Assembly: GCF_000744415.1 (NCBI RefSeq)
Contig: NZ_JQLW01000009.1
Span: forward strand, 124,001 to 188,000
From: Ghiorsea bivora
GTDB taxonomy: Bacteria; Pseudomonadota; Zetaproteobacteria; Mariprofundales; Mariprofundaceae
Reading direction: 5' to 3'
Length of the DNA stretch: 64,000 bases
Each line of letters begins with the position of its first letter. The first letter of the stretch is position 1. Shown here in pieces: positions 1-64,000 of this stretch. Below the pieces are notes generated by a model, which saw nothing but the letters and a program-made list of their open reading frames with translations, ran no database searches and was not told where the DNA came from. The translations under genes were made by a program, and so were the position numbers.

Positions 1-65
1 ATATAAACGCATGGTTGTTTTATCATCACATATAGATTCTCGCCTACGCTGGAATGACGGACCTT

Positions 66-1610
66 TTATACGCCACTATATTGCGCATGCACTTCTCTAG
101 CGTGCATATTGGGAAGTTTATTTAATGCTGCGATCAAAGCCTTAGCCGATGCCACCACAATATCGGTGTCTGAACCTTGTGCATTCACAATACGCTCACC
201 ATCTTGCAAACGCACAGTCACTTCACCTTGCGCATCCGTGCCCGCAGTAATTGCATTCACTGAATACAACAAAAGTTTACCATTGGGTTCCACCAAAGAT
301 TTAATGGCTTTAAATGCTGCATCCACGGGGCCATCACCCTTGGCAGTAGCCTCAAATATTTCACCATCAATATCCAATTTCACTGCCGCCACTGGTGCAT
401 CTTTCGTGCCTGATGCCACATGCAAAGCCACAAGTTTCACATGTTCGGTATTGATTTCAGCATCTTCATTCAAAATCGCTTGCAAATCTTCATCAAAAAT
501 ATCTTTTTTCTTATCTGCCAACGCTTTGAAACGCTCAAACACAGCAACCAACTGCTCATCATCAAGCGTAACACCCAATTCAACATAGCGTGCTTTTAAT
601 GCAGCCCGCCCTGAATGTTTACCCAATACCATACGATTGGTATTCCAGCCCACAGATTCAGGGGTCATGATTTCATAAGTTTTTTTATGTTTTAAGACAC
701 CATCTTGATGAATACCCGATTCATGGGCAAAGGCATTTGCACCCACAATCGCTTTATTGGCTTGAATCGGCATACCTGTGATTTGTGAAACCAATTTCGA
801 GGTTTGCACAATTTTGGTGGTATCAATTCCTGTATCAATGTTATAACGGTCTGCACGTGTTTTCAAAATCATGACGATTTCTTCCAACGCCGCATTACCC
901 GCGCGTTCACCCAAACCATTGATGGTACACTCCACTTGCCTTGCCCCATTCTCCACCGCAGCCAAAGAGTTTGCCACAGCCAAACCCAAGTCATTATGAC
1001 AATGCACAGAAAAAATCGCTTGATCAGCATTGGGTACACGTTCACGCAACAACTTGATTTTACGGCCAAATTCATCAGGTGTCATATATCCCACAGTGTC
1101 AGGAATATTGATAACCGATGCACCTGCATCAATCACTTTTTCTACAATCCTACACAAAAAATCATCATCAGAGCGCCCTGCATCTTCTGCTGAAAACTCA
1201 ACATTTGCTACCAAGTTGCGTGCTTGTTTCACCGCAGCTACTGCACGCTCCACCACTTCATCAGGGCTCATTCTCAATTTTGCTTCCATATGAATCGGGC
1301 TGGTTGCGATAAACGTATGAATACGCCCTCTATCGCCTGCGGGTTTAATCGCTTCAGCCACGCCATCAATATCTTTAGGGTGCGCTCTAGCCAAACCAGC
1401 AATCATCGCATTGGGAACTTCGGCTGCAATTCGGTTTACCGCTGTAAAGTCATCTGGAGAAGCCACAGGGAAACCCGCTTCAATCACATCCACACCCAAT
1501 GCCGCAAGCGCATGGGCAATACGTAATTTTTCCTCAATATTCATTGAACAGCCAGGTGATTGTTCACCATCACGCAAGGTGGTATCAAATATGTATAAAC
1601 GGTCAGACAT
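66..1610 (-). CDS. leuA: 2-isopropylmalate synthase
   Basis: First committed step of leucine synthesis: condenses acetyl-CoA with 2-oxoisovalerate in the cytoplasm. The 514-residue protein opens with the HMGL-like TIM barrel ([10 protein letters not shown] near the N terminus, the metal-binding HCHNDLG, then [11 protein letters not shown]) and ends with the roughly 150-residue LeuA regulatory domain for leucine feedback, so it is full length. The start at 1610 is chosen over an upstream in-frame start at 1643 because AAGGAG sits 8 bases before it and family members begin at this point ([16 protein letters not shown]). It lies downstream of pssA on the same strand, separated by a leader ORF and terminator that look like a leucine attenuator. 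Confidence 0.96.
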
Positions 1611-1654
1611 AAAACTTCTCCTTAAACCCAATCTTTTCATCAAACCCTTGGGCT

Positions 1655-1687
1655 AAAAACAAAAAAGCCACGGGGATAACCGTGGCT
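1655..1687 (-). terminator. leu attenuator terminator
   Basis: Read on the minus strand, an 8-bp perfect stem (AGCCACGG / CCGTGGCT, loop TTATCC) is followed directly by TTTTTTG, a textbook intrinsic terminator 45 bases before leuA. Its 5' arm with two flanking bases (CGAGCCA, 1689-1683) is also perfectly complementary to TGGCTCG at 1740-1734 inside the leader ORF. An alternative antiterminator hairpin is therefore possible. Confidence 0.8.
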
Positions 1688-1721
1688 CGAAACTTCAAAT
1701 ACTAAATAAAAACGTGTCTAT

Positions 1722-1799
1722 TCAGTCGGTGTACGAGCCAGTTCGGCACAATAATGTTGTGTCGAGTTCTACGAGCAGGTACAGGTTAAAACATTTCAT
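1722..1799 (-). CDS. leuL: Putative leu leader peptide (25 aa)
   Basis: A 25-codon ORF starts 20 bases after the pssA stop and ends 35 bases before the terminator in front of leuA. It contains six leucines, including the stretch NLYLLVELDTTLL with a tandem Leu-Leu pair (TTA TTG) at codons 16-17. Its 3' codons contain TGGCTCG, which can pair with the 5' arm of the terminator. Size, leucine content, position and the switchable hairpins are those of attenuator leader peptides. The weak point is the lack of a good Shine-Dalgarno before the ATG. The small size means chance cannot be excluded. Confidence 0.6.
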   Translation of the reverse strand: MKCFNLYLLVELDTTLLCRTGSYTD

Positions 1800-1819
1800 G
1801 CCGCGGAGTATGCGCTGCT

Positions 1820-2626
1820 TTAATCGTTATTGTCAACGTCAGTTTTTACTGGTTGTTTTGCTTTGGCTCGCGCCAATCGTTTCTTCAAACGCAAACGTGC
1901 CGCTTTTTGCCCCTGCCATACACTCATAATCGGACCATGCACACAGTACGCCAAAAACACACAAAATAGTACACGGTGTGGATCAATCACCAGCAGCACC
2001 ACAGCGGCTAAAATACTCACCAGCACTGCAAACGAACGTTTTTGTTTTAAATCAATATCTTTACCCGACAAAAACCGAACATTACTCACCAAAAGCCAAG
2101 CCAGAGCAATACTAAGAACCAACCACAAACCACTCGATGGCGTGGCATCAAAAGATGAATAAAACAACACACCCGATGCCATAAAAATGGCCAATGCAGG
2201 TGTAGGTAAACCTTGGAAATAACGTTTATCTTGGCTTGCAAGCTGCACATTAAACCTCGCCAAACGAAGTGCCGATCCAGCAACAATCAAAAAGGCAGCC
2301 AACCAACCCAGTTTATCATAAGGCGTTAATGCCCAAAGATAAACCAATACCGCAGGTGCAACCCCAAATGACATCATATCAGCCAGAGAATCAAGCTCAG
2401 CACCAAATGCAGTTTCCGCATTCAATAAACGTGCAACACGCCCATCCAACATATCAAAAATAGCAGCGCCAATAATACCCCAAGCAGCATTTTCATAGTT
2501 GCCCTGAATCGTGCTTACCAGCGAATAAAAGCCACAAAGCAGACCAAGCAAGGTAAACATACTTGGTAATACGTAGATTCCTCTACGTTTAATGGTATGC
2601 ACTGGGCGGTTTTTTTTATCTTCCAT
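1820..2626 (-). CDS. pssA: CDP-diacylglycerol-serine O-phosphatidyltransferase
   Basis: Makes phosphatidylserine, the precursor of phosphatidylethanolamine, from CDP-diacylglycerol and serine at the inner membrane. The 268-residue protein carries the CDP-alcohol phosphotransferase signature in FDMLDGRVARLL...GAELDSLAD (D-G-x2-A-R-x8-G-x3-D-x3-D) near residues 60-85, surrounded by several hydrophobic segments, with a basic C-terminal tail. It starts 3 bases after the stop of a 59-residue membrane-protein ORF and is followed by the putative leu leader and leuA. A pssA-leuA pairing is common in proteobacteria. Length is normal for the short type-II PssA. Confidence 0.93.
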   Translation of the reverse strand: MEDKKNRPVHTIKRRGIYVLPSMFTLLGLLCGFYSLVSTIQGNYENAAWGIIGAAIFDMLDGRVARLLNAETAFGAELDSLADMMSFGVAPAVLVYLWALTPYDKLGWLAAFLIVAGSALRLARFNVQLASQDKRYFQGLPTPALAIFMASGVLFYSSFDATPSSGLWLVLSIALAWLLVSNVRFLSGKDIDLKQKRSFAVLVSILAAVVLLVIDPHRVLFCVFLAYCVHGPIMSVWQGQKAARLRLKKRLARAKAKQPVKTDVDNND

Positions 2627-2629
2627 GGG

Positions 2630-2809
2630 TTAAACAGTTTCCTTTTTACGCGCCAACATCATTGCAGCCATTGTCCATATTAAACCATAAGAACCTATGA
2701 CTGCAATCCCTGAACCAACAACAAATAAGAAACTATCTGGCGCAAAAGGAATAACACCGCACGCGCGCCCTTGATTTGCTTTAGAAGATAAAGAAGTTTG
2801 CTTATTCAT
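2630..2809 (-). CDS. Small single-span membrane protein, unknown function
   Basis: A 59-codon ORF fills the space between the cytochrome c lipoprotein gene and pssA on the same strand, ending 3 bases before the pssA ATG. The first 20 residues are polar (MNKQTSLSSKANQGRACGVI). A hydrophobic stretch follows (about residues 24-50: FLFVVGSGIAVIGSYGLIW), and then a basic end (LARKKETV), giving one probable membrane span with a cytoplasmic C terminus. No family is recognised. The upstream Shine-Dalgarno is weak. Tight coupling to pssA and a plausible membrane topology argue that it is real. Confidence 0.5.
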   Translation of the reverse strand: MNKQTSLSSKANQGRACGVIPFAPDSFLFVVGSGIAVIGSYGLIWTMAAMMLARKKETV

Positions 2810-2877
2810 ATGGCAAAGCCTACAAATAAAGCCTAAACAAGCAATCTAAAAGCAAAAAGGGGATAAACAAAACAAAC

Positions 2878-3609
2878 TTACTTGGCAAAAATTGCTGCAG
2901 CCAACGCGTTGTATGTAAACTTACCTTTGCCAACCTGTTTTTTTATCAAGTTTTTATACTGGGCTGTCATGGTTTTCGCTTTTTTCTTCCACTTCACATC
3001 AAATGCAACAACGCGCCTGTTTTCCACAGCAAAGCCACTTTCAAATACTGCAGCCAAAGTGTCAGCTGAGCCGTAAGCTGCTTGAATTTTCTTCCATGAT
3101 GGCCCGACTTTATCTTTATTTGTTGCATGACAAGATTTACATTTTTTCGTTAATGCATTCGCTTTAGCCATATCCATTATGGGTTCTGATTTAAGCATGA
3201 TATCGCTTGGCGCAGGGCTGGGCTCACTTTTAATGGGTCCTTTACCTTGTACGCGTGGTGCAATAACTTTTTTAACTTTAGGGCTTGGGGCTGGCGCAAC
3301 TTCAGGTGTTTTCTTTGCAACAGTTGTAACGACTGGTTTTGTTTCCTTGGCTTTGGCAGCAGGTTTAGGTTTGACTCTTTCTTTTTTTACAGTTGTCTCT
3401 TTAACAGGTGCTGGAACAATATTTGTATCGGCAGGTTTTTCTTTTTTCATCACTTTATCAGCAGGCACAGGCACTGTAGTCGTATTTATCTTCACCTGCT
3501 CTTTTTCAATGGGTTTCACCTTTGCTGCGGCTGGTGTTGTTTGCTCATTACTTTCTTGAGTACACGCAGCCAAACTCATCACTGCTAACATAACCATGAA
3601 TATTTTCAT
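2878..3609 (-). CDS. Lipid-anchored mono-heme cytochrome c with Lys/Pro-rich linker
   Basis: The 243-residue protein begins with a lipoprotein signal (VMSLAAC, lipidated Cys16). About 120 residues rich in Lys, Pro, Ala, Val and Thr follow, resembling a long periplasmic tether. The protein ends in a class-I cytochrome c domain with one CKSCH haem site (Cys157/Cys160/His161), a GPSW segment and a likely distal Met near 214. It probably carries electrons in the periplasm while anchored to a membrane. Its ATG overlaps the dxs stop (ATGA), so it is translationally coupled to dxs, an unexpected neighbour for a cytochrome. The redox partner cannot be told from sequence. Confidence 0.8.
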   Translation of the reverse strand: MKIFMVMLAVMSLAACTQESNEQTTPAAAKVKPIEKEQVKINTTTVPVPADKVMKKEKPADTNIVPAPVKETTVKKERVKPKPAAKAKETKPVVTTVAKKTPEVAPAPSPKVKKVIAPRVQGKGPIKSEPSPAPSDIMLKSEPIMDMAKANALTKKCKSCHATNKDKVGPSWKKIQAAYGSADTLAAVFESGFAVENRRVVAFDVKWKKKAKTMTAQYKNLIKKQVGKGKFTYNALAAAIFAK

Positions 3610-5480
3610 AATACCCCCCTCACTTGTTCAACAATACCCATTTTATCCAGTTTCAAGTCACGTAAAATCTCAGCTTGCGTCCCGTGCTCTGGAAAGACAT
3701 CTGGCATGGCAATATGCACAAATGCGCCCGACCAACCCGATTTTAACGCCTCCACAGCAATCTTCTCGCCTATTCCACCTTCACCCACACCTTCTTCAAC
3801 CACAACCAAGGGTTTATGCTTGGGCAAATGTTTGATGATGGCATCAACATCCAAAGGTTTGACAAACCTCAAGTTTAGCAATGCAAAGTCTTTCTTATCT
3901 TCTTCTTTTAGCGTTTCCACAGCAGCTTTCGCATCAGAGAAACGTGTCCCCACAGATACAATCAAACCATCTTTTCCTTGTTCAATCACCTCTGCCTTAC
4001 CCACAGGTATTAATGCTGGTGTTTCAGATTCTAAACCCAAACCCGAACCACGCGGATAACGAATCGCCACAGGGCCATCGATATCTTCCAATGCTGTTTT
4101 AAGCATATGTGTGAGTTCAATTTCATCTTTAGGGCACATCATGGTCATATTCGGCAAACATCTGAGGTAGGCAATATCAAACATACCCGTATGCGTAGCA
4201 CCATCAGCACCCACAATACCTGCCCTATCCAAACACATCACCACATGCAAATTTTGAATGCAAATATCATGGATGATTTGGTCGTAAGCGCGTTGTAAAA
4301 ACGTGGAATAAATTGCCACCACAGGTTTCATGCCCGAACAAGCCAAACCACCCGCAAAAGTAAGCGCATGTTGTTCAGCAATTCCTACATCGATGCAACG
4401 CTCAGGAAACATTTTGGCAAACTTCGATAAACCTGTACCACCAGGCATGGCTGCAGTAATGGCAACAATAGATGCATCTTCTTGTGCCAAATGAATCAAT
4501 GTATCCCCAAACGCTTGGGTATATGTTTTAGGTGCATTGGCATTTTTAACAGGTGTACCCGACTTCAAACAATACGGGCCCAAACCATGCCAAGTTTCCG
4601 GGTCTTCTTCCGCGGGTTCATAACCCAAACCTTTTTTAGTTAAGACATGCAAAAGCACAGGGCCTTTTAAATCTTTGCAATTCTCTAAGGTAGGCAGCAA
4701 GGTATCAAAATCATGCCCATCAATAGGGCCAATATATCTAAAACCAAGCTCTTCAAACAATGTGCCCGGTGTAATCATGCCTTTGACATGTTCTTCCAAA
4801 CGTTTGGCAACATCAAACACTGCAGGCACTTTATTTAAAATCTTTTTCGCCGCTTCTTTAGCATGGGTATAATTTTTATCGGTGATAATACGCGCCAAAT
4901 ACGATGACATTGCACCCACATTGGGTGCAATCGACATTTCATTATCATTCAGGATGACCAACAAATTATTCTCATTGCCGCCAGCATGATTCAAAGCTTC
5001 AAAAGCCATGCCACCACCCAACGAACCGTCACCAATCACTGCAATCGCATGATTATGTTGATGTTGCAAATCTCTACCGATAGCAAAACCATAAGCTGCT
5101 GAAATCGAAGTTGAAGCATGACCCGCACCGAAACAATCATGTTCGGATTCTTTGCGTTTGGTAAAACCATTCAAACCATCATATTGACGCATGGTCGGCA
5201 TGCCTTGCAAACGACCCGTAAGAATTTTATGCGGGTAGGCTTGATGCCCGACATCCCAAACAATTTTATCTCGCGGTGAATCAAACACATAATGCAAAGC
5301 AACTGATAATTCCACCACGCCAAGCCCTGCACCCAAATGCCCACCAATCGGGGCTAAAGTTTCAATCAAATAATCACGCATTTGTTGCGACAGTTCTGGT
5401 AATTGCGATGTTTTCAAGCGTTTTAAAGCATCTACACCATCAATGGCGTGCAATAAGTCCAAGTTTTTCGTATCTGACAT
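3606..5480 (-). CDS. dxs: 1-deoxy-D-xylulose-5-phosphate synthase
   Basis: First enzyme of the MEP isoprenoid pathway: thiamine-diphosphate-dependent condensation of pyruvate and glyceraldehyde 3-phosphate. The 624-residue protein has the GDGSLGGGMAFEAL...NDNEMSI ThDP/Mg motif, the transketolase pyrimidine domain (DVGIAEQHALTFAGGLA) and a C-terminal domain (VVVEEGVGEGGIG), at the family's usual length. Its ATG overlaps the ispA stop (TAATG), and its stop overlaps the cytochrome c start (ATGA). xseB-ispA-dxs is a widely conserved operon, and it also provides the prenyl precursors needed for quinones and undecaprenol. Confidence 0.97.
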   Translation of the reverse strand: MSDTKNLDLLHAIDGVDALKRLKTSQLPELSQQMRDYLIETLAPIGGHLGAGLGVVELSVALHYVFDSPRDKIVWDVGHQAYPHKILTGRLQGMPTMRQYDGLNGFTKRKESEHDCFGAGHASTSISAAYGFAIGRDLQHQHNHAIAVIGDGSLGGGMAFEALNHAGGNENNLLVILNDNEMSIAPNVGAMSSYLARIITDKNYTHAKEAAKKILNKVPAVFDVAKRLEEHVKGMITPGTLFEELGFRYIGPIDGHDFDTLLPTLENCKDLKGPVLLHVLTKKGLGYEPAEEDPETWHGLGPYCLKSGTPVKNANAPKTYTQAFGDTLIHLAQEDASIVAITAAMPGGTGLSKFAKMFPERCIDVGIAEQHALTFAGGLACSGMKPVVAIYSTFLQRAYDQIIHDICIQNLHVVMCLDRAGIVGADGATHTGMFDIAYLRCLPNMTMMCPKDEIELTHMLKTALEDIDGPVAIRYPRGSGLGLESETPALIPVGKAEVIEQGKDGLIVSVGTRFSDAKAAVETLKEEDKKDFALLNLRFVKPLDVDAIIKHLPKHKPLVVVEEGVGEGGIGEKIAVEALKSGWSGAFVHIAMPDVFPEHGTQAEILRDLKLDKMGIVEQVRGVL

Positions 5481-6370
5481 TATTGCCCTCGCTTTAAAAT
5501 ATAAGTAGCCAAGCTTTTTAACTGATGCCCTGCTTCACCTTGCATAGGTTCACAGGCTTGCAGTGCAATTTCACACAGTTCACCCGCCAACTCTCTTGCT
5601 TTTGTCACACCCAATACCGATACATAAGTTGCCTTGTTTTGCGCCTCATCTTTACCGGCACTTTTACCCAAGGCTTCACTCGTTGCTGTGGCATCCAAAA
5701 TATCATCAGCGATTTGAAACAAAAGCCCGACTGCCTTACCAAACCGCGAACATGCTTGAAACTGTTCATCCGATGCATTTGCTAATTTCGCACCCGCTTC
5801 ACATGACCAACGCAACAGTTCACCCGTTTTGTGCAAGTGGATACGCTCCACTTGCAAAACATTATCCACCCTTTGGTTTTCCGCCAAAATATCCATCATT
5901 TGACCACCCACCATACCTTGGCAGCCAGCCGCAAGAGCCATATCTTTAATCAAAGCTAAACGTGTATATGCATCGGCATCCAAATCTGCGAGCAGCTCAA
6001 AACTTAATGCTTGTAAGGCATCAGCAGCAAGCACTGCCGTTTCTTCATCAAACTGCTTATGACACGTGGGTTTACCGCGTCTAAAGTCATCATCGTCCAT
6101 ACAAGGCAAGTCATCATGAATCAATGAATATGTATGCATACATTCAATACTTGCCGCAGCAGGTATAACCGTTTGCAAATTTTGCCCACCACAAGCCTCA
6201 TAACATGTTAAGACCAGCGCAGGTCGAACACGTTTACCACCTGCTAATAAAGAATATAACATAGCATCCAATAAACGGGAAGGCACATGTGAACGCCTTG
6301 CTTCTAGCGTTTGTTTAGAAAAATCTTCGACCAATAATGCATGCTCAAAAAGAAAATTAGGGGCTTTCAT
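5480..6370 (-). CDS. ispA: Farnesyl diphosphate synthase
   Basis: Short-chain polyprenyl synthase that condenses isopentenyl diphosphate with DMAPP/GPP to make farnesyl diphosphate. The 296-residue protein carries the first Asp-rich motif (HDDLPCMDDDDFRRGK, about residues 85-100) and the second (QIADDILD), both binding Mg-diphosphate, plus GGKRVRP for substrate phosphate. The ATG at 6370 overlaps the xseB stop as TGATG and is preferred to a TTG one codon upstream. It sits between xseB and dxs in the conserved operon and shows nothing atypical. Confidence 0.95.
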   Translation of the reverse strand: MKAPNFLFEHALLVEDFSKQTLEARRSHVPSRLLDAMLYSLLAGGKRVRPALVLTCYEACGGQNLQTVIPAAASIECMHTYSLIHDDLPCMDDDDFRRGKPTCHKQFDEETAVLAADALQALSFELLADLDADAYTRLALIKDMALAAGCQGMVGGQMMDILAENQRVDNVLQVERIHLHKTGELLRWSCEAGAKLANASDEQFQACSRFGKAVGLLFQIADDILDATATSEALGKSAGKDEAQNKATYVSVLGVTKARELAGELCEIALQACEPMQGEAGHQLKSLATYILKRGQ

Positions 6371-6582
6371 CAACGCTCACCATCTGCATCAAGAATTTGT
6401 AGACGTTGCTCAGCATCATCCAGTAACTTTTCACATTGGCGCGTTAATATCACACCTTCTTCAAAGGCTTTCACACTATCTTCAAGTGATAGTTTTCCAG
6501 ACTCCAACTTCTCTACCATGGTTGTTAAACCATCCAGAGCCTGCTCAAATGATAAATCTTGATGTTTGTCTTTGCTCACCAT
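6370..6582 (-). CDS. xseB: Exodeoxyribonuclease VII small subunit
   Basis: A 70-residue helical protein typical of XseB (LSFEQALDGLTTMVEKLESG, LSLEDSVKAFEEGV, CEKLLDDAEQRLQIL). It pairs with XseA to degrade single-stranded DNA. It is the first gene of xseB-ispA-dxs and its stop overlaps the ispA start. The large subunit gene xseA is not in the window. Confidence 0.93.
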   Translation of the reverse strand: MVSKDKHQDLSFEQALDGLTTMVEKLESGKLSLEDSVKAFEEGVILTRQCEKLLDDAEQRLQILDADGER

Positions 6583-6598
6583 ATACCCCGCATCTTAA

Positions 6599-6618
6599 AA
6601 AGCTAACATTAAAGCTTT
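6599..6618 (-). terminator. Weak terminator candidate after the DUF2461 gene
   Basis: On the minus strand AAAGCT / AGCTTT form a 6-bp stem with an 8-base loop, followed by TTTTT-like residues, between the DUF2461 stop (6644) and xseB. The stem is short and AT-rich, so it may not terminate efficiently. Confidence 0.3.
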
Positions 6619-6643
6619 AAGGGTTAGGGTCAATGCTGCCCAA

Positions 6644-7321
6644 TCAAAACGGCACACGGACAGCCCTACACAACTCTTTTACATAAGGTGCGCCAAGCTC
6701 AAAATAACCCATCACTATGTCCGCAAAGTCTTCTTCCAATACCAATTCAGGTGGAATATCCGCAATCGCGATAAAGTCTTTACGTTTTAATTCTTCAATC
6801 ATGGGGTGGTCTAAGGGATAACCTTTGGGCGCGCGTTTTAAGGATTCACCACTAAGCTTAAAATGTTTAAGGAATTTCTCATCACTTTTTGCATCCAGCC
6901 AGCTTTGGGGAAATGTATCAATATGCTGACGAATCATTTTTAGGCCGTCTGCATGCGGGCTCCACTTGCCGACACCAATAAATACACGACTGGGCTCAAT
7001 ATGCACATAAAACCCAGGTGCATGCACATCTTTGCCCTGCTCATGACGAAACTGAATACCTATGTTCGTTTTATACGGTGTTTTATTTTTAGAAAAACGC
7101 ACATCACGGTACACCCGCATCAGCGAACCACCCATATTACTGGCTTTCGCCATAAAATGTGGCGACAGCTTCTCAAGGTTGGGTGCAACTGCTTCTATAA
7201 ATGAAAATGCAGGCTCACGTACACATGCCTCATATTCATCTTTATGCTCATTAAACCAGTCGCGGTTATTATTCTCCGACAACTGCCGTAAAAATAAGAA
7301 TGTGTCTTCACCAAATGCCAT
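6644..7321 (-). CDS. DUF2461 family protein
   Basis: This 225-residue cytoplasmic protein matches the DUF2461/TIGR02453 pattern: FLFLRQLSENNNRDWFNEHKDEY near the start, then GGSLMRVYRDVRFSKNKTPYKTN, HIEPSRVFIGVG and a C-terminal DIVMGYFELGAPYV. The biochemical function of the family is not established. The ATG at 7321 is chosen over an upstream TTG (7333) because GAGG stands 7 bases before it. It is the gene downstream of cysN but is separated from it by a palindromic repeat, so it may or may not belong to the sulfur operon. Confidence 0.8.
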   Translation of the reverse strand: MAFGEDTFLFLRQLSENNNRDWFNEHKDEYEACVREPAFSFIEAVAPNLEKLSPHFMAKASNMGGSLMRVYRDVRFSKNKTPYKTNIGIQFRHEQGKDVHAPGFYVHIEPSRVFIGVGKWSPHADGLKMIRQHIDTFPQSWLDAKSDEKFLKHFKLSGESLKRAPKGYPLDHPMIEELKRKDFIAIADIPPELVLEEDFADIVMGYFELGAPYVKELCRAVRVPF

Positions 7322-7343
7322 CGGATACCTCAATCACGCAGAA

Positions 7344-7442
7344 TATTGTTGCAATCCTGTTTTAGAGCAAAGAAAGCGCGCGCAGCTTACGAGTTGTAAG
7401 TGAGCACGCTTGATGCAGCTATGGAATAGAATTGGGACAATA
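7344..7442. repeat. Intercistronic palindromic element, copy 1
   Basis: It lies between the cysN stop and the DUF2461 start. The outer arms are imperfect inverted repeats (left tattgttgcaatcctgtt, right complement tattgtcccaattctatt). The inner core holds gagcaaag, a long hairpin (AAGCGCGC...GCACGCTT around CTTAC/GTAAG) and the conserved 3' box gatgcagctatgg. The core recurs at 8775, 18381, 18826 and 45011 with different arms. Confidence 0.65.
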
Positions 7443-7451
7443 GGCAAGTGA

Positions 7452-8732
7452 TTAGACTATCATACCTGCGCCGACTGTATTGTTTGTGAATGCGTCGATG
7501 ATAATAAATGAACCCGTTGCTCTATTATCTTGATACGAATCACAGTTTAACGGCTGTTGTAATTTGAATGTAATCTGACCAATTTCATTCATCGCCAATG
7601 CATCGGCATCTTGCTTCTCAAGCGAATGAATATCACGCTTGAAGTCCACATTATCCACCAAGGCTTTGACTTGACGTGTTGTATGTTTAATCACGTATTT
7701 TTTGCGTTTTTCTAATGGTTCATCACCAATCCAACACACATTAGCGGTTAATGATTTCTCACCTGTGGTTTCCTCACCTGTATGCACCAACATATCACCA
7801 CGTGAAATATCAATATTATCATTCAGCGTTAAAGTAATACTTTGTGGCGCAAACGCTTCTTCTAAATTACCATCAAAGGTGACAATTTCTTTCACCGTAG
7901 AGCTTAGGCCTGATGGCACCACTGAAATTGCATCACCAACTTTAACTGTTCCCGATGCAATCGTACCCATAAAACCACGATAATCAGGCAAATCTGCTGT
8001 TTGTGGTCGATTGACCAACTGCACAGGCATACGGAAGGGTTTTTCGTCCAAATCATCCAACACAGACAAAGACTCCAAAGTCTCAAGCAATGTATTGCCC
8101 TCATACCAATCCATATGATTACCACGTATGGTCACCATATCACCCGTAAGTGCTGACATGGGTGTACAAATCAAATCTTTAATGCCTTGTTTGGCACAAT
8201 ATTCATCCATTTCTTCACGAATTTTCTCAAAAGTAGCTTGGTCATAATCCACCAAGTCCATTTTATTCACCGCCACAATCAAGTGCGGGATACCCAACAA
8301 ACCCAAAATATGGGTATGACGTTTGGTCTGCGCCAACACACCATGACGTGCATCAATCAAAATAATCGCAGCATTGGCAGTGGATGAACCCGTCACCATA
8401 TTACGCGTATATTGTTCATGCCCTGGGCAATCTGCCATAATAAATTTACGTTTGGGCGTAGCAAAATAACGGTATGCCACATCAATGGTGATACCTTGCT
8501 CACGCTCGGCTGAAAGACCATCGGTCAACATCGCCAAATCAATTTCTGCAGCTGAAGAAATAGTGGTTGTACCCTTCTTCTTACGCACAGCCATCAATTG
8601 ATCTTCAAATGCACCCTTGGTATCAATCAGAAGACGACCAATCAAGGTTGATTTACCATCATCCACACTGCCCACTGTCACCAAACGCAGCAGCTCAATT
8701 TCTTTTACGATGTCAAAATTTGCTTTAGTCAT
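7452..8732 (-). CDS. cysN: Sulfate adenylyltransferase subunit 1 (GTPase)
   Basis: GTPase subunit of ATP sulfurylase. GTP hydrolysis drives the CysD-catalysed activation of sulfate to APS. The 426-residue protein shows translation-factor GTPase motifs: P-loop GSVDDGKST (residues 21-29), EREQGITID, DCPGHEQYTRN and NKMDLV, followed by EF-Tu-like beta-barrel domains. No APS kinase (CysC) domain is fused at the C terminus, which agrees with an APS-type (not PAPS-type) CysH in the same operon. It is the last recognisable sulfur gene of the operon, separated from cysD by 146 bases holding a palindromic element. Confidence 0.96.
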   Translation of the reverse strand: MTKANFDIVKEIELLRLVTVGSVDDGKSTLIGRLLIDTKGAFEDQLMAVRKKKGTTTISSAAEIDLAMLTDGLSAEREQGITIDVAYRYFATPKRKFIMADCPGHEQYTRNMVTGSSTANAAIILIDARHGVLAQTKRHTHILGLLGIPHLIVAVNKMDLVDYDQATFEKIREEMDEYCAKQGIKDLICTPMSALTGDMVTIRGNHMDWYEGNTLLETLESLSVLDDLDEKPFRMPVQLVNRPQTADLPDYRGFMGTIASGTVKVGDAISVVPSGLSSTVKEIVTFDGNLEEAFAPQSITLTLNDNIDISRGDMLVHTGEETTGEKSLTANVCWIGDEPLEKRKKYVIKHTTRQVKALVDNVDFKRDIHSLEKQDADALAMNEIGQITFKLQQPLNCDSYQDNRATGSFIIIDAFTNNTVGAGMIV

Positions 8733-8774
8733 TTTTTCTTTCCTATTTAATCCACTAAAAATGATTCAGATTGC

Positions 8775-8860
8775 TTCTCAAGCGTTCAAGAGCAAAGCAA
8801 GCAAGCGTAGTGTGCTTTTGCACATAAGCATACTTGATGCTGCTATTGGATGCTTAAAAG
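8775..8860. repeat. Intercistronic palindromic element, copy 2
   Basis: It sits between cysD and cysN. The arms ctcaagcgttcaa and ttggatgcttaaa pair over about ten consecutive positions if G-U pairs are allowed, which suggests selection at the RNA level. The core has gagcaaag, GTGTGC-TTTT-GCACAT and the box gatgctgctattgg, matching the other copies. Confidence 0.65.
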
Positions 8861-8878
8861 GTGATATGCATTATTTTT

Positions 8879-9787
8879 CTAGAAGTAACCTTCTTTTTTC
8901 TTGTCTTCCATACTGTTAGAACCATGATCAATAATACGTGTTTCTCGCTCAGAACGACGCGATGCTGCTGCTTCAATCACAATTTCATCCATATTCGTTG
9001 CATCAGAACGCACCGCACCTGTACATGGGCTGCAGCCCAAGGTACGGAACCGTGACATGATCATTTTCGGTTCTTCACCTTCTAGGTACTGATCTTTATT
9101 TTCTTCATAATACGGAATCAGCATGTTACCACGTTCAATCATAGGGCGTTCTTTGGCAAAGTATAAAGGAACAATGGGGATATTCTCTTCGCGGATATAC
9201 GACCAAATATCCATTTCTGTCCAATTGGAAATTGGAAATACGCGCACCGATTCACCATCATGAATCCTACCATTATAAATATTCCATAACTCAGGACGTT
9301 GGTTTTTCGGATCCCACTGACCAAATTCATCACGCATAGAAAATACACGTTCTTTAGCGCGTGATTTTTCTTCATCGCGGCGTGCACCACCAAAAGCGGC
9401 ATCATACCCACCTTCTTCCAAGGCTTCTAACAATGCTCCAGTTTTTAATGCGCCACAACACCTAGCTACACCAAACTCTTTAGGGTTCATACCCTTAGCA
9501 ATCGCGTCTTCATTGCGGCGTACAATTAAATCAGCGCCAATTTCTTCACAAAAATTATCACGGAACTCATACATTTCCTGAAATTTAAAACCCGTATCCA
9601 CATGCAATAGTGAAAAAGGCAAAGGCGCTGGGTAAAAAGCTTTACGCGCCAAATGCACCAAAACTGACGAATCCTTACCCACCGAATACAACATCACTGG
9701 ATTACGAAACTCAGCTACCACTTCACGAATAATGTGAATCGATTCTGCTTCCAACGCTTTAAGTTGGGTTAACTTATGTTTACTCAT
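8879..9787 (-). CDS. cysD: Sulfate adenylyltransferase subunit 2
   Basis: Catalytic subunit of ATP sulfurylase. It transfers AMP from ATP to sulfate in complex with CysN. The 302-residue protein is a full-length member of the PAPS-reductase/ATP-PPase fold with the PP-loop SVGKDSSVL (residues 35-43), [27 protein letters not shown] and the C-terminal [14 protein letters not shown]. It lies 11 bases after the TusA-like gene on the same strand and ends just before a palindromic repeat. Confidence 0.97.
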
Positions 9788-9798
9788 CTCTACCTCAA

Positions 9799-10017
9799 TT
9801 ACTTCTTGATAATCACGCGGTGTTTAGCATCACCCACTGCTTCAATGGATAACACTTCAAACCCTTGCTCTTCGCAAGAGGCAGGAACATTTTGCAAGGG
9901 TTCACCTTCATTCAAAATAACTTCTAACTCTTGACCTTTATCCATCTTGGCTAATTGTAGCTTCACTTTCACAAAAGTCATGGGACAAGTCTCATTGGTA
10001 ATATCTAAAAAATTCAT
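9799..10017 (-). CDS. TusA-family sulfur carrier protein
   Basis: A 72-residue TusA/SirA-fold protein with the active-site motif [12 protein letters not shown] (Cys11), [13 protein letters not shown] and a C-terminal strand HRVIIKK. Family members carry persulfide sulfur on this Cys. It lies 11 bases after the DsrE-like gene and 11 before cysD, in an operon that also holds a second TusA domain fused to sulfite reductase. A role in trafficking sulfane sulfur within sulfate assimilation is inferred. It is probably not the tRNA thiolation TusA, since no TusBCDE genes are present here. Confidence 0.85.
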
Positions 10018-10028
10018 AACCTTTCTTC

Positions 10029-10529
10029 CTATACAAAAATAATGTGTCCATTTTCTGATTCATTGAGGAAGGTGGCAACACCCACTACATCTTCAACTTC
10101 TTCAATCAAATCATCTCGCTCCAATTCTAAAATATGCAATGCCATTTCACATGCCAACAAACGAATACCAAGCGCATGTGCTGCTTCAATCAGCTCTGGC
10201 AAAGTCGCCACATTATGTTTTTTCATCATGCTGGTCATCAAGCTGGGGCTAGCACCACCAAAGTTCAAACGTGAAAGCGGAAGTTTATTGCGTCCACCCA
10301 ATAAAAAGTTAAATACTTTAGCCAAAATGCCTTTACCCAAGGCTTTACGCCCAAAATCTTTCTTGAGCACATTTAAACCCCAGAAGGTAAAAAACATGGT
10401 TACTTTTCGATTGGTTGCCGCAGCCCCAGTCGCCATGACAAATGCAGCCAATATTTTATCAAAATCACCACTGAAACATACAATGGTTAAGTCTTTCTTA
10501 TCTTGTTTGGCTTCTTCTTTTTCACTCAT
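10029..10529 (-). CDS. DsrE/DsrF/DrsH-like family protein (DsrE2-type)
   Basis: The 166-residue protein begins with a charged tail, then the DsrE-like fold (LTIVCFSGDFDKILAAFVMATGAA, VTMFFTFWGLNVL), with a basic region and a conserved Cys in RLLACEMALHIL near residue 130. DsrE2-type proteins usually sit beside TusA and pass sulfane sulfur between carriers. Here it lies 9 bases after cysH and 11 before the TusA-like gene. Its partner is therefore probably one of the two TusA domains of this operon, which is an inference from context. Confidence 0.8.
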   Translation of the reverse strand: MSEKEEAKQDKKDLTIVCFSGDFDKILAAFVMATGAAATNRKVTMFFTFWGLNVLKKDFGRKALGKGILAKVFNFLLGGRNKLPLSRLNFGGASPSLMTSMMKKHNVATLPELIEAAHALGIRLLACEMALHILELERDDLIEEVEDVVGVATFLNESENGHIIFV

Positions 10530-10538
10530 TTCAATCTC

Positions 10539-11237
10539 CTACTTCTTGATCGGGTTGGCATGCAAACCACATTCTGCCACCGCATCTTCTTGCTCCCACC
10601 ACCAACGCCCAGCTCTAGGGTCTTCTCCCACCGATATAGCACGCGTACACGGCGCACAACCAATCGATGGATAAAATTGATCATGCAGCGCATTATAAGG
10701 CACATCATGACTTTTGATATAATCCCACACATCTTGCGCTGTCCACATGATAAGAGGATTAAATTTCTTAATACCAAATGCCTGATCATCTTCCACAGCA
10801 TGCATATTTGCTCGTGAATCAGCTTGTTCTTGTCTAAGACCTGTCACCCATGCTTGCGCGCCACTTAAAGCCCGCTTTAAAGGTAAAATTTTACGTACAT
10901 GGCAGCATAACTTACGTTTTTCTACCGAGTCATAAAACAAATTCACACCGTCCTGTTTAATCATCTTTTCCACTTCTCTTGCATCTGGAAAGTATATGTC
11001 GATATCTAAGCTGCTTTTCTTACGCCATATTTGCATCACATCATAGGTTTCTTGTGGCAAACGACCTGTATCCAAACTGATAACCCGAATCGGAATATGA
11101 TGTTTATCCAGAAGGTCTAGTAACACCACATCTTCCGCACCAAAACTACAGGCAAATACAACATCACCAGCATAGTCTGCTACCGCCTGTTGCAACAATC
11201 CTAATGTATACTCCACCTTATCAGCCAATATATTCAT
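10539..11237 (-). CDS. cysH: Adenylyl-sulfate reductase (assimilatory, 4Fe-4S type)
   Basis: Reduces activated sulfate to sulfite using thioredoxin. The 232-residue protein has the PP-loop remnant ACSFGAEDVVL, LDTGRLPQET, the paired cluster ligands Cys111-Cys112 (KLCCHVRKI) and Cys194/Cys197 (GCAPCTRA), and the catalytic ECGLH near the C terminus (Cys223). The CC...CxxC set marks the [4Fe-4S] form that uses APS, matching the absence of CysC. It lies between the radical-SAM/SLC13 fusion gene and the DsrE-like gene, 9-15 bases from each. Confidence 0.94.
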   Translation of the reverse strand: MNILADKVEYTLGLLQQAVADYAGDVVFACSFGAEDVVLLDLLDKHHIPIRVISLDTGRLPQETYDVMQIWRKKSSLDIDIYFPDAREVEKMIKQDGVNLFYDSVEKRKLCCHVRKILPLKRALSGAQAWVTGLRQEQADSRANMHAVEDDQAFGIKKFNPLIMWTAQDVWDYIKSHDVPYNALHDQFYPSIGCAPCTRAISVGEDPRAGRWWWEQEDAVAECGLHANPIKK

Positions 11238-11252
11238 TTTTCACTCCCAACA

Positions 11253-13874
11253 TCAATAATAAAACCCTATCACTGGCCACCAATATTTTATGACCACTAA
11301 AAACATAAATAACGCTGTTAGTGATAAAATCGTACCATATTTAAGCATGTGTATAGGATTCACATAACCACTGGCATAAATCATAGCATTGGGTGGTGTA
11401 CCCATGGGTAACATAAAAGCAAAACCTGCAATAATACCTATTGTTAGCGCAATCACTACTGGTTCTATGCCCACAGCAGCGCCAACAGGCATGGCAATCG
11501 GTAAAACAATCGCTACAGCCGCTGCATTACTCACACTTTCCGTGAATAACAGTGTAATCAACACCAATAAAGCGATGAGTGCTAAACCCATCATGTCACC
11601 AGGAATAAGTGTATGCGCCAACCATGTTGCGGCACCTGTATCTGACAATGCTTTACCAATAGCAATCGCCCCACCATACATCAACACTACACCCCACTGC
11701 ACATGGGTTTCCACTTGTTTCCAATCCACCAATCGTAAAGCAAACATCAACACTACACTAACCAGTGCAATACTCGCTAGCGCACTGGCATGTCCTGCAA
11801 ACAACCATGCAATCACAGTACCTAACATTAAAAAGCTCATCATCCAGCCTTTAAAGGTTAATACACCCATCTCCAATCGCCTTTCAGCAAACTTATCTTG
11901 TACCACTTGCATATCCAGCTTCACACGCGACACCATGCGTAACAAAAGTATTGCTGCCACACACAACACACCAATCACCAGCGGCAAAGCTGCCAAGCTC
12001 CATTGCATAAATGAAAAGCTTTCACCTGTTAACTCACCAAGCAAAGCCAAAGCCAATGGTCCTCTAGCGCCACCCAACAAGGTTGCCACACCACCAATAA
12101 TTGCCCCCCATGCCAAGGCAAAAAATATAGCTTGTGCGTAAACATGACCTTTCCGCAAACCCAATGCTCGCACAATTTCCCATGCTATAGGCAAAAACAG
12201 AGCTGCCACTGCATGTTCAGGCATCACAAATGCCATCAATGCAGGCAAAAATAACATCACCATCAATAAACGTTTGGAACTACCACCTGTTTTTTTCAAC
12301 ACAAGCAATGCCAAACGTTCGGACAAACCACTCTGCATCACACCCGCAACCAGCATAAAGGCACCCAAAATAAAAAATACTGCTGGGTTACCAAAAAATG
12401 CAAACACAGCACTTGCAGGCAATACCCCCAAAACAGGTAACAAGGCCAGCCCCAACAATGAAGTAATAGGCAAAGGAAGCAGCTGAGTTACCCATAATAC
12501 CAAACACAATAAAAAGACCAGCAACGCATAAAAAGCAGAAGTACTCAACCCTTCAGGCGCGCCACTATATACCCCCCAAACAAACGCTATAGCCAACGCC
12601 ATTAGCGCCATAAAAGGTGCTATTTCCGTAAATAACAACCGGTGGATGGGTTGCGTTTGCCTGCCTTCCTCTTTGCGCCTTAAGTGGCGTCGAAGACCAT
12701 CTAACCAACCATCAACCTTACGCCCCAAAGGTGAGGTGCTCCAGCGTGTTGCTAAAGTTGCAGTACGGCTGCTATCTAACACACCACTTTCCATAGGGGT
12801 TAAAACACGCCCCATATCTCTTAATCGATGTGAAGGTATATTAGAAGTTTCCAGTAATGCATACTGCTCTAATAACGCAGCTTCGATATCATCTAGCGTA
12901 GAAATGTTTTGGTGTTCCAATGGGGTATTGGGCAGTGGTCGAAATGGAATCAATAAAGGTACAATGCCTTTATCCACCAGTACCTTCATACCATCAACTG
13001 TCGATGCCACAGGCTCTAAACCTACAATCAAGTGGCTCACCACAGTACCTGGTCTAAAAATACGCCGTGCATATTCTAAAGCTTTAAGGATTACATCTTG
13101 TCCGCCCTGCTTGGCTTTACCTGGGCAAACTTCTTTAAAGCGCGTGGCATCAAAAACTTCCAAGTTGCAGATGAAAATATCCAAACCCGCAGCATAAAGC
13201 GCATCAATCACGGACAAATCTTTAGGTGCAACGGTTTCTAAAGCAATCTGTCTATGTCCCAAGTGTCGACGTAGTAATGCAATCACTGGCAATAGTTTGG
13301 ATAAACCCACGTCAGCAGTAGGTGAAAAACCATTGTATAAATACACCGTATCAATATCGCGCTCAGCCAAAGCAGCCAGCACTACTTCTACCAGCTCTAA
13401 AGGGTCTCGCAGTGGTGGTTCTGCTTCATTCAACATAGAGTCATACTGACAATATGCGCATGCATCACTTTTATTAGCAAAAAATCCACAGCCCATAAAT
13501 GGTTGTAATATTAGAAGCTTATCATGCAAAGAGGCAAAACTACCCATACGTGAACCCTTACGCGTACGTTGTTTATAAAATGCGGGGGCTTCTATTAATT
13601 CTACGACCTCTTGTTCACCACCACATGCTAGCACAGCCTTGTTTCCATCTACGGAAAGCAGTGAAAAACCACTGTCTTCCGTATAAGGCTGCCCCACAGG
13701 CACAGAGCAAAAGTGCCCCGATGGTAACCGTAAATCCAACACCGTTTCTGCACCATTGGTTTGTGCAAGCCAACGTGAAGCTTGAGGCAAACCATTGGGC
13801 AATGCCAAACCTCGACTCACCAAAGAAAGCTTAGTTCGCCCAGGGTTAGAGAATGGGTGTAGGTCGTCAGTCAT
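11253..13874 (-). CDS. Radical-SAM-like domain fused to SLC13-type transporter
   Basis: The 873-residue protein has two unlike halves. Residues about 115-360 look like a radical-SAM TIM barrel (LILQPFMGCGFFANKSDACAYC), but the cysteines are spaced C129-x9-C139-x2-C142, not the usual Cx3Cx2C. Barrel strands follow (DTVYLYNGFSP, ALETVAPKDL, FICNLEVFDA, SHLIVGLEP). Residues about 415-873 form a polytopic SLC13/DASS carrier with the ESVSNAAAVAIVLP and MGTPPNAMIYASG substrate/Na motifs. Placed between sir and cysH in a sulfate operon, the carrier half is probably the sulfate importer. The role of the radical-SAM half is unknown. No stop or frameshift separates the halves. Confidence 0.8.
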   Translation of the reverse strand: MTDDLHPFSNPGRTKLSLVSRGLALPNGLPQASRWLAQTNGAETVLDLRLPSGHFCSVPVGQPYTEDSGFSLLSVDGNKAVLACGGEQEVVELIEAPAFYKQRTRKGSRMGSFASLHDKLLILQPFMGCGFFANKSDACAYCQYDSMLNEAEPPLRDPLELVEVVLAALAERDIDTVYLYNGFSPTADVGLSKLLPVIALLRRHLGHRQIALETVAPKDLSVIDALYAAGLDIFICNLEVFDATRFKEVCPGKAKQGGQDVILKALEYARRIFRPGTVVSHLIVGLEPVASTVDGMKVLVDKGIVPLLIPFRPLPNTPLEHQNISTLDDIEAALLEQYALLETSNIPSHRLRDMGRVLTPMESGVLDSSRTATLATRWSTSPLGRKVDGWLDGLRRHLRRKEEGRQTQPIHRLLFTEIAPFMALMALAIAFVWGVYSGAPEGLSTSAFYALLVFLLCLVLWVTQLLPLPITSLLGLALLPVLGVLPASAVFAFFGNPAVFFILGAFMLVAGVMQSGLSERLALLVLKKTGGSSKRLLMVMLFLPALMAFVMPEHAVAALFLPIAWEIVRALGLRKGHVYAQAIFFALAWGAIIGGVATLLGGARGPLALALLGELTGESFSFMQWSLAALPLVIGVLCVAAILLLRMVSRVKLDMQVVQDKFAERRLEMGVLTFKGWMMSFLMLGTVIAWLFAGHASALASIALVSVVLMFALRLVDWKQVETHVQWGVVLMYGGAIAIGKALSDTGAATWLAHTLIPGDMMGLALIALLVLITLLFTESVSNAAAVAIVLPIAMPVGAAVGIEPVVIALTIGIIAGFAFMLPMGTPPNAMIYASGYVNPIHMLKYGTILSLTALFMFLVVIKYWWPVIGFYY

Positions 13875-13879
13875 TGTGG

Positions 13880-16213
13880 TTAAGTAGTTTTTTCAACCAC
13901 AATTTGCCATTGCGTATCTGAGATTTGTTTTTTCTCTAACACGCTTTGCCCTTGCTCCTCTAAAGATAACGGTACATTTTCAATGGGTTCACCATCATCC
14001 AAAATTACAACGAGACGAGCACCCATAGGCAAGCTCGCCAACTTAATTTTTGTTTTGACAAAATTCATAGGGCATGCAACACCAGATAAATCTAATGTTG
14101 TTACTTCTTCATCACTTACAACTTTACCAGCATCTTGTTCTGAAGTCTCGCTACTTTCAGGCACTGCAGCAAAACGTTTTTCAGCCAAGCTTACAAAAGC
14201 TGATTGCGCTTCTTTGAGTTTGGTCACACCAGATGCTGGATCAGACAAATCAATACTCATCATAGCTGCTTGCACAGCATTGTAATACTTCATCAATTCT
14301 GTATCTGTTGCTGCATTTGCAAGTAATAAACCAAACACTTCTGCATCATCTTCAGGCGCTTCGCCGTAAGCAACCAAAAATGCACGTACTGTTGAAACCA
14401 AAGAGCGTTTAAGTGCTGTTTGTGACTCCGCCCAGAACATGGCATCGGCATGCGCTTTGGCAATCATTAACTCATACTCTGCTTCAGATATCAATGCATC
14501 GGACATGGATAACACAGCACCTGCACACTCACCTTTTTTATTGCCCTTGGTATTAAATGCTTCATTTTCTGACCAGTCATAAATCAGACCGTCCACTTCG
14601 CCTGCATCAGCCTTGTATGGAGCCAATATCTCAGATAAACCTTCTTTACCCAAACGTTCTGCCCAGTCATGAACCGATTCATCACCTTTACGCCCATCTT
14701 TATAAGCTTGAAGTACGGCAATACCCGCTTCTGGCGCATGTTTGGCAGGCACCCAGTCTGAGGCAAAAGAAAAGGATCCACCCGCCACACCCGAGCCACC
14801 CACATGCAACTGGTAATGTGGTACAGGTTGCCCTGCAACTTTTTTCGCCATGCCGTGAAAACCCAAATCAGCAATATGATGGCGGCCACATGAATGCTGG
14901 CAGCCTGATGCTTTAATCGTAATACCAGCCAACGCACTATCTTGTTTTAAATCTACCATCAAAGGCTGCAAAGCTTGCGCCAAACCACGGCTGGAAGTAA
15001 TACCCAAACGACATGTTTCTGTACCTGGGCAAGCTGTAATATCCGAGATACCTCGTGCATAAGATGTGCGGAGATCGGCATTACCCAACACTTCAACCAC
15101 ATCATCCACTTTTTCTGGATTCACATCCACAATCACTAAACCTTGCTCTGTAGTCACACGCAATTCATTGCTTCCACCCAAGCGTGCAGCTTGAGCTACA
15201 GCGCGACATTGCAAGGGAGTTAAATCACCGCGAAAAACATTTAAAAGGATTGATGTTTTGCCATCATGTTGCGCAACAATACCGCTTTCAGAAAAAGGCA
15301 TATCACCTGTTGGCAAACGCCAGTTGGTACCTTCAAATACCACATCAGGTAATGTACCTTCAATCACCGCACGCTGTTTCTTGTATTCTTCGATAAACCC
15401 TTCTTCGCCTAATTTTTGTGCCACATATTTCAGGCGCGCACGGGCTCTGCGTTTGCGGTCAGAATATTTAAAATGCATACGCATCAAAGCTTCACCCACA
15501 ATCAACACATCAGATTCTTCAATAAAATCTTCTAACTTGATGGCTGGCATAGGTTGCGAGGACAAACCACCTGCCGCCCACACTTCAAAACCTGCTTTTC
15601 CATTTTGGTGTTTCGCAATATAACCCACATCATGCATACCAGCCAAACCACAGTCAGTAGCACAACCTGAGAAAGTCACTTTGAATTTACGTGGAAACTG
15701 TTGCGCCAGCGGGTGTCGTAAAAAATATTCAGCAAACTTACGTGCATGAACTGTCACATCCGCATGTTCAGCAGGACATTTTCCTGCCAAGAAACAAGTG
15801 GACACATTGCGCACGGTATTCCCACAAGCTTCACGTGTCGTAATACCTGCTTCATCCATTTTGCGCAGAAAAGGTACCACATCTTTAAGTGCCACAAAGT
15901 TTGCCTGAATATCTTGGCGTGTGGTGATATGCGCAACTTTTTCAGGCGCTTCTTTTAGTGTTCCATCAGTAGGCATCGCCCCTGCATATAATTCTGCACA
16001 CTCACCCATGACTTCCAATTGCGCAGGCGTTAATACACCGCCAGGGAATTTGGCACGAATCATTTGTACACCTTCTTGGCGTTGACCATACACACCCATC
16101 TGCAAGCGGAATGGGGTAAACCTTTCTTCGGGCATCGTTCCAGCCTTAAATGCCTTATAACCTGCTTCAAATTCGTCCACATCTGTGGTTTGTGCAAAAT
16201 CAAATGTACTCAT
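13880..16213 (-). CDS. Sulfite/nitrite reductase-type hemoprotein with C-terminal TusA domain
   Basis: The 777-residue protein has two ferredoxin-type NIR/SIR repeats (about 1-280 and 305-560), a helical linker region (575-685) and a TusA domain (705-777) with CPMNFVKTK. The second repeat has the canonical siroheme/[4Fe-4S] ligands Cys395-x5-Cys401 and Cys438-x3-Cys442. The first repeat has a complete second set, Cys140-x5-Cys146 and Cys184-x3-Cys188. In this operon it should reduce sulfite to sulfide, perhaps handing sulfur to its own TusA domain. A GAGAGG Shine-Dalgarno precedes the ATG. The neighbours make sulfite more likely than nitrite as substrate. Confidence 0.85.
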   Translation of the reverse strand: MSTFDFAQTTDVDEFEAGYKAFKAGTMPEERFTPFRLQMGVYGQRQEGVQMIRAKFPGGVLTPAQLEVMGECAELYAGAMPTDGTLKEAPEKVAHITTRQDIQANFVALKDVVPFLRKMDEAGITTREACGNTVRNVSTCFLAGKCPAEHADVTVHARKFAEYFLRHPLAQQFPRKFKVTFSGCATDCGLAGMHDVGYIAKHQNGKAGFEVWAAGGLSSQPMPAIKLEDFIEESDVLIVGEALMRMHFKYSDRKRRARARLKYVAQKLGEEGFIEEYKKQRAVIEGTLPDVVFEGTNWRLPTGDMPFSESGIVAQHDGKTSILLNVFRGDLTPLQCRAVAQAARLGGSNELRVTTEQGLVIVDVNPEKVDDVVEVLGNADLRTSYARGISDITACPGTETCRLGITSSRGLAQALQPLMVDLKQDSALAGITIKASGCQHSCGRHHIADLGFHGMAKKVAGQPVPHYQLHVGGSGVAGGSFSFASDWVPAKHAPEAGIAVLQAYKDGRKGDESVHDWAERLGKEGLSEILAPYKADAGEVDGLIYDWSENEAFNTKGNKKGECAGAVLSMSDALISEAEYELMIAKAHADAMFWAESQTALKRSLVSTVRAFLVAYGEAPEDDAEVFGLLLANAATDTELMKYYNAVQAAMMSIDLSDPASGVTKLKEAQSAFVSLAEKRFAAVPESSETSEQDAGKVVSDEEVTTLDLSGVACPMNFVKTKIKLASLPMGARLVVILDDGEPIENVPLSLEEQGQSVLEKKQISDTQWQIVVEKTT

Positions 16214-16332
16214 CTTTTTTACCTCTCATTCCTACTCAAGTTTACACGAAAACTTAAGCACAAGCATCCTGCACGCAGAAAGTCATTTCTACGCTTTTCA
16301 TGCATTAAATTACTTTAAAGCTGTTGTCTTAG

Positions 16333-17154
16333 TTATTCGCCAAACTTCAATTCACAAGCTTGTTCATAAGTGACCAAATCTGTAATCGTTGGATTCTCAC
16401 CACACAATGGACATTGTGGATCTTTACGAAGTTTAAGCTTCTTCCATTCCATACGTAAGGCATCAAAAGTCATCAACTTACCTGATAATGATTCACCAAT
16501 ACCCAACAATTCTTTTACGGCCTCTACAGCTTGAATTGTACCCACAGCGCCTGCAAGCGCACCCAAAATACCCGCTTCAGAACATGATGGCACCAAACCT
16601 GTTGGTGGTGGCTCTGGATACAAACAACGGTAACATGGCCCTTCTTTATGCACATGGGGTTTATAAGTCGCCACTTGCCCTTCGAAACGGAACATCGCGC
16701 CAGAAATCAAAGGTTTCTTTTCAAAATAACATGCATCATTCACCAAAAAACGCGTTGGGAAGTTATCACAGCCATCAATGATTAAATCGTATTCAGAAAT
16801 AATGTCGCGAATATTTTCTTCAGTTACAAAATAGTTATACACATTCACTTTCACATCAGGGTTCAGCTCTTGCATGGTTTGTTTGGCTGATTCCACTTTA
16901 GGCATACCAACGCGTTTGGTATTGTGAATAATTTGGCGCTGTAGGTTTGAAGAATCCACAATATCTGCATCAGCAATACCAATCGTACCCACGCCTGCTG
17001 CTGCCAAATAATAGGCTACAGGCGAACCCAAGCCACCAGCACCAATCATAAACACTTTAGACTCAAGCAGTTTACTTTGCCCTTCAGCACCTACTTCTGG
17101 CAGGATAATATGACGCGAATAGCGTTCAATTTGTTCTTCTGTAAAATCAATCAT
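16333..17154 (-). CDS. MoeB/ThiF-family adenylyltransferase for sulfur carrier protein
   Basis: E1-like enzyme that adenylates the C-terminal glycine of a ubiquitin-fold carrier so that it can be thiocarboxylated. The 273-residue protein carries GAGGLGSPVAYYLAAAGVG (ATP site), DSSNLQRQ, the DGCDNFPTRFL motif and two CxxC pairs that bind zinc (CYRCLYP, CPLCGE). It lacks a C-terminal rhodanese domain. A MoaD/ThiS-like carrier gene lies 1.35 kb upstream in the same operon with cysK and a NIL gene between. Its likely substrate is that carrier and the purpose sulfur incorporation into cysteine or homocysteine rather than molybdopterin. This last point is inference. Confidence 0.88.
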   Translation of the reverse strand: MIDFTEEQIERYSRHIILPEVGAEGQSKLLESKVFMIGAGGLGSPVAYYLAAAGVGTIGIADADIVDSSNLQRQIIHNTKRVGMPKVESAKQTMQELNPDVKVNVYNYFVTEENIRDIISEYDLIIDGCDNFPTRFLVNDACYFEKKPLISGAMFRFEGQVATYKPHVHKEGPCYRCLYPEPPPTGLVPSCSEAGILGALAGAVGTIQAVEAVKELLGIGESLSGKLMTFDALRMEWKKLKLRKDPQCPLCGENPTITDLVTYEQACELKFGE

Positions 17155-17162
17155 GTTAACCC

Positions 17163-18095
17163 TTAAACCTCAATATTCTTAAATAAATCTGTACTCATAT
17201 ACCGCTCTGCCATGGATGGTAGAATCACAACAATACGTTTTCCCTTCATCTCACCCTGAGCCGCTACACGTAATGCTGCAGCAACTGCTGCACCTGAAGA
17301 AATACCCCCCGGAATACCTTCTTCATCTGCCAAACGACGTGCCATGGCAAAAGCATCATCATTGCTCACCTGCTCCACACTATCCACAATATCCCTATTC
17401 AAGTTCTTAGGGATAAAACCAGCACCAATACCTTGGATTTTATGTGGTGATGGTTCACCACCTGAAAGCACTGGTGAGTCTGATGGTTCTACCGCAATCG
17501 CTTTAAAATCTTTATTGCGTGATTTTAATACTTCTGCAACACCAGTGATTGTACCACCAGTACCCACACCTGCGACAATCGCATCCACATTACCACTACA
17601 ATCTTTCCAAATTTCTTCAGCCGTGGTTTGGCGGTGAATTTCAGGATTCGCTGGGTTATCAAATTGTTGCGGCATAAAACCATTCTCAATCGTTGTAACC
17701 AACGCTGTAGCCTTGGCAATTGCACCCTTCATACCCAGCGACGCAGGTGTTAATACCAATTCAGCCCCGAGCAACTTCAAAAGCTTACGGCGCTCTATAC
17801 TCATTGACTCAGGCATGGTTAAAATACATCTGTAACCTTTCGCACGAGCCACAAATGCCAATGCAATGCCAGTATTCCCTGAAGTTGGTTCTACAATCGT
17901 ACCACCATCTTTAAGTAGGCCTTTGGCTTCAGCATCTTCAATCATGGCTTTACCAATACGGTCTTTGACCGAATTCAGCGGGTTAAAAAACTCACATTTC
18001 ACCAATATTTCAGCATCCAAGTCTGCACCAATGCGATTCAAACGAATCAGTGGTGTATTGCCAACGGCTTCTGCTGCATTGTTATAAATCGCCAT
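17163..18095 (-). CDS. cysK: Cysteine synthase (PLP, O-acetylserine sulfhydrylase family)
   Basis: Replaces the acetyl (or phosphate) group of an activated serine with sulfide or a thiocarboxylate to give cysteine. The 310-residue protein is full length with the PLP lysine in NSVKDRIG (near residue 43), [14 protein letters not shown], the PLP-phosphate loop [11 protein letters not shown] and [13 protein letters not shown]. It lies 8 bases before moeB and after the NIL gene. The presence of a MoeB and a ubiquitin-fold carrier leaves open a CysM-like use of carrier thiocarboxylate as sulfur donor. Confidence 0.93.
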
Positions 18096-18123
18096 AACCT
18101 ACTCCTTGCCCAAGCTTGAAGAA

Positions 18124-18366
18124 TTAACCTTCAATAATACCCTGCTCAATAGGCTCCACATGTATACCATCTTGTGCTTCAAGCCACTTCACAGCAGCTT
18201 CAACCACTTCTGTTTCACCTTCAATTTCAAGTCCAACCAAACCCATATCTTCTTTGACTTCCGCTGTACGAATATTGGTGATAACATCAAATTCTTTCGC
18301 CAATTTCCAAATCACTGGTTCAGTTACTTTTTCTTTGTCAAAATTCAAATACACACGTAATTTCAT
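18124..18366 (-). CDS. NIL-domain protein
   Basis: An 80-residue protein made only of a NIL (ferredoxin-like, ACT-related) domain: KLRVYLNFDKEKVTEPVIWKLA, then IRTAEVKEDMGLVGLEIEGE, ending in a VEAAVKWLEAQDGIHVEPI segment. NIL domains occur at the C terminus of the methionine importer MetN and in archaeal homocysteine synthesis proteins. The start at 18366 is preferred to a GTG at 18375 because AGGTGG lies 5 bases before it. Between a sulfur carrier gene and cysK under a SAM riboswitch, a role in homocysteine/methionine synthesis or its allosteric control is plausible but unproven. Confidence 0.8.
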   Translation of the reverse strand: MKLRVYLNFDKEKVTEPVIWKLAKEFDVITNIRTAEVKEDMGLVGLEIEGETEVVEAAVKWLEAQDGIHVEPIEQGIIEG

Positions 18367-18380
18367 ATCATCCACCTATT

Positions 18381-18504
18381 CTAAAGTTATATTTTTGTTC
18401 TCATGCAAGGCATGGTAAGTGCGAGAAGGCCAGCATACTTTTCTAATATGTGAGCATCACAGCACTTATCTTAACGCCGCAATGGGATAAAAAGATAGCT
18501 TTAG
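18381..18504. repeat. Intercistronic palindromic element, copy 3
   Basis: It fills the gap between the carrier gene (stop 18506) and the NIL gene. The arms ctaaagttatatttttg and the complement of the right end, ctaaagctatctttttat, match with G-U-type changes. The core has gcaaggc, a 9-bp stem GGTAAGTGC/GCACTTATC not seen in the other copies, tgagca, and the box aacgccgcaatggg. Confidence 0.6.
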
Positions 18505-18505
18505 T

Positions 18506-18784
18506 TTAGCAGCCACCAGCGATGGCGGGCACGATGGATACTTCATCATTATCCTTAAGCGCCGTATTACGACCGTCTAGAAAACGCACATCTTCGTCAT
18601 TCAAATATACGTTTACGAAACGACGAATTTCACCGTTATCATCACACAAACGTTCTTTCATACCTGGGTGTGCTGCTTCCAAGTTATCAATCAACTCACC
18701 AATCGTTGTGCCTTCAATTTTCACTTCATCTGCACCACCGGTAAGTTTACGTAGTGGGGTTGGGATACGAACTGCTACTGTCAT
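18506..18784 (-). CDS. MoaD/ThiS-family sulfur carrier protein ending GGC
   Basis: A 92-residue ubiquitin-fold protein with a MoaD-like layout: VAVRIPTPLRKLTGGADEV, GTTIGELIDNLEAAHPGMKERL, VNVYLNDEDVRFLDG and the C-terminal SIVPAIAGGC. Carriers of this family need a terminal Gly-Gly to be adenylated by MoeB/ThiF. Here an extra Cys follows, so a peptidase would have to remove it, as reported for some CysO/HcyS/QbsE-type carriers. AGGAG stands 8 bases before the ATG. Position between a ThrC-type enzyme and NIL/cysK/moeB suggests it supplies sulfur for amino-acid synthesis. Confidence 0.85.
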   Translation of the reverse strand: MTVAVRIPTPLRKLTGGADEVKIEGTTIGELIDNLEAAHPGMKERLCDDNGEIRRFVNVYLNDEDVRFLDGRNTALKDNDEVSIVPAIAGGC

Positions 18785-18825
18785 GTTATACTCCTATCAA
18801 AATATTATTAACTTTACTTTAAACC

Positions 18826-18927
18826 TCAGCATGAAGTATTTATTACGAGTGCAAATGCAAGGCGTGCAGTGTGCGTATTTGCACATGAGCACCTTAATTG
18901 CAGCAATCGCTCAAATATACATGCTGA
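18826..18927. repeat. Intercistronic palindromic element, copy 4
   Basis: It lies between thrC (stop 18929) and the carrier gene. The arms tcagcatg...gtattt and the complement of the right end, tcagcatgtatattt, pair. The core holds gcaaggcgtgcagtgtgc, the hairpin GTGTGC/GCACAT also present in copy 2, tgagca, and the box attgcagcaatcg. Confidence 0.6.
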
Positions 18928-18928
18928 C

Positions 18929-20173
18929 TTATTTCACGCCGTCGGCTTCTGCCAATACGTCGAACTCTTTTAAAGATGCACCAATCACGCGTGGTTTCGC
19001 CACTTCATTGATGACTGCTTCCTGTGTCTTCAAACCATTACCCGTAATACAAATTACGATGGACTCATCTTTAGGTAGCTTACCTGATTCAAGCAATTTA
19101 ATGGTACAACCCAAAGTCACACCACCTGCAGTTTCTGCAAAAATACCTTCCGTTTCTGCAAGTAACTTCATCGCATCAATGACTTCTTCATCACTCACGT
19201 CTTCACACCAGCCACCACTTTCTTTAATCACACGGTTGGCATAAAAACCATCTGCTGGATTACCAATCGCCAAAGACTTGGCAATGGTGTCTGCTTTCAC
19301 AGGATGAATCATATCTGTACCATCTTTCACTGACTTAGAAATCGGTGAACAGCCTGTAGCTTGTGCACCATAAACCGCGGTACCATTATCTTCAATCAAA
19401 CCAAGTTTGATAAATTCCTTGATGGATTTATCAATTTTGGTGCAAAGTGAACCGGATGCCATAGGCACAACCACGTGTTTTGGTGCTTTCCAGCCCAATT
19501 GCTCCATGATTTCATAACCCATAGATTTAGAACCTTCCGCATAAAATGGACGCACATTCACATTCACAAATGCCCAACCATATTTACCTGCCACTTCAGA
19601 ACACAAACGATTCACATCATCATATTGACCTTTAATACCAATAATATTGGTGCCGAAAATACCTGCACCCAGCACTTTACCTTGCTCCAAGTCTTCTGGA
19701 ATAAATACATACGACTCCAAACCTGCTGCTGCCGCATTCGCAGCCACAGAACCCGCAAGGTTACCCGTGGATGCACATGCCACAGTTTTAAAACCAAACT
19801 CAACAGCTTTGGATAATGCCACTGCCACCACACGATCTTTAAATGATAATGTTGGATAACAAACCGAGTCATTTTTAATATAAAGCTCTTTCACGCCCAA
19901 AGCTTTGGCAAGACGATCCGCTTTCACCAATGGTGTAAAACCATTGTTTGCGCCCACTTTTGGTTCACCATCAATCGGCAAAAGCTCTTTATAACGCCAC
20001 ATATTTTGTGGACGTGACTCAATCAACTCGCGGGTAAATTTACCCTCAAGCTTTTCATAATCATAAACCACTTCCAATGGACCAAAACAAAACTCACAAA
20101 CGTGGGTCGGTTCAATCGGATATTCTTGACCACACTCGCGGCATTTAAGGGCTCGAACTATACTTTCACTCAA
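18929..20173 (-). CDS. thrC: Threonine synthase-type PLP enzyme under SAM-riboswitch control
   Basis: Threonine synthases convert O-phosphohomoserine to threonine. This 414-residue protein has the N-terminal zinc ribbon (CRECG...CEFCFG), the PLP lysine in PTLSFKDRVVAVALSKA, ACASTGNLAGSVAANAAAAG, QATGCSP and ETAGGVTLGC. The start is put at a TTG (20173) with AGGAG 6 bases upstream, not at the ATG at 20215 that lacks a Shine-Dalgarno and would add 14 residues. Being the first gene after a SAM riboswitch, in front of a sulfur carrier and a NIL gene, it may instead make homocysteine from O-phosphohomoserine. The sequence alone cannot decide. Confidence 0.85.
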   Translation of the reverse strand: MSESIVRALKCRECGQEYPIEPTHVCEFCFGPLEVVYDYEKLEGKFTRELIESRPQNMWRYKELLPIDGEPKVGANNGFTPLVKADRLAKALGVKELYIKNDSVCYPTLSFKDRVVAVALSKAVEFGFKTVACASTGNLAGSVAANAAAAGLESYVFIPEDLEQGKVLGAGIFGTNIIGIKGQYDDVNRLCSEVAGKYGWAFVNVNVRPFYAEGSKSMGYEIMEQLGWKAPKHVVVPMASGSLCTKIDKSIKEFIKLGLIEDNGTAVYGAQATGCSPISKSVKDGTDMIHPVKADTIAKSLAIGNPADGFYANRVIKESGGWCEDVSDEEVIDAMKLLAETEGIFAETAGGVTLGCTIKLLESGKLPKDESIVICITGNGLKTQEAVINEVAKPRVIGASLKEFDVLAEADGVK

Positions 20174-20258
20174 TGTTATCTCCTGTGCAAAAAAGCGTCC
20201 TTCTTTGCGGAACATTATTCTTTCTTTTAATCAAACTTTTTATACGGAATCCGAAAAC

Positions 20259-20286
20259 AAAAAAACCCTCGCGATAAGCGAAGGTT
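20259..20286 (-). terminator. SAM-riboswitch expression-platform terminator
   Basis: On the minus strand AACCTTCGC and GCGAGGGTT pair over 9 bp (one G-U) around TTATC and are followed by seven T residues. It stands between the riboswitch aptamer and thrC, the usual place for a ligand-controlled terminator. Confidence 0.85.
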
Positions 20287-20348
20287 GAAAGAAAACGCAC
20301 GTAGGGTGCAAATAAACTCACAACCCGAACATCATCGCTCCTAGAATG

Positions 20349-20472
20349 TTTATTCATAACCAAACTAGGCAGGCATTGGCACCATTCCTTCTCGCCCTAT
20401 CTCCTAGGATAAAACTTGAGGCGGTTGCCGCAGTATCAACGGGCCTGTAACCCTACACTGCTCTGGATAAAA
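20349..20472 (-). promoter_or_regulatory. SAM riboswitch (S-box / SAM-I clan)
   Basis: Read on the minus strand the segment contains the S-box core in order: TTTATCCAGAGCAG, then AGGGTTACAGGCCCGTTGA, ACTGCGGCAACCGCC, a P3 hairpin (CGCC...GGGCG) and GGTGCCAATGCCTGC, closing with TTATGAATAAA, which pairs with the 5' end as P1. GGCCCG, CGGCAACC and GGTGCCAA are the conserved ligand-binding boxes. A terminator follows, so high S-adenosylmethionine should stop transcription of thrC and the sulfur operon. It could be a SAM-IV-like variant of the same clan. Confidence 0.88.
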
Positions 20473-20495
20473 TCGGATCCAATATGTAACGCCGA

Positions 20496-20523
20496 ATTAT
20501 CGGTAGTATTTTTTAAAACGCAA
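20496..20523 (-). promoter_or_regulatory. Predicted sigma-70 promoter of the sulfur operon
   Basis: On the minus strand TTGCGT (20523-20518) and GATAAT (20501-20496) are 16 bases apart, between the metF stop and the riboswitch. The start would fall about 20 bases before the aptamer. Only a consensus match by eye. Confidence 0.4.
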
Positions 20524-20538
20524 GCAAAAAGATTTGTC

Positions 20539-21411
20539 TTATAAATTTCGGTAAATTGCAAGGCTAGCTTCGGATTTATTCAGCGCATAAATATGTAAAC
20601 CTGCAACATCATTTGCCAATAAGTCTTGGCATTGTTTGGTAGCAATCTCTATACCCATTTCTTTGACCGCACCCAAGTCATCTTTGATGGGGCTCATTTG
20701 TGTATGCACCCAATCAGGGATACTCGCTCCACACATGGCAGAAAAACGTACAATTTGTTCATAGTTGGCAATGGGCATAATGCCCGGGATAATCGGAATA
20801 GTGATACCCAACTTTTCTGCTTGCTCACAAAAACGGTAATAATGGTCATTATCAAAAAAGTATTGGGTAATGGCAGCAATCGCACCTTCATCTTGTTTCA
20901 TTTTAAGGTATTTCAAATCATCTGCCACACCACCCTTAGATTCGGGGTGACCTTCAGGATAAGTGGCAACAGCAATAGAAAAAGCTTGCTGCTCACGTAC
21001 AAACTTCACCAAATCCGTAGCATAAGCAAAACCACCTTGTACTGCCTGAAAGCTATCTTGCCCTTCGGGTGCATCACCACGCAATGCAAGGATATTCTTC
21101 ATCCCCGCTGCTTTGTATTGATTAAGCAATGCAGCCAAGTCAGCCTGCGTTGACCCTACACAAGTTAAATGTGCCATGGGCTCCAAAGTCGTTTCTTTTT
21201 TAATACGTTCCACAATACGAAGCGTGCGATCTTGGGTGGTACCACCTGCCCCATAAGTCACTGAAACAAAAGCGGGGTTTAAGGGTGTTAACTCTTGAAT
21301 ACACTGCCACAGGTTTTGCTCACCTTGATCTGTTTTCGGCGGAAAAAACTCAAACGATATCGATGGTTCACCCGCTTTCTTTTTTGCTGCCAATATATCT
21401 GCTAATAACAT
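20539..21411 (-). CDS. metF: 5,10-methylenetetrahydrofolate reductase
   Basis: FAD enzyme that makes 5-methyltetrahydrofolate, the methyl donor for methionine synthase. The 290-residue protein shows SISFEFFPPKTDQGEQ at the N terminus, PAFVSVTYGAGGTTQDRT, HLTCVGST, LALRGDAP and ITQYFFDNDHYYRF, all typical of MetF at normal length. It lies 7 bases after dcd. The SAM riboswitch is between metF and thrC, so metF itself is not under that riboswitch although both serve methionine synthesis. Confidence 0.95.
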   Translation of the reverse strand: MLLADILAAKKKAGEPSISFEFFPPKTDQGEQNLWQCIQELTPLNPAFVSVTYGAGGTTQDRTLRIVERIKKETTLEPMAHLTCVGSTQADLAALLNQYKAAGMKNILALRGDAPEGQDSFQAVQGGFAYATDLVKFVREQQAFSIAVATYPEGHPESKGGVADDLKYLKMKQDEGAIAAITQYFFDNDHYYRFCEQAEKLGITIPIIPGIMPIANYEQIVRFSAMCGASIPDWVHTQMSPIKDDLGAVKEMGIEIATKQCQDLLANDVAGLHIYALNKSEASLAIYRNL

Positions 21412-21418
21412 GTATCTA

Positions 21419-21988
21419 CTATAACCTTGGTACTGTCACGCCGCGTTGTTTCATGTATTTACCTGCACGGTCTGCATAAGAGGTTTCACATTCTTCATCC
21501 GATTCAAAGAATAAAAATTGCGCCACACCTTCGTTGGCATAAATTTTAGCTGGCAATGTTGTGGTGTTAGAAAACTCTAAAGTCACATGCCCTTCCCACT
21601 CTGGTTCTAAAGGCGTTACATTTACAATAATACCACAACGCGCATACGTTGATTTTCCTAAACAAATGGTCAACACATTGCGCGGAATTTTTAGATATTC
21701 AACGGTGCGCGCAAGGGCAAAAGAATTGGGAGGAATAATGCAAACATCCGACTTGATATCGACAAAACTTTTGTCATCAAAGTTTTTGGGATCAACCGTT
21801 GCCGAATGAATATTGGTAAACACTTTAAACTCATCAGAACAACGCACATCATACCCATACGATGACAAACCATAAGAAATCGCACCTTCACCTTTCGCAT
21901 TCTTCTTGATTTGACCATCCACAAAAGGATCAAGCATACCATGCTCTTGCGCCATTTTACGAATCCATTTGTCTGATTTGATTGCCAT
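21419..21988 (-). CDS. dcd: dCTP deaminase
   Basis: Deaminates dCTP to dUTP for thymidylate synthesis. The 189-residue protein has the dUTPase-like fold with [57 protein letters not shown] (read in pieces) and the C-terminal [12 protein letters not shown], matching bacterial Dcd in length. It is directly upstream of metF on the minus strand. About 200 bases without a gene separate it from the porin gene, and only weak inverted repeats are visible there. Confidence 0.95.
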
Positions 21989-22192
21989 GCCTTACCTCTA
22001 ATGAACTAAAAACTGACTGCGAAACCTGCTGATTTATTTCGCGTTGTCACTCTCTAATCTATTGAACAGCAGAGGACACAAAGTTTCGCAAAGGAATACA
22101 TTGTAAAAATGTCATGCCGACCAACATGAAGGTATCTAAAATTCCTCAACTTCGTGCAGAATAACAGTCGCTTTGTCCAAGCTATGTCTGAC

Positions 22193-23461
22193 TTAGAACT
22201 TATAATTGGCAATCAAATAAGCAAATGCAGCCGAGTCTTTAGCGCCCGTTCTTTCTTGAACTGCGGCACCTGGATTAAAAACAGCATAGTTGGCAACAAT
22301 CATTAAAGCTTTCATGTTGGCAACTTTATACACAAGCTTCAAATCAATCTCAGTACCCGCATCTGTTTCTGTATAAGCAGCATTGCCTGCATACAACACA
22401 CCAGTACCCGCAACATTCAACCAATCACCTTGCGCTTTATCCAAAGATAAAAAATGCACATTACCGTGCAGTGTAAGGTGTTGCGTAGGTGAAGTTTTCA
22501 CCGATAAACGAATATCTTTCATGTTTGCCCAAGAGAACCTATCCATTTCACCATAATGCGCGTGGTTGGTATGGAAGGGAAACACAAAGTTTTTATGCAT
22601 GGTCACATCTGTATTATCATCACCAGGGCTATAATCATATTCAATACCGAAACGCGTTTTCCATGCATTTATCATATAACCTGCTTTCGCTGCATAGGCA
22701 GATGCACGTTGTGATACACCTGTCACCCAAGTTCCACTTTGAAACACAGCTTCTACTGTTGCATCAACAGCACCCCACACGCCAAACCCACGCGTACCAT
22801 AGGTATTCATATTACGCCCAATACCATCATTATGCTTCCAATTGATAAGGTAGGCATCTGCCCCTGTTTTTTTATTCAAATGATAAGTGCCATATACCCC
22901 CGTTAACACCCGCTTATCCCATGTCACCAAAGATGCACCACGTGGTGAAGTACTGCTTGGTGTCATGGCAACAATATCTGCAGGGCTCACCACAAAAGCA
23001 TCCACCGCAATATCGCCCGATTTATAACCTGCTTTAATACCATCAAACGTACGTGCCACATCTTTCCAACCCAAATGCCCTAATAACCTTTGGTCGCCAT
23101 ACACAAGCTGCTGCCGACCAATACGAACGGAAAATGTACCTGACTCATAACCAAGATAACTTTGCAAAAGGTCAGCTTGAGAGAGCTTTTGCGTGCCCGC
23201 TGCAGTAGTATGCTGTGTGATACTAACTGCTTGCGGTTGTAAATAGACAGAGAAGCCATTGTCAAAATCGCGTTTGGCTTTGATATACAACCTTGTATCC
23301 AACTCCCAAGCGTTATTATCTACTGAAGAATTAAAATCAAAGTTATCAAACGATTGATAACGCTCACGCAAATCAACCGATGTTTGCCATTCTGATGCCC
23401 CAGCTTGCAAACCACCTATCACCAATGAAACCACCATCCATACCACACCCTTTTTCAACAT
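22193..23461 (-). CDS. Alginate-export-type outer-membrane porin
   Basis: A 422-residue protein with a signal peptide (about 1-22, cleaved after GASE-like residues) and alternating beta-strand composition. SVDLRERYQSFDNF, FSVRIGRQQLVYGDQRLLGHLGW and ARTFDGIKAGYKSGDIAVDAFVV fit the Alg_E/alginate export porin family, and the chain ends in an aromatic residue (IANYKF) as outer-membrane barrels do. It is divergent from a formate/nitrite transporter gene, and both have sigma-54-like sites in the shared 259-base gap. A role as nitrate/nitrite or other solute porin is therefore an alternative to polysaccharide export. Confidence 0.78.
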   Translation of the reverse strand: MLKKGVVWMVVSLVIGGLQAGASEWQTSVDLRERYQSFDNFDFNSSVDNNAWELDTRLYIKAKRDFDNGFSVYLQPQAVSITQHTTAAGTQKLSQADLLQSYLGYESGTFSVRIGRQQLVYGDQRLLGHLGWKDVARTFDGIKAGYKSGDIAVDAFVVSPADIVAMTPSSTSPRGASLVTWDKRVLTGVYGTYHLNKKTGADAYLINWKHNDGIGRNMNTYGTRGFGVWGAVDATVEAVFQSGTWVTGVSQRASAYAAKAGYMINAWKTRFGIEYDYSPGDDNTDVTMHKNFVFPFHTNHAHYGEMDRFSWANMKDIRLSVKTSPTQHLTLHGNVHFLSLDKAQGDWLNVAGTGVLYAGNAAYTETDAGTEIDLKLVYKVANMKALMIVANYAVFNPGAAVQERTGAKDSAAFAYLIANYKF

Positions 23462-23502
23462 ATTAACCCTCTACAACGTTTTCTTTATTTTTCGTAGACT
23501 GA

Positions 23503-23517
23503 GCAAGTCGTATTCCG
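23503..23517 (-). promoter_or_regulatory. Sigma-54-like promoter of the porin gene
   Basis: On the minus strand CGGAATACGACTTGCT keeps the invariant GG-N10-GC spacing and the TTGCT of the -12 box, with several -24 mismatches. The predicted start is about 30 bases before the porin ATG. Confidence 0.4.
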
Positions 23518-23645
23518 AATGTTGTTTTGTGCTTTCACTGTGTTCCACAGCATTTCTTCGTGTGACATGCCTAAAATATAGGCTTACATTGATGGATAAA
23601 TAGCCATAATAGAATAAAGGTTGTTGCAGTAACATGCTTTTGCAG

Positions 23646-23661
23646 TGGAATGCCGCTTGCT
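23646..23661 (+). promoter_or_regulatory. Sigma-54 (RpoN) promoter of the nitrite transporter gene
   Basis: TGGAATGCCGCTTGCT matches the consensus TGGCACG-N4-TTGCW at 10 of 12 fixed positions, including GG-N10-GC. The start point would be about 50 bases before the ATG. No clear NtrC site was found by eye. Confidence 0.65.
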
Positions 23662-23720
23662 ATACCCCTAACAAACAGAATACGGCAAAACAGCCGTTAC
23701 CTAACAAAGGGGAATAAAAC

Positions 23721-24530
23721 ATGTCTTATTTAGAACCATCCGAATTTGTCACCAAAATGGTAGATGCAGGGGAATCCAAAATATTTATGTCTGCCAAGGA
23801 TACACTTATCCGTGCATTTATGGCGGGTGCAATGTTGGCATTGGCAGCCATATTTGCCATCACCGTTGCCATGAAAACGGGCTCACCACTATTGGGTGCG
23901 GTATTGTTTCCCGTTGGTTTTATTATGCTTTATTTGATGAAATTTGATTTATTAACAGGTGTTTTTACATTAGTACCCCTAGCCCTTCTCGATAAAAGAC
24001 CTGGGGTTGACGTAAAACAAGTCTTGCGTAACTGGGGTTTGGTTTTCCTTGGTAACTTGGGCGGTGCATTGATGGTGGCTTTTGCCATGGCATTTATTTT
24101 GACTTACGGCTTTGATACTGATGGTGGTGCAATCGCTGCAAAAGTGGGACATATCGGTGAAGCAAGAACCTTGGGCTACAAATCACACGGTATTGGCGGT
24201 TGGTTTACTATTTTCTTCCGCGGTATGATGTGTAACTGGATGGTATCTATGGGTGTGGTTGGTGCCATGATTTCTACATCTGCAACAGGTAAAATGTTAG
24301 CCATGTGGATGCCTATCATGCTGTTTTTCTTTATGGGTTTTGAGCACTCCATCGTGAATATGTTCTTGTTCCCATTCTCTATGATTATGGGTGGTGATTT
24401 TACATTGGCTGACTACTTGATTTGGAACGAACTTCCAACTGTGTTGGGTAATATCGTTGGTGGTTTTGTATTGGTTGGTTTGCCACTGTATTACACCCAC
24501 GTTAAAACTTCTCCACAGCGTAACGCTTAA
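23721..24530 (+). CDS. Formate/nitrite transporter family channel (NirC-like)
   Basis: A 269-residue inner-membrane protein with six hydrophobic segments typical of the FNT family: GAMLALAAIFAITVA, LLTGVFTLVPLALLDKRPG, NWGLVFLGNLGGALMVAFA, RGMMCNWMVSMGVVGA and GFEHSIVNMFLFPFSMIMG, then NELPTVLGNIVGGFVLVGLPLYY (in pieces). Family members pass formate, nitrite or hydrosulfide. A strong sigma-54 promoter and a following kinase/phosphatase gene, a pair often seen beside nitrate/nitrite assimilation genes, favour nitrite. A good Shine-Dalgarno (AAAGGGGAA) precedes the ATG, and a terminator follows. Confidence 0.9.
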   Translation: MSYLEPSEFVTKMVDAGESKIFMSAKDTLIRAFMAGAMLALAAIFAITVAMKTGSPLLGAVLFPVGFIMLYLMKFDLLTGVFTLVPLALLDKRPGVDVKQVLRNWGLVFLGNLGGALMVAFAMAFILTYGFDTDGGAIAAKVGHIGEARTLGYKSHGIGGWFTIFFRGMMCNWMVSMGVVGAMISTSATGKMLAMWMPIMLFFFMGFEHSIVNMFLFPFSMIMGGDFTLADYLIWNELPTVLGNIVGGFVLVGLPLYYTHVKTSPQRNA

Positions 24531-24540
24531 CAATTGTTTG

Positions 24541-24577
24541 AAAGCATCCTTGCTATTGTAGCAGGGGTGCTTTTATC
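24541..24577 (+). terminator. Intrinsic terminator after the nitrite transporter
   Basis: AAAGCATCCTTGC and GCAGGGGTGCTTT form a 13-bp stem (two G-U pairs) with loop tattgta, followed by TTTTATC. It lies 10 bases after the stop and just before the next gene's ATG. Confidence 0.75.
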
Positions 24578-24585
24578 ATAAGCCC

Positions 24586-26307
24586 ATGAAACAACTTCAA
24601 GTCTCGATAGGTCAACATTCTGATAAAGGTAAAAAACCTATCAACCAAGACTTTCACGGTGCTTATATCCCCAAAGAACCCCAACTAACAACCAAAGGCA
24701 TTGCCATTGCTTTGGCAGATGGCATCAGTAGCAGCGATGTGAGCCAAATTGCCAGCGAATCTGCAGTGACTGGTTTTTTAGACGATTATTATTGCACTTC
24801 CGATGCATGGTCGGTGCATAAATCGGCGCAACAAGTGATTCTAGCCATGAATTCATGGTTGCATGCACAAACCAAACAAAGCCGTTACTGTTATGAAGCC
24901 AAAGATAGAGGTTATGTTTGCACCTTTAGTGCTTTAATTCTTAAATCCACCACTGCTTATTTATTTCATGTCGGCGACACTCGCATTTATCATCTACACA
25001 ATGATTCTTTAGAACAATTAACCCAAGACCATCGCGTGCCTGTATCCCAAGGTAAAAGTTATTTAAGCCGCGCTTTAGGCATTGATTTACATCTTGATAT
25101 CGACCACCAAAGTGTGCCACTAGCTGAAAATGATATTTTCATCTTAGCCACCGACGGTATTTATGAATTTGTTAGCAACGCTTTCATGACCAAAACCATT
25201 GAAGAACACAGTACCGACTTAGATAAGGCAGCCGAAGTCATTTTAAACCATGCTTTGACACAAGGCAGTGATGATAATTTAACCATTCAAATTGTTCGCA
25301 TTGATATGCTACCCCTACAAGATGCCAAGGAAGTGTATCAGCAGCTCACAGCTCTCCCCTTCCCTCCTGAATTAGAAGCCCGAACGGTATTTGATGGTTA
25401 TGAAGTGGTGCGTAAAATTCATGCTAGCAGCCGAAGCCATGTTTACCTTGTTAAAGATGTTGAGACAGGCGAACCCGTGATTATCAAAACACCGTCTATC
25501 GACCTCAGGGGTGATGCTGCATACTTAGAACGCTTTTTGATGGAAGAATGGATTGCAAGGCGAATCAACAACCCTCATGTGCTCAAGCCTTGCCCACAAA
25601 ACAGAGCCCATAATTATTTATACGTCGCCACGGAATTTATTGATGGTCAGACCCTCACCCAATGGATGATTGATAACCCCAACCCAGACATGGAAGCCGT
25701 GCGTGGTATTATGGAACAAATCGCCAAAGGTTTGCAGGCCTTTCATAGGCTGGAAATGTTGCATCAAGATTTAAGGCCTGAAAATATCATGATAGATAAA
25801 ACGGGCACAGTGAAAATCATCGATTTTGGTGCAACTCACGTGGCTGGCATTTTAGAAATAACCAACCCCATTCTACAACAACATGTGCTCGGCACAGCCC
25901 AATATACAGCACCCGAATATTTCCTTGGTGAGCCTGGAACCCCACGCTCGGATATGTATTCATTGGCAGTGATTACTTATCAAATGCTTTCAGGGCGTTT
26001 CCCCTACGGCACAGAAGTTGCCAAGTCGCGCACCAAAAATGCACAGAAGAAATTGGTTTATCAATCGGTATTGGATGATGACAGGGAAATCCCTATGTGG
26101 GTAGATGAAGCCATTCGTAAAGCTGTGCACCCAGACCCATATCAACGCTACGATGAAATCACGGAGTTTGTGTTTGACCTACGTCACCCCAACCAGAAGT
26201 TTCTCAACAAAACCCGCCCGCCTTTGATTGAGCGAAGCCCTGTTCTTTTTTGGAAATCGGTTTCCTTGGTTTTGGCTTTGATTATTGTGTTTCTTCTTGC
26301 TCGCTAG
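24586..26307 (+). CDS. Bifunctional PP2C phosphatase / Ser-Thr protein kinase, membrane anchored
   Basis: The 573-residue protein joins a PP2C-type phosphatase (about 1-245: metal-binding NQDF, ALADGISSSDVS, VGDTRIYHL, ATDGIYEFV, DDNLTIQIV) to a Hanks-type kinase (about 270-530: HQDLRPENIM catalytic loop, DFGATH metal site, GTAQYTAPEYFLGE activation segment). A single C-terminal membrane helix (SVSLVLALIIVFLL) ends the chain. The fusion is known in proteobacteria near nitrate/nitrite genes. Here it follows a NirC-like gene but a terminator lies between, so it may have its own control. Its substrates are unknown. Confidence 0.88.
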   Translation: MKQLQVSIGQHSDKGKKPINQDFHGAYIPKEPQLTTKGIAIALADGISSSDVSQIASESAVTGFLDDYYCTSDAWSVHKSAQQVILAMNSWLHAQTKQSRYCYEAKDRGYVCTFSALILKSTTAYLFHVGDTRIYHLHNDSLEQLTQDHRVPVSQGKSYLSRALGIDLHLDIDHQSVPLAENDIFILATDGIYEFVSNAFMTKTIEEHSTDLDKAAEVILNHALTQGSDDNLTIQIVRIDMLPLQDAKEVYQQLTALPFPPELEARTVFDGYEVVRKIHASSRSHVYLVKDVETGEPVIIKTPSIDLRGDAAYLERFLMEEWIARRINNPHVLKPCPQNRAHNYLYVATEFIDGQTLTQWMIDNPNPDMEAVRGIMEQIAKGLQAFHRLEMLHQDLRPENIMIDKTGTVKIIDFGATHVAGILEITNPILQQHVLGTAQYTAPEYFLGEPGTPRSDMYSLAVITYQMLSGRFPYGTEVAKSRTKNAQKKLVYQSVLDDDREIPMWVDEAIRKAVHPDPYQRYDEITEFVFDLRHPNQKFLNKTRPPLIERSPVLFWKSVSLVLALIIVFLLAR

Positions 26308-26471
26308 CTTTACTTGTCATTTCGACGGCAGTGAAACGAAATGGAGAAATCTACCATTTCATCACCTAAAGAAACAGATGCCCCCTCATGAGCTTTAAAT
26401 ATATTAATTTGTGACTTCATGAATAGATTTGATAGGTTGCATTTTTTGCTTCATAGCAGCCAAGGATACCC

Positions 26472-26795
26472 ATGAAAAAAACATTTAACTTAACCCATCC
26501 AAAAACCAAATATGCAAGGCTTATTGATGCTGTGCGCAGTGACATTAAACGTTATATCAAACGTGAGCGTAAAAAGGCGCTGCCTGAAGGGTTTGATACA
26601 TGGGACTTTGATTGTAAATTTGGCGCAAATGCCGATGAAGCCAAGGTGTTGGACGTAACAGAGCTTTCCAAAGCCATCAATGATGCTGAAGCCCAAGGTT
26701 TGGCATCCTTTTATATTGAAATCCTAGCCAAAGCAGGACATAGACCACCCAAACCAGTGCGTGAAGAAATAGAAGACGCAGAGCATGAAACATAA
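26472..26795 (+). CDS. DUF6172 family protein
   Basis: A 107-residue soluble protein, basic in the first half and acidic at the end: MKKTFNLTHPKTKYARLIDA, VRSDIKRYIKRERKKALPEG and WDFDCKFGANADEAKVL, ending in GHRPPKPVREEIEDAEHET. This pattern is found in a widespread proteobacterial family of unknown function (DUF6172). It stands alone: about 165 bases without a gene precede it, and a 28-codon ORF running into a MITE-like repeat follows 1 base after its stop. Confidence 0.75.
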   Translation: MKKTFNLTHPKTKYARLIDAVRSDIKRYIKRERKKALPEGFDTWDFDCKFGANADEAKVLDVTELSKAINDAEAQGLASFYIEILAKAGHRPPKPVREEIEDAEHET

Positions 26796-26796
26796 G

Positions 26797-26883
26797 ATGA
26801 CAACGCAACCCTGTGTCCAAGTTGCGCCTATAGATTACACATTGTTATTAGAAGTAGCTAAGGAAGGTCTGAACAAGTCATGA
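26797..26883 (+). pseudogene. 28-codon ORF ending inside a repeat, possible gene remnant
   Basis: One base after the DUF6172 stop an ATG opens MTTQPCVQVAPIDYTLLLEV and closes with AKEGLNKS and a TGA. The last residues are coded by the left end of the repeat at 26862. The first 20 residues vaguely resemble the N terminus of MoaE-like proteins, but too little remains to tell. It could be the stub of a gene cut off by the repeat, or a chance ORF. Confidence 0.3.
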
Positions 26884-27022
26884 ACTCGCATTTTGTGCCC
26901 AGTGCACCCAAACTCTGCGTTGTGCGTTTAAGCAATAGTCTAGCTATTACTTGCAACACACGCCTAGGTTTTGAGTACCCTGAACTACAACCTGCTTTGT
27001 CCATGACTTGTTCAGACCTTCC
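26862..27022. mobile_element. MITE-like element, copy A (about 161 bp)
   Basis: The ends are perfect 21-bp inverted repeats beginning ggaaggtctgaacaagtca, and the direct repeat CTAA flanks both sides (26858-26861, 27023-27026), like a 4-bp target duplication. The inside is palindromic around agcaatag/ctattact and has no ORF. An inverted copy is at 59134-59293, sharing for example cacccaaactctgcgttgtg. The element supplies the end of rsmA (GKV-stop) on the minus strand and of the 28-codon ORF on the plus strand. Confidence 0.75.
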
Positions 27023-27797
27023 CTAACTTTAGTGTAATTCGCACCCAATCATCATAATCAAGTTGTTCAGGGCGTTTTTTGGGGTCGATACCAATGCTTA
27101 GGTAATCTTCCTGTGTCAGTTGTCCACGAAACTGATTATAAATTGTTTTACGACGGTGGGCAAAACCCTGCCTTACTGTCTTTTGTAGTGCCTCATAACT
27201 GCATTTTGGTGCTCTACCATGGGGCAGCAAACGAATAACCATAGAATGTACTTTAGGTGGTGGATTAAATGCACCTGGAGGCAAAACAATCAGTTTCTTA
27301 GGCTCATAAAAATGGCGTACGAGTACGGATAAACCACCATATATTTTTGTCCCCGACTCCGCCGTGATGCGTTGCCCTACTTCCTTTTGGTACATCAAAA
27401 CCATACCGCCAGATAAAGAAAACGATGCCAATAAAGCCGTTAAAGGCCCACTGATATTGTAAGGAAGATTACCAACTATCCATTGCGGGTTGTCTGTTGC
27501 CACAACATCAGACAACACCTCCATCACATCACCATGTGCAACTTTTAAATTGGGATATTCATTTGTCTTTTCCTGCCAAAACTGTGCAAATCGGTCATCT
27601 TTTTCAATAATCGTAAGTTGGGATACTCTTGCCAACACCGATGTGGTGATTGCACCAGGTCCTGGACCAATTTCAATTGCGCTCTCGCCAACAGGGATTG
27701 CTTCTGCAATGGTTCGGATTGCTTTCTCACTGACCAAAAAGTGTTGCCCCAATGCTTTATTGGCGCGAAATTTACCATCGTGTGTAGGTTTTGACAT
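27012..27797 (-). CDS. rsmA: 16S rRNA dimethyladenosine transferase
   Basis: Dimethylates two adjacent adenines (A1518/A1519 in E. coli numbering) near the 3' end of 16S rRNA using SAM. The protein has NKALGQHFLVSEKA at the N terminus, the SAM site IEIGPGPGAITTSVL, the NLPYNIS catalytic motif and PPPKVHSMVIRL, at the usual 261 residues. The start at 27797 (MSKPTHDGKF) is chosen because the family begins just before ALGQHFL. The longer frame to 27839 would overlap the divergent gene. The last codons (GKV and TGA) lie in a MITE-like repeat. Confidence 0.95.
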   Translation of the reverse strand: MSKPTHDGKFRANKALGQHFLVSEKAIRTIAEAIPVGESAIEIGPGPGAITTSVLARVSQLTIIEKDDRFAQFWQEKTNEYPNLKVAHGDVMEVLSDVVATDNPQWIVGNLPYNISGPLTALLASFSLSGGMVLMYQKEVGQRITAESGTKIYGGLSVLVRHFYEPKKLIVLPPGAFNPPPKVHSMVIRLLPHGRAPKCSYEALQKTVRQGFAHRRKTIYNQFRGQLTQEDYLSIGIDPKKRPEQLDYDDWVRITLKLGKV

Positions 27798-27830
27798 GGG
27801 GCTACTATACAAATCAAGGAGTAAACATCT

Positions 27831-28157
27831 ATGCAACATTGGTTTTTTCTCATCTCTGCCATTTTATTGGAAGTTGCGGGCACCACAGCTATGAAATTTT
27901 CTGAAGGTTTTACAAAAATCGTACCATCGATATTGATGGCTGTGCTTTTTTTATCATCCCTTGCCATGCTTACCCTTGCTTTAAAAAAGTTTGAAATCGG
28001 CATGGCTTATGCCATTTGGTCGGGGCTTGGCACGGCTTTGATTGCAGTGTTAGGTATTTATTTATTCAATGAAACGGCAAGTTTGATGAAGTTTTTCAGT
28101 ATCCTTCTCATCATTGCGGGTGTCGTTGGTCTTCATTTAAGCGGAGCAAACCATTAA
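27831..28157 (+). CDS. Small multidrug resistance (SMR) family transporter
   Basis: A 108-residue four-helix membrane protein with the SMR signature: the essential Glu in ISAILLEVAGTTAMKFSEGF, LKKFEIGMAYAIWSGLGTA in helix 3 and IAVLGIYLFNETASLMKFFS. SMR proteins are antiparallel dimers that exchange protons for cationic drugs or guanidinium. The sequence alone does not say which subtype. AGGAG precedes the ATG. It is divergent from rsmA and 10 bases upstream of selO. Confidence 0.9.
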   Translation: MQHWFFLISAILLEVAGTTAMKFSEGFTKIVPSILMAVLFLSSLAMLTLALKKFEIGMAYAIWSGLGTALIAVLGIYLFNETASLMKFFSILLIIAGVVGLHLSGANH

Positions 28158-28167
28158 ACATCTCACT

Positions 28168-29733
28168 ATGAAACATTTAAGATTTGACCATACATTTATT
28201 GACAAGCTTCCAGCAGACCCTGTCACCCACAGTGTTCGCCGCCAAGTCGTTGAAGCTTGTTACTCCTTTGTTTCCCCCAAAACCACGGCTGCACCCAAGC
28301 TATTGATTCATAGTCCAGAAGTGGCTGAACTTTTAGATTTAAGTGATAAAGACTGTCATTCTGACCTGTTTACCCAAGTCTTTTCAGGCAATGCCCTTCT
28401 CGATGATATGAAACCCTACGCCATGTGTTATGGCGGGCATCAATTTGGCAACTGGGCAGGACAACTGGGTGATGGTCGCGCCATTGTTTTAGGCGATGTC
28501 ATCAACAACAAAGGTGAACGCTGGACATTGCAACTCAAGGGTGCGGGTGAAACACCGTATTCAAGAAGTGCAGATGGTTTGGCAGTGCTTCGCTCATCCA
28601 TTCGTGAGTTTTTATGCAGTGAAGCAATGTTTCATTTGGGTGTGCCGACGACCCGTGCTTTAAGTTTGTGTGCCACTGGCGACCAAGTATGGCGTGATAT
28701 GTTTTATGATGGTCATCCTGAATACGAACACGGCGCTGTAGTTTGCCGCGTTGCACCTTCTTTTTTACGCTTTGGTAGTTTTGAAATCTTTGCCGCACGC
28801 AACGACCTTAAAACATTAAAAACACTTCTGGACTTCACCATTCGCACTTATTTCCCCCATTTGATTCAAGATGATAATATCAATACGGACACTTACACAC
28901 GTTGGTTCGCCGAAGTCTGTGATACAACCAAAACCATGATTATACACTGGCAACGCGTGGGATTTGTACATGGGGTAATGAACACCGATAATATGTCGAT
29001 TCATGGGCTTACCATTGATTATGGGCCTTATGGTTGGCTGGAAGATTACAATCCTGATTGGACACCCAATACCACCGATGCAACCAATCATCGCTATGCC
29101 TTTGGCAAACAAGCCCATATCGCCCACTGGAACTTGATGAAATTGGCACAAGCCATTGCCCCTTTGTTTAGCGATACAACACCTTTGCAAGATACACTCA
29201 ATGCTTATGCCCCTGCCTATAAAAAAGCGTGGCAAACGATGATGCAACAAAAATTAGGTTTAAATACCTTTGATGAAGCTTTGGCTGAGCAACTGATGAA
29301 CAATTTAGAACGAATCGAAACGGATATGACAATATTCTTCAGAAAACTTGCCGATATTTCAGCGCAAAACACAATCGAACAGTGCATCCAAACCATTAGT
29401 CCTGCTTTTTATGGTGATGATTGGGAAGTTTATGCGAGTAACATATGGAAAGATTGGTTTAACGATTATTTGAAACATATACAAAGTGACAACAATGCCA
29501 ACCGAAAACAAGCCATGAATCTTGTGAATCCCAAATATGTATTACGCAATTATTTAGCCCAGCTTGCCATTGATAAAGCCGACAGCGGCGATGTATTCAT
29601 GCTGCATGAATTGTTTGAGGTTTTGAAAAAACCGTATGCCGAACAACCTGAGTTTGAAGATAAATATGCCCAAAAACGTCCTGATTGGGCGAAAGAAAAA
29701 GCAGGTTGCTCTATGTTGTCTTGTAGCTCCTAA
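28168..29733 (+). CDS. selO: Protein adenylyltransferase SelO
   Basis: Pseudokinase-fold enzyme that transfers AMP from ATP to protein hydroxyls in the redox response. The 521-residue protein has MCYGGHQFGNWAGQLGDGRA, LQLKGAGETPYSRSADGLAV, VRVAPSF-like RVAPSFLRFG, GVMNTDNMSIHGLTIDYGP (the metal/ATP site) and the C-terminal CSMLSCSS, whose Cys corresponds to the Sec position of eukaryotic SelO. Length is slightly longer than E. coli YdiU. The gene follows the SMR gene closely on the plus strand. Confidence 0.93.
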   Translation: MKHLRFDHTFIDKLPADPVTHSVRRQVVEACYSFVSPKTTAAPKLLIHSPEVAELLDLSDKDCHSDLFTQVFSGNALLDDMKPYAMCYGGHQFGNWAGQLGDGRAIVLGDVINNKGERWTLQLKGAGETPYSRSADGLAVLRSSIREFLCSEAMFHLGVPTTRALSLCATGDQVWRDMFYDGHPEYEHGAVVCRVAPSFLRFGSFEIFAARNDLKTLKTLLDFTIRTYFPHLIQDDNINTDTYTRWFAEVCDTTKTMIIHWQRVGFVHGVMNTDNMSIHGLTIDYGPYGWLEDYNPDWTPNTTDATNHRYAFGKQAHIAHWNLMKLAQAIAPLFSDTTPLQDTLNAYAPAYKKAWQTMMQQKLGLNTFDEALAEQLMNNLERIETDMTIFFRKLADISAQNTIEQCIQTISPAFYGDDWEVYASNIWKDWFNDYLKHIQSDNNANRKQAMNLVNPKYVLRNYLAQLAIDKADSGDVFMLHELFEVLKKPYAEQPEFEDKYAQKRPDWAKEKAGCSMLSCSS

Positions 29734-29779
29734 AAACTTGATAAGCTCTGCATAAACCCATATTCAAGGTTTGCTTGGC

Positions 29780-30667
29780 TTACTTTTTGATTTGGTACTC
29801 TGCTTTCAACACTGAAATATCAGCTTCATCCATCAGTTGTTTAATCCAAGTATCCAATGCCTTTTTGCGTAGAATACTCGTCACTTCGTCTTTCACATCA
29901 TCCACACTTGGGGTATTACCTTCTTTTTTACCCAACCATTCAATAATATGCCAACCAAACTTGGTTTTTACTGGCTGGCTAATACGACGTTTTTCACTCA
30001 AAGCAAAAGCAACATCTTCAAAAGGTTTCACCATAGTTCCCCGAGCAAACCAGTTTAAATCGCCACCCCGACCTTTGTTGCTATCATCAATAGAAAACTG
30101 CGCAGCTAAAGCAGAAAAGCTATCGGGTTTACGTTTTAACATTTTTAAAACTTCCAATGCTTTTTGTTTATCCGACAACAAAATATGCCGTACATGAATT
30201 TGCTCAGGGATTTTAAAGTCATCCATATGTTTATCGTAATACGCTTGAATTTGCGCATCATTAAACACGGCAACATCTTGTTGTTGCCAATCTCGAATAC
30301 TTTGAATCAACACTGAGTTTTGCGCTTGGTGGATACGATGTTGAACCAAAGGATCCCTGTCCAAACCCATTGCCTTCGCCTTTTGAGCCACAGCTTCACG
30401 CTGGATCATCACATGTAATATCTTTGCTCTGGCTTCTTCATCTTGCATCAGATGTCGCATGGATTCAGGCATACTTAAAATTTCATAATCAATATCAATA
30501 TCATGAATCTCTTTGCCACTCACCACAGCAACCACAGGACTATTTACCTGAGATACACCCTTATCCATACTTTTATTTTCACAGCCTGATAATGACAACA
30601 ATATCAAGATAAACATCAACATCAGCTGTTGCTTGGGTAGCACTCTAGAATTCGCAATACTTTTCAT
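29780..30667 (-). CDS. Parvulin-type peptidyl-prolyl isomerase lipoprotein
   Basis: A 295-residue exported protein. The N terminus ends in a lipobox (LLSLSGC, Cys29), followed by a SurA/EpsD-like helical region and a parvulin domain (about 155-250: HVRHILLSDKQKALEVL, SDD-like DDSNKGRGGDLNWFARGTMV, KTKFGWHIIEWLG). It probably assists folding of outer-membrane or periplasmic proteins while anchored to the membrane. It is convergent with selO and divergent from cstA, so it is likely a single-gene unit. Confidence 0.88.
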   Translation of the reverse strand: MKSIANSRVLPKQQLMLMFILILLSLSGCENKSMDKGVSQVNSPVVAVVSGKEIHDIDIDYEILSMPESMRHLMQDEEARAKILHVMIQREAVAQKAKAMGLDRDPLVQHRIHQAQNSVLIQSIRDWQQQDVAVFNDAQIQAYYDKHMDDFKIPEQIHVRHILLSDKQKALEVLKMLKRKPDSFSALAAQFSIDDSNKGRGGDLNWFARGTMVKPFEDVAFALSEKRRISQPVKTKFGWHIIEWLGKKEGNTPSVDDVKDEVTSILRKKALDTWIKQLMDEADISVLKAEYQIKK

Positions 30668-30715
30668 GTGCGCTAGCGTATCGCCATATTTCTGTAATAA
30701 AAAGGGGAAGTTTTC

Positions 30716-32410
30716 ATGTCACCAGCGGTTATGGCCATCGTGGTCTTAAGTTTATACCTTATCTTTTACCACTTTTATGCCAAAGCAGTGCTTGGGCGTA
30801 AGGTTTTTGAACTTGATGATTCTAATATCACACCCGCACACAGCATGAATGATGGTATTGATTATGTGCCTGCCAATAAATACATTTTGTTTGGTCACCA
30901 CTATGCATCCATTGCAGGCTTAGCCCCCATGCTTGGTCCTGCTATTGCTGTGATTTGGGGCTGGTTACCCGCTTTATGTTGGGTGGTCTTTGGTACACTA
31001 CTCATTGGTGCTGTTCACGATTTTTCCGCTTTAATACTTTCCTCTCGCTACAAAGGGGAAAGTGTGGGCACGATCGCCAAAGATGTGATTTCACCGCGCA
31101 CGCGCCTATTATTTTTATTGGTTATTTTCTTCCTTGTAGCATTGGCGATGGGTGTATTCGTACTTGTAATTTCAGGACTATTTGCTGCACCTGATGCTGC
31201 AAACATTGCCCCTACTGCACACCCAGAAGCCGTATTTCCCACTTATTCACTCATGCTTATTGCTATGGTGATTGGCTTTTTGGTATACAAAAAGAACTTA
31301 CCTGTTTGGCCTTTGATTGGTTTAGGTTTTGTCGCCATGCTGGTCACGACATGGTGGGGATTGGATAACCCAGTCACGGGTTTTACCGCCAAAGATTGGA
31401 CTTGGTCACTTTTGGCTTATGCCTTTTTAGCCAGTGTGCTTCCCGTTTGGCTTTTACTGCAACCCCGAGATTTTTTAAACTCCCTGCTTTTATACCTTGC
31501 GCTTGCCATGATGTTAATTGGCTTTTTCATGCTAGACCCAGAGTGGGTCGCCCCTGCGATCAACCCTAATCCAGAGGGGGCACCACCCATGCTTCCCTTC
31601 TTATTCATCGTGATTGCATGTGGCGCTGTATCTGGCTTTCACGGCATTGTGGCATCGGGTACATCTTCCAAACAATTGGACAAAGAAACGGACGCACCCT
31701 TGATTGGTTATGGTGGCATGATTGGTGAGTCTTTATTAGCATTGCTTGCTGTGTTGGCAACAACCGCAGGTGCATTTTCCACCCGCAGCGACTGGGAAGC
31801 ATTTTATGGCTCATGGGGACAAGCTGTGGGTTTACATCAAAAACTTGGCGTGTTTATCCAAGGTAATGCCAACTTTATTCATCAACTGGGTATCCCTTAT
31901 GATTATGCCGCAGCATTTATTAGCGTAGTTGTGGTCGGCTTTGCCATGACTTCAGTGGATACTGGCGCACGACTTTTACGTTTTAATATCCAAGAAATCG
32001 GTAAAACCATCAATTTCAAGTGGTTTGATAACCGTTATGTTGCCACCTTGCTTGCCGTATCGGCCATGGGTTTCTTCGCCTTCTTTGAAATGGATGGTAA
32101 ACCCGCAGGATTATTCTTGTGGACATTGTTTGGTACCACCAACCAAATCTTAGCTGGGCTAACATTGCTTACGGTGACCATCTATCTATACCGCAAAAAG
32201 AAACCTATACTTTATACATTACTGCCCATGTTATTGGTGCTAGGTACTACCATCGCAGGTATGATTATGGGTATGATAGGCGCGATTGAAAAAGAGCAGT
32301 GGACAGTTGCCGCTGTTGGCTTCAGCATATTTGCATTGGCAGTGTGGGTGTTGATTGAAGCACTGCTGGTGGTAAAAAAGATTAAAAACGAGCGTACACA
32401 ACAAACATAA
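30716..32410 (+). CDS. cstA: Carbon starvation protein CstA family transporter
   Basis: A 564-residue polytopic inner-membrane protein with GIDYVPANKYILFGHHYASIAG, GPAIAVIWGWLPALCWVVFG, ISPRTRLLFLLVIFF, VSGFHGIVASGTSSKQLD and TSVDTGARLLRFNIQEIG (given in pieces), all CstA hallmarks. Family members import peptides or pyruvate under carbon limitation. It is shorter than the about 700-residue E. coli CstA, matching the compact form. AAAGGGGAAG precedes the ATG. A PIN-PhoH gene follows by 22 bases. Confidence 0.92.
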   Translation: MSPAVMAIVVLSLYLIFYHFYAKAVLGRKVFELDDSNITPAHSMNDGIDYVPANKYILFGHHYASIAGLAPMLGPAIAVIWGWLPALCWVVFGTLLIGAVHDFSALILSSRYKGESVGTIAKDVISPRTRLLFLLVIFFLVALAMGVFVLVISGLFAAPDAANIAPTAHPEAVFPTYSLMLIAMVIGFLVYKKNLPVWPLIGLGFVAMLVTTWWGLDNPVTGFTAKDWTWSLLAYAFLASVLPVWLLLQPRDFLNSLLLYLALAMMLIGFFMLDPEWVAPAINPNPEGAPPMLPFLFIVIACGAVSGFHGIVASGTSSKQLDKETDAPLIGYGGMIGESLLALLAVLATTAGAFSTRSDWEAFYGSWGQAVGLHQKLGVFIQGNANFIHQLGIPYDYAAAFISVVVVGFAMTSVDTGARLLRFNIQEIGKTINFKWFDNRYVATLLAVSAMGFFAFFEMDGKPAGLFLWTLFGTTNQILAGLTLLTVTIYLYRKKKPILYTLLPMLLVLGTTIAGMIMGMIGAIEKEQWTVAAVGFSIFALAVWVLIEALLVVKKIKNERTQQT

Positions 32411-32432
32411 AAGCAAACGAGGAGCTTCTTCT

Positions 32433-33803
32433 ATGCCAACTTCTAAACCCAAGGCAACACCGTATATCTATGTTCTAGACACCAATGTATTGATTCATGA
32501 CCCCAATGCATTACTACGTTTTGATGAACATCATGTGGTCATACCCGTGGTCGTTTTGGAAGAAATGGACAAGGTGAAACGTGGCATGGATGAAATTGCG
32601 CGTAATATTCGCGAAGCTTCACGCACCTTGGATATGTTAAGCGCACAACAAGATGATTTATCGCAAGGCTGTGAATTAGCTGGTGGTGGTCGACTATTCT
32701 TCGAGTTGGATGATAAAACCGATGGTTTACCCGACTCGTTTACCCACGGCATGGCAGATAATCGTATTATCGCAGTCACCATGCGTTTGCAGCAGAAAAA
32801 CCCCAAGAAAAAGGTCGTTTTGGTCTCCAAAGACATCAATTTACGCATCAAAGCCCGTGCTTTAGGCTTAAAAACAGAAGATTACCGCTCTGACCGTGTG
32901 GTGGAAGACATCAATGTTTTATCTACAGGCATCATGACTTTGTCGCATGAGTCATGGGAAGCCATGGCAAAAGATATGGTGGTCAGTGATGTGGAGTTTG
33001 GTAATCGTTATGAGGTGTGCTGGCCCAAAGATTTAACCTTGCCTCACTTGCACAACTTTATCGCTTTACCTGGAGATTTAGAGGTCTCCCTTCGTTGTAC
33101 CAAGATTGAAGATGATGGGCGTGTAACACTTGAAGACATTTGTTCATACCGTAGCTCTCGCCATGCTATTTGGGGTGTTCAAGCACGCAATGCTGAGCAA
33201 AATCTTGCCATGAACTTACTCATGGATGCCAATTTGGATTTGGTGGCACTCATGGGTGTGGCAGGCTCTGGTAAAACATTATTGGCACTGGCTTGCGGTT
33301 TGCACCAAACCCTAGATATGGGTTTGTATGATAAAATATTGGTTACCCGCGCTACTGTACCTATGGGACAAGATATTGGTTTTTTACCGGGCACAGAAAA
33401 AGAAAAAATAGAGCCTTGGATGGGTGCGATTACCGATAACTTGGCTTACCTCTTGGACGAACAAACTACGGATATTTCATCCGTATTGGGGCAACATCGC
33501 ATTGAAATTGCCGCACTTTCTTTTGCCCGAGGTCGCACATTTAGCCGTACATGGTTGATTATCGATGAAGCACAAAACCTCACCCCACATCAAATGAAAA
33601 CCTTGGTCACACGCATGGGAGAAGGCTCAAAAATCATTATTTTGGGCAACAATGCACAAATCGACACCCCTTACCTAACCTCACAAACCAATGGCCTAAC
33701 CTTGGCTGTCAAACAATTCTCCGATTGGGAATTTTCAGGACATGTGCAATTGCAAGCCAGTGAACGTTCGCGTTTGGCTGCATACGCTGCTGAGGTATTA
33801 TAA
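32433..33803 (+). CDS. PIN domain / PhoH-type ATPase fusion
   Basis: The 456-residue protein pairs an N-terminal PIN ribonuclease domain (about 8-140: VLDTNVLIHDPNALL, VVVLEEMDKVKRG, DNRIIAVTMRL, with acidic metal ligands) with a C-terminal PhoH helicase-like ATPase (MGVAGSGKTLLALACG, LIIDEAQNLTPHQMKTLVTR). PhoH2-type proteins act as sequence-selective RNA helicase/RNases. It is full length, with GAGGAG before the ATG. It follows cstA and precedes a lone ABC permease gene in a plus-strand series. Confidence 0.92.
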   Translation: MPTSKPKATPYIYVLDTNVLIHDPNALLRFDEHHVVIPVVVLEEMDKVKRGMDEIARNIREASRTLDMLSAQQDDLSQGCELAGGGRLFFELDDKTDGLPDSFTHGMADNRIIAVTMRLQQKNPKKKVVLVSKDINLRIKARALGLKTEDYRSDRVVEDINVLSTGIMTLSHESWEAMAKDMVVSDVEFGNRYEVCWPKDLTLPHLHNFIALPGDLEVSLRCTKIEDDGRVTLEDICSYRSSRHAIWGVQARNAEQNLAMNLLMDANLDLVALMGVAGSGKTLLALACGLHQTLDMGLYDKILVTRATVPMGQDIGFLPGTEKEKIEPWMGAITDNLAYLLDEQTTDISSVLGQHRIEIAALSFARGRTFSRTWLIIDEAQNLTPHQMKTLVTRMGEGSKIIILGNNAQIDTPYLTSQTNGLTLAVKQFSDWEFSGHVQLQASERSRLAAYAAEVL

Positions 33804-33806
33804 ACT

Positions 33807-34628
33807 TTGCTACAAACACTCAAGTCCAACCCTTTAATGCTCACTGGGGCAATGATTGTTGTCTTCGTCGCTACCATTGCCATTCTTGCGCCATGGCTTG
33901 CGCCCTATGACCCTGACCATATCGTGATTCGTGATATGTTGCTGCCACCATCCGCCGAACATTGGTGTGGCACAGACACTTTGGGTCGTGATGTATTCTC
34001 AAGGCTTTTGTATGGCGCACGAATTTCATTGCTGGTTGGGCTGGTCGCTGTGGGCATTGCGCTCTTGGTAGGCACCATCTTGGGTGCTATTGCAGGTTAT
34101 GCAGGTGGTATCTGGGACAACATCATCATGCGTTGGACAGATATGGTCTTATGTTTCCCCACCTTTTTTCTTATTTTAGCTGTGATTGCATTTTTAGAGC
34201 CATCCATTTGGAATATCATGATTATCATTGGTTTAACCTCTTGGATGGGTGTCACCCGCTTACTTCGCGCCGAATTTTTAAGTTTAAGAGAGCGTGAATT
34301 TGTTCTGGCTGCAAAAAGTATTGGCACACCACCTTTGCGCATGGTTTGGTCGTATATGTTGCCCAATGCGATGGGGCCATTGTTGGTGTCTGCCGTGCTC
34401 GGCATTGCAGGTGCCGTATTGATTGAATCAGGTTTATCATTCTTAGGGCTTGGTGTGCAGCCACCTACCGCATCTTGGGGCAATATGCTCACTGAAGGTA
34501 AAGATAATATTCAAATTGCATGGTGGTTATCGGTCTATCCTGGTTTAGCAATTTTAATTACCGTCTTGGGTTACAATCTACTGGGTGAAGGTTTGAGAGA
34601 TGTATTTGACCCCAAACTAAAACGTTAA
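33807..34628 (+). CDS. ABC transporter permease, OppC/DppC type, without partners
   Basis: A 273-residue inner-membrane permease of the peptide/nickel ABC class: N-terminal OppC_N segment (PYDPDHIVIRDMLLPPSAEHWCGTD), the binding-protein-dependent transport domain with the EAA loop (EFVLAAKSIGTPPLRMVWSY) and ESGLSFLGLGVQPPTASWG. The start is a TTG 3 bases after the PIN-PhoH stop with GAGG upstream. The first ATG, at 33837, would remove 10 residues. No OppB, ATPase or binding-protein gene is adjacent, so its partners must be elsewhere. Confidence 0.88.
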   Translation: MLQTLKSNPLMLTGAMIVVFVATIAILAPWLAPYDPDHIVIRDMLLPPSAEHWCGTDTLGRDVFSRLLYGARISLLVGLVAVGIALLVGTILGAIAGYAGGIWDNIIMRWTDMVLCFPTFFLILAVIAFLEPSIWNIMIIIGLTSWMGVTRLLRAEFLSLREREFVLAAKSIGTPPLRMVWSYMLPNAMGPLLVSAVLGIAGAVLIESGLSFLGLGVQPPTASWGNMLTEGKDNIQIAWWLSVYPGLAILITVLGYNLLGEGLRDVFDPKLKR

Positions 34629-34629
34629 A

Positions 34630-35100
34630 ATGAACAAAAATCACGAAGATTATATGCAACTTGCTTTGATCCAAGCACAGCTTGCAGCAGACATGGATGA
34701 AGTGCCTGTAGGTGCAGTTTTGATTACAGATGATGGGCAAGTATTTTCAGCCCACAATGCACCCATCAACAAACATGATGCAACATGCCATGCTGAAATC
34801 GAAGTGATACGCAAAACATCTGCATCTATCGGCAATTATCGTTTATTAAACAGCATCTTATATGTCACCCTAGAACCATGCCTGATGTGCGCGGGCGCTA
34901 TCATTCATGCAAGAGTTGGCACTGTAGTATATGGCGCAGAGGACAACAAAACAGGTGCGGTGTCTTCACTCTATCAAGTTTTATCCGATAAGCGTTTAAA
35001 TCATCAACCCCACATCATTTCAGGTATCTTACAAGATGAATGCAGCCAACAACTGCGCGCCTTCTTCAAAGCCAAACGTTTAAAGAAAAAGAATGCCTGA
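34630..35100 (+). CDS. tadA: tRNA-specific adenosine deaminase
   Basis: Converts the wobble adenine of tRNA-Arg(ACG) to inosine. The 156-residue protein has the zinc deaminase motifs HAEIEVIRK (His ligand and catalytic Glu) and PCLMCAGAIIHARVG (two Cys ligands), with the usual C-terminal helix ECSQQLRAFFKAKRLKKK. It starts right after the permease gene and overlaps the next gene by 8 bases, so it is probably co-transcribed with it. Length is normal. Confidence 0.95.
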   Translation: MNKNHEDYMQLALIQAQLAADMDEVPVGAVLITDDGQVFSAHNAPINKHDATCHAEIEVIRKTSASIGNYRLLNSILYVTLEPCLMCAGAIIHARVGTVVYGAEDNKTGAVSSLYQVLSDKRLNHQPHIISGILQDECSQQLRAFFKAKRLKKKNA

Positions 35101-36169
35101 ACCTCTGAAAAATCTATATAATGACACCTTTTTTTACTCGTTAAACAAGGCAATGGTTCAAACATACCCAGTATTTGATACACAGAAGTTTAACGCACTC
35201 ATTTTTGATAGAAACTGGGAAAACAAAGAACTCAAACAACGCATGCGACATATTACAGAATCATTACATCAATGTTTACCCGACTATGAACAAGCTATTC
35301 CCATACTCAAAGCAGCTTCAAGCCAGTTTTCCAATACTTTTACACACATGTTTTTTCCTGAATATGCTGAACTGTATGGCATCAATCATTACGATATTTC
35401 TATGGATGCACTAGAGCATTTCACCCAATACTCATCATCCGAATTTGCCATTCGTCCGTTTATTATAAAATATCCCAAAGAGACCATGCAACACATGCAA
35501 ACATGGGCAAAGCATAAGAATGAACATGTGCGCCGCCTAGCATCGGAAGGCTGCCGCCCACGTCTGCCTTGGGCAATGCAGCTGCCCGCTTTTGTGCAAG
35601 ATCCAAGCCCTGTTTTAGAAATCCTTGAGCAACTTAAACATGATGAAAGCCTGTATGTACGGCGTAGTGTGGCGAACAATTTGAATGACATCGCCAAAGA
35701 CCACCCACAATTCGTGTGTGACATTGCCAAATCTTGGTTGGGTTTTGATGCTGATACAGATTGGCTGGTCAAACACGCTTGCCGCACACTTTTAAAACAA
35801 GCTCACCCTGAAACATTAGCCTTGTTTGGCTTTACACCTGCCGAGCATGTTCAAGTTCAGAGCTTTAAAGTTTCACCACAAGTTTCATGGGGTGGTAAGG
35901 TTAAATTCTCAGCTACCCTAAACAGCGATAAACCATTGGGAAAACTGCGTTTAGAATTTGCCATCGACTTCATGAAAGCCAATGGAAAAACGACACGCAA
36001 AGTATTCAAAATATCTGAATCAAGCCTCAAAGAAACATCTAAAACCATTCAAAAATCATTCAGCTTCAAACCCATATCCACCCGCAAGTATTATGCTGGA
36101 GAACATCAACTCTCGTTGATAATCAATGGACAAGAATGCGCAAAGCAACCTTTTCTGCTAACCTCTTAA
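35093..36169 (+). CDS. DNA alkylation repair (AlkD-like HEAT-repeat) protein
   Basis: A 358-residue protein. The first two thirds are helical and HEAT-like, with [39 protein letters not shown] and [20 protein letters not shown] typical of the AlkD/AlkC DNA glycosylase superfamily. The last roughly 110 residues ([20 protein letters not shown] onward) look like a beta domain ending in QPFLLTS, as in the longer members. These enzymes remove or recognise alkylated bases. Its start overlaps tadA by 8 bases. Confidence 0.85.
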
Positions 36170-36198
36170 ACACACACGAAATAAAGAAGAGGGCAAAC

Positions 36199-36504
36199 AT
36201 GAATAAAAAAATGGACGCATCAGAAATAAACACGCAATTGCAAGCTTTAAACCAACAGTGCACAGACGCTTGGAATATTCAAGATGAAAAGCTGCACAAA
36301 ACATTCAAATTTAATAATTTTATTACAGCTTTTGGATTTATGAGCCAAGTTGCCATACTTGCTGAAAAAGCCAACCATCACCCTGAATGGTTTAATGTAT
36401 ACAACCGTGTTGAAATCAACTTAACCACACATGAAGTTGGCGGTATTTCAACCCGCGACTTTGATTTAGCACAAGCTATTGAAAACATCATAAAATGCCC
36501 CTAA
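36199..36504 (+). CDS. 4a-hydroxytetrahydrobiopterin dehydratase family
   Basis: A 101-residue PCD/DCoH-fold protein with the characteristic [20 protein letters not shown] and [18 protein letters not shown] recycles the oxidised pterin cofactor of aromatic hydroxylases. In bacteria lacking such hydroxylases it may serve molybdopterin-related chemistry. The ATG at 36199 has GAGGG upstream and is preferred to an in-frame ATG at 36136 that lies inside the preceding gene. No phenylalanine hydroxylase gene is visible in the window. Confidence 0.88.
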
Positions 36505-36590
36505 AATAACCTTACTGTCTTTAAGAAGACAAAAATTGCAAAACCAACTATAGTGGGCTGATATTAACATGCTTATTTCGAGGAGAAATT

Positions 36591-37154
36591 ATGGGATTTT
36601 TAACAGATCACAAAAAAACAATCATTGCTGGTTTTATACTGCTAGCTATTATCTTAGGTGCGGCCGTTGGCACAGGTGGATCTTTACCTGAATTTTATGA
36701 TTTTTCACGCTATTTCCACGTTCTTTCAGGCATTATCTGGATTGGTTTATTGTATTATTTTAACTTCGTGCAAGTACCATCTTTGGGTGGTGTAACAGCT
36801 GAAACCAAAGCCGACATCTTTAAAGAAGGCAGCATTGTTCGCCGTGCTTTATTCTGGTTCCGCATGGGTGCACATTCAACATTGCTTTTCGGTATCATTT
36901 TACTCGCAAGCTTAGGCAAAGGGATTACAGTTGATATTATGATTGGTGCAACATTTGCAATCATCATGTGGTTCAATGTAACATTCATCATTTGGCCTAA
37001 CCAAAAGAAAGTGATTGGCATGGTTGAAGCAACTGCCGATGAAAAAGCAGCAGCGGGCAAAAAAGCATTGATGGCTTCTCGCATCAACACATTGCTTTCA
37101 ATCCCAATGTTATTCTTGATGTTTTCATCAACACACTTCCAAATTTTTGGGTAA
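36591..37154 (+). CDS. Urate-oxidase N-terminal-domain (PuuD-like) membrane protein
   Basis: A 187-residue membrane protein with about five hydrophobic segments. FSRYFHVLSGIIWIGLLYYF, NFVQVPSL and the central RRALFWFRMGAHSTLLFGII match the urate_ox_N / PuuD N-terminal domain (WLHILAGIxWIGLLYFFNFVQ-type). PuuD proteins have an added cytochrome c domain, but here only the membrane part is present, a free-standing form common in chemolithotrophs whose function is unknown. The His residues suggest haem binding, by inference. GAGGAG precedes the ATG and a terminator follows. Confidence 0.8.
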   Translation: MGFLTDHKKTIIAGFILLAIILGAAVGTGGSLPEFYDFSRYFHVLSGIIWIGLLYYFNFVQVPSLGGVTAETKADIFKEGSIVRRALFWFRMGAHSTLLFGIILLASLGKGITVDIMIGATFAIIMWFNVTFIIWPNQKKVIGMVEATADEKAAAGKKALMASRINTLLSIPMLFLMFSSTHFQIFG

Positions 37155-37160
37155 ATACGT

Positions 37161-37192
37161 AAAGCCACGCATACAAGGTGGCTTTATTTAAT
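37161..37192 (+). terminator. Intrinsic terminator
   Basis: AAAGCCAC and GTGGCTTT form an 8-bp stem with a 9-base loop 6 bases after the membrane-protein stop, followed by ATTTAATAAAAC. The T-tract is imperfect, and the stem could work in either direction. Confidence 0.6.
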
Positions 37193-37260
37193 AAAACTTT
37201 TCGCTAGGTTTTGCCTGTGTTGAGTTTGCTCAATAAATTTTAAAAAGAAGGTATAAAAAC

Positions 37261-37434
37261 ATGAATGTTGATCAACATCTAAAAGTTGCACAATGGCATA
37301 TAGAACAAGCTCGCTTGCATGCAACTTCTGAACATACTTGTGGTTGCCCAGTCAATGAGCACTACCATAAAATTATTCAAGAAGTAGAAGCTGGAAAAAT
37401 TGAAGAAGAATTATCTTGCTCAGTAGATAAATAA
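37261..37434 (+). CDS. Small Cys/His-rich protein, 57 aa
   Basis: The 57-codon ORF has AGAAGG at a good distance before the ATG and an intrinsic terminator 26 bases after its stop. It is therefore a plausible monocistronic gene. The protein is soluble, with seven His in the first 36 residues and the motif HTCGCPVNEHYHKIIQEVEAG. The CGC and clustered His suggest metal binding, but no family is recognised. Acidic residues dominate the end (GKIEEELSCSVDK). Confidence 0.65.
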   Translation: MNVDQHLKVAQWHIEQARLHATSEHTCGCPVNEHYHKIIQEVEAGKIEEELSCSVDK

Positions 37435-37460
37435 TCTTACCTTTCCAAGGGTATACAAAA

Positions 37461-37485
37461 GGCGCTCATTCGAGCGTCTTTTTTT
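37461..37485. terminator. Intrinsic terminator between convergent genes
   Basis: GGCGCTC and GAGCGTC (one G-U) close a four-base loop ATTC and are followed by seven T on the plus strand. It serves the 57-aa gene and lies at the very end of prmC on the opposite strand. Confidence 0.8.
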
Positions 37486-38329
37486 ATGTCTTTGTTTCAA
37501 CCATTTGAAACACAGAACCTCGGAAGTTACCTGCCAAATCATGATAATCTTCAAGTTTATTCAGCATGTTTGGCGTATCTGGCATACCACACAAACCTGA
37601 TTCTAATACCAACAACCCATTATCTTTAAGATACAAATGTGCATCCTTGAGCAAGGTATCCAACAGCGTTAAACCCGAAGACTCATCAGTCAGTGCAAAA
37701 CGCGGCTCAAAGCTTAATTCAGCTTCCAAATCATGCATTTCATCCTGGCTGACATAGGGCGGATTAGACACAATGACATCAAATTTCGAACCATCTGGTA
37801 ATGCTTGATATAAATCACCTTGATAAAAGGTCATGCGATCATAAACACCAATTTGTTTGGCATTTTCTCGGGCAATACTTAATGCAGCGTCCGAAATATC
37901 ACATGCAGTCACATGGCTGTTCTCATATTCATCAACCAAAGTCACCGCAATACATCCCGAACCCGTACCAATATCGCAAATTTGTAAGCTTTCACCTTGT
38001 TGCGGTCGATATTTGAGCACTATTTCAATCAAGTGTTCCGTTTCTGGGCGAGGTACAAGCACATCTTTGGATACCACAAAATCATGCTTCCAAAATGCTT
38101 TCTTACCCAAAATATAAGCCAGTGGTTCACGATTCAGTCGTCTCTTCAACATCACATTAAATTTCTCAATCACGACTTCAGGCACTTCATCATTGGCGCG
38201 AATAATCAAACCCGTTGCCGAGACACCCCAAGCTTCCATAAGCATTAATTCTGTATCTTTCCGTGGTGCATCAACACCAGTTTGTTCTAATTGTAAGGCA
38301 GATTGTTGTAGCAATAAACGGGGATTCAT
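37484..38329 (-). CDS. prmC: Peptide chain release factor N5-glutamine methyltransferase
   Basis: Methylates the Gln of the GGQ motif of release factors RF1 and RF2. The 281-residue protein has an N-terminal helical domain (DTELMLMEAWG, REPLAYILGKKAFWKHDFVV), the SAM site ICDIGTGSGCIAVTLV and the NPPY catalytic motif in VSNPPYVSQDEM. Its ATG overlaps the prfA stop by one base. Together with hemA this is the common hemA-prfA-prmC block. Confidence 0.95.
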   Translation of the reverse strand: MNPRLLLQQSALQLEQTGVDAPRKDTELMLMEAWGVSATGLIIRANDEVPEVVIEKFNVMLKRRLNREPLAYILGKKAFWKHDFVVSKDVLVPRPETEHLIEIVLKYRPQQGESLQICDIGTGSGCIAVTLVDEYENSHVTACDISDAALSIARENAKQIGVYDRMTFYQGDLYQALPDGSKFDVIVSNPPYVSQDEMHDLEAELSFEPRFALTDESSGLTLLDTLLKDAHLYLKDNGLLVLESGLCGMPDTPNMLNKLEDYHDLAGNFRGSVFQMVETKT

Positions 38330-39399
38330 TAGCTCTGACCAGCAAGCAACTCCGCCTGGTGGTGTGTAATCAAAGGCTCAATCAACTCATCCATTTCACC
38401 ATTCATGATTTGGTCGAGTTTATACAGTGTGAGATTGATGCGGTGGTCGGTAACACGCCCTTGCGGATAGTTGTAAGTGCGGATGCGTTGTGACCTATCG
38501 CCAGAACCCACCATGTCTTTACGCGCTTCGGCTCGCTCGGAGTCTTTTTCGGATTGTTCTTTGTCGAGCAACCTTGCTTGCAATACTTTCATGGCTTGGG
38601 CTTTATTTTTATGTTGGCTGGCTTGATCTTGGCAGGTGACCACCAAACCTGATGGAAGGTGGGTTAAACGCACAGCAGATTCTGTTTTGTTTACATGCTG
38701 ACCACCCGCACCCGAGGCGCGATACACATCAATACGCAAATCTTCCGTGCGAATATTGATTTCCACTTCTTCAGCTTCGGGTAAAATCGCCACTGTGCAA
38801 GCGGAAGTATGAACACGACCACCCGATTCCGTTTCAGGTACACGTTGCACCCTATGCACACCCGATTCAAACTTGAACACAGCAAACACATCTGTACCTG
38901 TCACTTGCGCCACGATTTCTTTGTAACCACCAATACCAATATCACTACTGGTCAAAATGGATACTTTAAACCCTTTACGCTCAGCATAACGGCTATACAT
39001 GCGAAATAAATCTGCGGCAAACAAAGCCGCTTCATCACCACCCGTACCTGCACGGATTTCAAGAATTACATTGCGGTCATCATTGGGGTCTTTGGGTAAT
39101 AATAAAGTATCCAAGCGTTTTTTGCTGGCTTCAAGCTCTTGTTTCAGCTCAATGATTTCCATTTGAGCCATATCTTTCAGCTCAGGGTCACAGCCCTCCT
39201 CTGCCATCATTTCTTGATTATCTTTGATTTGCTGCTCAAGCGACAAGTAACGTTCCGCTTCATCAGCCACAGGCTCAATGGCAGAGTATTCTTTGGAAAT
39301 CTTGGTGTATTTATTGGGGTCTGATGTGATTTCGGGGTCTGCCATCATCACAGACAGGTCATTCTTTTTTCTTAAAATCTCATCCAGACGCGTGTTCAT
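38329..39399 (-). CDS. prfA: Peptide chain release factor 1
   Basis: Recognises UAA and UAG stop codons and triggers peptide release. The 356-residue protein carries the GGQ loop ([19 protein letters not shown]) and the RF1 stop-codon-reading region around [15 protein letters not shown], plus the usual acidic N-terminal domain. It overlaps the 3' end of hemA by 20 bases and abuts prmC, its modifying enzyme. Length is normal for RF1. Confidence 0.96.
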
Positions 39400-40702
39400 C
39401 GGACTCCCGAGGTTTATCTTTTTTCTTTATATCATGCACGGGTTCTGCAGCAAACAAACGGCTAGCTGCCCCCATCAACAAATCACCTTCAATATCATCG
39501 GGCAATGTTTTCAGCGTTTGCATGGTTGGATGCACAAAGCGTTTCATCAATGCTTTGCTCAAACGCTCTACTGCTTCTTCTTGCTCAGGACTTAAACCTT
39601 TGAGATAACGCTTGGATTTTTCGATTTCTTCAAGCCTCGCTTTTTCAACTTGCTGCTGAATACCGCGAATCAAAGGCACTGATTCCAATGATTTCAACCA
39701 TGCGGAAAATGCCACAGCCTCTTCTTCTAACAATACTTTGGCTTGCTCTGCTTCTTTTTCTCTATTCTTTTGATTACCTTGCACCACCTGTTGCAAATCA
39801 TCAATATCATAAACATAAGCGCCCGCAATATCGGCAATACGCGGGTCAATATCTCGCGGCACAGCAATATCCACCAAAAACATCGGCTGCCCACCCCGTT
39901 TTTTCATCGCAGGTTTCACATCTTCAGGCAAAAGCACATATGTCGATGCACCCGTTCCTGAAATCACAATATCAGCCCTATCCATATATTGCGGAAGTTC
40001 ATCCATGGTTAAAGCATGACCTTCAAATTCAAGCGCCAGTTTACGGGCGCGTTCTAGGGTTCGGTTGGCAACCAAAATTTCAGTACAACCATTGGCTTTC
40101 AAATGTGTTGCCGCAAGCTCAGCCATTTCACCAGCACCCACCAACAACACTGTTTTTCCTGATAAGTCACCAAAGATACGTTTCGCCAGCTCCACAGCGC
40201 ACGAAGAAATATTCACAGCTTGCCTACCAATCGATGTTTCACTTCGCGCGCGTTTCGCCGCTGCAAAAGTAGATTGGTATAAACGGTGCAAAATATGCCC
40301 TGCTGTTTTGGCTTCTAATGCCAATTCATAAGACGCTTTAACCTGACCCAAAATTTGTGGTTCACCCAAAACCAATGAATCCAAACCTGACGCAACAGAA
40401 AATAAGTGGCGAATCGCTGCATCTGTCGTATGTGCATACAAATGTTCAATCACATCTGACAAAGGCATACCTGCTTTTTTAGCAAACCATTCATGGGCAA
40501 CTGCAATTGCCGCATCGGGATCATGCGTCACCAACGTCATCTCAACACGGTTGCATGTGGATAACAAAGCCGCTTCACGAATCGCAGGATTGGCAATTTT
40601 GCAGCGCAAAATAGCTTTAATATCGGCTTCGGGGACAGCCAAACGCTCCCGCAGTTCAACAGGTGCAGTCTTATAATTTAAGCCAATATGACAGATTCTC
40701 AT
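39380..40702 (-). CDS. hemA: Glutamyl-tRNA reductase
   Basis: First enzyme of the C5 haem pathway: NADPH-dependent reduction of glutamyl-tRNA to glutamate 1-semialdehyde. The 440-residue protein has the catalytic Cys in [29 protein letters not shown], the NADPH site [17 protein letters not shown] and [12 protein letters not shown]. The C-terminal dimerisation helix ends in a charged tail that overlaps prfA. It is upstream of prfA on the minus strand. It should supply haem and also siroheme for the sulfite reductase seen at 13.9-16.2 kb. Confidence 0.95.
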
Positions 40703-40711
40703 GCGGCGAAC

Positions 40712-41158
40712 CTATGCATAGCTGACTTGCTGTCCATCTTCAATCAAACTTAGCGGCAAAACACTTTGTTTATGTTTCGTCTGATCACACAAGTCTGCCA
40801 AAAGATCTAACCTACCCTTTTCATCCAATTTTACGGAAAGGTGCACATATGGATTTGGCATATGTTTATATATCGTATCACATAATACCGCGCCCTGCAT
40901 CAGAAACACACCCACGCAGACAATACCATCGCTTTGCCACTGTTGTAGCGCAGTTTCCACTTGTTGTATTGATGTTAAACCCATCACTTTATCAAGTGTG
41001 TTCGTTTGCTCCGTTATACTTCCAAGCAACCCAAAAAAAGCTTGCCCTTCTTGCTGCGTCAAAGCTTGATGCAATATGGATTGGAATGCAGAACGCCGAA
41101 TATAATAGGTAGGTGTTGATGATAGTTTACTCATAGAAAGCCAAGCATGATGCCTCAC
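40712..41158 (-). CDS. Conserved-looking hypothetical protein upstream of hemA
   Basis: A roughly 140-residue soluble protein, YYIRRSAFQSILHQALTQQE followed by GQAFFGLLGSITEQ and GVFLMQGAVLCDTIYK. The spacing vaguely resembles a JAB/MPN fold, but the zinc-binding HxH is absent, so this is only a guess. The start is uncertain: a GTG at 41158 in a GAGGTGAGGTGAGG context or an ATG at 41134. It is 9 bases upstream of hemA on the same strand and probably in the same transcript. Confidence 0.5.
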   Translation of the reverse strand: MRHHAWLSMSKLSSTPTYYIRRSAFQSILHQALTQQEGQAFFGLLGSITEQTNTLDKVMGLTSIQQVETALQQWQSDGIVCVGVFLMQGAVLCDTIYKHMPNPYVHLSVKLDEKGRLDLLADLCDQTKHKQSVLPLSLIEDGQQVSYA

Positions 41159-41290
41159 CTCACCTCATGTCAAACCCAATATACATAAGCCTTTAAATGC
41201 GGCATTCTGCCACAGCCAAACTTGACGAACTAAGGTGTCTTTATTAGTAACCGCAATCCTGCTAACATTTACCAATAGGAGACTGTGTTT

Positions 41291-42229
41291 GTGAGCCATT
41301 TTTCAATCATGTTGGTGCCTGATACTGGGCAAACCAAAACATACCGTTTAAGCAAGATGAGGTTACGCCTTGTAATCTTGTCAGCTCTCCTATTGCTTTC
41401 TTTCGGTTTTCTAGGCATTTACGGTATTTTTTCGAACTACAAACTTCGCGATAATCTCATATTATCACAAACAACCATACAAAAAGAACGGCAACGGTTT
41501 GCCCAATTAAAGTCCGACTTTGAAACACAATTAAAAGAAGAAGAAGACAAAATGTCAGTGTACGCGCGCTCTTTAGGGCAAATGCAAGCCCGCCTATCGC
41601 GGCTGGACTCCTTAGGCAAACGCTTGGTTGAAGCAACCCCAGCACTGGCAAAATCTGAGTTTAACTTTGATGTGCAACCAGCTTTTGGAGGGCCACGCAT
41701 ACCCGATGAAAATCATACAGCAGACATCCAACTGTTTGACCAAGTGAAATATATTGATGCACAAATATCATCGCTCAACACACAACTCATGGCAGTGGAT
41801 TATATACTTCAAGATAATATTGACGAAAAAAATGCGCGCCCACACACATGGCCAAGTGAAGGTGGCTGGTTAAGTTCATATTTTGGAATTCGTACGGATC
41901 CATTCACTGGAAAAAAAGCTATGCACCGTGGTATTGATATTGCCAACCGCTTAGGCGCACCTGTATTGGCGGGTAGCCGCGGCATTGTTGTCTATGCAGG
42001 CAAGATGAAAGGTTATGGTTACCTCGTAGAAATTGAACATGGTTATGGTTTCCGCACCCGTTACGGACACATGTCAGCCATCACCATTACTGTGGGTGAT
42101 GTTGTCGAAGCTGGGCAAATGGTAGGTCGTGTTGGTTCATCTGGGCGTTCTACAGGACCACACCTTCACTATGAAGTACGCCGCAATAGCCAAGCATTAA
42201 ACCCTGAAAAGTTCATCCCTAGAAGTTAA
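41291..42229 (+). CDS. M23-family (LytM-type) peptidase, membrane anchored
   Basis: A 312-residue protein with one N-terminal membrane helix (LVILSALLLLSFGFLGIYG), a coiled-coil region (about 60-125) and a C-terminal LytM domain. The zinc ligands are in MHRGIDIANRLG, YGHMSAIT and TGPHLHYEVRRN, so the domain should be an active cell-wall endopeptidase. The start is set at a GTG (41291) because AGGAG ends 9 bases before it. Another GTG 6 bases upstream is too close. It is divergent from the hypothetical gene before hemA. Confidence 0.9.
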   Translation: MSHFSIMLVPDTGQTKTYRLSKMRLRLVILSALLLLSFGFLGIYGIFSNYKLRDNLILSQTTIQKERQRFAQLKSDFETQLKEEEDKMSVYARSLGQMQARLSRLDSLGKRLVEATPALAKSEFNFDVQPAFGGPRIPDENHTADIQLFDQVKYIDAQISSLNTQLMAVDYILQDNIDEKNARPHTWPSEGGWLSSYFGIRTDPFTGKKAMHRGIDIANRLGAPVLAGSRGIVVYAGKMKGYGYLVEIEHGYGFRTRYGHMSAITITVGDVVEAGQMVGRVGSSGRSTGPHLHYEVRRNSQALNPEKFIPRS

Positions 42230-42412
42230 AAAAATCCTTATATTCGATCGCGGATCAAAACACTACAAAACGTATGAAATTCCTGCTTATCAAACCAAAT
42301 AAGCACTTTATTACGTAAACACACAACGTAAGTGATACCTCTAAGTTGTGGAGACACAACATCAACCAAACTAGTCATAAAAAAACTGAAACTAAAAACA
42401 AATACACATAAA

Positions 42413-42443
42413 AAAAGGTGCCAGCTTTTCAACTGGCACCTTT
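42413..42443 (-). terminator. Terminator of rpmB
   Basis: On the minus strand AAAGGTGCCAG and CTGGCACCTTT form an 11-bp stem (loop TTGAAAAG) followed by TTTTATG, 31 bases after the rpmB stop. Confidence 0.8.
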
Positions 42444-42473
42444 CTTAAATAGGACTTAAACTTAAAGTGCGGG

Positions 42474-42665
42474 TTATGCTGCTTTTACAACTTTACCTGA
42501 ACGTAAGCAGCTTGAACATACACGAATTTTCTTCGTATTGCTACCAACAACTGCACGAACATTATGCAAGTTTGGTAGAAAACGACGACGTGTCGTATTA
42601 TGAGCATGACTCACATTATTGCCACTCATAGGGCCTTTATCACAAATTTCACAACGCTTTGCCAT
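42474..42665 (-). CDS. rpmB: 50S ribosomal protein bL28
   Basis: A 63-residue ribosomal protein with [32 protein letters not shown] and [12 protein letters not shown]. The paired CxxC motifs mark the zinc-binding (C+) form of L28. The usual partner rpmG (bL33) is not next to it. A strong terminator follows. Confidence 0.95.
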
Positions 42666-42782
42666 GATAAACCTCCAGTAAAACCGAGCCGCACTTTAAT
42701 CAGGCTTTGCAAGATTACAAGCACTAAATTTTATTCGCTAGATATCATAGACGCACAGCACTACAAACGGCAATATATCGCC

Positions 42783-43472
42783 ATGTTTGGAATACAACGC
42801 GCCATCATACTTGCTGCAGGTAAAGGTACACGTTTGAAAACCTTTACCCAACATAAGCCCAAAGCCTTAATGCTTATCGCAGGTGAACCTGCCATTGCTC
42901 GTGTTATTCGCCATTTGGTCAGCAATGGCATCCACGACATCGCCATTAATGTACACCACCATGCAAGGCAAATTCAAGAGTACATCGGTCATGGCGCAAA
43001 GTTTAATGCCAATATATATTATTCATATGAAGAGCAACTCCTCGATTCAGGTGGTGGCGCACGCACCGCACTTGATTTATTACCCTCTGGTGAAACAGTT
43101 TTGATTCACAATACTGATATTATGGCACATACAAACATACAAGACCTCGAACAAACCTGCCCTGCACAAGGCTGTGCCTTGGCACTTGTGCCCAACCCAA
43201 AACACAATACCCAAGGTGACTTTTCATTGCAAAACGGTTTGGTTTCAACAGCGCAACCTACGCCTTATACCTTTTCAGGTGTATCCGTTTGGCGTGATGA
43301 AGCTTTGTTAACATACCCAAGTCAGACCAAATTCTCACTGCTTGAGCCCATGCGTGAGCAAATTGAAAAACAACATTGCACAGGCATGGTTCATCGTGGA
43401 CACTGGTTTGATATTGGTCGACCACGCGACCTCATCCAAGCCCATTTCTATTATAGCCAAGAGGCATTATGA
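42783..43472 (+). CDS. murU: Nucleotidyltransferase, MurU-like
   Basis: A 229-residue sugar-nucleotide transferase: RAIILAAGKGTRLKTFTQHKPKAL (nucleotide-binding G-x-G-T-R-L), EEQLLDSGGGARTALDLLP, HNTDIMAHTNI and HWFDIGRPRDLIQAH. This layout matches N-acetylmuramate 1-phosphate uridylyltransferase of the cell-wall recycling bypass. Other NDP-sugar synthases of the family cannot be excluded, since its usual partner kinase AmgK is not adjacent. The ATG at 42783 starts the conserved fold, and the longer frame to 42600 overlaps rpmB. It overlaps the HIT gene as ATGA. Confidence 0.8.
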   Translation: MFGIQRAIILAAGKGTRLKTFTQHKPKALMLIAGEPAIARVIRHLVSNGIHDIAINVHHHARQIQEYIGHGAKFNANIYYSYEEQLLDSGGGARTALDLLPSGETVLIHNTDIMAHTNIQDLEQTCPAQGCALALVPNPKHNTQGDFSLQNGLVSTAQPTPYTFSGVSVWRDEALLTYPSQTKFSLLEPMREQIEKQHCTGMVHRGHWFDIGRPRDLIQAHFYYSQEAL

Positions 43473-43888
43473 TATTACACCCCCAACTTAAACAAGATTG
43501 TTTCATACTCGGGCAATTTGATTTGTGTTTATTATTGCTTATCAATGATAGCCAATACCCTTGGTTTATCTTGGTGCCGCAACGTGAGAATATTTCCGAG
43601 ATTCATCACTTGCCACCCCATGAGCAGCAACAACTCATCATAGAATCTTCCTTACTTGCCACCGCTATTGAACAAGCATTTCAAGCAGATAAAATCAACA
43701 TTGCAGCCCTTGGTAATATGGTTCCCCAATTGCATATTCATCATATAGCACGCTATAAAAATGATATCGCTTGGCCCAAGCCTGTTTGGGGTGTGCACCC
43801 CACTATTGCTTATCGTGATGATGAGCATGATATTGTCATTCAACACATCAAAGCCCATTTACCCACACTAAAAGAGGTTAAAAAATAA
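43469..43888 (+). CDS. HIT-family nucleotide hydrolase-like protein
   Basis: A 139-residue histidine-triad protein: LKQDCFILGQFDLCLLLLIND, WFILVPQRENISEIHHLP and the triad QLHIHHIARYKND (H-x-H-x-H). HIT proteins hydrolyse phosphoramidate or dinucleotide substrates. It is coupled to the MurU-like gene (4-base overlap) and followed by an M50 peptidase gene. Confidence 0.88.
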   Translation: MILHPQLKQDCFILGQFDLCLLLLINDSQYPWFILVPQRENISEIHHLPPHEQQQLIIESSLLATAIEQAFQADKINIAALGNMVPQLHIHHIARYKNDIAWPKPVWGVHPTIAYRDDEHDIVIQHIKAHLPTLKEVKK

Positions 43889-43889
43889 C

Positions 43890-44543
43890 ATGGATATTGC
43901 CGCAATTTTACACAACATCAGCATTTGGGCTTTGCCCGTATTACTGGCGATTGTTTTGCATGAATACGCCCACGGTTGGGTTGCAAACAAACTTGGCGAT
44001 GATACCGCGCGTTGGATGGGTAGGTTAACACTCAACCCTATCAGCCATATCGATCCCATTGGCACCATACTTATCCCCGTTGCCTTATTGATTGTGGGCG
44101 CACCTTTCTTGTTTGGTTACGCTAAACCTGTACCCATCAACTTCAATAAGTTGCGCAACCCTAAACGCGACATGGTATGGGTTGCCCTTGCAGGACCACT
44201 CACCAACCTTGCACTTGCGCTCATATCCACGCTTATACTTTGGATTGCATTTCACATGCCTGATGGTTCTCGTTGGTTTTCTGAGCCTTTGGCGATGATG
44301 TGTCAGGCAAGCATCCTTATCAACGTTGTATTGTTTATCTTTAACCTCATTCCTCTACCACCCTTAGATGGCGGGCGTGTTGCCGTAGGCTTACTACCAG
44401 GTCCTTGGGCATATCAACTTTCCCGCCTTGAGCCGTATGGCTTTTTTATCATCATTGGTTTATTGATGTTGGGCGTATTTCAGACCGTGCTTGGACCAAT
44501 CATTTTCGGTTTAAGTAAAGCTTTGGTGACTTTAGCCCTTTAA
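43890..44543 (+). CDS. Site-2 protease family (M50) membrane peptidase
   Basis: A 217-residue polytopic protein with the HExxH zinc site VLHEYAHGWVANKLG near residue 30, GPLTNLALALIS and the second metal motif PPLDGGRVAVG. This is the short form of site-2 proteases that lacks a PDZ domain. It cleaves substrates inside membranes, but the substrate is unknown. It follows the HIT gene by one base and precedes smpB by 17 bases. Confidence 0.9.
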   Translation: MDIAAILHNISIWALPVLLAIVLHEYAHGWVANKLGDDTARWMGRLTLNPISHIDPIGTILIPVALLIVGAPFLFGYAKPVPINFNKLRNPKRDMVWVALAGPLTNLALALISTLILWIAFHMPDGSRWFSEPLAMMCQASILINVVLFIFNLIPLPPLDGGRVAVGLLPGPWAYQLSRLEPYGFFIIIGLLMLGVFQTVLGPIIFGLSKALVTLAL

Positions 44544-44560
44544 TTCATACCATTCGTCTC

Positions 44561-45001
44561 ATGGCAATTTTGAACAAACGTGCACGGCACGAATACCACA
44601 TCCTTGAAACCTACGAAGCAGGCATGATTTTAACTGGTCCTGAAGTGAAATCCATACGCGCTGGGCAGGCCAACCTCAAGGAAGCCCATTGCGTGATTCG
44701 CAATGACAAACTGTTGTTAATTGGTTGTCATATCAGCCCTTACAAACCTGCATCGCGCAACAATCCCGTTGACCCTGCGCGCACCAAAGAACTTTTACTG
44801 CGCAAAAAAGAAATTGAAAAACTCATTGGTAAATTAAAAGAGAAAGGGCTGACATTGGTTCCCCTCAAAATCTATTTTAATGAACGTGGTTATGCCAAAA
44901 TTGAAATTGGATTAGCACGCGGTAAAAAATTGTATGACAAGCGGCAAGACAGCAAAGAGCGCGATGTCAAACGCGACTTGCAACGCAAATATAAAATGTA
45001 A
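44561..45001 (+). CDS. smpB: SsrA-binding protein
   Basis: Binds tmRNA and brings it to stalled ribosomes. The 146-residue protein has RARHEYHILETYEAGMILTG, EVKSIRAGQANLKEA, KERGLTLVP-like KEKGLTLVPLKIYFNERGYAK and the basic tail YDKRQDSKERDVKRDLQRKYK. It is full length. A palindromic element follows 9 bases after the stop. The tmRNA gene itself is not in this window. Confidence 0.96.
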   Translation: MAILNKRARHEYHILETYEAGMILTGPEVKSIRAGQANLKEAHCVIRNDKLLLIGCHISPYKPASRNNPVDPARTKELLLRKKEIEKLIGKLKEKGLTLVPLKIYFNERGYAKIEIGLARGKKLYDKRQDSKERDVKRDLQRKYKM

Positions 45002-45010
45002 ACAAACCTC

Positions 45011-45112
45011 CTCTTGCCCTAGATTTAAACTAGAGCAAGAAGAAAGCGCGGCGTTTTCTGCTCGTAAATGAGTACATTCGACGTAGCTATGGTTTAAATC
45101 TAGGAGCAAGAG
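45011..45112. repeat. Intercistronic palindromic element, copy 5, overlapping purD Shine-Dalgarno
   Basis: The arms ctcttgc-cctagatttaaac and gtttaaatctagg-a-gcaagag pair over 20 bp with a single bulged A. The core holds tagagcaag, an AGAAAGC/CGTTTTCT hairpin and the box gacgtagctatgg, matching copies at 7344, 8775, 18381 and 18826. The right arm contains the AGGAG (45102-45106) that serves purD, whose ATG is at 45115. Confidence 0.7.
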
Positions 45113-45114
45113 AT

Positions 45115-46395
45115 ATGAAAGTATTGGTCATTGGCGGCGGCGGACGCGAACACGCATTGTGTTGGAAACTCAATCGTTCTGAATCTGTGAGCGAAGTGAT
45201 TTGTGCGCCAGGAAACCCAGGCATCAAACGTGAAGCACGTTGTATCAATATTGGTGCAGAAGATATTGATGGTTTGATGAAACTTGCCCGTGAAGAAAAA
45301 CCAAAACTTATTGTTGTTGGCCCTGAAGTGCCTTTGGTTTTAGGTTTGGCTGATAAACTTCGTGCTGAAGGTTTTGCTGTATATGGTCCCGACCAAGCTG
45401 CCGCAGAGTTGGAAGGCAGTAAGTCATTCTCCAAAGCTTTGATGGATGAAGCGGGTGTTCCCACCGCATTTTTTGAAACCCATACCGACCCTGAGCAAGC
45501 TGCCGCTTACATTCGTAAAATCGGCGCACCTATTGTGATTAAAGCATCGGGTTTGGCAGCGGGTAAAGGTGTGATTATCGCCCAAACCGAAGAAGAAGCC
45601 ATTGAAGCAAGCAATGATATGCTGTCTGGCAACAGCTTTGGTGATGCGGGTTCGCAAGTAGTGATTGAAGAATTTTTAGAGGGTGAAGAAGCCTCATGTT
45701 TATTCATCGTGTCAGGTGATACGATTTTACCCTTGGCATCATCCCAAGACCACAAAGCCTTATTGGATGGCGACCAAGGCCCTAACACAGGCGGCATGGG
45801 CGCATACAGCCCTGCACCGTGCGTCACAAGCGAAGTCGAGCAAGAAGTATTAAACACCATTGCCAAACCCATTATTGCCGCCCTTAAAACACGCGGTGCC
45901 AATTTTATCGGAACTTTGTATGCTGGTGTGATGTTAACGGACAAAGGCATCAAAACCTTAGAGTTTAACGTGCGTTTTGGTGACCCTGAATGTCAGCCAT
46001 TGATGAGCCGCCTTAAATCTGATTTGGGTGAAGTCTTGCTTGCTGCTGCGGAATCACGTTTAGGCGGTGTGAAGCTTGAATGGGACGATAAAAAAGCATT
46101 GTGCGTCGTTGTCTCCTCAGACGGCTACCCCGCAAACTTCGAAACAGGACAAGTTATCGGCGGGCTTGATGCCGTTGAAACCGCAGGCACAACCGTGTTC
46201 CATGCAGGCACTGCCGAACAAAATGGTTCTATCATCAATAGTGGTGGTCGTGTGCTTGGCGTAACAGCTTTAGGCAACACCGTGCAAGAAGCCCAACAAA
46301 CAGTCTACAAAGCCTTAGAAAACCTTGACTGGCAAGGTGGTTTCTACCGCAAAGATATTGGTTATCGCGCCATTAAAAGAGAGCAAAACTCCTAG
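45115..46395 (+). CDS. purD: Phosphoribosylamine-glycine ligase
   Basis: Purine synthesis: ATP-dependent joining of glycine to phosphoribosylamine (ATP-grasp). The 426-residue protein shows MKVLVIGGGGREHALCWKL, VVGPEVPLVLGLADKL, IVIKASGLAAGKGV, DQGPNTGGMGAYSPAP and EFNVRFGDPECQPLM, at normal length. Its Shine-Dalgarno AGGAG lies in the right arm of a palindromic repeat, so access to ribosomes may depend on that fold. Confidence 0.96.
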   Translation: MKVLVIGGGGREHALCWKLNRSESVSEVICAPGNPGIKREARCINIGAEDIDGLMKLAREEKPKLIVVGPEVPLVLGLADKLRAEGFAVYGPDQAAAELEGSKSFSKALMDEAGVPTAFFETHTDPEQAAAYIRKIGAPIVIKASGLAAGKGVIIAQTEEEAIEASNDMLSGNSFGDAGSQVVIEEFLEGEEASCLFIVSGDTILPLASSQDHKALLDGDQGPNTGGMGAYSPAPCVTSEVEQEVLNTIAKPIIAALKTRGANFIGTLYAGVMLTDKGIKTLEFNVRFGDPECQPLMSRLKSDLGEVLLAAAESRLGGVKLEWDDKKALCVVVSSDGYPANFETGQVIGGLDAVETAGTTVFHAGTAEQNGSIINSGGRVLGVTALGNTVQEAQQTVYKALENLDWQGGFYRKDIGYRAIKREQNS

Positions 46396-46409
46396 TCGAA
46401 TTTTTATGT

Positions 46410-46437
46410 TTGACAGCGCGAATTTGAACACCATACT
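46410..46437 (+). promoter_or_regulatory. Predicted promoter of tRNA-Lys
   Basis: TTGACA (46410-46415) and CATACT (46432-46437) are 16 bases apart, followed by a GC-rich stretch (tcgccgcg) as in stringently controlled stable-RNA promoters. The predicted start is a few bases before the tRNA. Confidence 0.5.
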
Positions 46438-46457
46438 TCGCCGCGTTGAAAGACAAT

Positions 46458-46533
46458 GCGCCTATAGCTCAGTTGGTAGAGTAGCGGACTTTTAATCCGT
46501 GGGCCCTTGGTTCGAGTCCAAGTGGGCGCACCA
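46458..46533 (+). tRNA. tRNA-Lys (anticodon TTT)
   Basis: The acceptor stem GCGCCTA/TGGGCGC with discriminator A and an encoded CCA, the D arm AGCTCAGTTGGTAGAG, the anticodon stem-loop CGGA-CTTTTAA-TCCG with anticodon TTT, and the T arm TTGGTTCGAGTCCAA form a standard cloverleaf of 76 bases. It marks the left border of the variable island. Confidence 0.97.
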
Positions 46534-46541
46534 TATAAAAC

Positions 46542-46569
46542 AAGGGGTTACGAAAGTAGCCCCTTTTTT
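46542..46569 (+). terminator. Terminator after tRNA-Lys
   Basis: AAGGGGTTAC and GTAGCCCCTT pair (one G-U) around GAAA and are followed by TTTTTAT, 8 bases after the tRNA. Confidence 0.85.
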
Positions 46570-46643
46570 TATGCTTCCATATGTGTCATATCTGTGCCAA
46601 CGCGCATAACTTCATCAGCTTATAACTCGTAATTTAATTGCCA

Positions 46644-47064
46644 CAAAAAAAGACACTCCTAAGAGTGCCTCACTTAACTTTCTCTAACCACAGCAGTACT
46701 TCACTTCATTTCCTTGGCAAAGAAGGCCGTGGCTTTTTTTAGGATGTCACGCTCCATACGTAAGCGTTTGTTATCTGCTTTTAATCGAGCAAGTTCAGCT
46801 TGTTCGGGTGTCATATGACCTTTGCTGGGAAAGGCATGTTCTCCGTTCTTTTCCCGTTCAATCTTCCAGCGACTCAACATGTTGTAGTTAATACCAAGGT
46901 TGCGAGAGGCTTCGGCTATCGAATAGCCTTGCTCAAGTATTAAATCAACTGCTTCTCGCTTGAATTCCTGCGTATATGTCGTTCGTTTCCTCTGACTCAT
47001 GGGTAATCTCCTAAGTTTGGATTATTACCCTTTTCTAATCCTATACAATCACTAGACCACTACA
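46644..47064 (-). mobile_element. IS3-family insertion sequence remnant
   Basis: The unit holds orfA, a terminator (GGCACTC/GAGTGTC plus T7 at 46669-46644) and an upstream end that reads TGTAGTGGTCTAGTGATTG on the minus strand, ending near 47064 against an interrupted hsdR. No orfB follows orfA, so the element has lost its catalytic part. The other end was not located with certainty. Confidence 0.6.
46701..47000 (-). CDS. IS3-family transposase OrfA (orphan)
   Basis: A 99-residue protein with an N-terminal helix-turn-helix (YTQEFKREAVDLILEQGYSI, AEASRNLGINYNMLSRWKIE) and a C-terminal leucine-zipper-like helix (ARLKADNKRLRMERDILKKA). This is the DNA-binding OrfA of IS3-type elements. A slippery run (CTAAAAAAAGCC) in the last codons is where a -1 frameshift would join OrfB, but no OrfB frame follows. 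It is therefore probably inactive alone and could at most act in trans. Confidence 0.85.
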   Translation of the reverse strand: MSQRKRTTYTQEFKREAVDLILEQGYSIAEASRNLGINYNMLSRWKIEREKNGEHAFPSKGHMTPEQAELARLKADNKRLRMERDILKKATAFFAKEMK

Positions 47065-47662
47065 CAATGGGTGGTCGCGTTGTTTTATACTGGTTAATGG
47101 CGTTTTGCACTGCTTGTTTAAATTCAGATTTAAGCTCTAAAGTGGCAACGGGCAAGCCATTCACAAACAACACCAAATCAATGCGTCATTTCTTAGCTCT
47201 TGCACCCGTTTCAGCCTCGTATTCATCCGTTGCCCAAGGTGAATATACAAGCTCTGGCACAACTCTTAATCGGTTTTTCTCATATCGCGCTAAAGTATCA
47301 GGGTTTAAATCATGTTCAGGTTTGAACTGGCAAAGGTTAAAGCGCGTGCCTCTATCTTTGATGGGGTGGCGAAGTACGCCAAGCGTGCCAAAGGTTCGTA
47401 TTTCTTTATGGGCTGCATTGGGGTCAGCTTTATCCAGTTGTTGGGCAACACGTCCTACGAATTTTTGTTCAGGATTATTGGGGTAAAGCTTACAGTATTT
47501 CTTCCATTGCTCTGCTTGCGTATCTTGCACAAAACCAAGCAAGTCTTCCTCATACAAGGCAAGCTCACGATTATAGTTTTCAGGCTTGCCGAGCAGCCAA
47601 CCATTCGCCACCAATTGCCTAATCATATCATTCTGAAATGTTAATTCGTTCGCCTTGCCCAT
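47065..47662 (-). pseudogene. hsdR: Type I restriction endonuclease subunit R (hsdR), broken fragment
   Basis: The first 158 codons (MGKANELTFQNDMIRQLVAN, YEEDLLGFVQDTQAEQW, RLRVVPELVYSPW) match the N terminus of HsdR. After ETGARAKK comes an in-frame TGA (47186-47188), where relatives most likely have Trp. The frame then continues correctly with RIDLVLFVNGLPVATLELKS and FKQAVQNAINQYKTTRPP until the IS3 remnant ends it at about 47065. The helicase motor and the hsdS/hsdM genes are absent. The locus is thus a dead remnant of a type I restriction system. Confidence 0.85.
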
Positions 47663-47699
47663 AATACCTACTCCCCTTCCTCAAACACAAGCCAACCCT

Positions 47700-48683
47700 T
47701 CACGACATATTATTGATTTCATCTTCCAAACCTTTCAATGTTTGTATCATCTCATCAAATGGAGGGTAAGCACCAAAGAACATGTTTTGCATGCCAATAT
47801 AATCACTTTTCAATGTTTTTAGCACATGCTCAGTAGGAATCAGCTTTAAAGTACCAGGCACAGCAGTTTCATAGTGCGACCAACCACTGGGATAAAAACG
47901 CATTTTGAAAGCAACCACATTTGCAAGCTGCTCCATTGAGGCTAAGGCTTCATCTTTCACATCAGAGTTCGCCATCATTGCCAAATCATAATAATGCCGT
48001 GAATAACGCGCAGGCTGAACCTTACCTTTAGGTCTATGTGCTTCTTGATGAAGTATCGTCACTTTCTCCCAAAAAGTGCGCTCAGCTTTGATTGCTTTAA
48101 CTTGGCAACCTGCGTGGTCAAACACATCAGGAAATACTTCTGCTGCATAGGGTTGAATCGTATATTTATCCGATGGAAACCAAGATGCCAATGGCCCAAT
48201 TTCTAACCTTATTTCAGGTCTAAGATATTCATCAGAAAATGCGGCAGGGTATTGAATATTGATGACATGCGAATCATCCTCAGCGATAACACATGAGCAT
48301 ACTGGTGAAATTACACTCCTCACCATTGTTAACAAATCACCTGCAATATAAACCTGAGTATTTTTGTTGGTGGCTTTATTAAACTTGTCCTGCTTAGATT
48401 TTGAGCGTTCATCATTGGGGTCTTCACCCGATACAATTCGCCAATCAAGAATCAAATCAATATCTTCAGAAAAGCGTTCAATCAAGTGAAACACTTTGGA
48501 TAAACTCGTGCCACCCTTAAACATCAATTGCTTTGCAAGCTCATCATGTGCAAATATTTTAGAAAGCGACCAACACACCCAGAAATCTTTCTCAACTACA
48601 GCAGCCGACATATTCTTCTGAGCAGCCGTTTCAGAAAACAGCTCTTTACGCTCTTCAAGCGAAAGCAGGGCAACCTTATCCAT
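47700..48683 (-). CDS. abiEii: AbiEii-type nucleotidyltransferase toxin
   Basis: The 327-residue protein has the AbiEii/AbiGii motifs: FKGGTSLSKVFHLIERFSEDIDL (nucleotidyltransferase core with the Asp pair), KAERTFWEKVTILHQEAHR (catalytic Lys region) and RYSRHYYDLAMM. Such toxins act in bacteriostatic type IV toxin-antitoxin phage defence, some by modifying tRNA. It is coupled to the upstream antitoxin gene by a TGATG overlap and sits just upstream of the hsdR fragment. Confidence 0.88.
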   Translation of the reverse strand: MDKVALLSLEERKELFSETAAQKNMSAAVVEKDFWVCWSLSKIFAHDELAKQLMFKGGTSLSKVFHLIERFSEDIDLILDWRIVSGEDPNDERSKSKQDKFNKATNKNTQVYIAGDLLTMVRSVISPVCSCVIAEDDSHVINIQYPAAFSDEYLRPEIRLEIGPLASWFPSDKYTIQPYAAEVFPDVFDHAGCQVKAIKAERTFWEKVTILHQEAHRPKGKVQPARYSRHYYDLAMMANSDVKDEALASMEQLANVVAFKMRFYPSGWSHYETAVPGTLKLIPTEHVLKTLKSDYIGMQNMFFGAYPPFDEMIQTLKGLEDEINNMS

Positions 48684-49294
48684 CAGCTTCCTTCCTTGCA
48701 GATGCGTTTGATAGCATCGTAAATCCAGCCTGTTGCAGTGACCGTCTCTTTAAGCACCTTCTTACGCACCTTGGCATCAAGACGCTCTTTTAAAGTAGTG
48801 ATAACATGCTCATCAATACGCTCCTTACCCAAAGCTTTCAATGCTTGCACAACCAACCCACTTTCACGGGTTTTAAAACCGATTTCTTTCAAAGCTGACT
48901 TTTTAAACTCTAAGGTAAATGTATCTAAAATTGCATAACTACGGCTAGGTCCATCCGATAAATATATAGCACGACCGGGAACCTGCGTGGAAAGCCCTAA
49001 TAAGTTTAAAGCCGCATCACCTGTAGGTTGAATGCGCCAGTTAAACTTACGTGCAAATGCTTGGGCTACCTGATCATAATCAGGGCTAAGGTTTTGTTTG
49101 AGTAGTTCGCTGTATTTAGGGTAATCATAAATCCCACGATAAATGCGGCGGATTGTTCCTTGCTTCGTAAGCTTTGAAAGTGCTTTATCAATATTTGTGC
49201 GTGAGAAGTCACCCGCGAAATCATTCGGGCTAAATGACCAACCCCTTCCGCGACCATATATTCTTGAAACTATTTTATCTTCAATGCTTTGCAT
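48683..49294 (-). CDS. AbiEi/DUF6088-type antitoxin
   Basis: A 203-residue protein: N-terminal winged helix (FAGDFSRTNIDKALSKLTKQ, GTIRRIYRGIYDYPKYS) and a C-terminal domain (WRIQPTGDAALNLLGLSTQV, FTLEFKKSALKEIGFKTRES). This is the DUF6088 family of AbiEi-like regulators that repress their operon and counter AbiEii. The start at 49294 is preferred over an in-frame TTG at 49306 because GGTGA precedes it at good spacing. The stop overlaps the toxin start. Confidence 0.85.
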   Translation of the reverse strand: MQSIEDKIVSRIYGRGRGWSFSPNDFAGDFSRTNIDKALSKLTKQGTIRRIYRGIYDYPKYSELLKQNLSPDYDQVAQAFARKFNWRIQPTGDAALNLLGLSTQVPGRAIYLSDGPSRSYAILDTFTLEFKKSALKEIGFKTRESGLVVQALKALGKERIDEHVITTLKERLDAKVRKKVLKETVTATGWIYDAIKRICKEGS

Positions 49295-49430
49295 GATTAT
49301 CACCAAAATATTTTTTCAGAAAAATAAGGTACTTCTTCTGAATTTATAAAGCAAGAATTTAAGAGAAAATGCCAGCCCAAACATTCACATCAATGCGAAA
49401 AGCAATACCTGACCTGGCAGCTCTCTCATA

Positions 49431-50030
49431 TTATCTTTTGGTAATCTTCGGACCAATATACACAATATTAATATTTGCACCTTTTTGCTCTGGCCAAGCA
49501 AAATGAATTCTTAATTGAGGTATTTTAACTTTACCATGCAAAGGACAAAGCTCTTTACTTCCATTGGGTAAAGTGAAGGACAACTCATTCTTGAACTTTA
49601 CTTTTTCATCAGATGATGAGTCTGAAAAACACGCTTTATCACCCTTATTCGTTCTTTTACCTGCCTTATCAAAACATTGGGCATATTCGTCCAGAACTTT
49701 TAGAAGAACTACAATCCTAGTACATGCTCCCGACACAAAAGGCTGAGGCTGCAATGGACTAAATGCATCCCCTGTGAAAGTAAGGTGTTTGCATTCTTGC
49801 TGCATCCTTTTCTCAAGTGTTTCCCATGATTGTATGGGGGCTTGAATACTACTTAGGTAGTTGGATAGGCTTTCATCCTCCCAATGGTTACTGACTGAAA
49901 GTAGCTCACCTGAAGTGCTATCACCATAGATATACTCAACATTGATTGGGGAGTATAGCCATGAAGAAGGGCTAAAGCTTACAAGTGATGACTCTTTACG
50001 TTCAAAAATTCGATATGCTGATTGACATCC
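49431..50030 (-). pseudogene. Headless ORF of an uncharacterised conserved family
   Basis: An open frame of 199 codons begins right after an in-frame TAA (50031-50033) and has no ATG until codon 76 (49805). Its C-terminal half has the look of a conserved family (GDAFSPLQPQPFVSGACTRI, VLLKVLDEYAQCF, KACFSDSSSDEKVKFKNELS, CPLHGKVKIPQLRIHFAWP, VYIGPKITKR). The absence of a start codon while the frame and composition stay protein-like for 75 codons upstream suggests a 5' truncation. A short product from 49805 is possible. Function unknown. Confidence 0.55.
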
Positions 50031-50250
50031 TTAGTTTGCATATAACTCTATTATCGGCATATTTCGCCGACCACAGATAGTATCTGTAAACTAAAGATGC
50101 AAAAAAATCAAAGAAATGAATTATTCAGGAAAAAGGGTTCTTTTGATTCAAGCGTAAAACACACATGTGTTTCCATCAAATATACCTGCAATGACATACT
50201 CATGGCTGCTTATCTTTGGTGGTTAGTGTGCTTGCTTGGTGTTTCTTTTC

Positions 50251-50490
50251 CTAGTTGTGAGGGGTAACAGCAGTATCCAAGCCTAAACATTGAAGTACGT
50301 GTAGTGTTTTACCCAGTTCTATGGCTTGTTTTCCATTCTCTAAATCAGAAATAAAGCGCATACTCACGCTGCTAAGTGCTGCAAGTTCAGCTTGCATTAC
50401 TTGCTGCTCTTTTCGGCACGCACGCACCAAACCACCCAACTTCTCAGTTGTTTGAATATTCCCGTACGGTAGCTCTAAGCATGAAACCAT
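50251..50490 (-). CDS. XRE-family (HipB-like) helix-turn-helix protein
   Basis: A 79-residue protein with a Cro/C1 helix-turn-helix (LGGLVRACRKEQQVMQAELA, ALSSVSMRFISDLENGKQAI) of the y4mF/HipB-like class, ending in HVLQCLGLDTAVTP. It lies 55 bases downstream of hipA on the same strand. Since a proper hipB precedes hipA, this is a second regulator, possibly left from another hip locus. Confidence 0.75.
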   Translation of the reverse strand: MVSCLELPYGNIQTTEKLGGLVRACRKEQQVMQAELAALSSVSMRFISDLENGKQAIELGKTLHVLQCLGLDTAVTPHN

Positions 50491-50545
50491 GGATAAGCAA
50501 TAAATTCATTACCGTTTGGGAATATCCCAAGGAAAATAAACACGT

Positions 50546-51892
50546 TTAACGTACTGTCATATACGCCCGAATATTGTCTGCTGATTCTGCTAAACCTTTG
50601 AATATGGACTCTGCTACTGGTTGCGGAAAACTTACTGGCAACATTGCTTCCACACCTGCCAACACCTTAGGCGTTGTCACTAAAATCTCGTCAATCATTT
50701 CACCCACTTCATCACCCAAGCCAACTTTATCTGCAACATCAAAAAAATGTCTCGGTGAAACATCTTTCAGTTTGTAATGCTTGTTTTTAGTGCGAAACGC
50801 CATGGCCAACTTTGCATCATGCCAACTCAAGCGACCAGAGCCTTCGCCCATGATTGGCCAAGCCGACAACACATCGTAAATGGGTGTCATGCGATACATC
50901 CCATCCTTCTCATGAAAAAAGCTAAAGTTTTTGGCATGACCATCCGTTGCCGCAAGCATCCAGAAAAGAACCTGTGCTTTAAAGAAATGAACCCTGTCTT
51001 GCTTGGACAACCACGAGCCGCGCAACAGCTTCAGTATATCAACCATACCAGGACCACCGTCTGCCTCATACTTCAGCGATGGTGGTTTCCCTAATGCCTG
51101 ACACATATCCTCTTGCGGCAAGCGTAACCAGTATTGACCATCCCCAGCAAGCTTGCGATCAAAGCGTTCCACCACCAATACTTTGCTATCACCAAATTGA
51201 GCTATCTCAGATGAGGCAATAGGTATATCATAAGCATTCATAATTTTTGAGCATAGCCATTCATTTTCAACGGATGTGCTCATATCCGCACGCATATTGC
51301 CCACCAAACCAAGTGGTAGCTTAAATATATGTGTTGTGGGGGTCGCCCCCAAAGGCAAGCACCATTGATTGTTATGCCAAGTCAGCGCCGTTTTTTCTTG
51401 AGCACCCGCAATAGAAATACGAAAATCATCATGGCTGTCAGAACCCATAGGCTTATGAACAACGGCATGAAGCTGCTTTTCAACTTCCTTTTCAGAAAGC
51501 GGGGTCACTTGGATACGATTCCAGCCTGTAGGCTCTTCACCCGCTGGAAGCAGTTGGATGGCTCCCACACAATCACGCCCAATCTCTGCAAGCAGTGCAA
51601 AAGGAGACCTATCTTTGGTCGTAAACTTCTGTTGAATCCTTTGACGAATGGCTTCGCTGTCTGGCAATAAATTATCAAAATAATGTTCAACCACATCACC
51701 CGTGAAAGCTGAGTTACCAGGTTTAAAGGGCATAGATAAAGATAACACCCGCCGAGATGGATGGGTCAGCCATGATTCTGCATATTGAAATTGCTGTGGT
51801 TTGTTTTTGGAAACCAGCCAAGTGCCCACCAACACACCATTCATCCATACATTCAAGGCTTGTCGGTTTTGCGTTTTGCGTTGTATTACCAT
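50546..51892 (-). CDS. hipA: HipA-family Ser/Thr kinase toxin
   Basis: The 448-residue protein is a complete HipA: N-terminal domain (LNVWMNGVLVGTWLVSK, FDNLLPDSEAIRQRIQQKF), IAGAQEKTALTWHNNQWCLP (activation/ATP region), HIFKLPLG, VVERFDRK, MCQALG, the catalytic ATDGHAKNFSFFH and the metal site YDVLSAWP. HipA kinases phosphorylate aminoacyl-tRNA synthetases and cause growth arrest. Its ATG overlaps the hipB stop by 7 bases. All catalytic motifs are intact. Confidence 0.92.
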   Translation of the reverse strand: MVIQRKTQNRQALNVWMNGVLVGTWLVSKNKPQQFQYAESWLTHPSRRVLSLSMPFKPGNSAFTGDVVEHYFDNLLPDSEAIRQRIQQKFTTKDRSPFALLAEIGRDCVGAIQLLPAGEEPTGWNRIQVTPLSEKEVEKQLHAVVHKPMGSDSHDDFRISIAGAQEKTALTWHNNQWCLPLGATPTTHIFKLPLGLVGNMRADMSTSVENEWLCSKIMNAYDIPIASSEIAQFGDSKVLVVERFDRKLAGDGQYWLRLPQEDMCQALGKPPSLKYEADGGPGMVDILKLLRGSWLSKQDRVHFFKAQVLFWMLAATDGHAKNFSFFHEKDGMYRMTPIYDVLSAWPIMGEGSGRLSWHDAKLAMAFRTKNKHYKLKDVSPRHFFDVADKVGLGDEVGEMIDEILVTTPKVLAGVEAMLPVSFPQPVAESIFKGLAESADNIRAYMTVR

Positions 51893-52143
51893 GATTCTGT
51901 ATCGGTTGCGATGTCATCACCGTCTGTATGACGCTCACGCACAATCAAGTCCATATCCAATTCAGCAAGAATATCCACAATACGCCCAAAATTCACTTTC
52001 TCAGGGTGCGCCTCATTTCTAGCATATACTCGCTGAGATACACCAAGCTTTTTGCCCATTTTTTCTTGGGTCAAGCCAAGGCTTTTTCGCTTGCTCTTAA
52101 GTATATCGGAGAGCTGGGTTGCTGTAGAAATTTTGTATGCCAT
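51886..52143 (-). CDS. hipB: HipB-type antitoxin/repressor
   Basis: An 85-residue helix-turn-helix protein (QLSDILKSKRKSLGLTQEKM, GKKLGVSQRVYARNEAHPEK, VDILAELDMDLIVRER) directly upstream of hipA. HipB binds HipA and represses the operon. Inverted repeats that could be its operator lie 31-67 bases upstream of the ATG. Confidence 0.9.
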   Translation of the reverse strand: MAYKISTATQLSDILKSKRKSLGLTQEKMGKKLGVSQRVYARNEAHPEKVNFGRIVDILAELDMDLIVRERHTDGDDIATDTESW

Positions 52144-52173
52144 ATCTTCACCTCAAGACAAACCTTAGAACGA

Positions 52174-52210
52174 TTAAGGTCTAAAGTAAATATAGACCTT
52201 AAAAGGTCTT
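52174..52210. promoter_or_regulatory. Putative HipB operator
   Basis: TTAAGGTCTA (52174-52183) and TAGACCTTAA (52193-52202) form a perfect 10-bp inverted repeat with a 9-base spacer, followed by a third half-site AAGGTCTT (52203-52210). They lie just upstream of hipB, where the promoter must be. Confidence 0.65.
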
Positions 52211-52302
52211 ATATGCAAATAGAATATATTTAGTCTAAACAATGCTAAATGCGCAAAGCAAGACCCGACCTCTCAGTCTCACGACCCCTCAATCTCTTGA
52301 AA

Positions 52303-52533
52303 CAAAAAAGGTGCCTTAAAAAAGCAAGCCGTTTACTTGTTGAGTTGAAAAGCATACCTTGTATGTAATTACCCATAATGAAAACAGTCACTTAGCTCAA
52401 AGAAGCTTGGAACTAAATATTTCCCCAAGTCTAAAATGAGTGTAAGTATTTGAAATCATTTTAGACTTATTAGTTATACACAGTCAGTTTCAACACGTTA
52501 AGTAAACGGCTTGTTAAAAAAGACACCCTTTCA
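52303..52533. mobile_element. Non-coding element with about 45-bp terminal inverted repeats
   Basis: The left end (aaaggtgcc...caagccgtttactt...gttgaaa) reappears inverted at the right end, with 14 identical bases (caagccgtttactt) and looser matches on both sides. Inside, gtctaaaatga and tcattttagac form a perfect 11-bp hairpin. No ORF is present. The size and ends fit a MITE or a structured RNA. Together with nearby bases it fills the 413-base gap between hipB and the next pseudogene. Confidence 0.6.
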
Positions 52534-52556
52534 AACTAGCCAAGGATATACACCCA

Positions 52557-53219
52557 TCACTCCATCATCATATCTTTAATGCCATAAAGGTTAAAATCTA
52601 ATGGATTCTCAAAATCACCGTCTTTAATACGCTTTTCCATCGCAGGCATATGCGGACGAAGGGATGCCATCACAGGCACGGCAGGGTTATTCTTCTGCCA
52701 TTCCGCATCTGACCACATGCCATCAACGCGCCTCTTCACCCACTTACGCGGGTCACTAAGCCCTTCTGATAACTAAAGCCTTTGCAATGTCTGCCAACGC
52801 CTTGGATGCCGCTGGTGCATTAAAGTTAGGGTCATTCATCATTTCAGATAAACCCCTAAGCTTAGGTGCCTTCTCTTTGGCAACCAAGTCAGAGCCTCGT
52901 ACAGACTCAACCCACCATTCAGCCCATGCAATCAAGTGTAAGTTAAACACCCGCTTTTGCTCAAGGCTAGTCTTTGAGGCATCGCGCAAGTCTGGACGCA
53001 TTTCAGCGTAGATTTCGAAAAAAACTGATCAGGGCCGTCTGACTTCTTGCTTTCTAACCATGCTTTATAGTCTTCTGCTAGGGGTTCGGATTTTTCAAGC
53101 CTAACTGCACACCTCTCAATAACAGCGTTTGCCTTATCAATCTCATTATTATCATAGTTTCGTTGCTTCCGCCTAGCGTGTGCGTCACCAATATCCATGC
53201 CCAGTTGAAAATGACTCAT
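52557..53219 (-). pseudogene. Unrecognised gene broken by two frameshifts
   Basis: Three overlapping or adjacent minus-strand frames make one sensible protein of about 220 residues: MSHFQLGMDIGDAHARRKQR to SDGPDQFF, then EIYAEMRPDLRDASKTS to ADIAKAL, then SEGLSDPRKWVKRRVDGMWS to YGIKDMMME. The first break is in a run of seven T (about 53019-53026), where one added base restores the frame. The second is just before 52756. No family is recognised. A homopolymer sequencing error is possible for the first break, but not readily for both. Confidence 0.6.
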
Positions 53220-53231
53220 ACCAATCTCCTT

Positions 53232-53522
53232 TTACTTATGCACCTGTTTAACTTGTGCGCTAATACCCTGATCCTGACCGCCACCCTTTGGCGTAGGGTC
53301 TTTCCCACTCTTATTACCCTTATTCGGATCCGCACTACCCCTAGCACCTGCACCTGCCGAACTTTCAGCAGAACGTGTCGCAGCACCCACGGCACCCATG
53401 ATATGCTTAGACTGTGAATCATTCTCGCCCATTGAACGCGATGACCTGCCAATCCATTCAAATACCCAGTTCTTCAACTCGGCTGTCATATCGAAGCACT
53501 TCCATACTATAGGCTTTGCCAA
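53232..53522 (-). CDS. Hypothetical protein, Gly/Ala/Ser-rich C-terminal half
   Basis: A 96-residue ORF upstream of the frameshifted gene on the same strand, 12 bases away. The first 35 residues are plausible globular sequence (MTAELKNWVFEWIGRSSRSM). The rest is low-complexity (SAESSAGAGARGSADPNKGN and the like). No family is recognised. The start may be the ATG at 53522 or one 11 codons later. It probably belonged to the same locus as the pseudogene downstream. Confidence 0.45.
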   Translation of the reverse strand: MAKPIVWKCFDMTAELKNWVFEWIGRSSRSMGENDSQSKHIMGAVGAATRSAESSAGAGARGSADPNKGNKSGKDPTPKGGGQDQGISAQVKQVHK

Positions 53523-53546
53523 AGATAGGTGTCAATAAATCAAGGG

Positions 53547-53680
53547 GTTAGGCATAGGGCATTTGCATTACGATACCATTGCAGTCATTGGAAGTGTGAC
53601 TTTAGTCGCGCCCGAGGCAATGCTTGCGCGACTAAAGTCGCGCTTCCAGATTGTGTTAATGCGATTGCCCTAGCGTTAGG
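53547..53680. repeat. REP-like nested palindrome
   Basis: The inner inverted repeat 53590-53611/53626-53647 (gactttagtcgcgc with flanking ggaag) has only two mismatches over 22 bp. An outer pair, gggcatttgcatta and taatgcgattgccc, closes a larger hairpin. gttaggc occurs as a direct repeat at both edges. The palindrome resembles REP sequences associated with Y1 (RAYT) transposases. No such gene is in the window. Confidence 0.65.
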
Positions 53681-53699
53681 CGGCAATCACAGATATTTT

Positions 53700-54599
53700 T
53701 TAGGCGATACTGTAAGTCACAGATACTCGGTGTGCCTCACCTGCTTCAAGCGCAACTGTATTCTCTGCTGCATTGCCACTTTCCACACATACCATATTGA
53801 GGAATGCGTTGTCGCCGCCCAAATCACCCATGGCTTTGCATTTGTCTAACCAAGGATTCCATACAATGCTGGATTGGCTGCCTTGCTTGGTAATGCGAAT
53901 GCTTCGCTGCAAGGCTTTATCCTGAATCATAATATCTTGCGTTTGATGGATATAAATCCTGTCCACTTCTCCGCTAAATTGAACCGTACCTTGCTGAGTT
54001 TGACGCTGATAAGCTTGTAATTTATCCAAGCATTCACAGCCATCCAAGCCGTGAATTTCAATGTCTCGCACGTCTTGTATTTGAAAATACGTGTGCAGGG
54101 CTTCGCTAAGTTGAATCGATGATTTGCTTTGATTGGTTGTGGTTAAAGTTATCGTTAAGCGATGACCAAAAACCACCTTGATTTCCGCTGGTGTATCGTA
54201 AGCCCATTGTGGTGTTCGTGTGTCGGATAAATGCATCACCACTTCTATCTCACCACCTGATAATTCAGCCGTGCTTATCAGCTCCCAGTCTGCGGTGCGC
54301 GCAAAACCATGGGCTGCGTATGTAGATTCTGTTTCATGGTCGCCAAACCACGGCCAACAAATCGGAATACCGCCACGAATGGACTTACCCTTCTCCAGCT
54401 TGGCATCAGGCGATAACCACAAAACAGGCGCTTCACCTTTGGGCTGCCACGTCATCACGTGTGCGCCTTGCAATGCCATGCTTGCCGAGCAAAGCTTTGT
54501 ATTGATGTCCAAGATATTTAGACCATATTCAGACACTCGAACCTGAGTATATTTATCGCTGATACACTGTTGTAAAGCTTGCAAAGATTGCGGCATCAT
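53700..54599 (-). CDS. D-hexose-6-phosphate mutarotase (YeaD-like)
   Basis: A 299-residue aldose-1-epimerase-fold protein with LQGAHVMTWQPKGEAPVLWL, RGGIPICWPWFGDH, HGFARTADWELIS, SEALHTYFQIQDVRDIEIHG and SIVWNPWLDKCKAMGDLGGD. It interconverts the anomers of glucose 6-phosphate and related sugars. It is downstream of batD by 9 bases on the same strand and may be co-transcribed. The start at 54599 has a clear upstream GGAGA. Confidence 0.9.
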   Translation of the reverse strand: MMPQSLQALQQCISDKYTQVRVSEYGLNILDINTKLCSASMALQGAHVMTWQPKGEAPVLWLSPDAKLEKGKSIRGGIPICWPWFGDHETESTYAAHGFARTADWELISTAELSGGEIEVVMHLSDTRTPQWAYDTPAEIKVVFGHRLTITLTTTNQSKSSIQLSEALHTYFQIQDVRDIEIHGLDGCECLDKLQAYQRQTQQGTVQFSGEVDRIYIHQTQDIMIQDKALQRSIRITKQGSQSSIVWNPWLDKCKAMGDLGGDNAFLNMVCVESGNAAENTVALEAGEAHRVSVTYSIA

Positions 54600-54608
54600 G
54601 TCTCCTGA

Positions 54609-56294
54609 TTAACTGGGATATAAGTCAGGAAGGCTATGCTTCTGCTTATTGTTTTTTGCCTCACCATGCAACAATGATGCAATCGCATCCCATAGTTGTT
54701 GCCCAGACCATACACTCGATGCTGATGCGGCATACAAGTGTCTTTCCAAGTCTGCAATAGCAGCATCCAAGGCTTGCGACTGCCCCTTGAGTTTCGCCAA
54801 ATATTGGATGTTCTCATCCTTAAAGTATGCAGCACCCCATGCTGGCAACAGCTTCATTGCTTGTTTCGCATCATCACCCTGACATGCTTGTTTGAGTGCT
54901 TTTTCTACACTGGAAAGTTTAATGGAAACATCTGGCTCACTGACTTGCTGTTTGCTTGCAGCTCGTTTGCGTGTTGATGCCCACCACAAGCCTAACGTGA
55001 CAAGCCATAATCCCGCCAACCCCCAAGCAACCCATTGCCAAAAGCTTGATGGCTGGGCTTGAACTTGCTGTGGCACTTCTTCCACCGAAGTTTCAGGCAC
55101 ATTATTTTGTGCTGGTGTCGCAGCAGGTGGTTGCGCTGCTACGCCTTTCCCTTGTTGCCCCACCGCAGGTAATACCTCTATCTCACGCCCTGCAATGATG
55201 ACATGTTGAATACTCTGGGTTTGGGTGTTCCACCATGCCACCCGAATTTCTGGCAGCCATAGTTTACCTGCTTGGGTTGGCATCATGGCAACTTTTTCAC
55301 GACGAATACCCAATATATTCCCATCTTTCACCTGCATATCCAACTCTGGTTTATCGGGGTAAAGCTTAAACCCTTGCACCGATTTATCTTGCAACAAGCT
55401 TGGCAACTGCGCTGCCGTCAAACCTTCTGCCTGCAATTCAATCACCCGCGTAAATGGCTCACCCACCCGATAAGTGGGTACAGGATCATCCAGCCATTGC
55501 TCTTGTAGGGCCAGCGATTTGGCAGGCAGCCACAGCCCACCCTTCCATGTATTGGGTTTGGGTTGCACGTGCAGGGTCAGCGGCTCACTACGCAAACGAA
55601 TCGAACGCCCTTGACTAAACATACTTCGACCATTGCTTATCACCCCATCCATCTGCACCGCAGGAATGGTGATATCGCCTGCTTTTTGTGGAAAAACGGC
55701 ATATTTTCGCTCATTGATAATCACCCTTCGCCCATCCACCACAGCTTCATAATTGTGGTCATCCCCCATGCGCTGCACAATAGCATCAGGAATATCAGGC
55801 TCACTCAAATCCGCTTGCGACAAGTTCACAGCCCGTATCAATTTAATGGTTAACACCGTTTGCGCTTGCACCCATATATCGTGGTCGGACAAAGAGGATT
55901 CCAACCAAATTTTACGCGCTGACTTGGGTTGGCTTTGCGCGCTTATCACCTTCAACATCAGGGCATGCGTTTTGGCTTGACCCACTTGAATCCCAGGCAC
56001 TTGCACCATGCCCTCTCGCTTAGGCATCAAACCATACGTCCATGTTTTACTGCTCTTCATGCTGCCATTGATAAAGCTGTAATTGCTGCTCTGGCTTTGC
56101 CCCAAAATATCAAAGTCTTGTTTTAAGGGCGTTATATCTGGCTCACCACCGGCATCGCCCACGACTGTAATGGTCAACTGCACCGACTCACCATAAGGCA
56201 CAATATATTGATTCAGCTCTGCGCTCACCTCGGCAGATGCCGTTTGCACAGCAGCAAACAACGCCAACATCAAACTCACATACCATTTTACCAT
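54609..56294 (-). CDS. batD: BatD-type protein
   Basis: A 561-residue exported membrane protein: signal peptide, a long beta-rich periplasmic region (QYIVPYGESVQLTITVVG, YGLMPKREGMVQVPGIQVG, YAVFPQKAGDITIPAVQMDG), a Gln/Pro-rich segment, one membrane helix (FWQWVAWGLAGLWLVTLGLW) and a helical cytoplasmic tail. This matches BatD/DUF7939 proteins of Bat (Bacteroides aerotolerance-type) operons. Its start overlaps the BatB/C gene by 7 bases. In the family it is thought to scaffold the VWA proteins. The activity is not known. Confidence 0.88.
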   Translation of the reverse strand: MVKWYVSLMLALFAAVQTASAEVSAELNQYIVPYGESVQLTITVVGDAGGEPDITPLKQDFDILGQSQSSNYSFINGSMKSSKTWTYGLMPKREGMVQVPGIQVGQAKTHALMLKVISAQSQPKSARKIWLESSLSDHDIWVQAQTVLTIKLIRAVNLSQADLSEPDIPDAIVQRMGDDHNYEAVVDGRRVIINERKYAVFPQKAGDITIPAVQMDGVISNGRSMFSQGRSIRLRSEPLTLHVQPKPNTWKGGLWLPAKSLALQEQWLDDPVPTYRVGEPFTRVIELQAEGLTAAQLPSLLQDKSVQGFKLYPDKPELDMQVKDGNILGIRREKVAMMPTQAGKLWLPEIRVAWWNTQTQSIQHVIIAGREIEVLPAVGQQGKGVAAQPPAATPAQNNVPETSVEEVPQQVQAQPSSFWQWVAWGLAGLWLVTLGLWWASTRKRAASKQQVSEPDVSIKLSSVEKALKQACQGDDAKQAMKLLPAWGAAYFKDENIQYLAKLKGQSQALDAAIADLERHLYAASASSVWSGQQLWDAIASLLHGEAKNNKQKHSLPDLYPS

Positions 56295-58135
56295 GCCTGA
56301 CCTCGCTGCGGCACTTGTCCTGCTTGCCGCTGATATTGATATAAGAATTTACGCCGCAGCAACCCTGACGGGTCATCGGGCACACGACGCAAGGTTTGCT
56401 CAAATGCCTGCTGCGCCTCACTTTTAGGCTGCTCATCCGATACTAAGGCTTGCGCCTGCTTATCTTTTTCTTTGGCATCACCTTGGTCTTGATTCATCTG
56501 TGCAGCCTTGGTTGGTTTACCTTCTTTGTCTTGGTTGTTCTTGCTATTACTAGACTGCTGCTGTGCTTGTTGTTGGTCTTGCCCCTGTTTTCCCTGCTGA
56601 CCTTGCTGTGCTTGTTGTTGTTCCTCAGTCTTGCCTTGCTGACTTTTATCCTTTTGTTCTTGTTGCTTCTTCTGAGATTGACCACCATCACCTTGCTTTG
56701 AGTCACCCTGTTTTTCGCTGTCTTGTTTCTTATCTTCGTCCTTATCTTGCTGCTGTTCTTGTTGTTCTTTCAGTTTCTCAACCAGTGTTTTATTGGCTTG
56801 GGCATCGGCATGATTGGGGTTAAGTTTTAAGGTTTGTTGATATGCGGCAATGGCTTCATCCAACTTACCCACGCGCGCCAAGGCATTGCCATAATTATAC
56901 CAATCATCGGCTTGTGGCTGTTTCATTTGCTTAAATGCAGCAACTGCCGCTTGGTAATCCTGATTACGGTATGCAGCCGCAGCTTTCCATGCTGGATTTT
57001 CAAAGGTTTGATACGCTTTGGCATAATCCTTTTGCTGCATCAAAGCTTGCGCTTGTTGGTCAGGTGTTTGCCATAAATCTTGCCACACACCAGCATCTGA
57101 CGGAGCAGGCTGCCAAAGCATAAAACACAGCATCAACAGCGCACCACGGCGAAACATCAATACCAACAAAGGTATCACCAAGAGCAATAACCAATGCCCT
57201 TCTTCTTGCCAAACATCAAACCTGGCATCCGTTTGTGGTTTGCTGGCTTGAAGGCGCTCTTGCACAGAAGGTTGTGTCAACATGGTGATATCCGAATCAT
57301 CAATGCTTAAGCGATGGTATGCACCCTGTCCAAGCAATGCCAAATGTTGCAAGCGTTGTTCATCCAACTTGGCAATCACCATGCGCCCCGAAGCATCGCT
57401 GATAAAGCCCCCGCCAGCTTGCGGAATGGGTGCGCCATCGAGTGTGCCTACGCCAATCACATGGATATGAAACCCTGCTTGCGTGACTTGCTTAACCATA
57501 GACTCAGAATAAATATCCGAGTCAGTAAGCAGCAAAATATTGCCACGCTGCATGGATGCTTGCACAAACATCTGCTTGGCTTTGACAAGCCCTGCATCTA
57601 TATCGCCACCTTGCACAGGCATAATATCCGTGGTCAAACCTTGAAGCTGGGATAAAATCGTTGCGTTATCATCGGTGAGTGGTGTTACCACAAAGGCTGA
57701 ACCTGCAAACACCACCAATGCCGTTTGCCCTTCTTTGCGCTGATGCAAAAGGTCGGTCAGCTTTTGTTTGGCGCGGGTTAAGCGGTCGGGTTTGATGTCT
57801 TGTGCGTTCATGGATGCGGATAAGTCCAACAGCACCACCAAGGCAGAGTCTTGGCTGTAAATCGGCTGTGGCAGCTTTTGCCATACAGGCCCTGCCAATG
57901 CCCCTACCATCAAGATAAGCAGCATGGCTAAACCCAAAATGTTTGATTTGGATGCTGCGCGAGCTTGCCCTACCTGCAAATATGCCAACAGCTCAGGGGC
58001 AACCAGCTTTTGCCATGCCCCCATACCAGCTTGTTGATTGCGAGCATACAACAATGCCAAAGCAGGAATCAGCAACAACCACATCCAAGGGCGCAAAAAA
58101 TGAAAATTATGAAGAAAATCCATCATTACCCCCAC
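56288..58135 (-). CDS. BatB-BatC fusion: VWA domain plus TPR protein
   Basis: The 615-residue protein starts with two membrane helices, then a VWA domain with a MIDAS site (VVLLDLSASMNAQDIKPDRL, LTDSDIYSES), a helix near 330, a TPR region (WYNYGNALARVGKLDEAIAAYQQTLKLNPNHADAQ in pieces) and a roughly 110-residue Gln/Lys/Asp/Ser-rich low-complexity tail (about 465-575). In Bacteroides BatB and BatC are separate. The fused form is common in proteobacteria. It overlaps batA by 10 and batD by 7 bases. Confidence 0.88.
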   Translation of the reverse strand: MGVMMDFLHNFHFLRPWMWLLLIPALALLYARNQQAGMGAWQKLVAPELLAYLQVGQARAASKSNILGLAMLLILMVGALAGPVWQKLPQPIYSQDSALVVLLDLSASMNAQDIKPDRLTRAKQKLTDLLHQRKEGQTALVVFAGSAFVVTPLTDDNATILSQLQGLTTDIMPVQGGDIDAGLVKAKQMFVQASMQRGNILLLTDSDIYSESMVKQVTQAGFHIHVIGVGTLDGAPIPQAGGGFISDASGRMVIAKLDEQRLQHLALLGQGAYHRLSIDDSDITMLTQPSVQERLQASKPQTDARFDVWQEEGHWLLLLVIPLLVLMFRRGALLMLCFMLWQPAPSDAGVWQDLWQTPDQQAQALMQQKDYAKAYQTFENPAWKAAAAYRNQDYQAAVAAFKQMKQPQADDWYNYGNALARVGKLDEAIAAYQQTLKLNPNHADAQANKTLVEKLKEQQEQQQDKDEDKKQDSEKQGDSKQGDGGQSQKKQQEQKDKSQQGKTEEQQQAQQGQQGKQGQDQQQAQQQSSNSKNNQDKEGKPTKAAQMNQDQGDAKEKDKQAQALVSDEQPKSEAQQAFEQTLRRVPDDPSGLLRRKFLYQYQRQAGQVPQRGQAW

Positions 58136-59115
58136 TTCCTTAAACCAAGTATAAGCAACAACAAAACAAAACTTATGAGCAGTGGATACATCAACAATAC
58201 ACGCACAGGGCGGAATGTTTTGCTATCCCTAGCCACAGGTTCCAACTTATCAATGAGGCTATAAATCTGCTGCAAACCTTGCGTATCCTTGGCTCTGAAA
58301 TATTTGCCACCCGTCTCATCAGCAATGTTTTGTAGCATGGCTTCATCCAAATCGGCAGAAGGATTCACCATTTGTGTGCCAAAAAATGAGCGCACAGCCA
58401 TTCTATCTGCACCCATGCCAATAGTATAAATGCGTAAGTCTATTTTCTTTGCCAATTTCACCGCTTCTTCAGGCTTGAGTGCGCCTGCGGTATTCACCCC
58501 ATCGGTGAGTAAAATCAATACCAAATCCGATGCATTTTTTACATGCTGCAAGCGTTTGACTGCCAGACCAATAGCATCACCAATCGCGGTTTCTTTGCCC
58601 GCTAAACCAATGGCTGCTTCACTTAAAAATTGATTCACTGTTTTGCGGTCAAACGTCAGTGGCGTTTGTAAGTATGCTTGGGCACCAAACAAAATCAGCC
58701 CCACACGATCGCCTTCTCGCCGTGTTATAAAGTCGCTGGCGATGACTTTGGTGGCGGTCAATCTGTCCACAGACTGCCCCGAAAGCTCAAAATCTTGGGT
58801 TTGCATACTGCCCGACAAATCAATCGCCAACATCAAATCTCTACCGCTTCGTGACAACTCCACAGGTTCGCCCAACCATTGCGGACGCGCCACTGCCAAC
58901 AGCAAAAACAACCATGCCAGCCACAAAAGAAATCTATACTTACGATGTTGATGATGGCTGGTTTGGCTTTGACTTATCGCTTTTAAGTCATCGGCAAAGG
59001 GTACAAATAAACCCGCTTGCACCACCTCATCTTCTTGCTTTGCCGCAAACCATCGTTGCACCAGCCAAGGCAAGGGCAAAAGCAATAACATCCACCACCA
59101 TACAAACTCAAACAT
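58126..59115 (-). CDS. batA: BatA-type VWA membrane protein
   Basis: The 329-residue protein has an N-terminal helix pair (FEFVWWWMLLLLPLPWLVQR), a VWA domain with MIDAS motif DLSGSMQTQ, LLTDGVNTAG and GKYFRAKDTQGLQ, and a C-terminal membrane helix (LLMYPLLISFVLLLLILGLR). The start at 59115 is chosen because family members start with the membrane helix. The open frame extends to 59214 into a MITE-like repeat that separates it from the DUF4381 gene. Confidence 0.88.
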   Translation of the reverse strand: MFEFVWWWMLLLLPLPWLVQRWFAAKQEDEVVQAGLFVPFADDLKAISQSQTSHHQHRKYRFLLWLAWLFLLLAVARPQWLGEPVELSRSGRDLMLAIDLSGSMQTQDFELSGQSVDRLTATKVIASDFITRREGDRVGLILFGAQAYLQTPLTFDRKTVNQFLSEAAIGLAGKETAIGDAIGLAVKRLQHVKNASDLVLILLTDGVNTAGALKPEEAVKLAKKIDLRIYTIGMGADRMAVRSFFGTQMVNPSADLDEAMLQNIADETGGKYFRAKDTQGLQQIYSLIDKLEPVARDSKTFRPVRVLLMYPLLISFVLLLLILGLRKWG

Positions 59116-59133
59116 GATGTTTGACCGCCTTAG

Positions 59134-59293
59134 GGAAGTTCTGAATAAGTCTGGATGCAGTAGATTGTATTTCAGGGCATACAAAATCAAGGCGTGAGTT
59201 GCATGGAATAGCAAGGCTATTGCTCAAACTCACAACGCAGAGTTTGGGTGTACTGGATACAATATATACGTTCATGACTTGTTCAGAACTTCC
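59134..59293. mobile_element. MITE-like element, copy B (about 160 bp)
   Basis: An inverted copy of the element at 26862-27022. Aligned in the opposite orientation the two match along their full length with long identical runs such as cacccaaactctgcgttgtg. The ends (ggaagttctgaa on both sides) are inverted. The flanks ttag/ttaa may be a degenerate target duplication. It is inserted inside the Bat operon and encodes the last seven residues (KEVLNKS) and the stop of the DUF4381 protein. Confidence 0.75.
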
Positions 59294-59784
59294 TTAAGCC
59301 ATGCTTGAACCAAGTCACACAAAGCTTGAGCTTGCTGCTCACTCATCACCCCATCGGGTTGATATGCGCCATGCAACAACATATCCGCAAACGGTTGCTC
59401 AGAAAATGAAGATGTAGCTTTGTCTTGCCAAACTTGATCTAAGAATTTAAGCCAATCTTCACCAATCAAACCTGCAACTGACTGCTTGGGGAAAACCGTT
59501 AGTGCCACTCGACGTAGCAATGTATTGATGTCCGCCGCCAATTGTTGTGTTTGTTGATGTCTTGCATAGGCATCACAAATGCGTTGGTACTCAGTATGTA
59601 TGGTATGTTGGAGCATGCGTTGCTTACGCCATGTTTGCCACTTGCGCCATAACTTGGGCATCACAAACCATAACGCTGCCACTGCAAGTGCCAGCAGTAT
59701 CCACCAACCGATTGCCCAGTCCCACCAAGGGCTAGGCGCAGGTAAATGAATATCTTTAAGTTGCTGCAACGGGTCTTGGTTCAT
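59272..59784 (-). CDS. DUF4381 family membrane protein
   Basis: A 170-residue protein with one membrane helix near the N terminus (WWDWAIGWWILLALAVAALWF) after a proline-rich start, and a cytoplasmic helical domain (LAADINTLLRRVALTVFPKQ, GLIGEDWLKFLDQVW). It matches DUF4381, a standard member of MoxR/Bat operons. Its start overlaps the DUF58 gene (ATGA). The final KEVLNKS and stop come from the MITE-like repeat, so the original C terminus may differ. Confidence 0.85.
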   Translation of the reverse strand: MNQDPLQQLKDIHLPAPSPWWDWAIGWWILLALAVAALWFVMPKLWRKWQTWRKQRMLQHTIHTEYQRICDAYARHQQTQQLAADINTLLRRVALTVFPKQSVAGLIGEDWLKFLDQVWQDKATSSFSEQPFADMLLHGAYQPDGVMSEQQAQALCDLVQAWLKEVLNKS

Positions 59785-60680
59785 CGTAGTCGCAGCCTTT
59801 GCGCAAGCGTATCAGCGATAGCATCATCGGTGTGCAGTGTGATATGTGTGATACCATATTGGGTTTGCAATTCATCCAACTTGGCTTGATGGGCTTCAAA
59901 ACTTGCTTGCCATTGCTGGCGAAGCTGCGGTGTGGCTTGAATCTGAAAATACTGTTTGCCGTCAAACACAGGATATGTACCCGACTTGGGAAAGCTTTGC
60001 TCCAATGGATCCACCACAGAAATCAGCACCACATCATTATGCCTTGCCAATTGTACTAAATCGGCAATGGCTTGCTTATTTAACCCACGAAAATCACTCA
60101 AGATATAAATCAGACTACCGTGTTTACTGGTATAACGCAGCTTACGCGTCAGCGCATCCAAAGCGGCTTGAATCGCCGTTTGTGTTCTATGTTGCCAAGC
60201 AGGATGTTGGCTACATTGATGTAACAATGCCAACACACCTCGCTTACCACGCATGGGTTTGATTTCAGCATGCGACTCACCTGAAAAAATCATCCCTCCT
60301 AAGCGGTCACCATGCCCAATACCATGCCATGCCAACAATGCCGCCGCCTGTGTTGCCACCACCGATTTTAATGCGCCTTGGGTCGCAAAAAACATACTGT
60401 TGCGATAGTCCAAACACACCAACACGGGGCGTTCCCGCTCTTCTCGATACAACTTTACATGAGTCACACCTTTGCGTGCTGTCACCTTCCAATCAATGCT
60501 ACCCACATCATCACCGGGCTGATACACACGCACTTCATCAAACTCCATGCCTCGCCCACGTAAGCGAGACACATGCGCACCGCTCATGGCTGCGCGAATA
60601 TATTTGCGCCGCACTGCCCATGATGCAGCTTGATGCTGCATGGCAATCAGTTCAGATAATTTAATATGGGTGGCAGACAT
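59781..60680 (-). CDS. DUF58 family protein
   Basis: A 299-residue soluble protein with the DUF58 signature (RLRGRGMEFDEVRVYQPGDD, VGSIDWKVTARKG, HVKLYREERERPVLVCLDYR) and a VWA-like C-terminal part (IYILSDFRGLNKQAI). DUF58 proteins work with MoxR ATPases in metal or cofactor insertion or complex assembly. It lies 22 bases after moxR and overlaps the DUF4381 gene by 4 bases. Confidence 0.9.
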   Translation of the reverse strand: MSATHIKLSELIAMQHQAASWAVRRKYIRAAMSGAHVSRLRGRGMEFDEVRVYQPGDDVGSIDWKVTARKGVTHVKLYREERERPVLVCLDYRNSMFFATQGALKSVVATQAAALLAWHGIGHGDRLGGMIFSGESHAEIKPMRGKRGVLALLHQCSQHPAWQHRTQTAIQAALDALTRKLRYTSKHGSLIYILSDFRGLNKQAIADLVQLARHNDVVLISVVDPLEQSFPKSGTYPVFDGKQYFQIQATPQLRQQWQASFEAHQAKLDELQTQYGITHITLHTDDAIADTLAQRLRLR

Positions 60681-60702
60681 GATTTATTCGGCGATTCCTT
60701 GA

Positions 60703-61659
60703 TTAAGGAACAGCAACTTCTGCAATCAACTGATGAATTACATCATCCGTGGTCAAACCTGATGCCTCAGCTTCATAATTCAGCAACAAGCGATGACGCA
60801 ATACATCCAATGCCATGCTTTGAATGTCTTCAGGGGCAACAAAATCTCGCCCATCCAACCAAGCATGTGCTCTAGCACATCTATCCAGCGCAATGGTTGC
60901 CCTAGGGCTTGCACCATATTGCAAATGTTTAACCACACCGACTTGCGTATGATTGGCTCGGGTTGCCATCATCAATTGTACGATATAAGTCTCAAGCTGT
61001 GGCGCAACATGAATGTTTAATGCTTCTCTACGCGCTTGAAAAAGGGTGTCTTGATTTAGCAACACTTCAGGTTTTTTCGGTTTTTCACTGGCTTCAGCAC
61101 GAGATAACTGCAAAATCTTTTGCTCAGATGCTGCATCTGGATAATCAATGGTTACATGCAATAAAAAACGGTCAAGTTGGGCTTCTGGCAGCGGGTATGT
61201 TCCCTCTTGCTCGATAGGATTTTGCGTTGCCATCACCAAAAACAAATCGGGCAATGGATAACTCGTACGCCCCACTGTAATTTGTCGTTCTGCCATAGCT
61301 TCCAACAATGCCGCTTGCACTTTGGCAGGGGCACGATTGATTTCATCAGCAAGCACAAGATTGTGAAATAAGGGTCCTTTTTGAAAATGAAAGCTTCCAT
61401 CTTGTGGGCGATAGACTTCCACACCAGTCAAATCAGATGGCAACAAGTCAGGAGTAAATTGTACCCGATGAAAATCACCCTCAATATGTTCGGAAAGTAC
61501 ATGAATCGCTCGCGTTTTGGCTAACCCTGGTGCACCTTCCACCAATAAATGTCCATCGGCAAGCAAAGCAATCAGCAGTCGATTGGTCAAATGCGATTGC
61601 CCGATAATCTGTTGTTCAATGCTGCCCTGCAGTGCTGAAAAAACTTGCTTTGCGTCCAT
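60703..61659 (-). CDS. MoxR-family AAA+ ATPase
   Basis: The 318-residue protein carries Walker A GAPGLAKTRA, Walker B LVLADEINRAPAKVQAALLE, sensor LVMATQNPIEQEGTYPLPEA and the lid domain HLQYGASPRATIALDRCARA. MoxR ATPases chaperone partners that contain VWA domains, here BatA and BatB/C. It is the first gene of the operon, with about 80 bases free before hisS. Confidence 0.94.
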   Translation of the reverse strand: MDAKQVFSALQGSIEQQIIGQSHLTNRLLIALLADGHLLVEGAPGLAKTRAIHVLSEHIEGDFHRVQFTPDLLPSDLTGVEVYRPQDGSFHFQKGPLFHNLVLADEINRAPAKVQAALLEAMAERQITVGRTSYPLPDLFLVMATQNPIEQEGTYPLPEAQLDRFLLHVTIDYPDAASEQKILQLSRAEASEKPKKPEVLLNQDTLFQARREALNIHVAPQLETYIVQLMMATRANHTQVGVVKHLQYGASPRATIALDRCARAHAWLDGRDFVAPEDIQSMALDVLRHRLLLNYEAEASGLTTDDVIHQLIAEVAVP

Positions 61660-61740
61660 GCTTACCCCACGAATAATGTTATGTATATCATATAAGCCGA
61701 GGGCAAAGCATATTCAAGAGAAGATGAACGTAAGATGATG

Positions 61741-62979
61741 CTAAGATATCTCTTGAATGATGGCATCAAATGTTAACTGTTGCTGCTCACCTGTACTTAG
61801 ATTTTTCAACATAAGTTTACCCGCTTTCATCTCATCTTCGCCAATGGTAACCACAAACTTTGCACCTTCACGGTCTGCCATTTTAAATTGGCGTTTGGCA
61901 CTTCCACCACCGCAATGAACCACCGACAAACCTGCTTCACGAAGTTTCGTTGCTTGTTGCAAGGCATATCCCGATACCGCATCACCCAACGCCACCACAG
62001 CAACATCAGGTTGATTGGCTTCTCTATCAGGCAGCAACATTTCCAAACGTTCCATGCCGGCGGCAAAACCAATGGCAGGTGTGGCAGGCCCCCCCAAAGA
62101 TTCAACCAAACCATCATAACGCCCACCCGCCAATACCGTGCCTTGTGCGCCCAGCTGGTCTGTGATGAACTCAAATGCTGTGCGATTATAATAATCCAAA
62201 CCACGAACAATGCGCGGATTGATGGTGTATTTCACGTTTAATGCTTTTAAACCTGATTGAAGACCTGAAAAATGGGTTTCACAAACTTCGCACAAATGGT
62301 TGACCATTTCAGGTGCATCCGTCAGCGCTGCTTGGCAGGTTTTCACTTTGCAATCAAGCACCCGCAAGGGGTTGCTGTCCATACGTTCATGGCATGTTTC
62401 ACACAAAGCATCTTTTTTACGCTGCAAAAATGTCAGCAAAGCTTCGCGGTATGAAGGGCGGCATGTTGTGCAACCCAAGGAGTTAATTTCAAGACGTGTT
62501 TGTTCAATGCCCAATGTATCGAGGAAACGCTGCGCCATTGCCAACACTTCCGCATCTTCAACAGCGGCTGATGCACCAAAAAATTCCGCACCAATTTGCT
62601 GGAATTGACGTAATCGTCCTTTTTGCGGACGTTCTCTGCGAAACATAGGACCCATATAAAACCAGCGTTGTGCGCCAGCTCTTGTTAGACCTGCTTGCAA
62701 ATAAGCGCGCACTGCACCTGCCGTGCCTTCTGGGCGCAAACAAATATTGTCCCCACCTTGGTCAGTAAACGCATACATTTCTTTGGATACAATATCGGTT
62801 TTTTCGCCCACCGAGCGTACAAACAAGGCCGTTGGTTCTAAAATAGGCAAACGTACTTCAGCAAAAGCATACGATGAAAATATATCTCTAGCCACCTCTT
62901 CAATGTATCGCCATTTACTCACTTGTGCTGGTAAACCATCGTGAATGCCGCGAATACTTTGTAATTTTTGCTTTGCCAT
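61741..62979 (-). CDS. hisS: Histidyl-tRNA synthetase
   Basis: Charges tRNA-His. The 412-residue class II enzyme shows motif 1 and 2 (YAFAEVRLPILEPTALFVRS, RWFYMGPMFRRERPQKGRLR, FQQIGAEFFG), the histidine site RGLDYYNRTAFEF and GGRYDGLVESLGG, then an anticodon-binding domain (VAVVALGDAVSGYALQQATK). A CxxC-like cluster (LGCTTCRPSY, CETCHERM, CEVCETHF) in the middle is seen in many bacterial HisRS. It is divergent from the NUDIX gene. Confidence 0.96.
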   Translation of the reverse strand: MAKQKLQSIRGIHDGLPAQVSKWRYIEEVARDIFSSYAFAEVRLPILEPTALFVRSVGEKTDIVSKEMYAFTDQGGDNICLRPEGTAGAVRAYLQAGLTRAGAQRWFYMGPMFRRERPQKGRLRQFQQIGAEFFGASAAVEDAEVLAMAQRFLDTLGIEQTRLEINSLGCTTCRPSYREALLTFLQRKKDALCETCHERMDSNPLRVLDCKVKTCQAALTDAPEMVNHLCEVCETHFSGLQSGLKALNVKYTINPRIVRGLDYYNRTAFEFITDQLGAQGTVLAGGRYDGLVESLGGPATPAIGFAAGMERLEMLLPDREANQPDVAVVALGDAVSGYALQQATKLREAGLSVVHCGGGSAKRQFKMADREGAKFVVTIGEDEMKAGKLMLKNLSTGEQQQLTFDAIIQEIS

Positions 62980-63077
62980 GATGAATTACCCGTTATGATT
63001 CTTAATCGTATAGTGTTTGCCGCAAACTATACGCCAAACACCGACAATCAACAAAAGGGAAGTAGAAAAGAAAAATT

Positions 63078-63512
63078 ATGCCAGAAAAAATTGATGCTTT
63101 AATCACCCTTATTGCCGTGTTGAACGAAAATGATGATGTTTTACTCTTAAAACGAAAGCCTGATGTGCATTGCCCTGATGTTTGGTCTTTCCCTGGCGGA
63201 AAAATCAAAGCTTCAGAAACACCTTTAGATGCATCAATACGCGAGCTTAAGGAAGAAACAGGTCTTAAAGGTAGGCTGTGGCGACATATTGGGAAACACA
63301 GCCATGTTTATGATGACCGCAACCTTGCTTTTTACTTCTTCTTTTGCCGAACAGCAAAAAACATAAAAAAAGACACCACACTACATGCAGAAAGCGCATA
63401 TATGTGGTGTCCATTATCTGAATTATCAAAACAAACCATGCCTAAAGCAAATCAAGCATTGGTTACCATGCTTTTAGATTGTTACCATGAAGGTTTGTGC
63501 CCTATTCCATAG
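63078..63512 (+). CDS. NUDIX hydrolase (MutT-like)
   Basis: A 144-residue protein with a full Nudix box GKIKASETPLDASIRELKEETGL (given for its G-x5-E-x7-R-E-x2-E-E-x-G pattern) after WSFPGG, and VLNENDDVLLLKRKPDVHCP as the first strands. MutT-type members hydrolyse 8-oxo-dGTP; others act on ADP-ribose or mRNA caps. It is convergent by 11 bases with the small lipoprotein gene. Confidence 0.88.
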   Translation: MPEKIDALITLIAVLNENDDVLLLKRKPDVHCPDVWSFPGGKIKASETPLDASIRELKEETGLKGRLWRHIGKHSHVYDDRNLAFYFFFCRTAKNIKKDTTLHAESAYMWCPLSELSKQTMPKANQALVTMLLDCYHEGLCPIP

Positions 63513-63696
63513 ACCCCGTTTCCACTTTACGAAAGCCTGCCTGACGAAATAAAGGTTCACACTTCAAGGTATCACCTTGTAATAGTACAATACTTTTCGT
63601 TTCAGGATGTTTATACACCAATGGTTTCCCACTGCTTGCACAAGATGCGAGTAGTGCTGCCATGCCAAGCAATAATACCAAACGTTTTGTTTTCAT
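63502..63696 (-). CDS. Small lipoprotein, unknown function
   Basis: A 64-residue protein with a basic-hydrophobic signal and lipobox (LLGMAALLASC, Cys19) and a short mature part (KPLVYKHPETKSIVLLQGDT, LKCEPLFRQAG) with one further Cys. AGGAG precedes the ATG (forward ttctcctt). No family is recognised. It overlaps the end of the NUDIX gene by 11 bases on the opposite strand. Confidence 0.7.
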   Translation of the reverse strand: MKTKRLVLLLGMAALLASCASSGKPLVYKHPETKSIVLLQGDTLKCEPLFRQAGFRKVETGSME

Positions 63697-63754
63697 AACC
63701 TTTCTCCTTCAGCGCAAACTGCTCACTCAAGCGTAAGCCATCACAAAACATGCG

Positions 63755-64000
63755 TCAACCACTCACCACTTGTGCCCGTCCACCTTCTTTTGCTTGATAC
63801 AAACGTTTGTCAGCATTGCCAAGAAGTACGTCCAATATCTCTTTTACAGGTAAGTTGTCATCCAATTCTTCAAAAGAAGCCACCCCAGCAGAAAAACTCA
63901 CTTCCACTTTTATGTCACAACATTTCACTGGGGATTTTTGTACAACATCCAAACTTTTTTCGGCAACATTTACTGCCGTTATTTTATCAGTATGCGGCAA
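63755..64000 (-). CDS. GGDEF domain protein, C-terminal part (runs off the window)
   Basis: The last 81 codons of a gene that begins beyond the window. VEVSFSAGVASFEEL and LLGNADKRLYQAKEGGRAQVV are the C-terminal half of a diguanylate cyclase domain. The GG(D/E)EF active site lies outside, so activity cannot be judged. Confidence 0.85.
   Translation of the reverse strand: MPHTDKITAVNVAEKSLDVVQKSPVKCCDIKVEVSFSAGVASFEELDDNLPVKEILDVLLGNADKRLYQAKEGGRAQVVSG

Follow-up and report, generated by a model that had tools for sequence, protein, structure and literature searches.

Radical-SAM enzymes are generally regarded as soluble proteins. Among described members of the superfamily, the closest to the protein considered here is the Nit1C radical-SAM protein (MSMEG_0568, TIGR04043; COG2516, biotin synthase-related), and a literature search found no assigned reaction either for the Nit1C members of the variant_rSAM family or for COG2516. 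This protein belongs to the same NF045502 family as the enzyme half of our protein, is homologous to it over residues 53–342—the strand-rich N-terminal part included—and has the same CX9CX2C motif. However, the two are about 20–25% identical, and our protein lacks the CGxCGAC tail and nitrilase gene context of the Nit1C protein and contains two cysteines not found there (C236 and C250), as well as the carrier domain. Biotin synthase, lipoyl synthase, and HydE-type enzymes have a similar barrel fold at 15–19% identity, but the auxiliary-cluster cysteines of the known enzymes of these types were not recognized in the enzyme half.

With respect to the other half, the DASS/SLC13 transporters VcINDY and human NaS1, NaDC3, and NaCT have in common with it a whole-length match to TIGR00785 and the predicted fold; our protein differs from them in having PEH in place of the first SNT motif, GGAR in the facing loop, and an N-terminal enzyme domain. 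Both SNT motifs of VcINDY take part in substrate binding and in the Na1 and Na2 sites; for the exchanger LaINDY, it has been proposed that side chains of Arg and His stand in for Na+ ions (PMC7553777). As for gene context, sulfur-assimilation operons of the ThiS/E1/SirA type were predicted in 2006 (Genome Biol; PMC1779556, table row 4e). Like the operon described below, they bring together a ThiS-like carrier, a ThiF-like E1, TusA/SirA, PAPS reductase, sulfite reductase, and a transporter; the present operon differs in containing a DASS rather than an ABC transporter, in the fusion of TusA to sulfite reductase, and in the added radical-SAM domain. A literature search for a fusion of a radical-SAM domain with a transporter found no description.

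The window—that is, the whole 64,000-nucleotide stretch analyzed—belongs to a genome of 2.15 Mb, and the nearest orthologs of the protein come from Ghiorsea, a zetaproteobacterium. Zetaproteobacteria are iron-oxidising marine bacteria. An earlier note on this DNA had described an uninterrupted 873-codon frame at 11253–13874, joining a radical-SAM-like domain to an SLC13 transporter. Both the coordinates and the length proved exact, with the correction that the frame, which begins with ATG, is encoded by the minus strand; the plus strand contains many stops there. With a probability of roughly 0.55, the encoded protein combines a carrier of the sulfate route with a competent radical-SAM enzyme located at the inner face of the membrane and performing a SAM-dependent step in the same sulfur route. 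The features on which this reading is based are listed in Table 1.

Table 1. Features of the fusion gene and its operon, with window coordinates
Feature	Position	Strand	Basis or remark
rSAM-DASS fusion gene, 873 aa	11253..13874	-	Fused orthologs and purifying selection
Radical-SAM domain, residues 1-365; strand-rich N-terminal part (about residues 36-123), then barrel	12780..13874	-	PF04055, NF045502, AlphaFold2, Foldseek
C129, first Cys of CX9CX2C	13488..13490	-	55/55 sequences spanning C129; also in Nit1C relatives
C139-A-Y-C142, second and third motif Cys, aromatic residue before the last Cys	13449..13460	-	Invariant
C236, end of barrel strand, CNLE motif	13167..13169	-	56/56 spanning sequences; absent from Nit1C relatives
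C250, CPGK motif	13125..13127	-	56/56 spanning sequences; absent from Nit1C relatives
Linker helix, residues 382-406, basic, amphipathic	12657..12731	-	AlphaFold2 helix (low confidence there); hydrophobic moment vs shuffles; net charge +2 to +5
DASS/SLC13 carrier domain, residues 415-873	11256..12632	-	TIGR00785, PF00939, Foldseek
P552-E553-H554, replacing VcINDY S150-N151-T152 (first SNT motif, Na1 site)	12213..12221	-	Alignments
G601-G602-A603-R604, loop opposite first hairpin tip (GSPP in VcINDY)	12063..12074	-	Alignments
S782-N783-A784, second SNT motif, mostly kept	11523..11531	-	Alignments
Siroheme sulfite reductase with C-terminal TusA domain (NIR_SIR, TusA), 777 aa	13880..16213	-	5 bp upstream of fusion gene; conserved neighbor
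CysH-type APS/PAPS reductase	10539..11237	-	Next gene downstream of fusion gene
DsrE2-type sulfur carrier	10029..10529	-	Largely conserved order
CysD and CysN, sulfate adenylyltransferase	7452..9787	-	Translations named by inspection; conserved order
ThiF/E1-like, CysK/M-like, ThiS-like carrier (18506-18784), ThrC	16333..20215	-	Conserved order

The N-terminal half was found to belong to the radical-SAM superfamily, as the earlier note had supposed. Pfam PF04055 (Radical_SAM) matches residues 138–286 with 32.4 bits (gathering cut-off 29.5), and NCBIfam NF045502 (variant_rSAM) matches residues 64–330 with 172 bits (curated cut-off 125); a stand-alone enzyme from a split-gene relative scores 157 bits against the latter profile. 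The AlphaFold2 model of the domain, built on 27 related sequences, has a mean pLDDT of 86 and a pTM of 0.85. Its best solved structures in Foldseek are HydE, LipA (lipoyl synthase), and BioB (biotin synthase), with E-values of 6.5e-9 to about 1e-5, and a profile search of PDB sequences returned lipoyl synthase at 1e-7 over residues 137–302. Two more specific assignments were rejected: the Nit1C radical-SAM family (TIGR04043), given a score of 88 bits against the required 303.7, a cys operon in place of Nit1C neighbors, and the absence of the C-terminal CGxCGAC; and the lipoyl synthase LipS2, given a score of 17.9 against a cut-off of 270 and a genuine LipA encoded elsewhere in the genome. Searching plasmids with the enzyme domain yielded distant matches only, with about 25–27% identity among the matches listed and, where annotated, mostly the name MSMEG_0568 family; such matches occur on 369 Klebsiella and 30 Escherichia plasmids.

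The motif cysteines C129, C139, and C142 occupy the positions given in the earlier note and are present in 55 of the 55 sequences spanning them. The description of this set as unusual has to be withdrawn, because Nit1C relatives carry the same CX9CX2C, making the spacing a family trait. The best reading is that one [4Fe-4S] cluster would be bound via this motif. A second cluster of the Nit1C kind is unlikely, because the C-terminal CGxCGAC is missing. C236 and C250 are the only invariant cysteines of the enzyme half outside CX9CX2C; judging from their position at or just after a barrel strand, they may be near the active site. In LipS2, a second [4Fe-4S] cluster is held by three additional cysteines, C85, C276, and C279 (PMC9585515). 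C56 was rejected as a cluster ligand, being Ala or Val in some members. Furthermore, N237 and E239 at a barrel-strand end, G285, and a P-F-R-P strand are invariant or nearly so, and these residues, together with the kept motif cysteines, are as expected for a working rather than a decayed enzyme. Since the motifs are intact and strongly constrained, the enzyme half is likely an apparently intact, catalytically competent radical-SAM enzyme.

The complete DASS/SLC13 carrier that the earlier note saw in the C-terminal half is well supported: this half matches TIGR00785 with 263 bits against 198.6, over positions 2–444 of 444, PF00939 matches as well, and residues 448 to 866 align with VcINDY. Foldseek with the full-length model retrieved NaDC3, NaCT, NaS1—including sulfate-bound human NaS1—and VcINDY, the best TM-score to the target being about 0.8. 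The two SNT motifs of Na+-coupled DASS cotransporters are represented by PEH and SNA. Na+ coupling is doubtful, because the first motif is replaced by Pro-Glu-His, and the carrier probably does not use the standard two-Na+ mechanism; by analogy with LaINDY, the His of PEH and the Arg of GGAR may serve as fixed positive charges. From the operon context, sulfate or a closely related oxyanion is a plausible substrate of the carrier. Another set of stand-alone DASS proteins (L102–L109) was observed in which GEHTVAA occupies the position of the usual first SNT motif and GGARN that of TPPN.

The linker helix between the halves has a counterpart in the stand-alone enzymes of split relatives, in which a basic amphipathic helix is retained as the C-terminal tail; the amphipathic signal, measured as hydrophobic moment against shuffles, is clear in most, not all, sequences. 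Because the positive charge adjoins the first membrane helix, a cytoplasmic location of the enzyme half is suggested. The full-length model (pTM 0.54) contains no confident interface between the enzyme and carrier halves.

The survey of close relatives, within Pseudomonadota, yielded 56 distinct orthologs besides the window: 48 fused sequences, a few of them cut off by contig ends, and 8 scored as split. In one of the latter (L035:8001-10620, from a polished assembly), the frame is broken inside the carrier half, which looks like a frameshift error, so the genuine split cases number seven rather than eight (G048, G056, G088, G132, G140, G260, and G275), each with the two genes adjacent. The search for the same fusion in other genomes proposed in the earlier note was successful: rather than a one-off, the fusion is a trait of Mariprofundales-type Zetaproteobacteria that is also present as two adjacent genes. 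The dN/dS values, 0.035–0.057 for the enzyme half and 0.078–0.124 for the carrier half, indicate purifying selection on both. The note had allowed that relatives with two separate genes could reveal the joined frame as an assembly or read-through error; fused as well as split relatives were found, the former in the majority. Nothing but the split relatives speaks for such an artefact, which the 48 distinct fused orthologs and the low dN/dS across the join rule out almost entirely. The fusion is genuine and is kept across the Zetaproteobacterial lineage.

The split forms are also relevant to the proposal that enzyme and carrier have separate jobs and are joined only through translational coupling, without functional meaning. 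Several of the seven split pairs overlap stop and start as TGATG or ATGA, such that a small change at the junction could interconvert the two states, and in the tree of both domains the fused/split state changed at least twice, although weakly supported branches would allow a single change. This proposal is nevertheless improbable, considering that the fused form predominates in the lineage, that the two genes remain neighbors in all split cases, and that the basic helix is kept in fused and split forms alike.

The placement of the gene within a sulfate operon, as stated in the earlier note, was confirmed, with sulfite reductase/TusA upstream, CysH downstream, and all genes on the minus strand. 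In Zetaproteobacterial loci long enough to show it, the order is ThrC, ThiS, CysK, ThiF, SiR/TusA, rSAM, DASS, CysH, DsrE2, CysD, CysN, although some loci lack CysH or DsrE2 or have it at another place; in almost all of the sufficiently long loci, rSAM-DASS lies between SiR/TusA and CysH or CysD. In four Mariprofundus-type loci (L026, L030, L038, and L039), the stretch from DASS to CysD was found to contain no CysH. The ThiS-like carrier of the window ends in Gly-Gly-Cys, so the terminal residue would need removal before a thiocarboxylate forms at Gly-Gly. DASS need not be the sole sulfate carrier, since genes for an EI24/CysZ-family protein and for two SulP proteins are present in the host genome as well; no CysT-type ABC permease above the cut-off was found in this genome.

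Outside the Zetaproteobacteria, one genome (G001, the single genome recovered from its class) has an operon of ThiF, CysH, SiR/TusA, and ATP sulfurylase followed directly by a stand-alone DASS (L101:49-6583), with no radical-SAM gene. A SiR-TusA-type fusion is also present in this operon (L101:1662-3962). The G001 DASS has the same PEH and GGAR motifs as the fusion carrier, and the occurrence of such a carrier in an operon without the enzyme ties it, on the evidence of one genome, to sulfate assimilation. The same genome suggests that the radical-SAM enzyme is an addition in the Zetaproteobacteria.

Radical C–S cleavage of sulfonates in anaerobes uses glycyl-radical enzymes. One conceivable function is that the carrier imports an organosulfur dianion, from which the radical enzyme cuts a C–S bond to give sulfite for the neighboring sulfite reductase. 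The adjacent sulfite reductase gene fits such a function, as do the organic dianions accepted by DASS carriers (PMC7553777) and the radical C–S cleavage of sulfonates in anaerobic bacteria described in PMC6453916. However, sulfate activation (CysD, CysN, and CysH) is encoded in the same operon, the G001 carrier has the same motifs without the enzyme, and none of the operon's genes was recognized as a known sulfonate gene, leaving this function with a small probability.

The earlier note had suggested that transport is linked to an unknown modification step or to sensing via SAM, both of which are hypotheses. In a reading of the second kind, the radical-SAM half would act as a sensor or gate, with SAM level, cluster state, or redox state controlling transport so that the end product limits sulfate entry. 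The fusion partner being a carrier and not a pathway enzyme is in favor of this, and the G001 pathway, working without the enzyme, would allow for a regulatory add-on. Yet every motif that catalysis would be expected to require is preserved, constraint is stronger on the enzyme half than on the carrier, and the two separate proteins of the seven split genomes show that a covalent gate is not needed. A gate of this kind is therefore rather unlikely, and a catalytic role in the same route is ranked first, a SAM- or cluster-dependent gate second, and sulfonate cleavage third.

According to the preferred catalytic reading, the product would be an inner-membrane protein with two domains, encoded within the sulfate-assimilation operon. 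Its C-terminal DASS carrier would most likely serve the transmembrane transport of sulfate or a similar oxyanion, with a mechanism that is probably not the standard two-Na+ one, and its N-terminal variant_rSAM (COG2516/Nit1C-like) enzyme, with one [4Fe-4S] cluster bound via CX9CX2C, would be held at the cytoplasmic face by the basic amphipathic helix. Sulfate has no C–H bond, so the target of the enzyme would have to be a different molecule of the route, unless the enzyme's role is regulatory; in the predicted reaction, a small molecule or a carrier protein belonging to this sulfur route would undergo a SAM-dependent radical step close to the entry point. The G001 operon counts against this reading in that the pathway can exist without a radical-SAM gene. 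More tentative is the proposal that the enzyme and the secondary anion transporter form one working unit, with radical chemistry and sulfate-route transport coupled by channelling or gating across the Zetaproteobacteria; we consider it possible.

Both parts of the protein are of known kinds; the papers searched describe no single protein that unites them, as this one does throughout a lineage. The fusion provides a new context for the variant_rSAM family, and the natural fused and split versions make the need for joining directly testable. Overall, a lineage-wide, strongly constrained fusion in a cysteine operon suggests that Zetaproteobacterial sulfur assimilation includes a previously undescribed step or control point.
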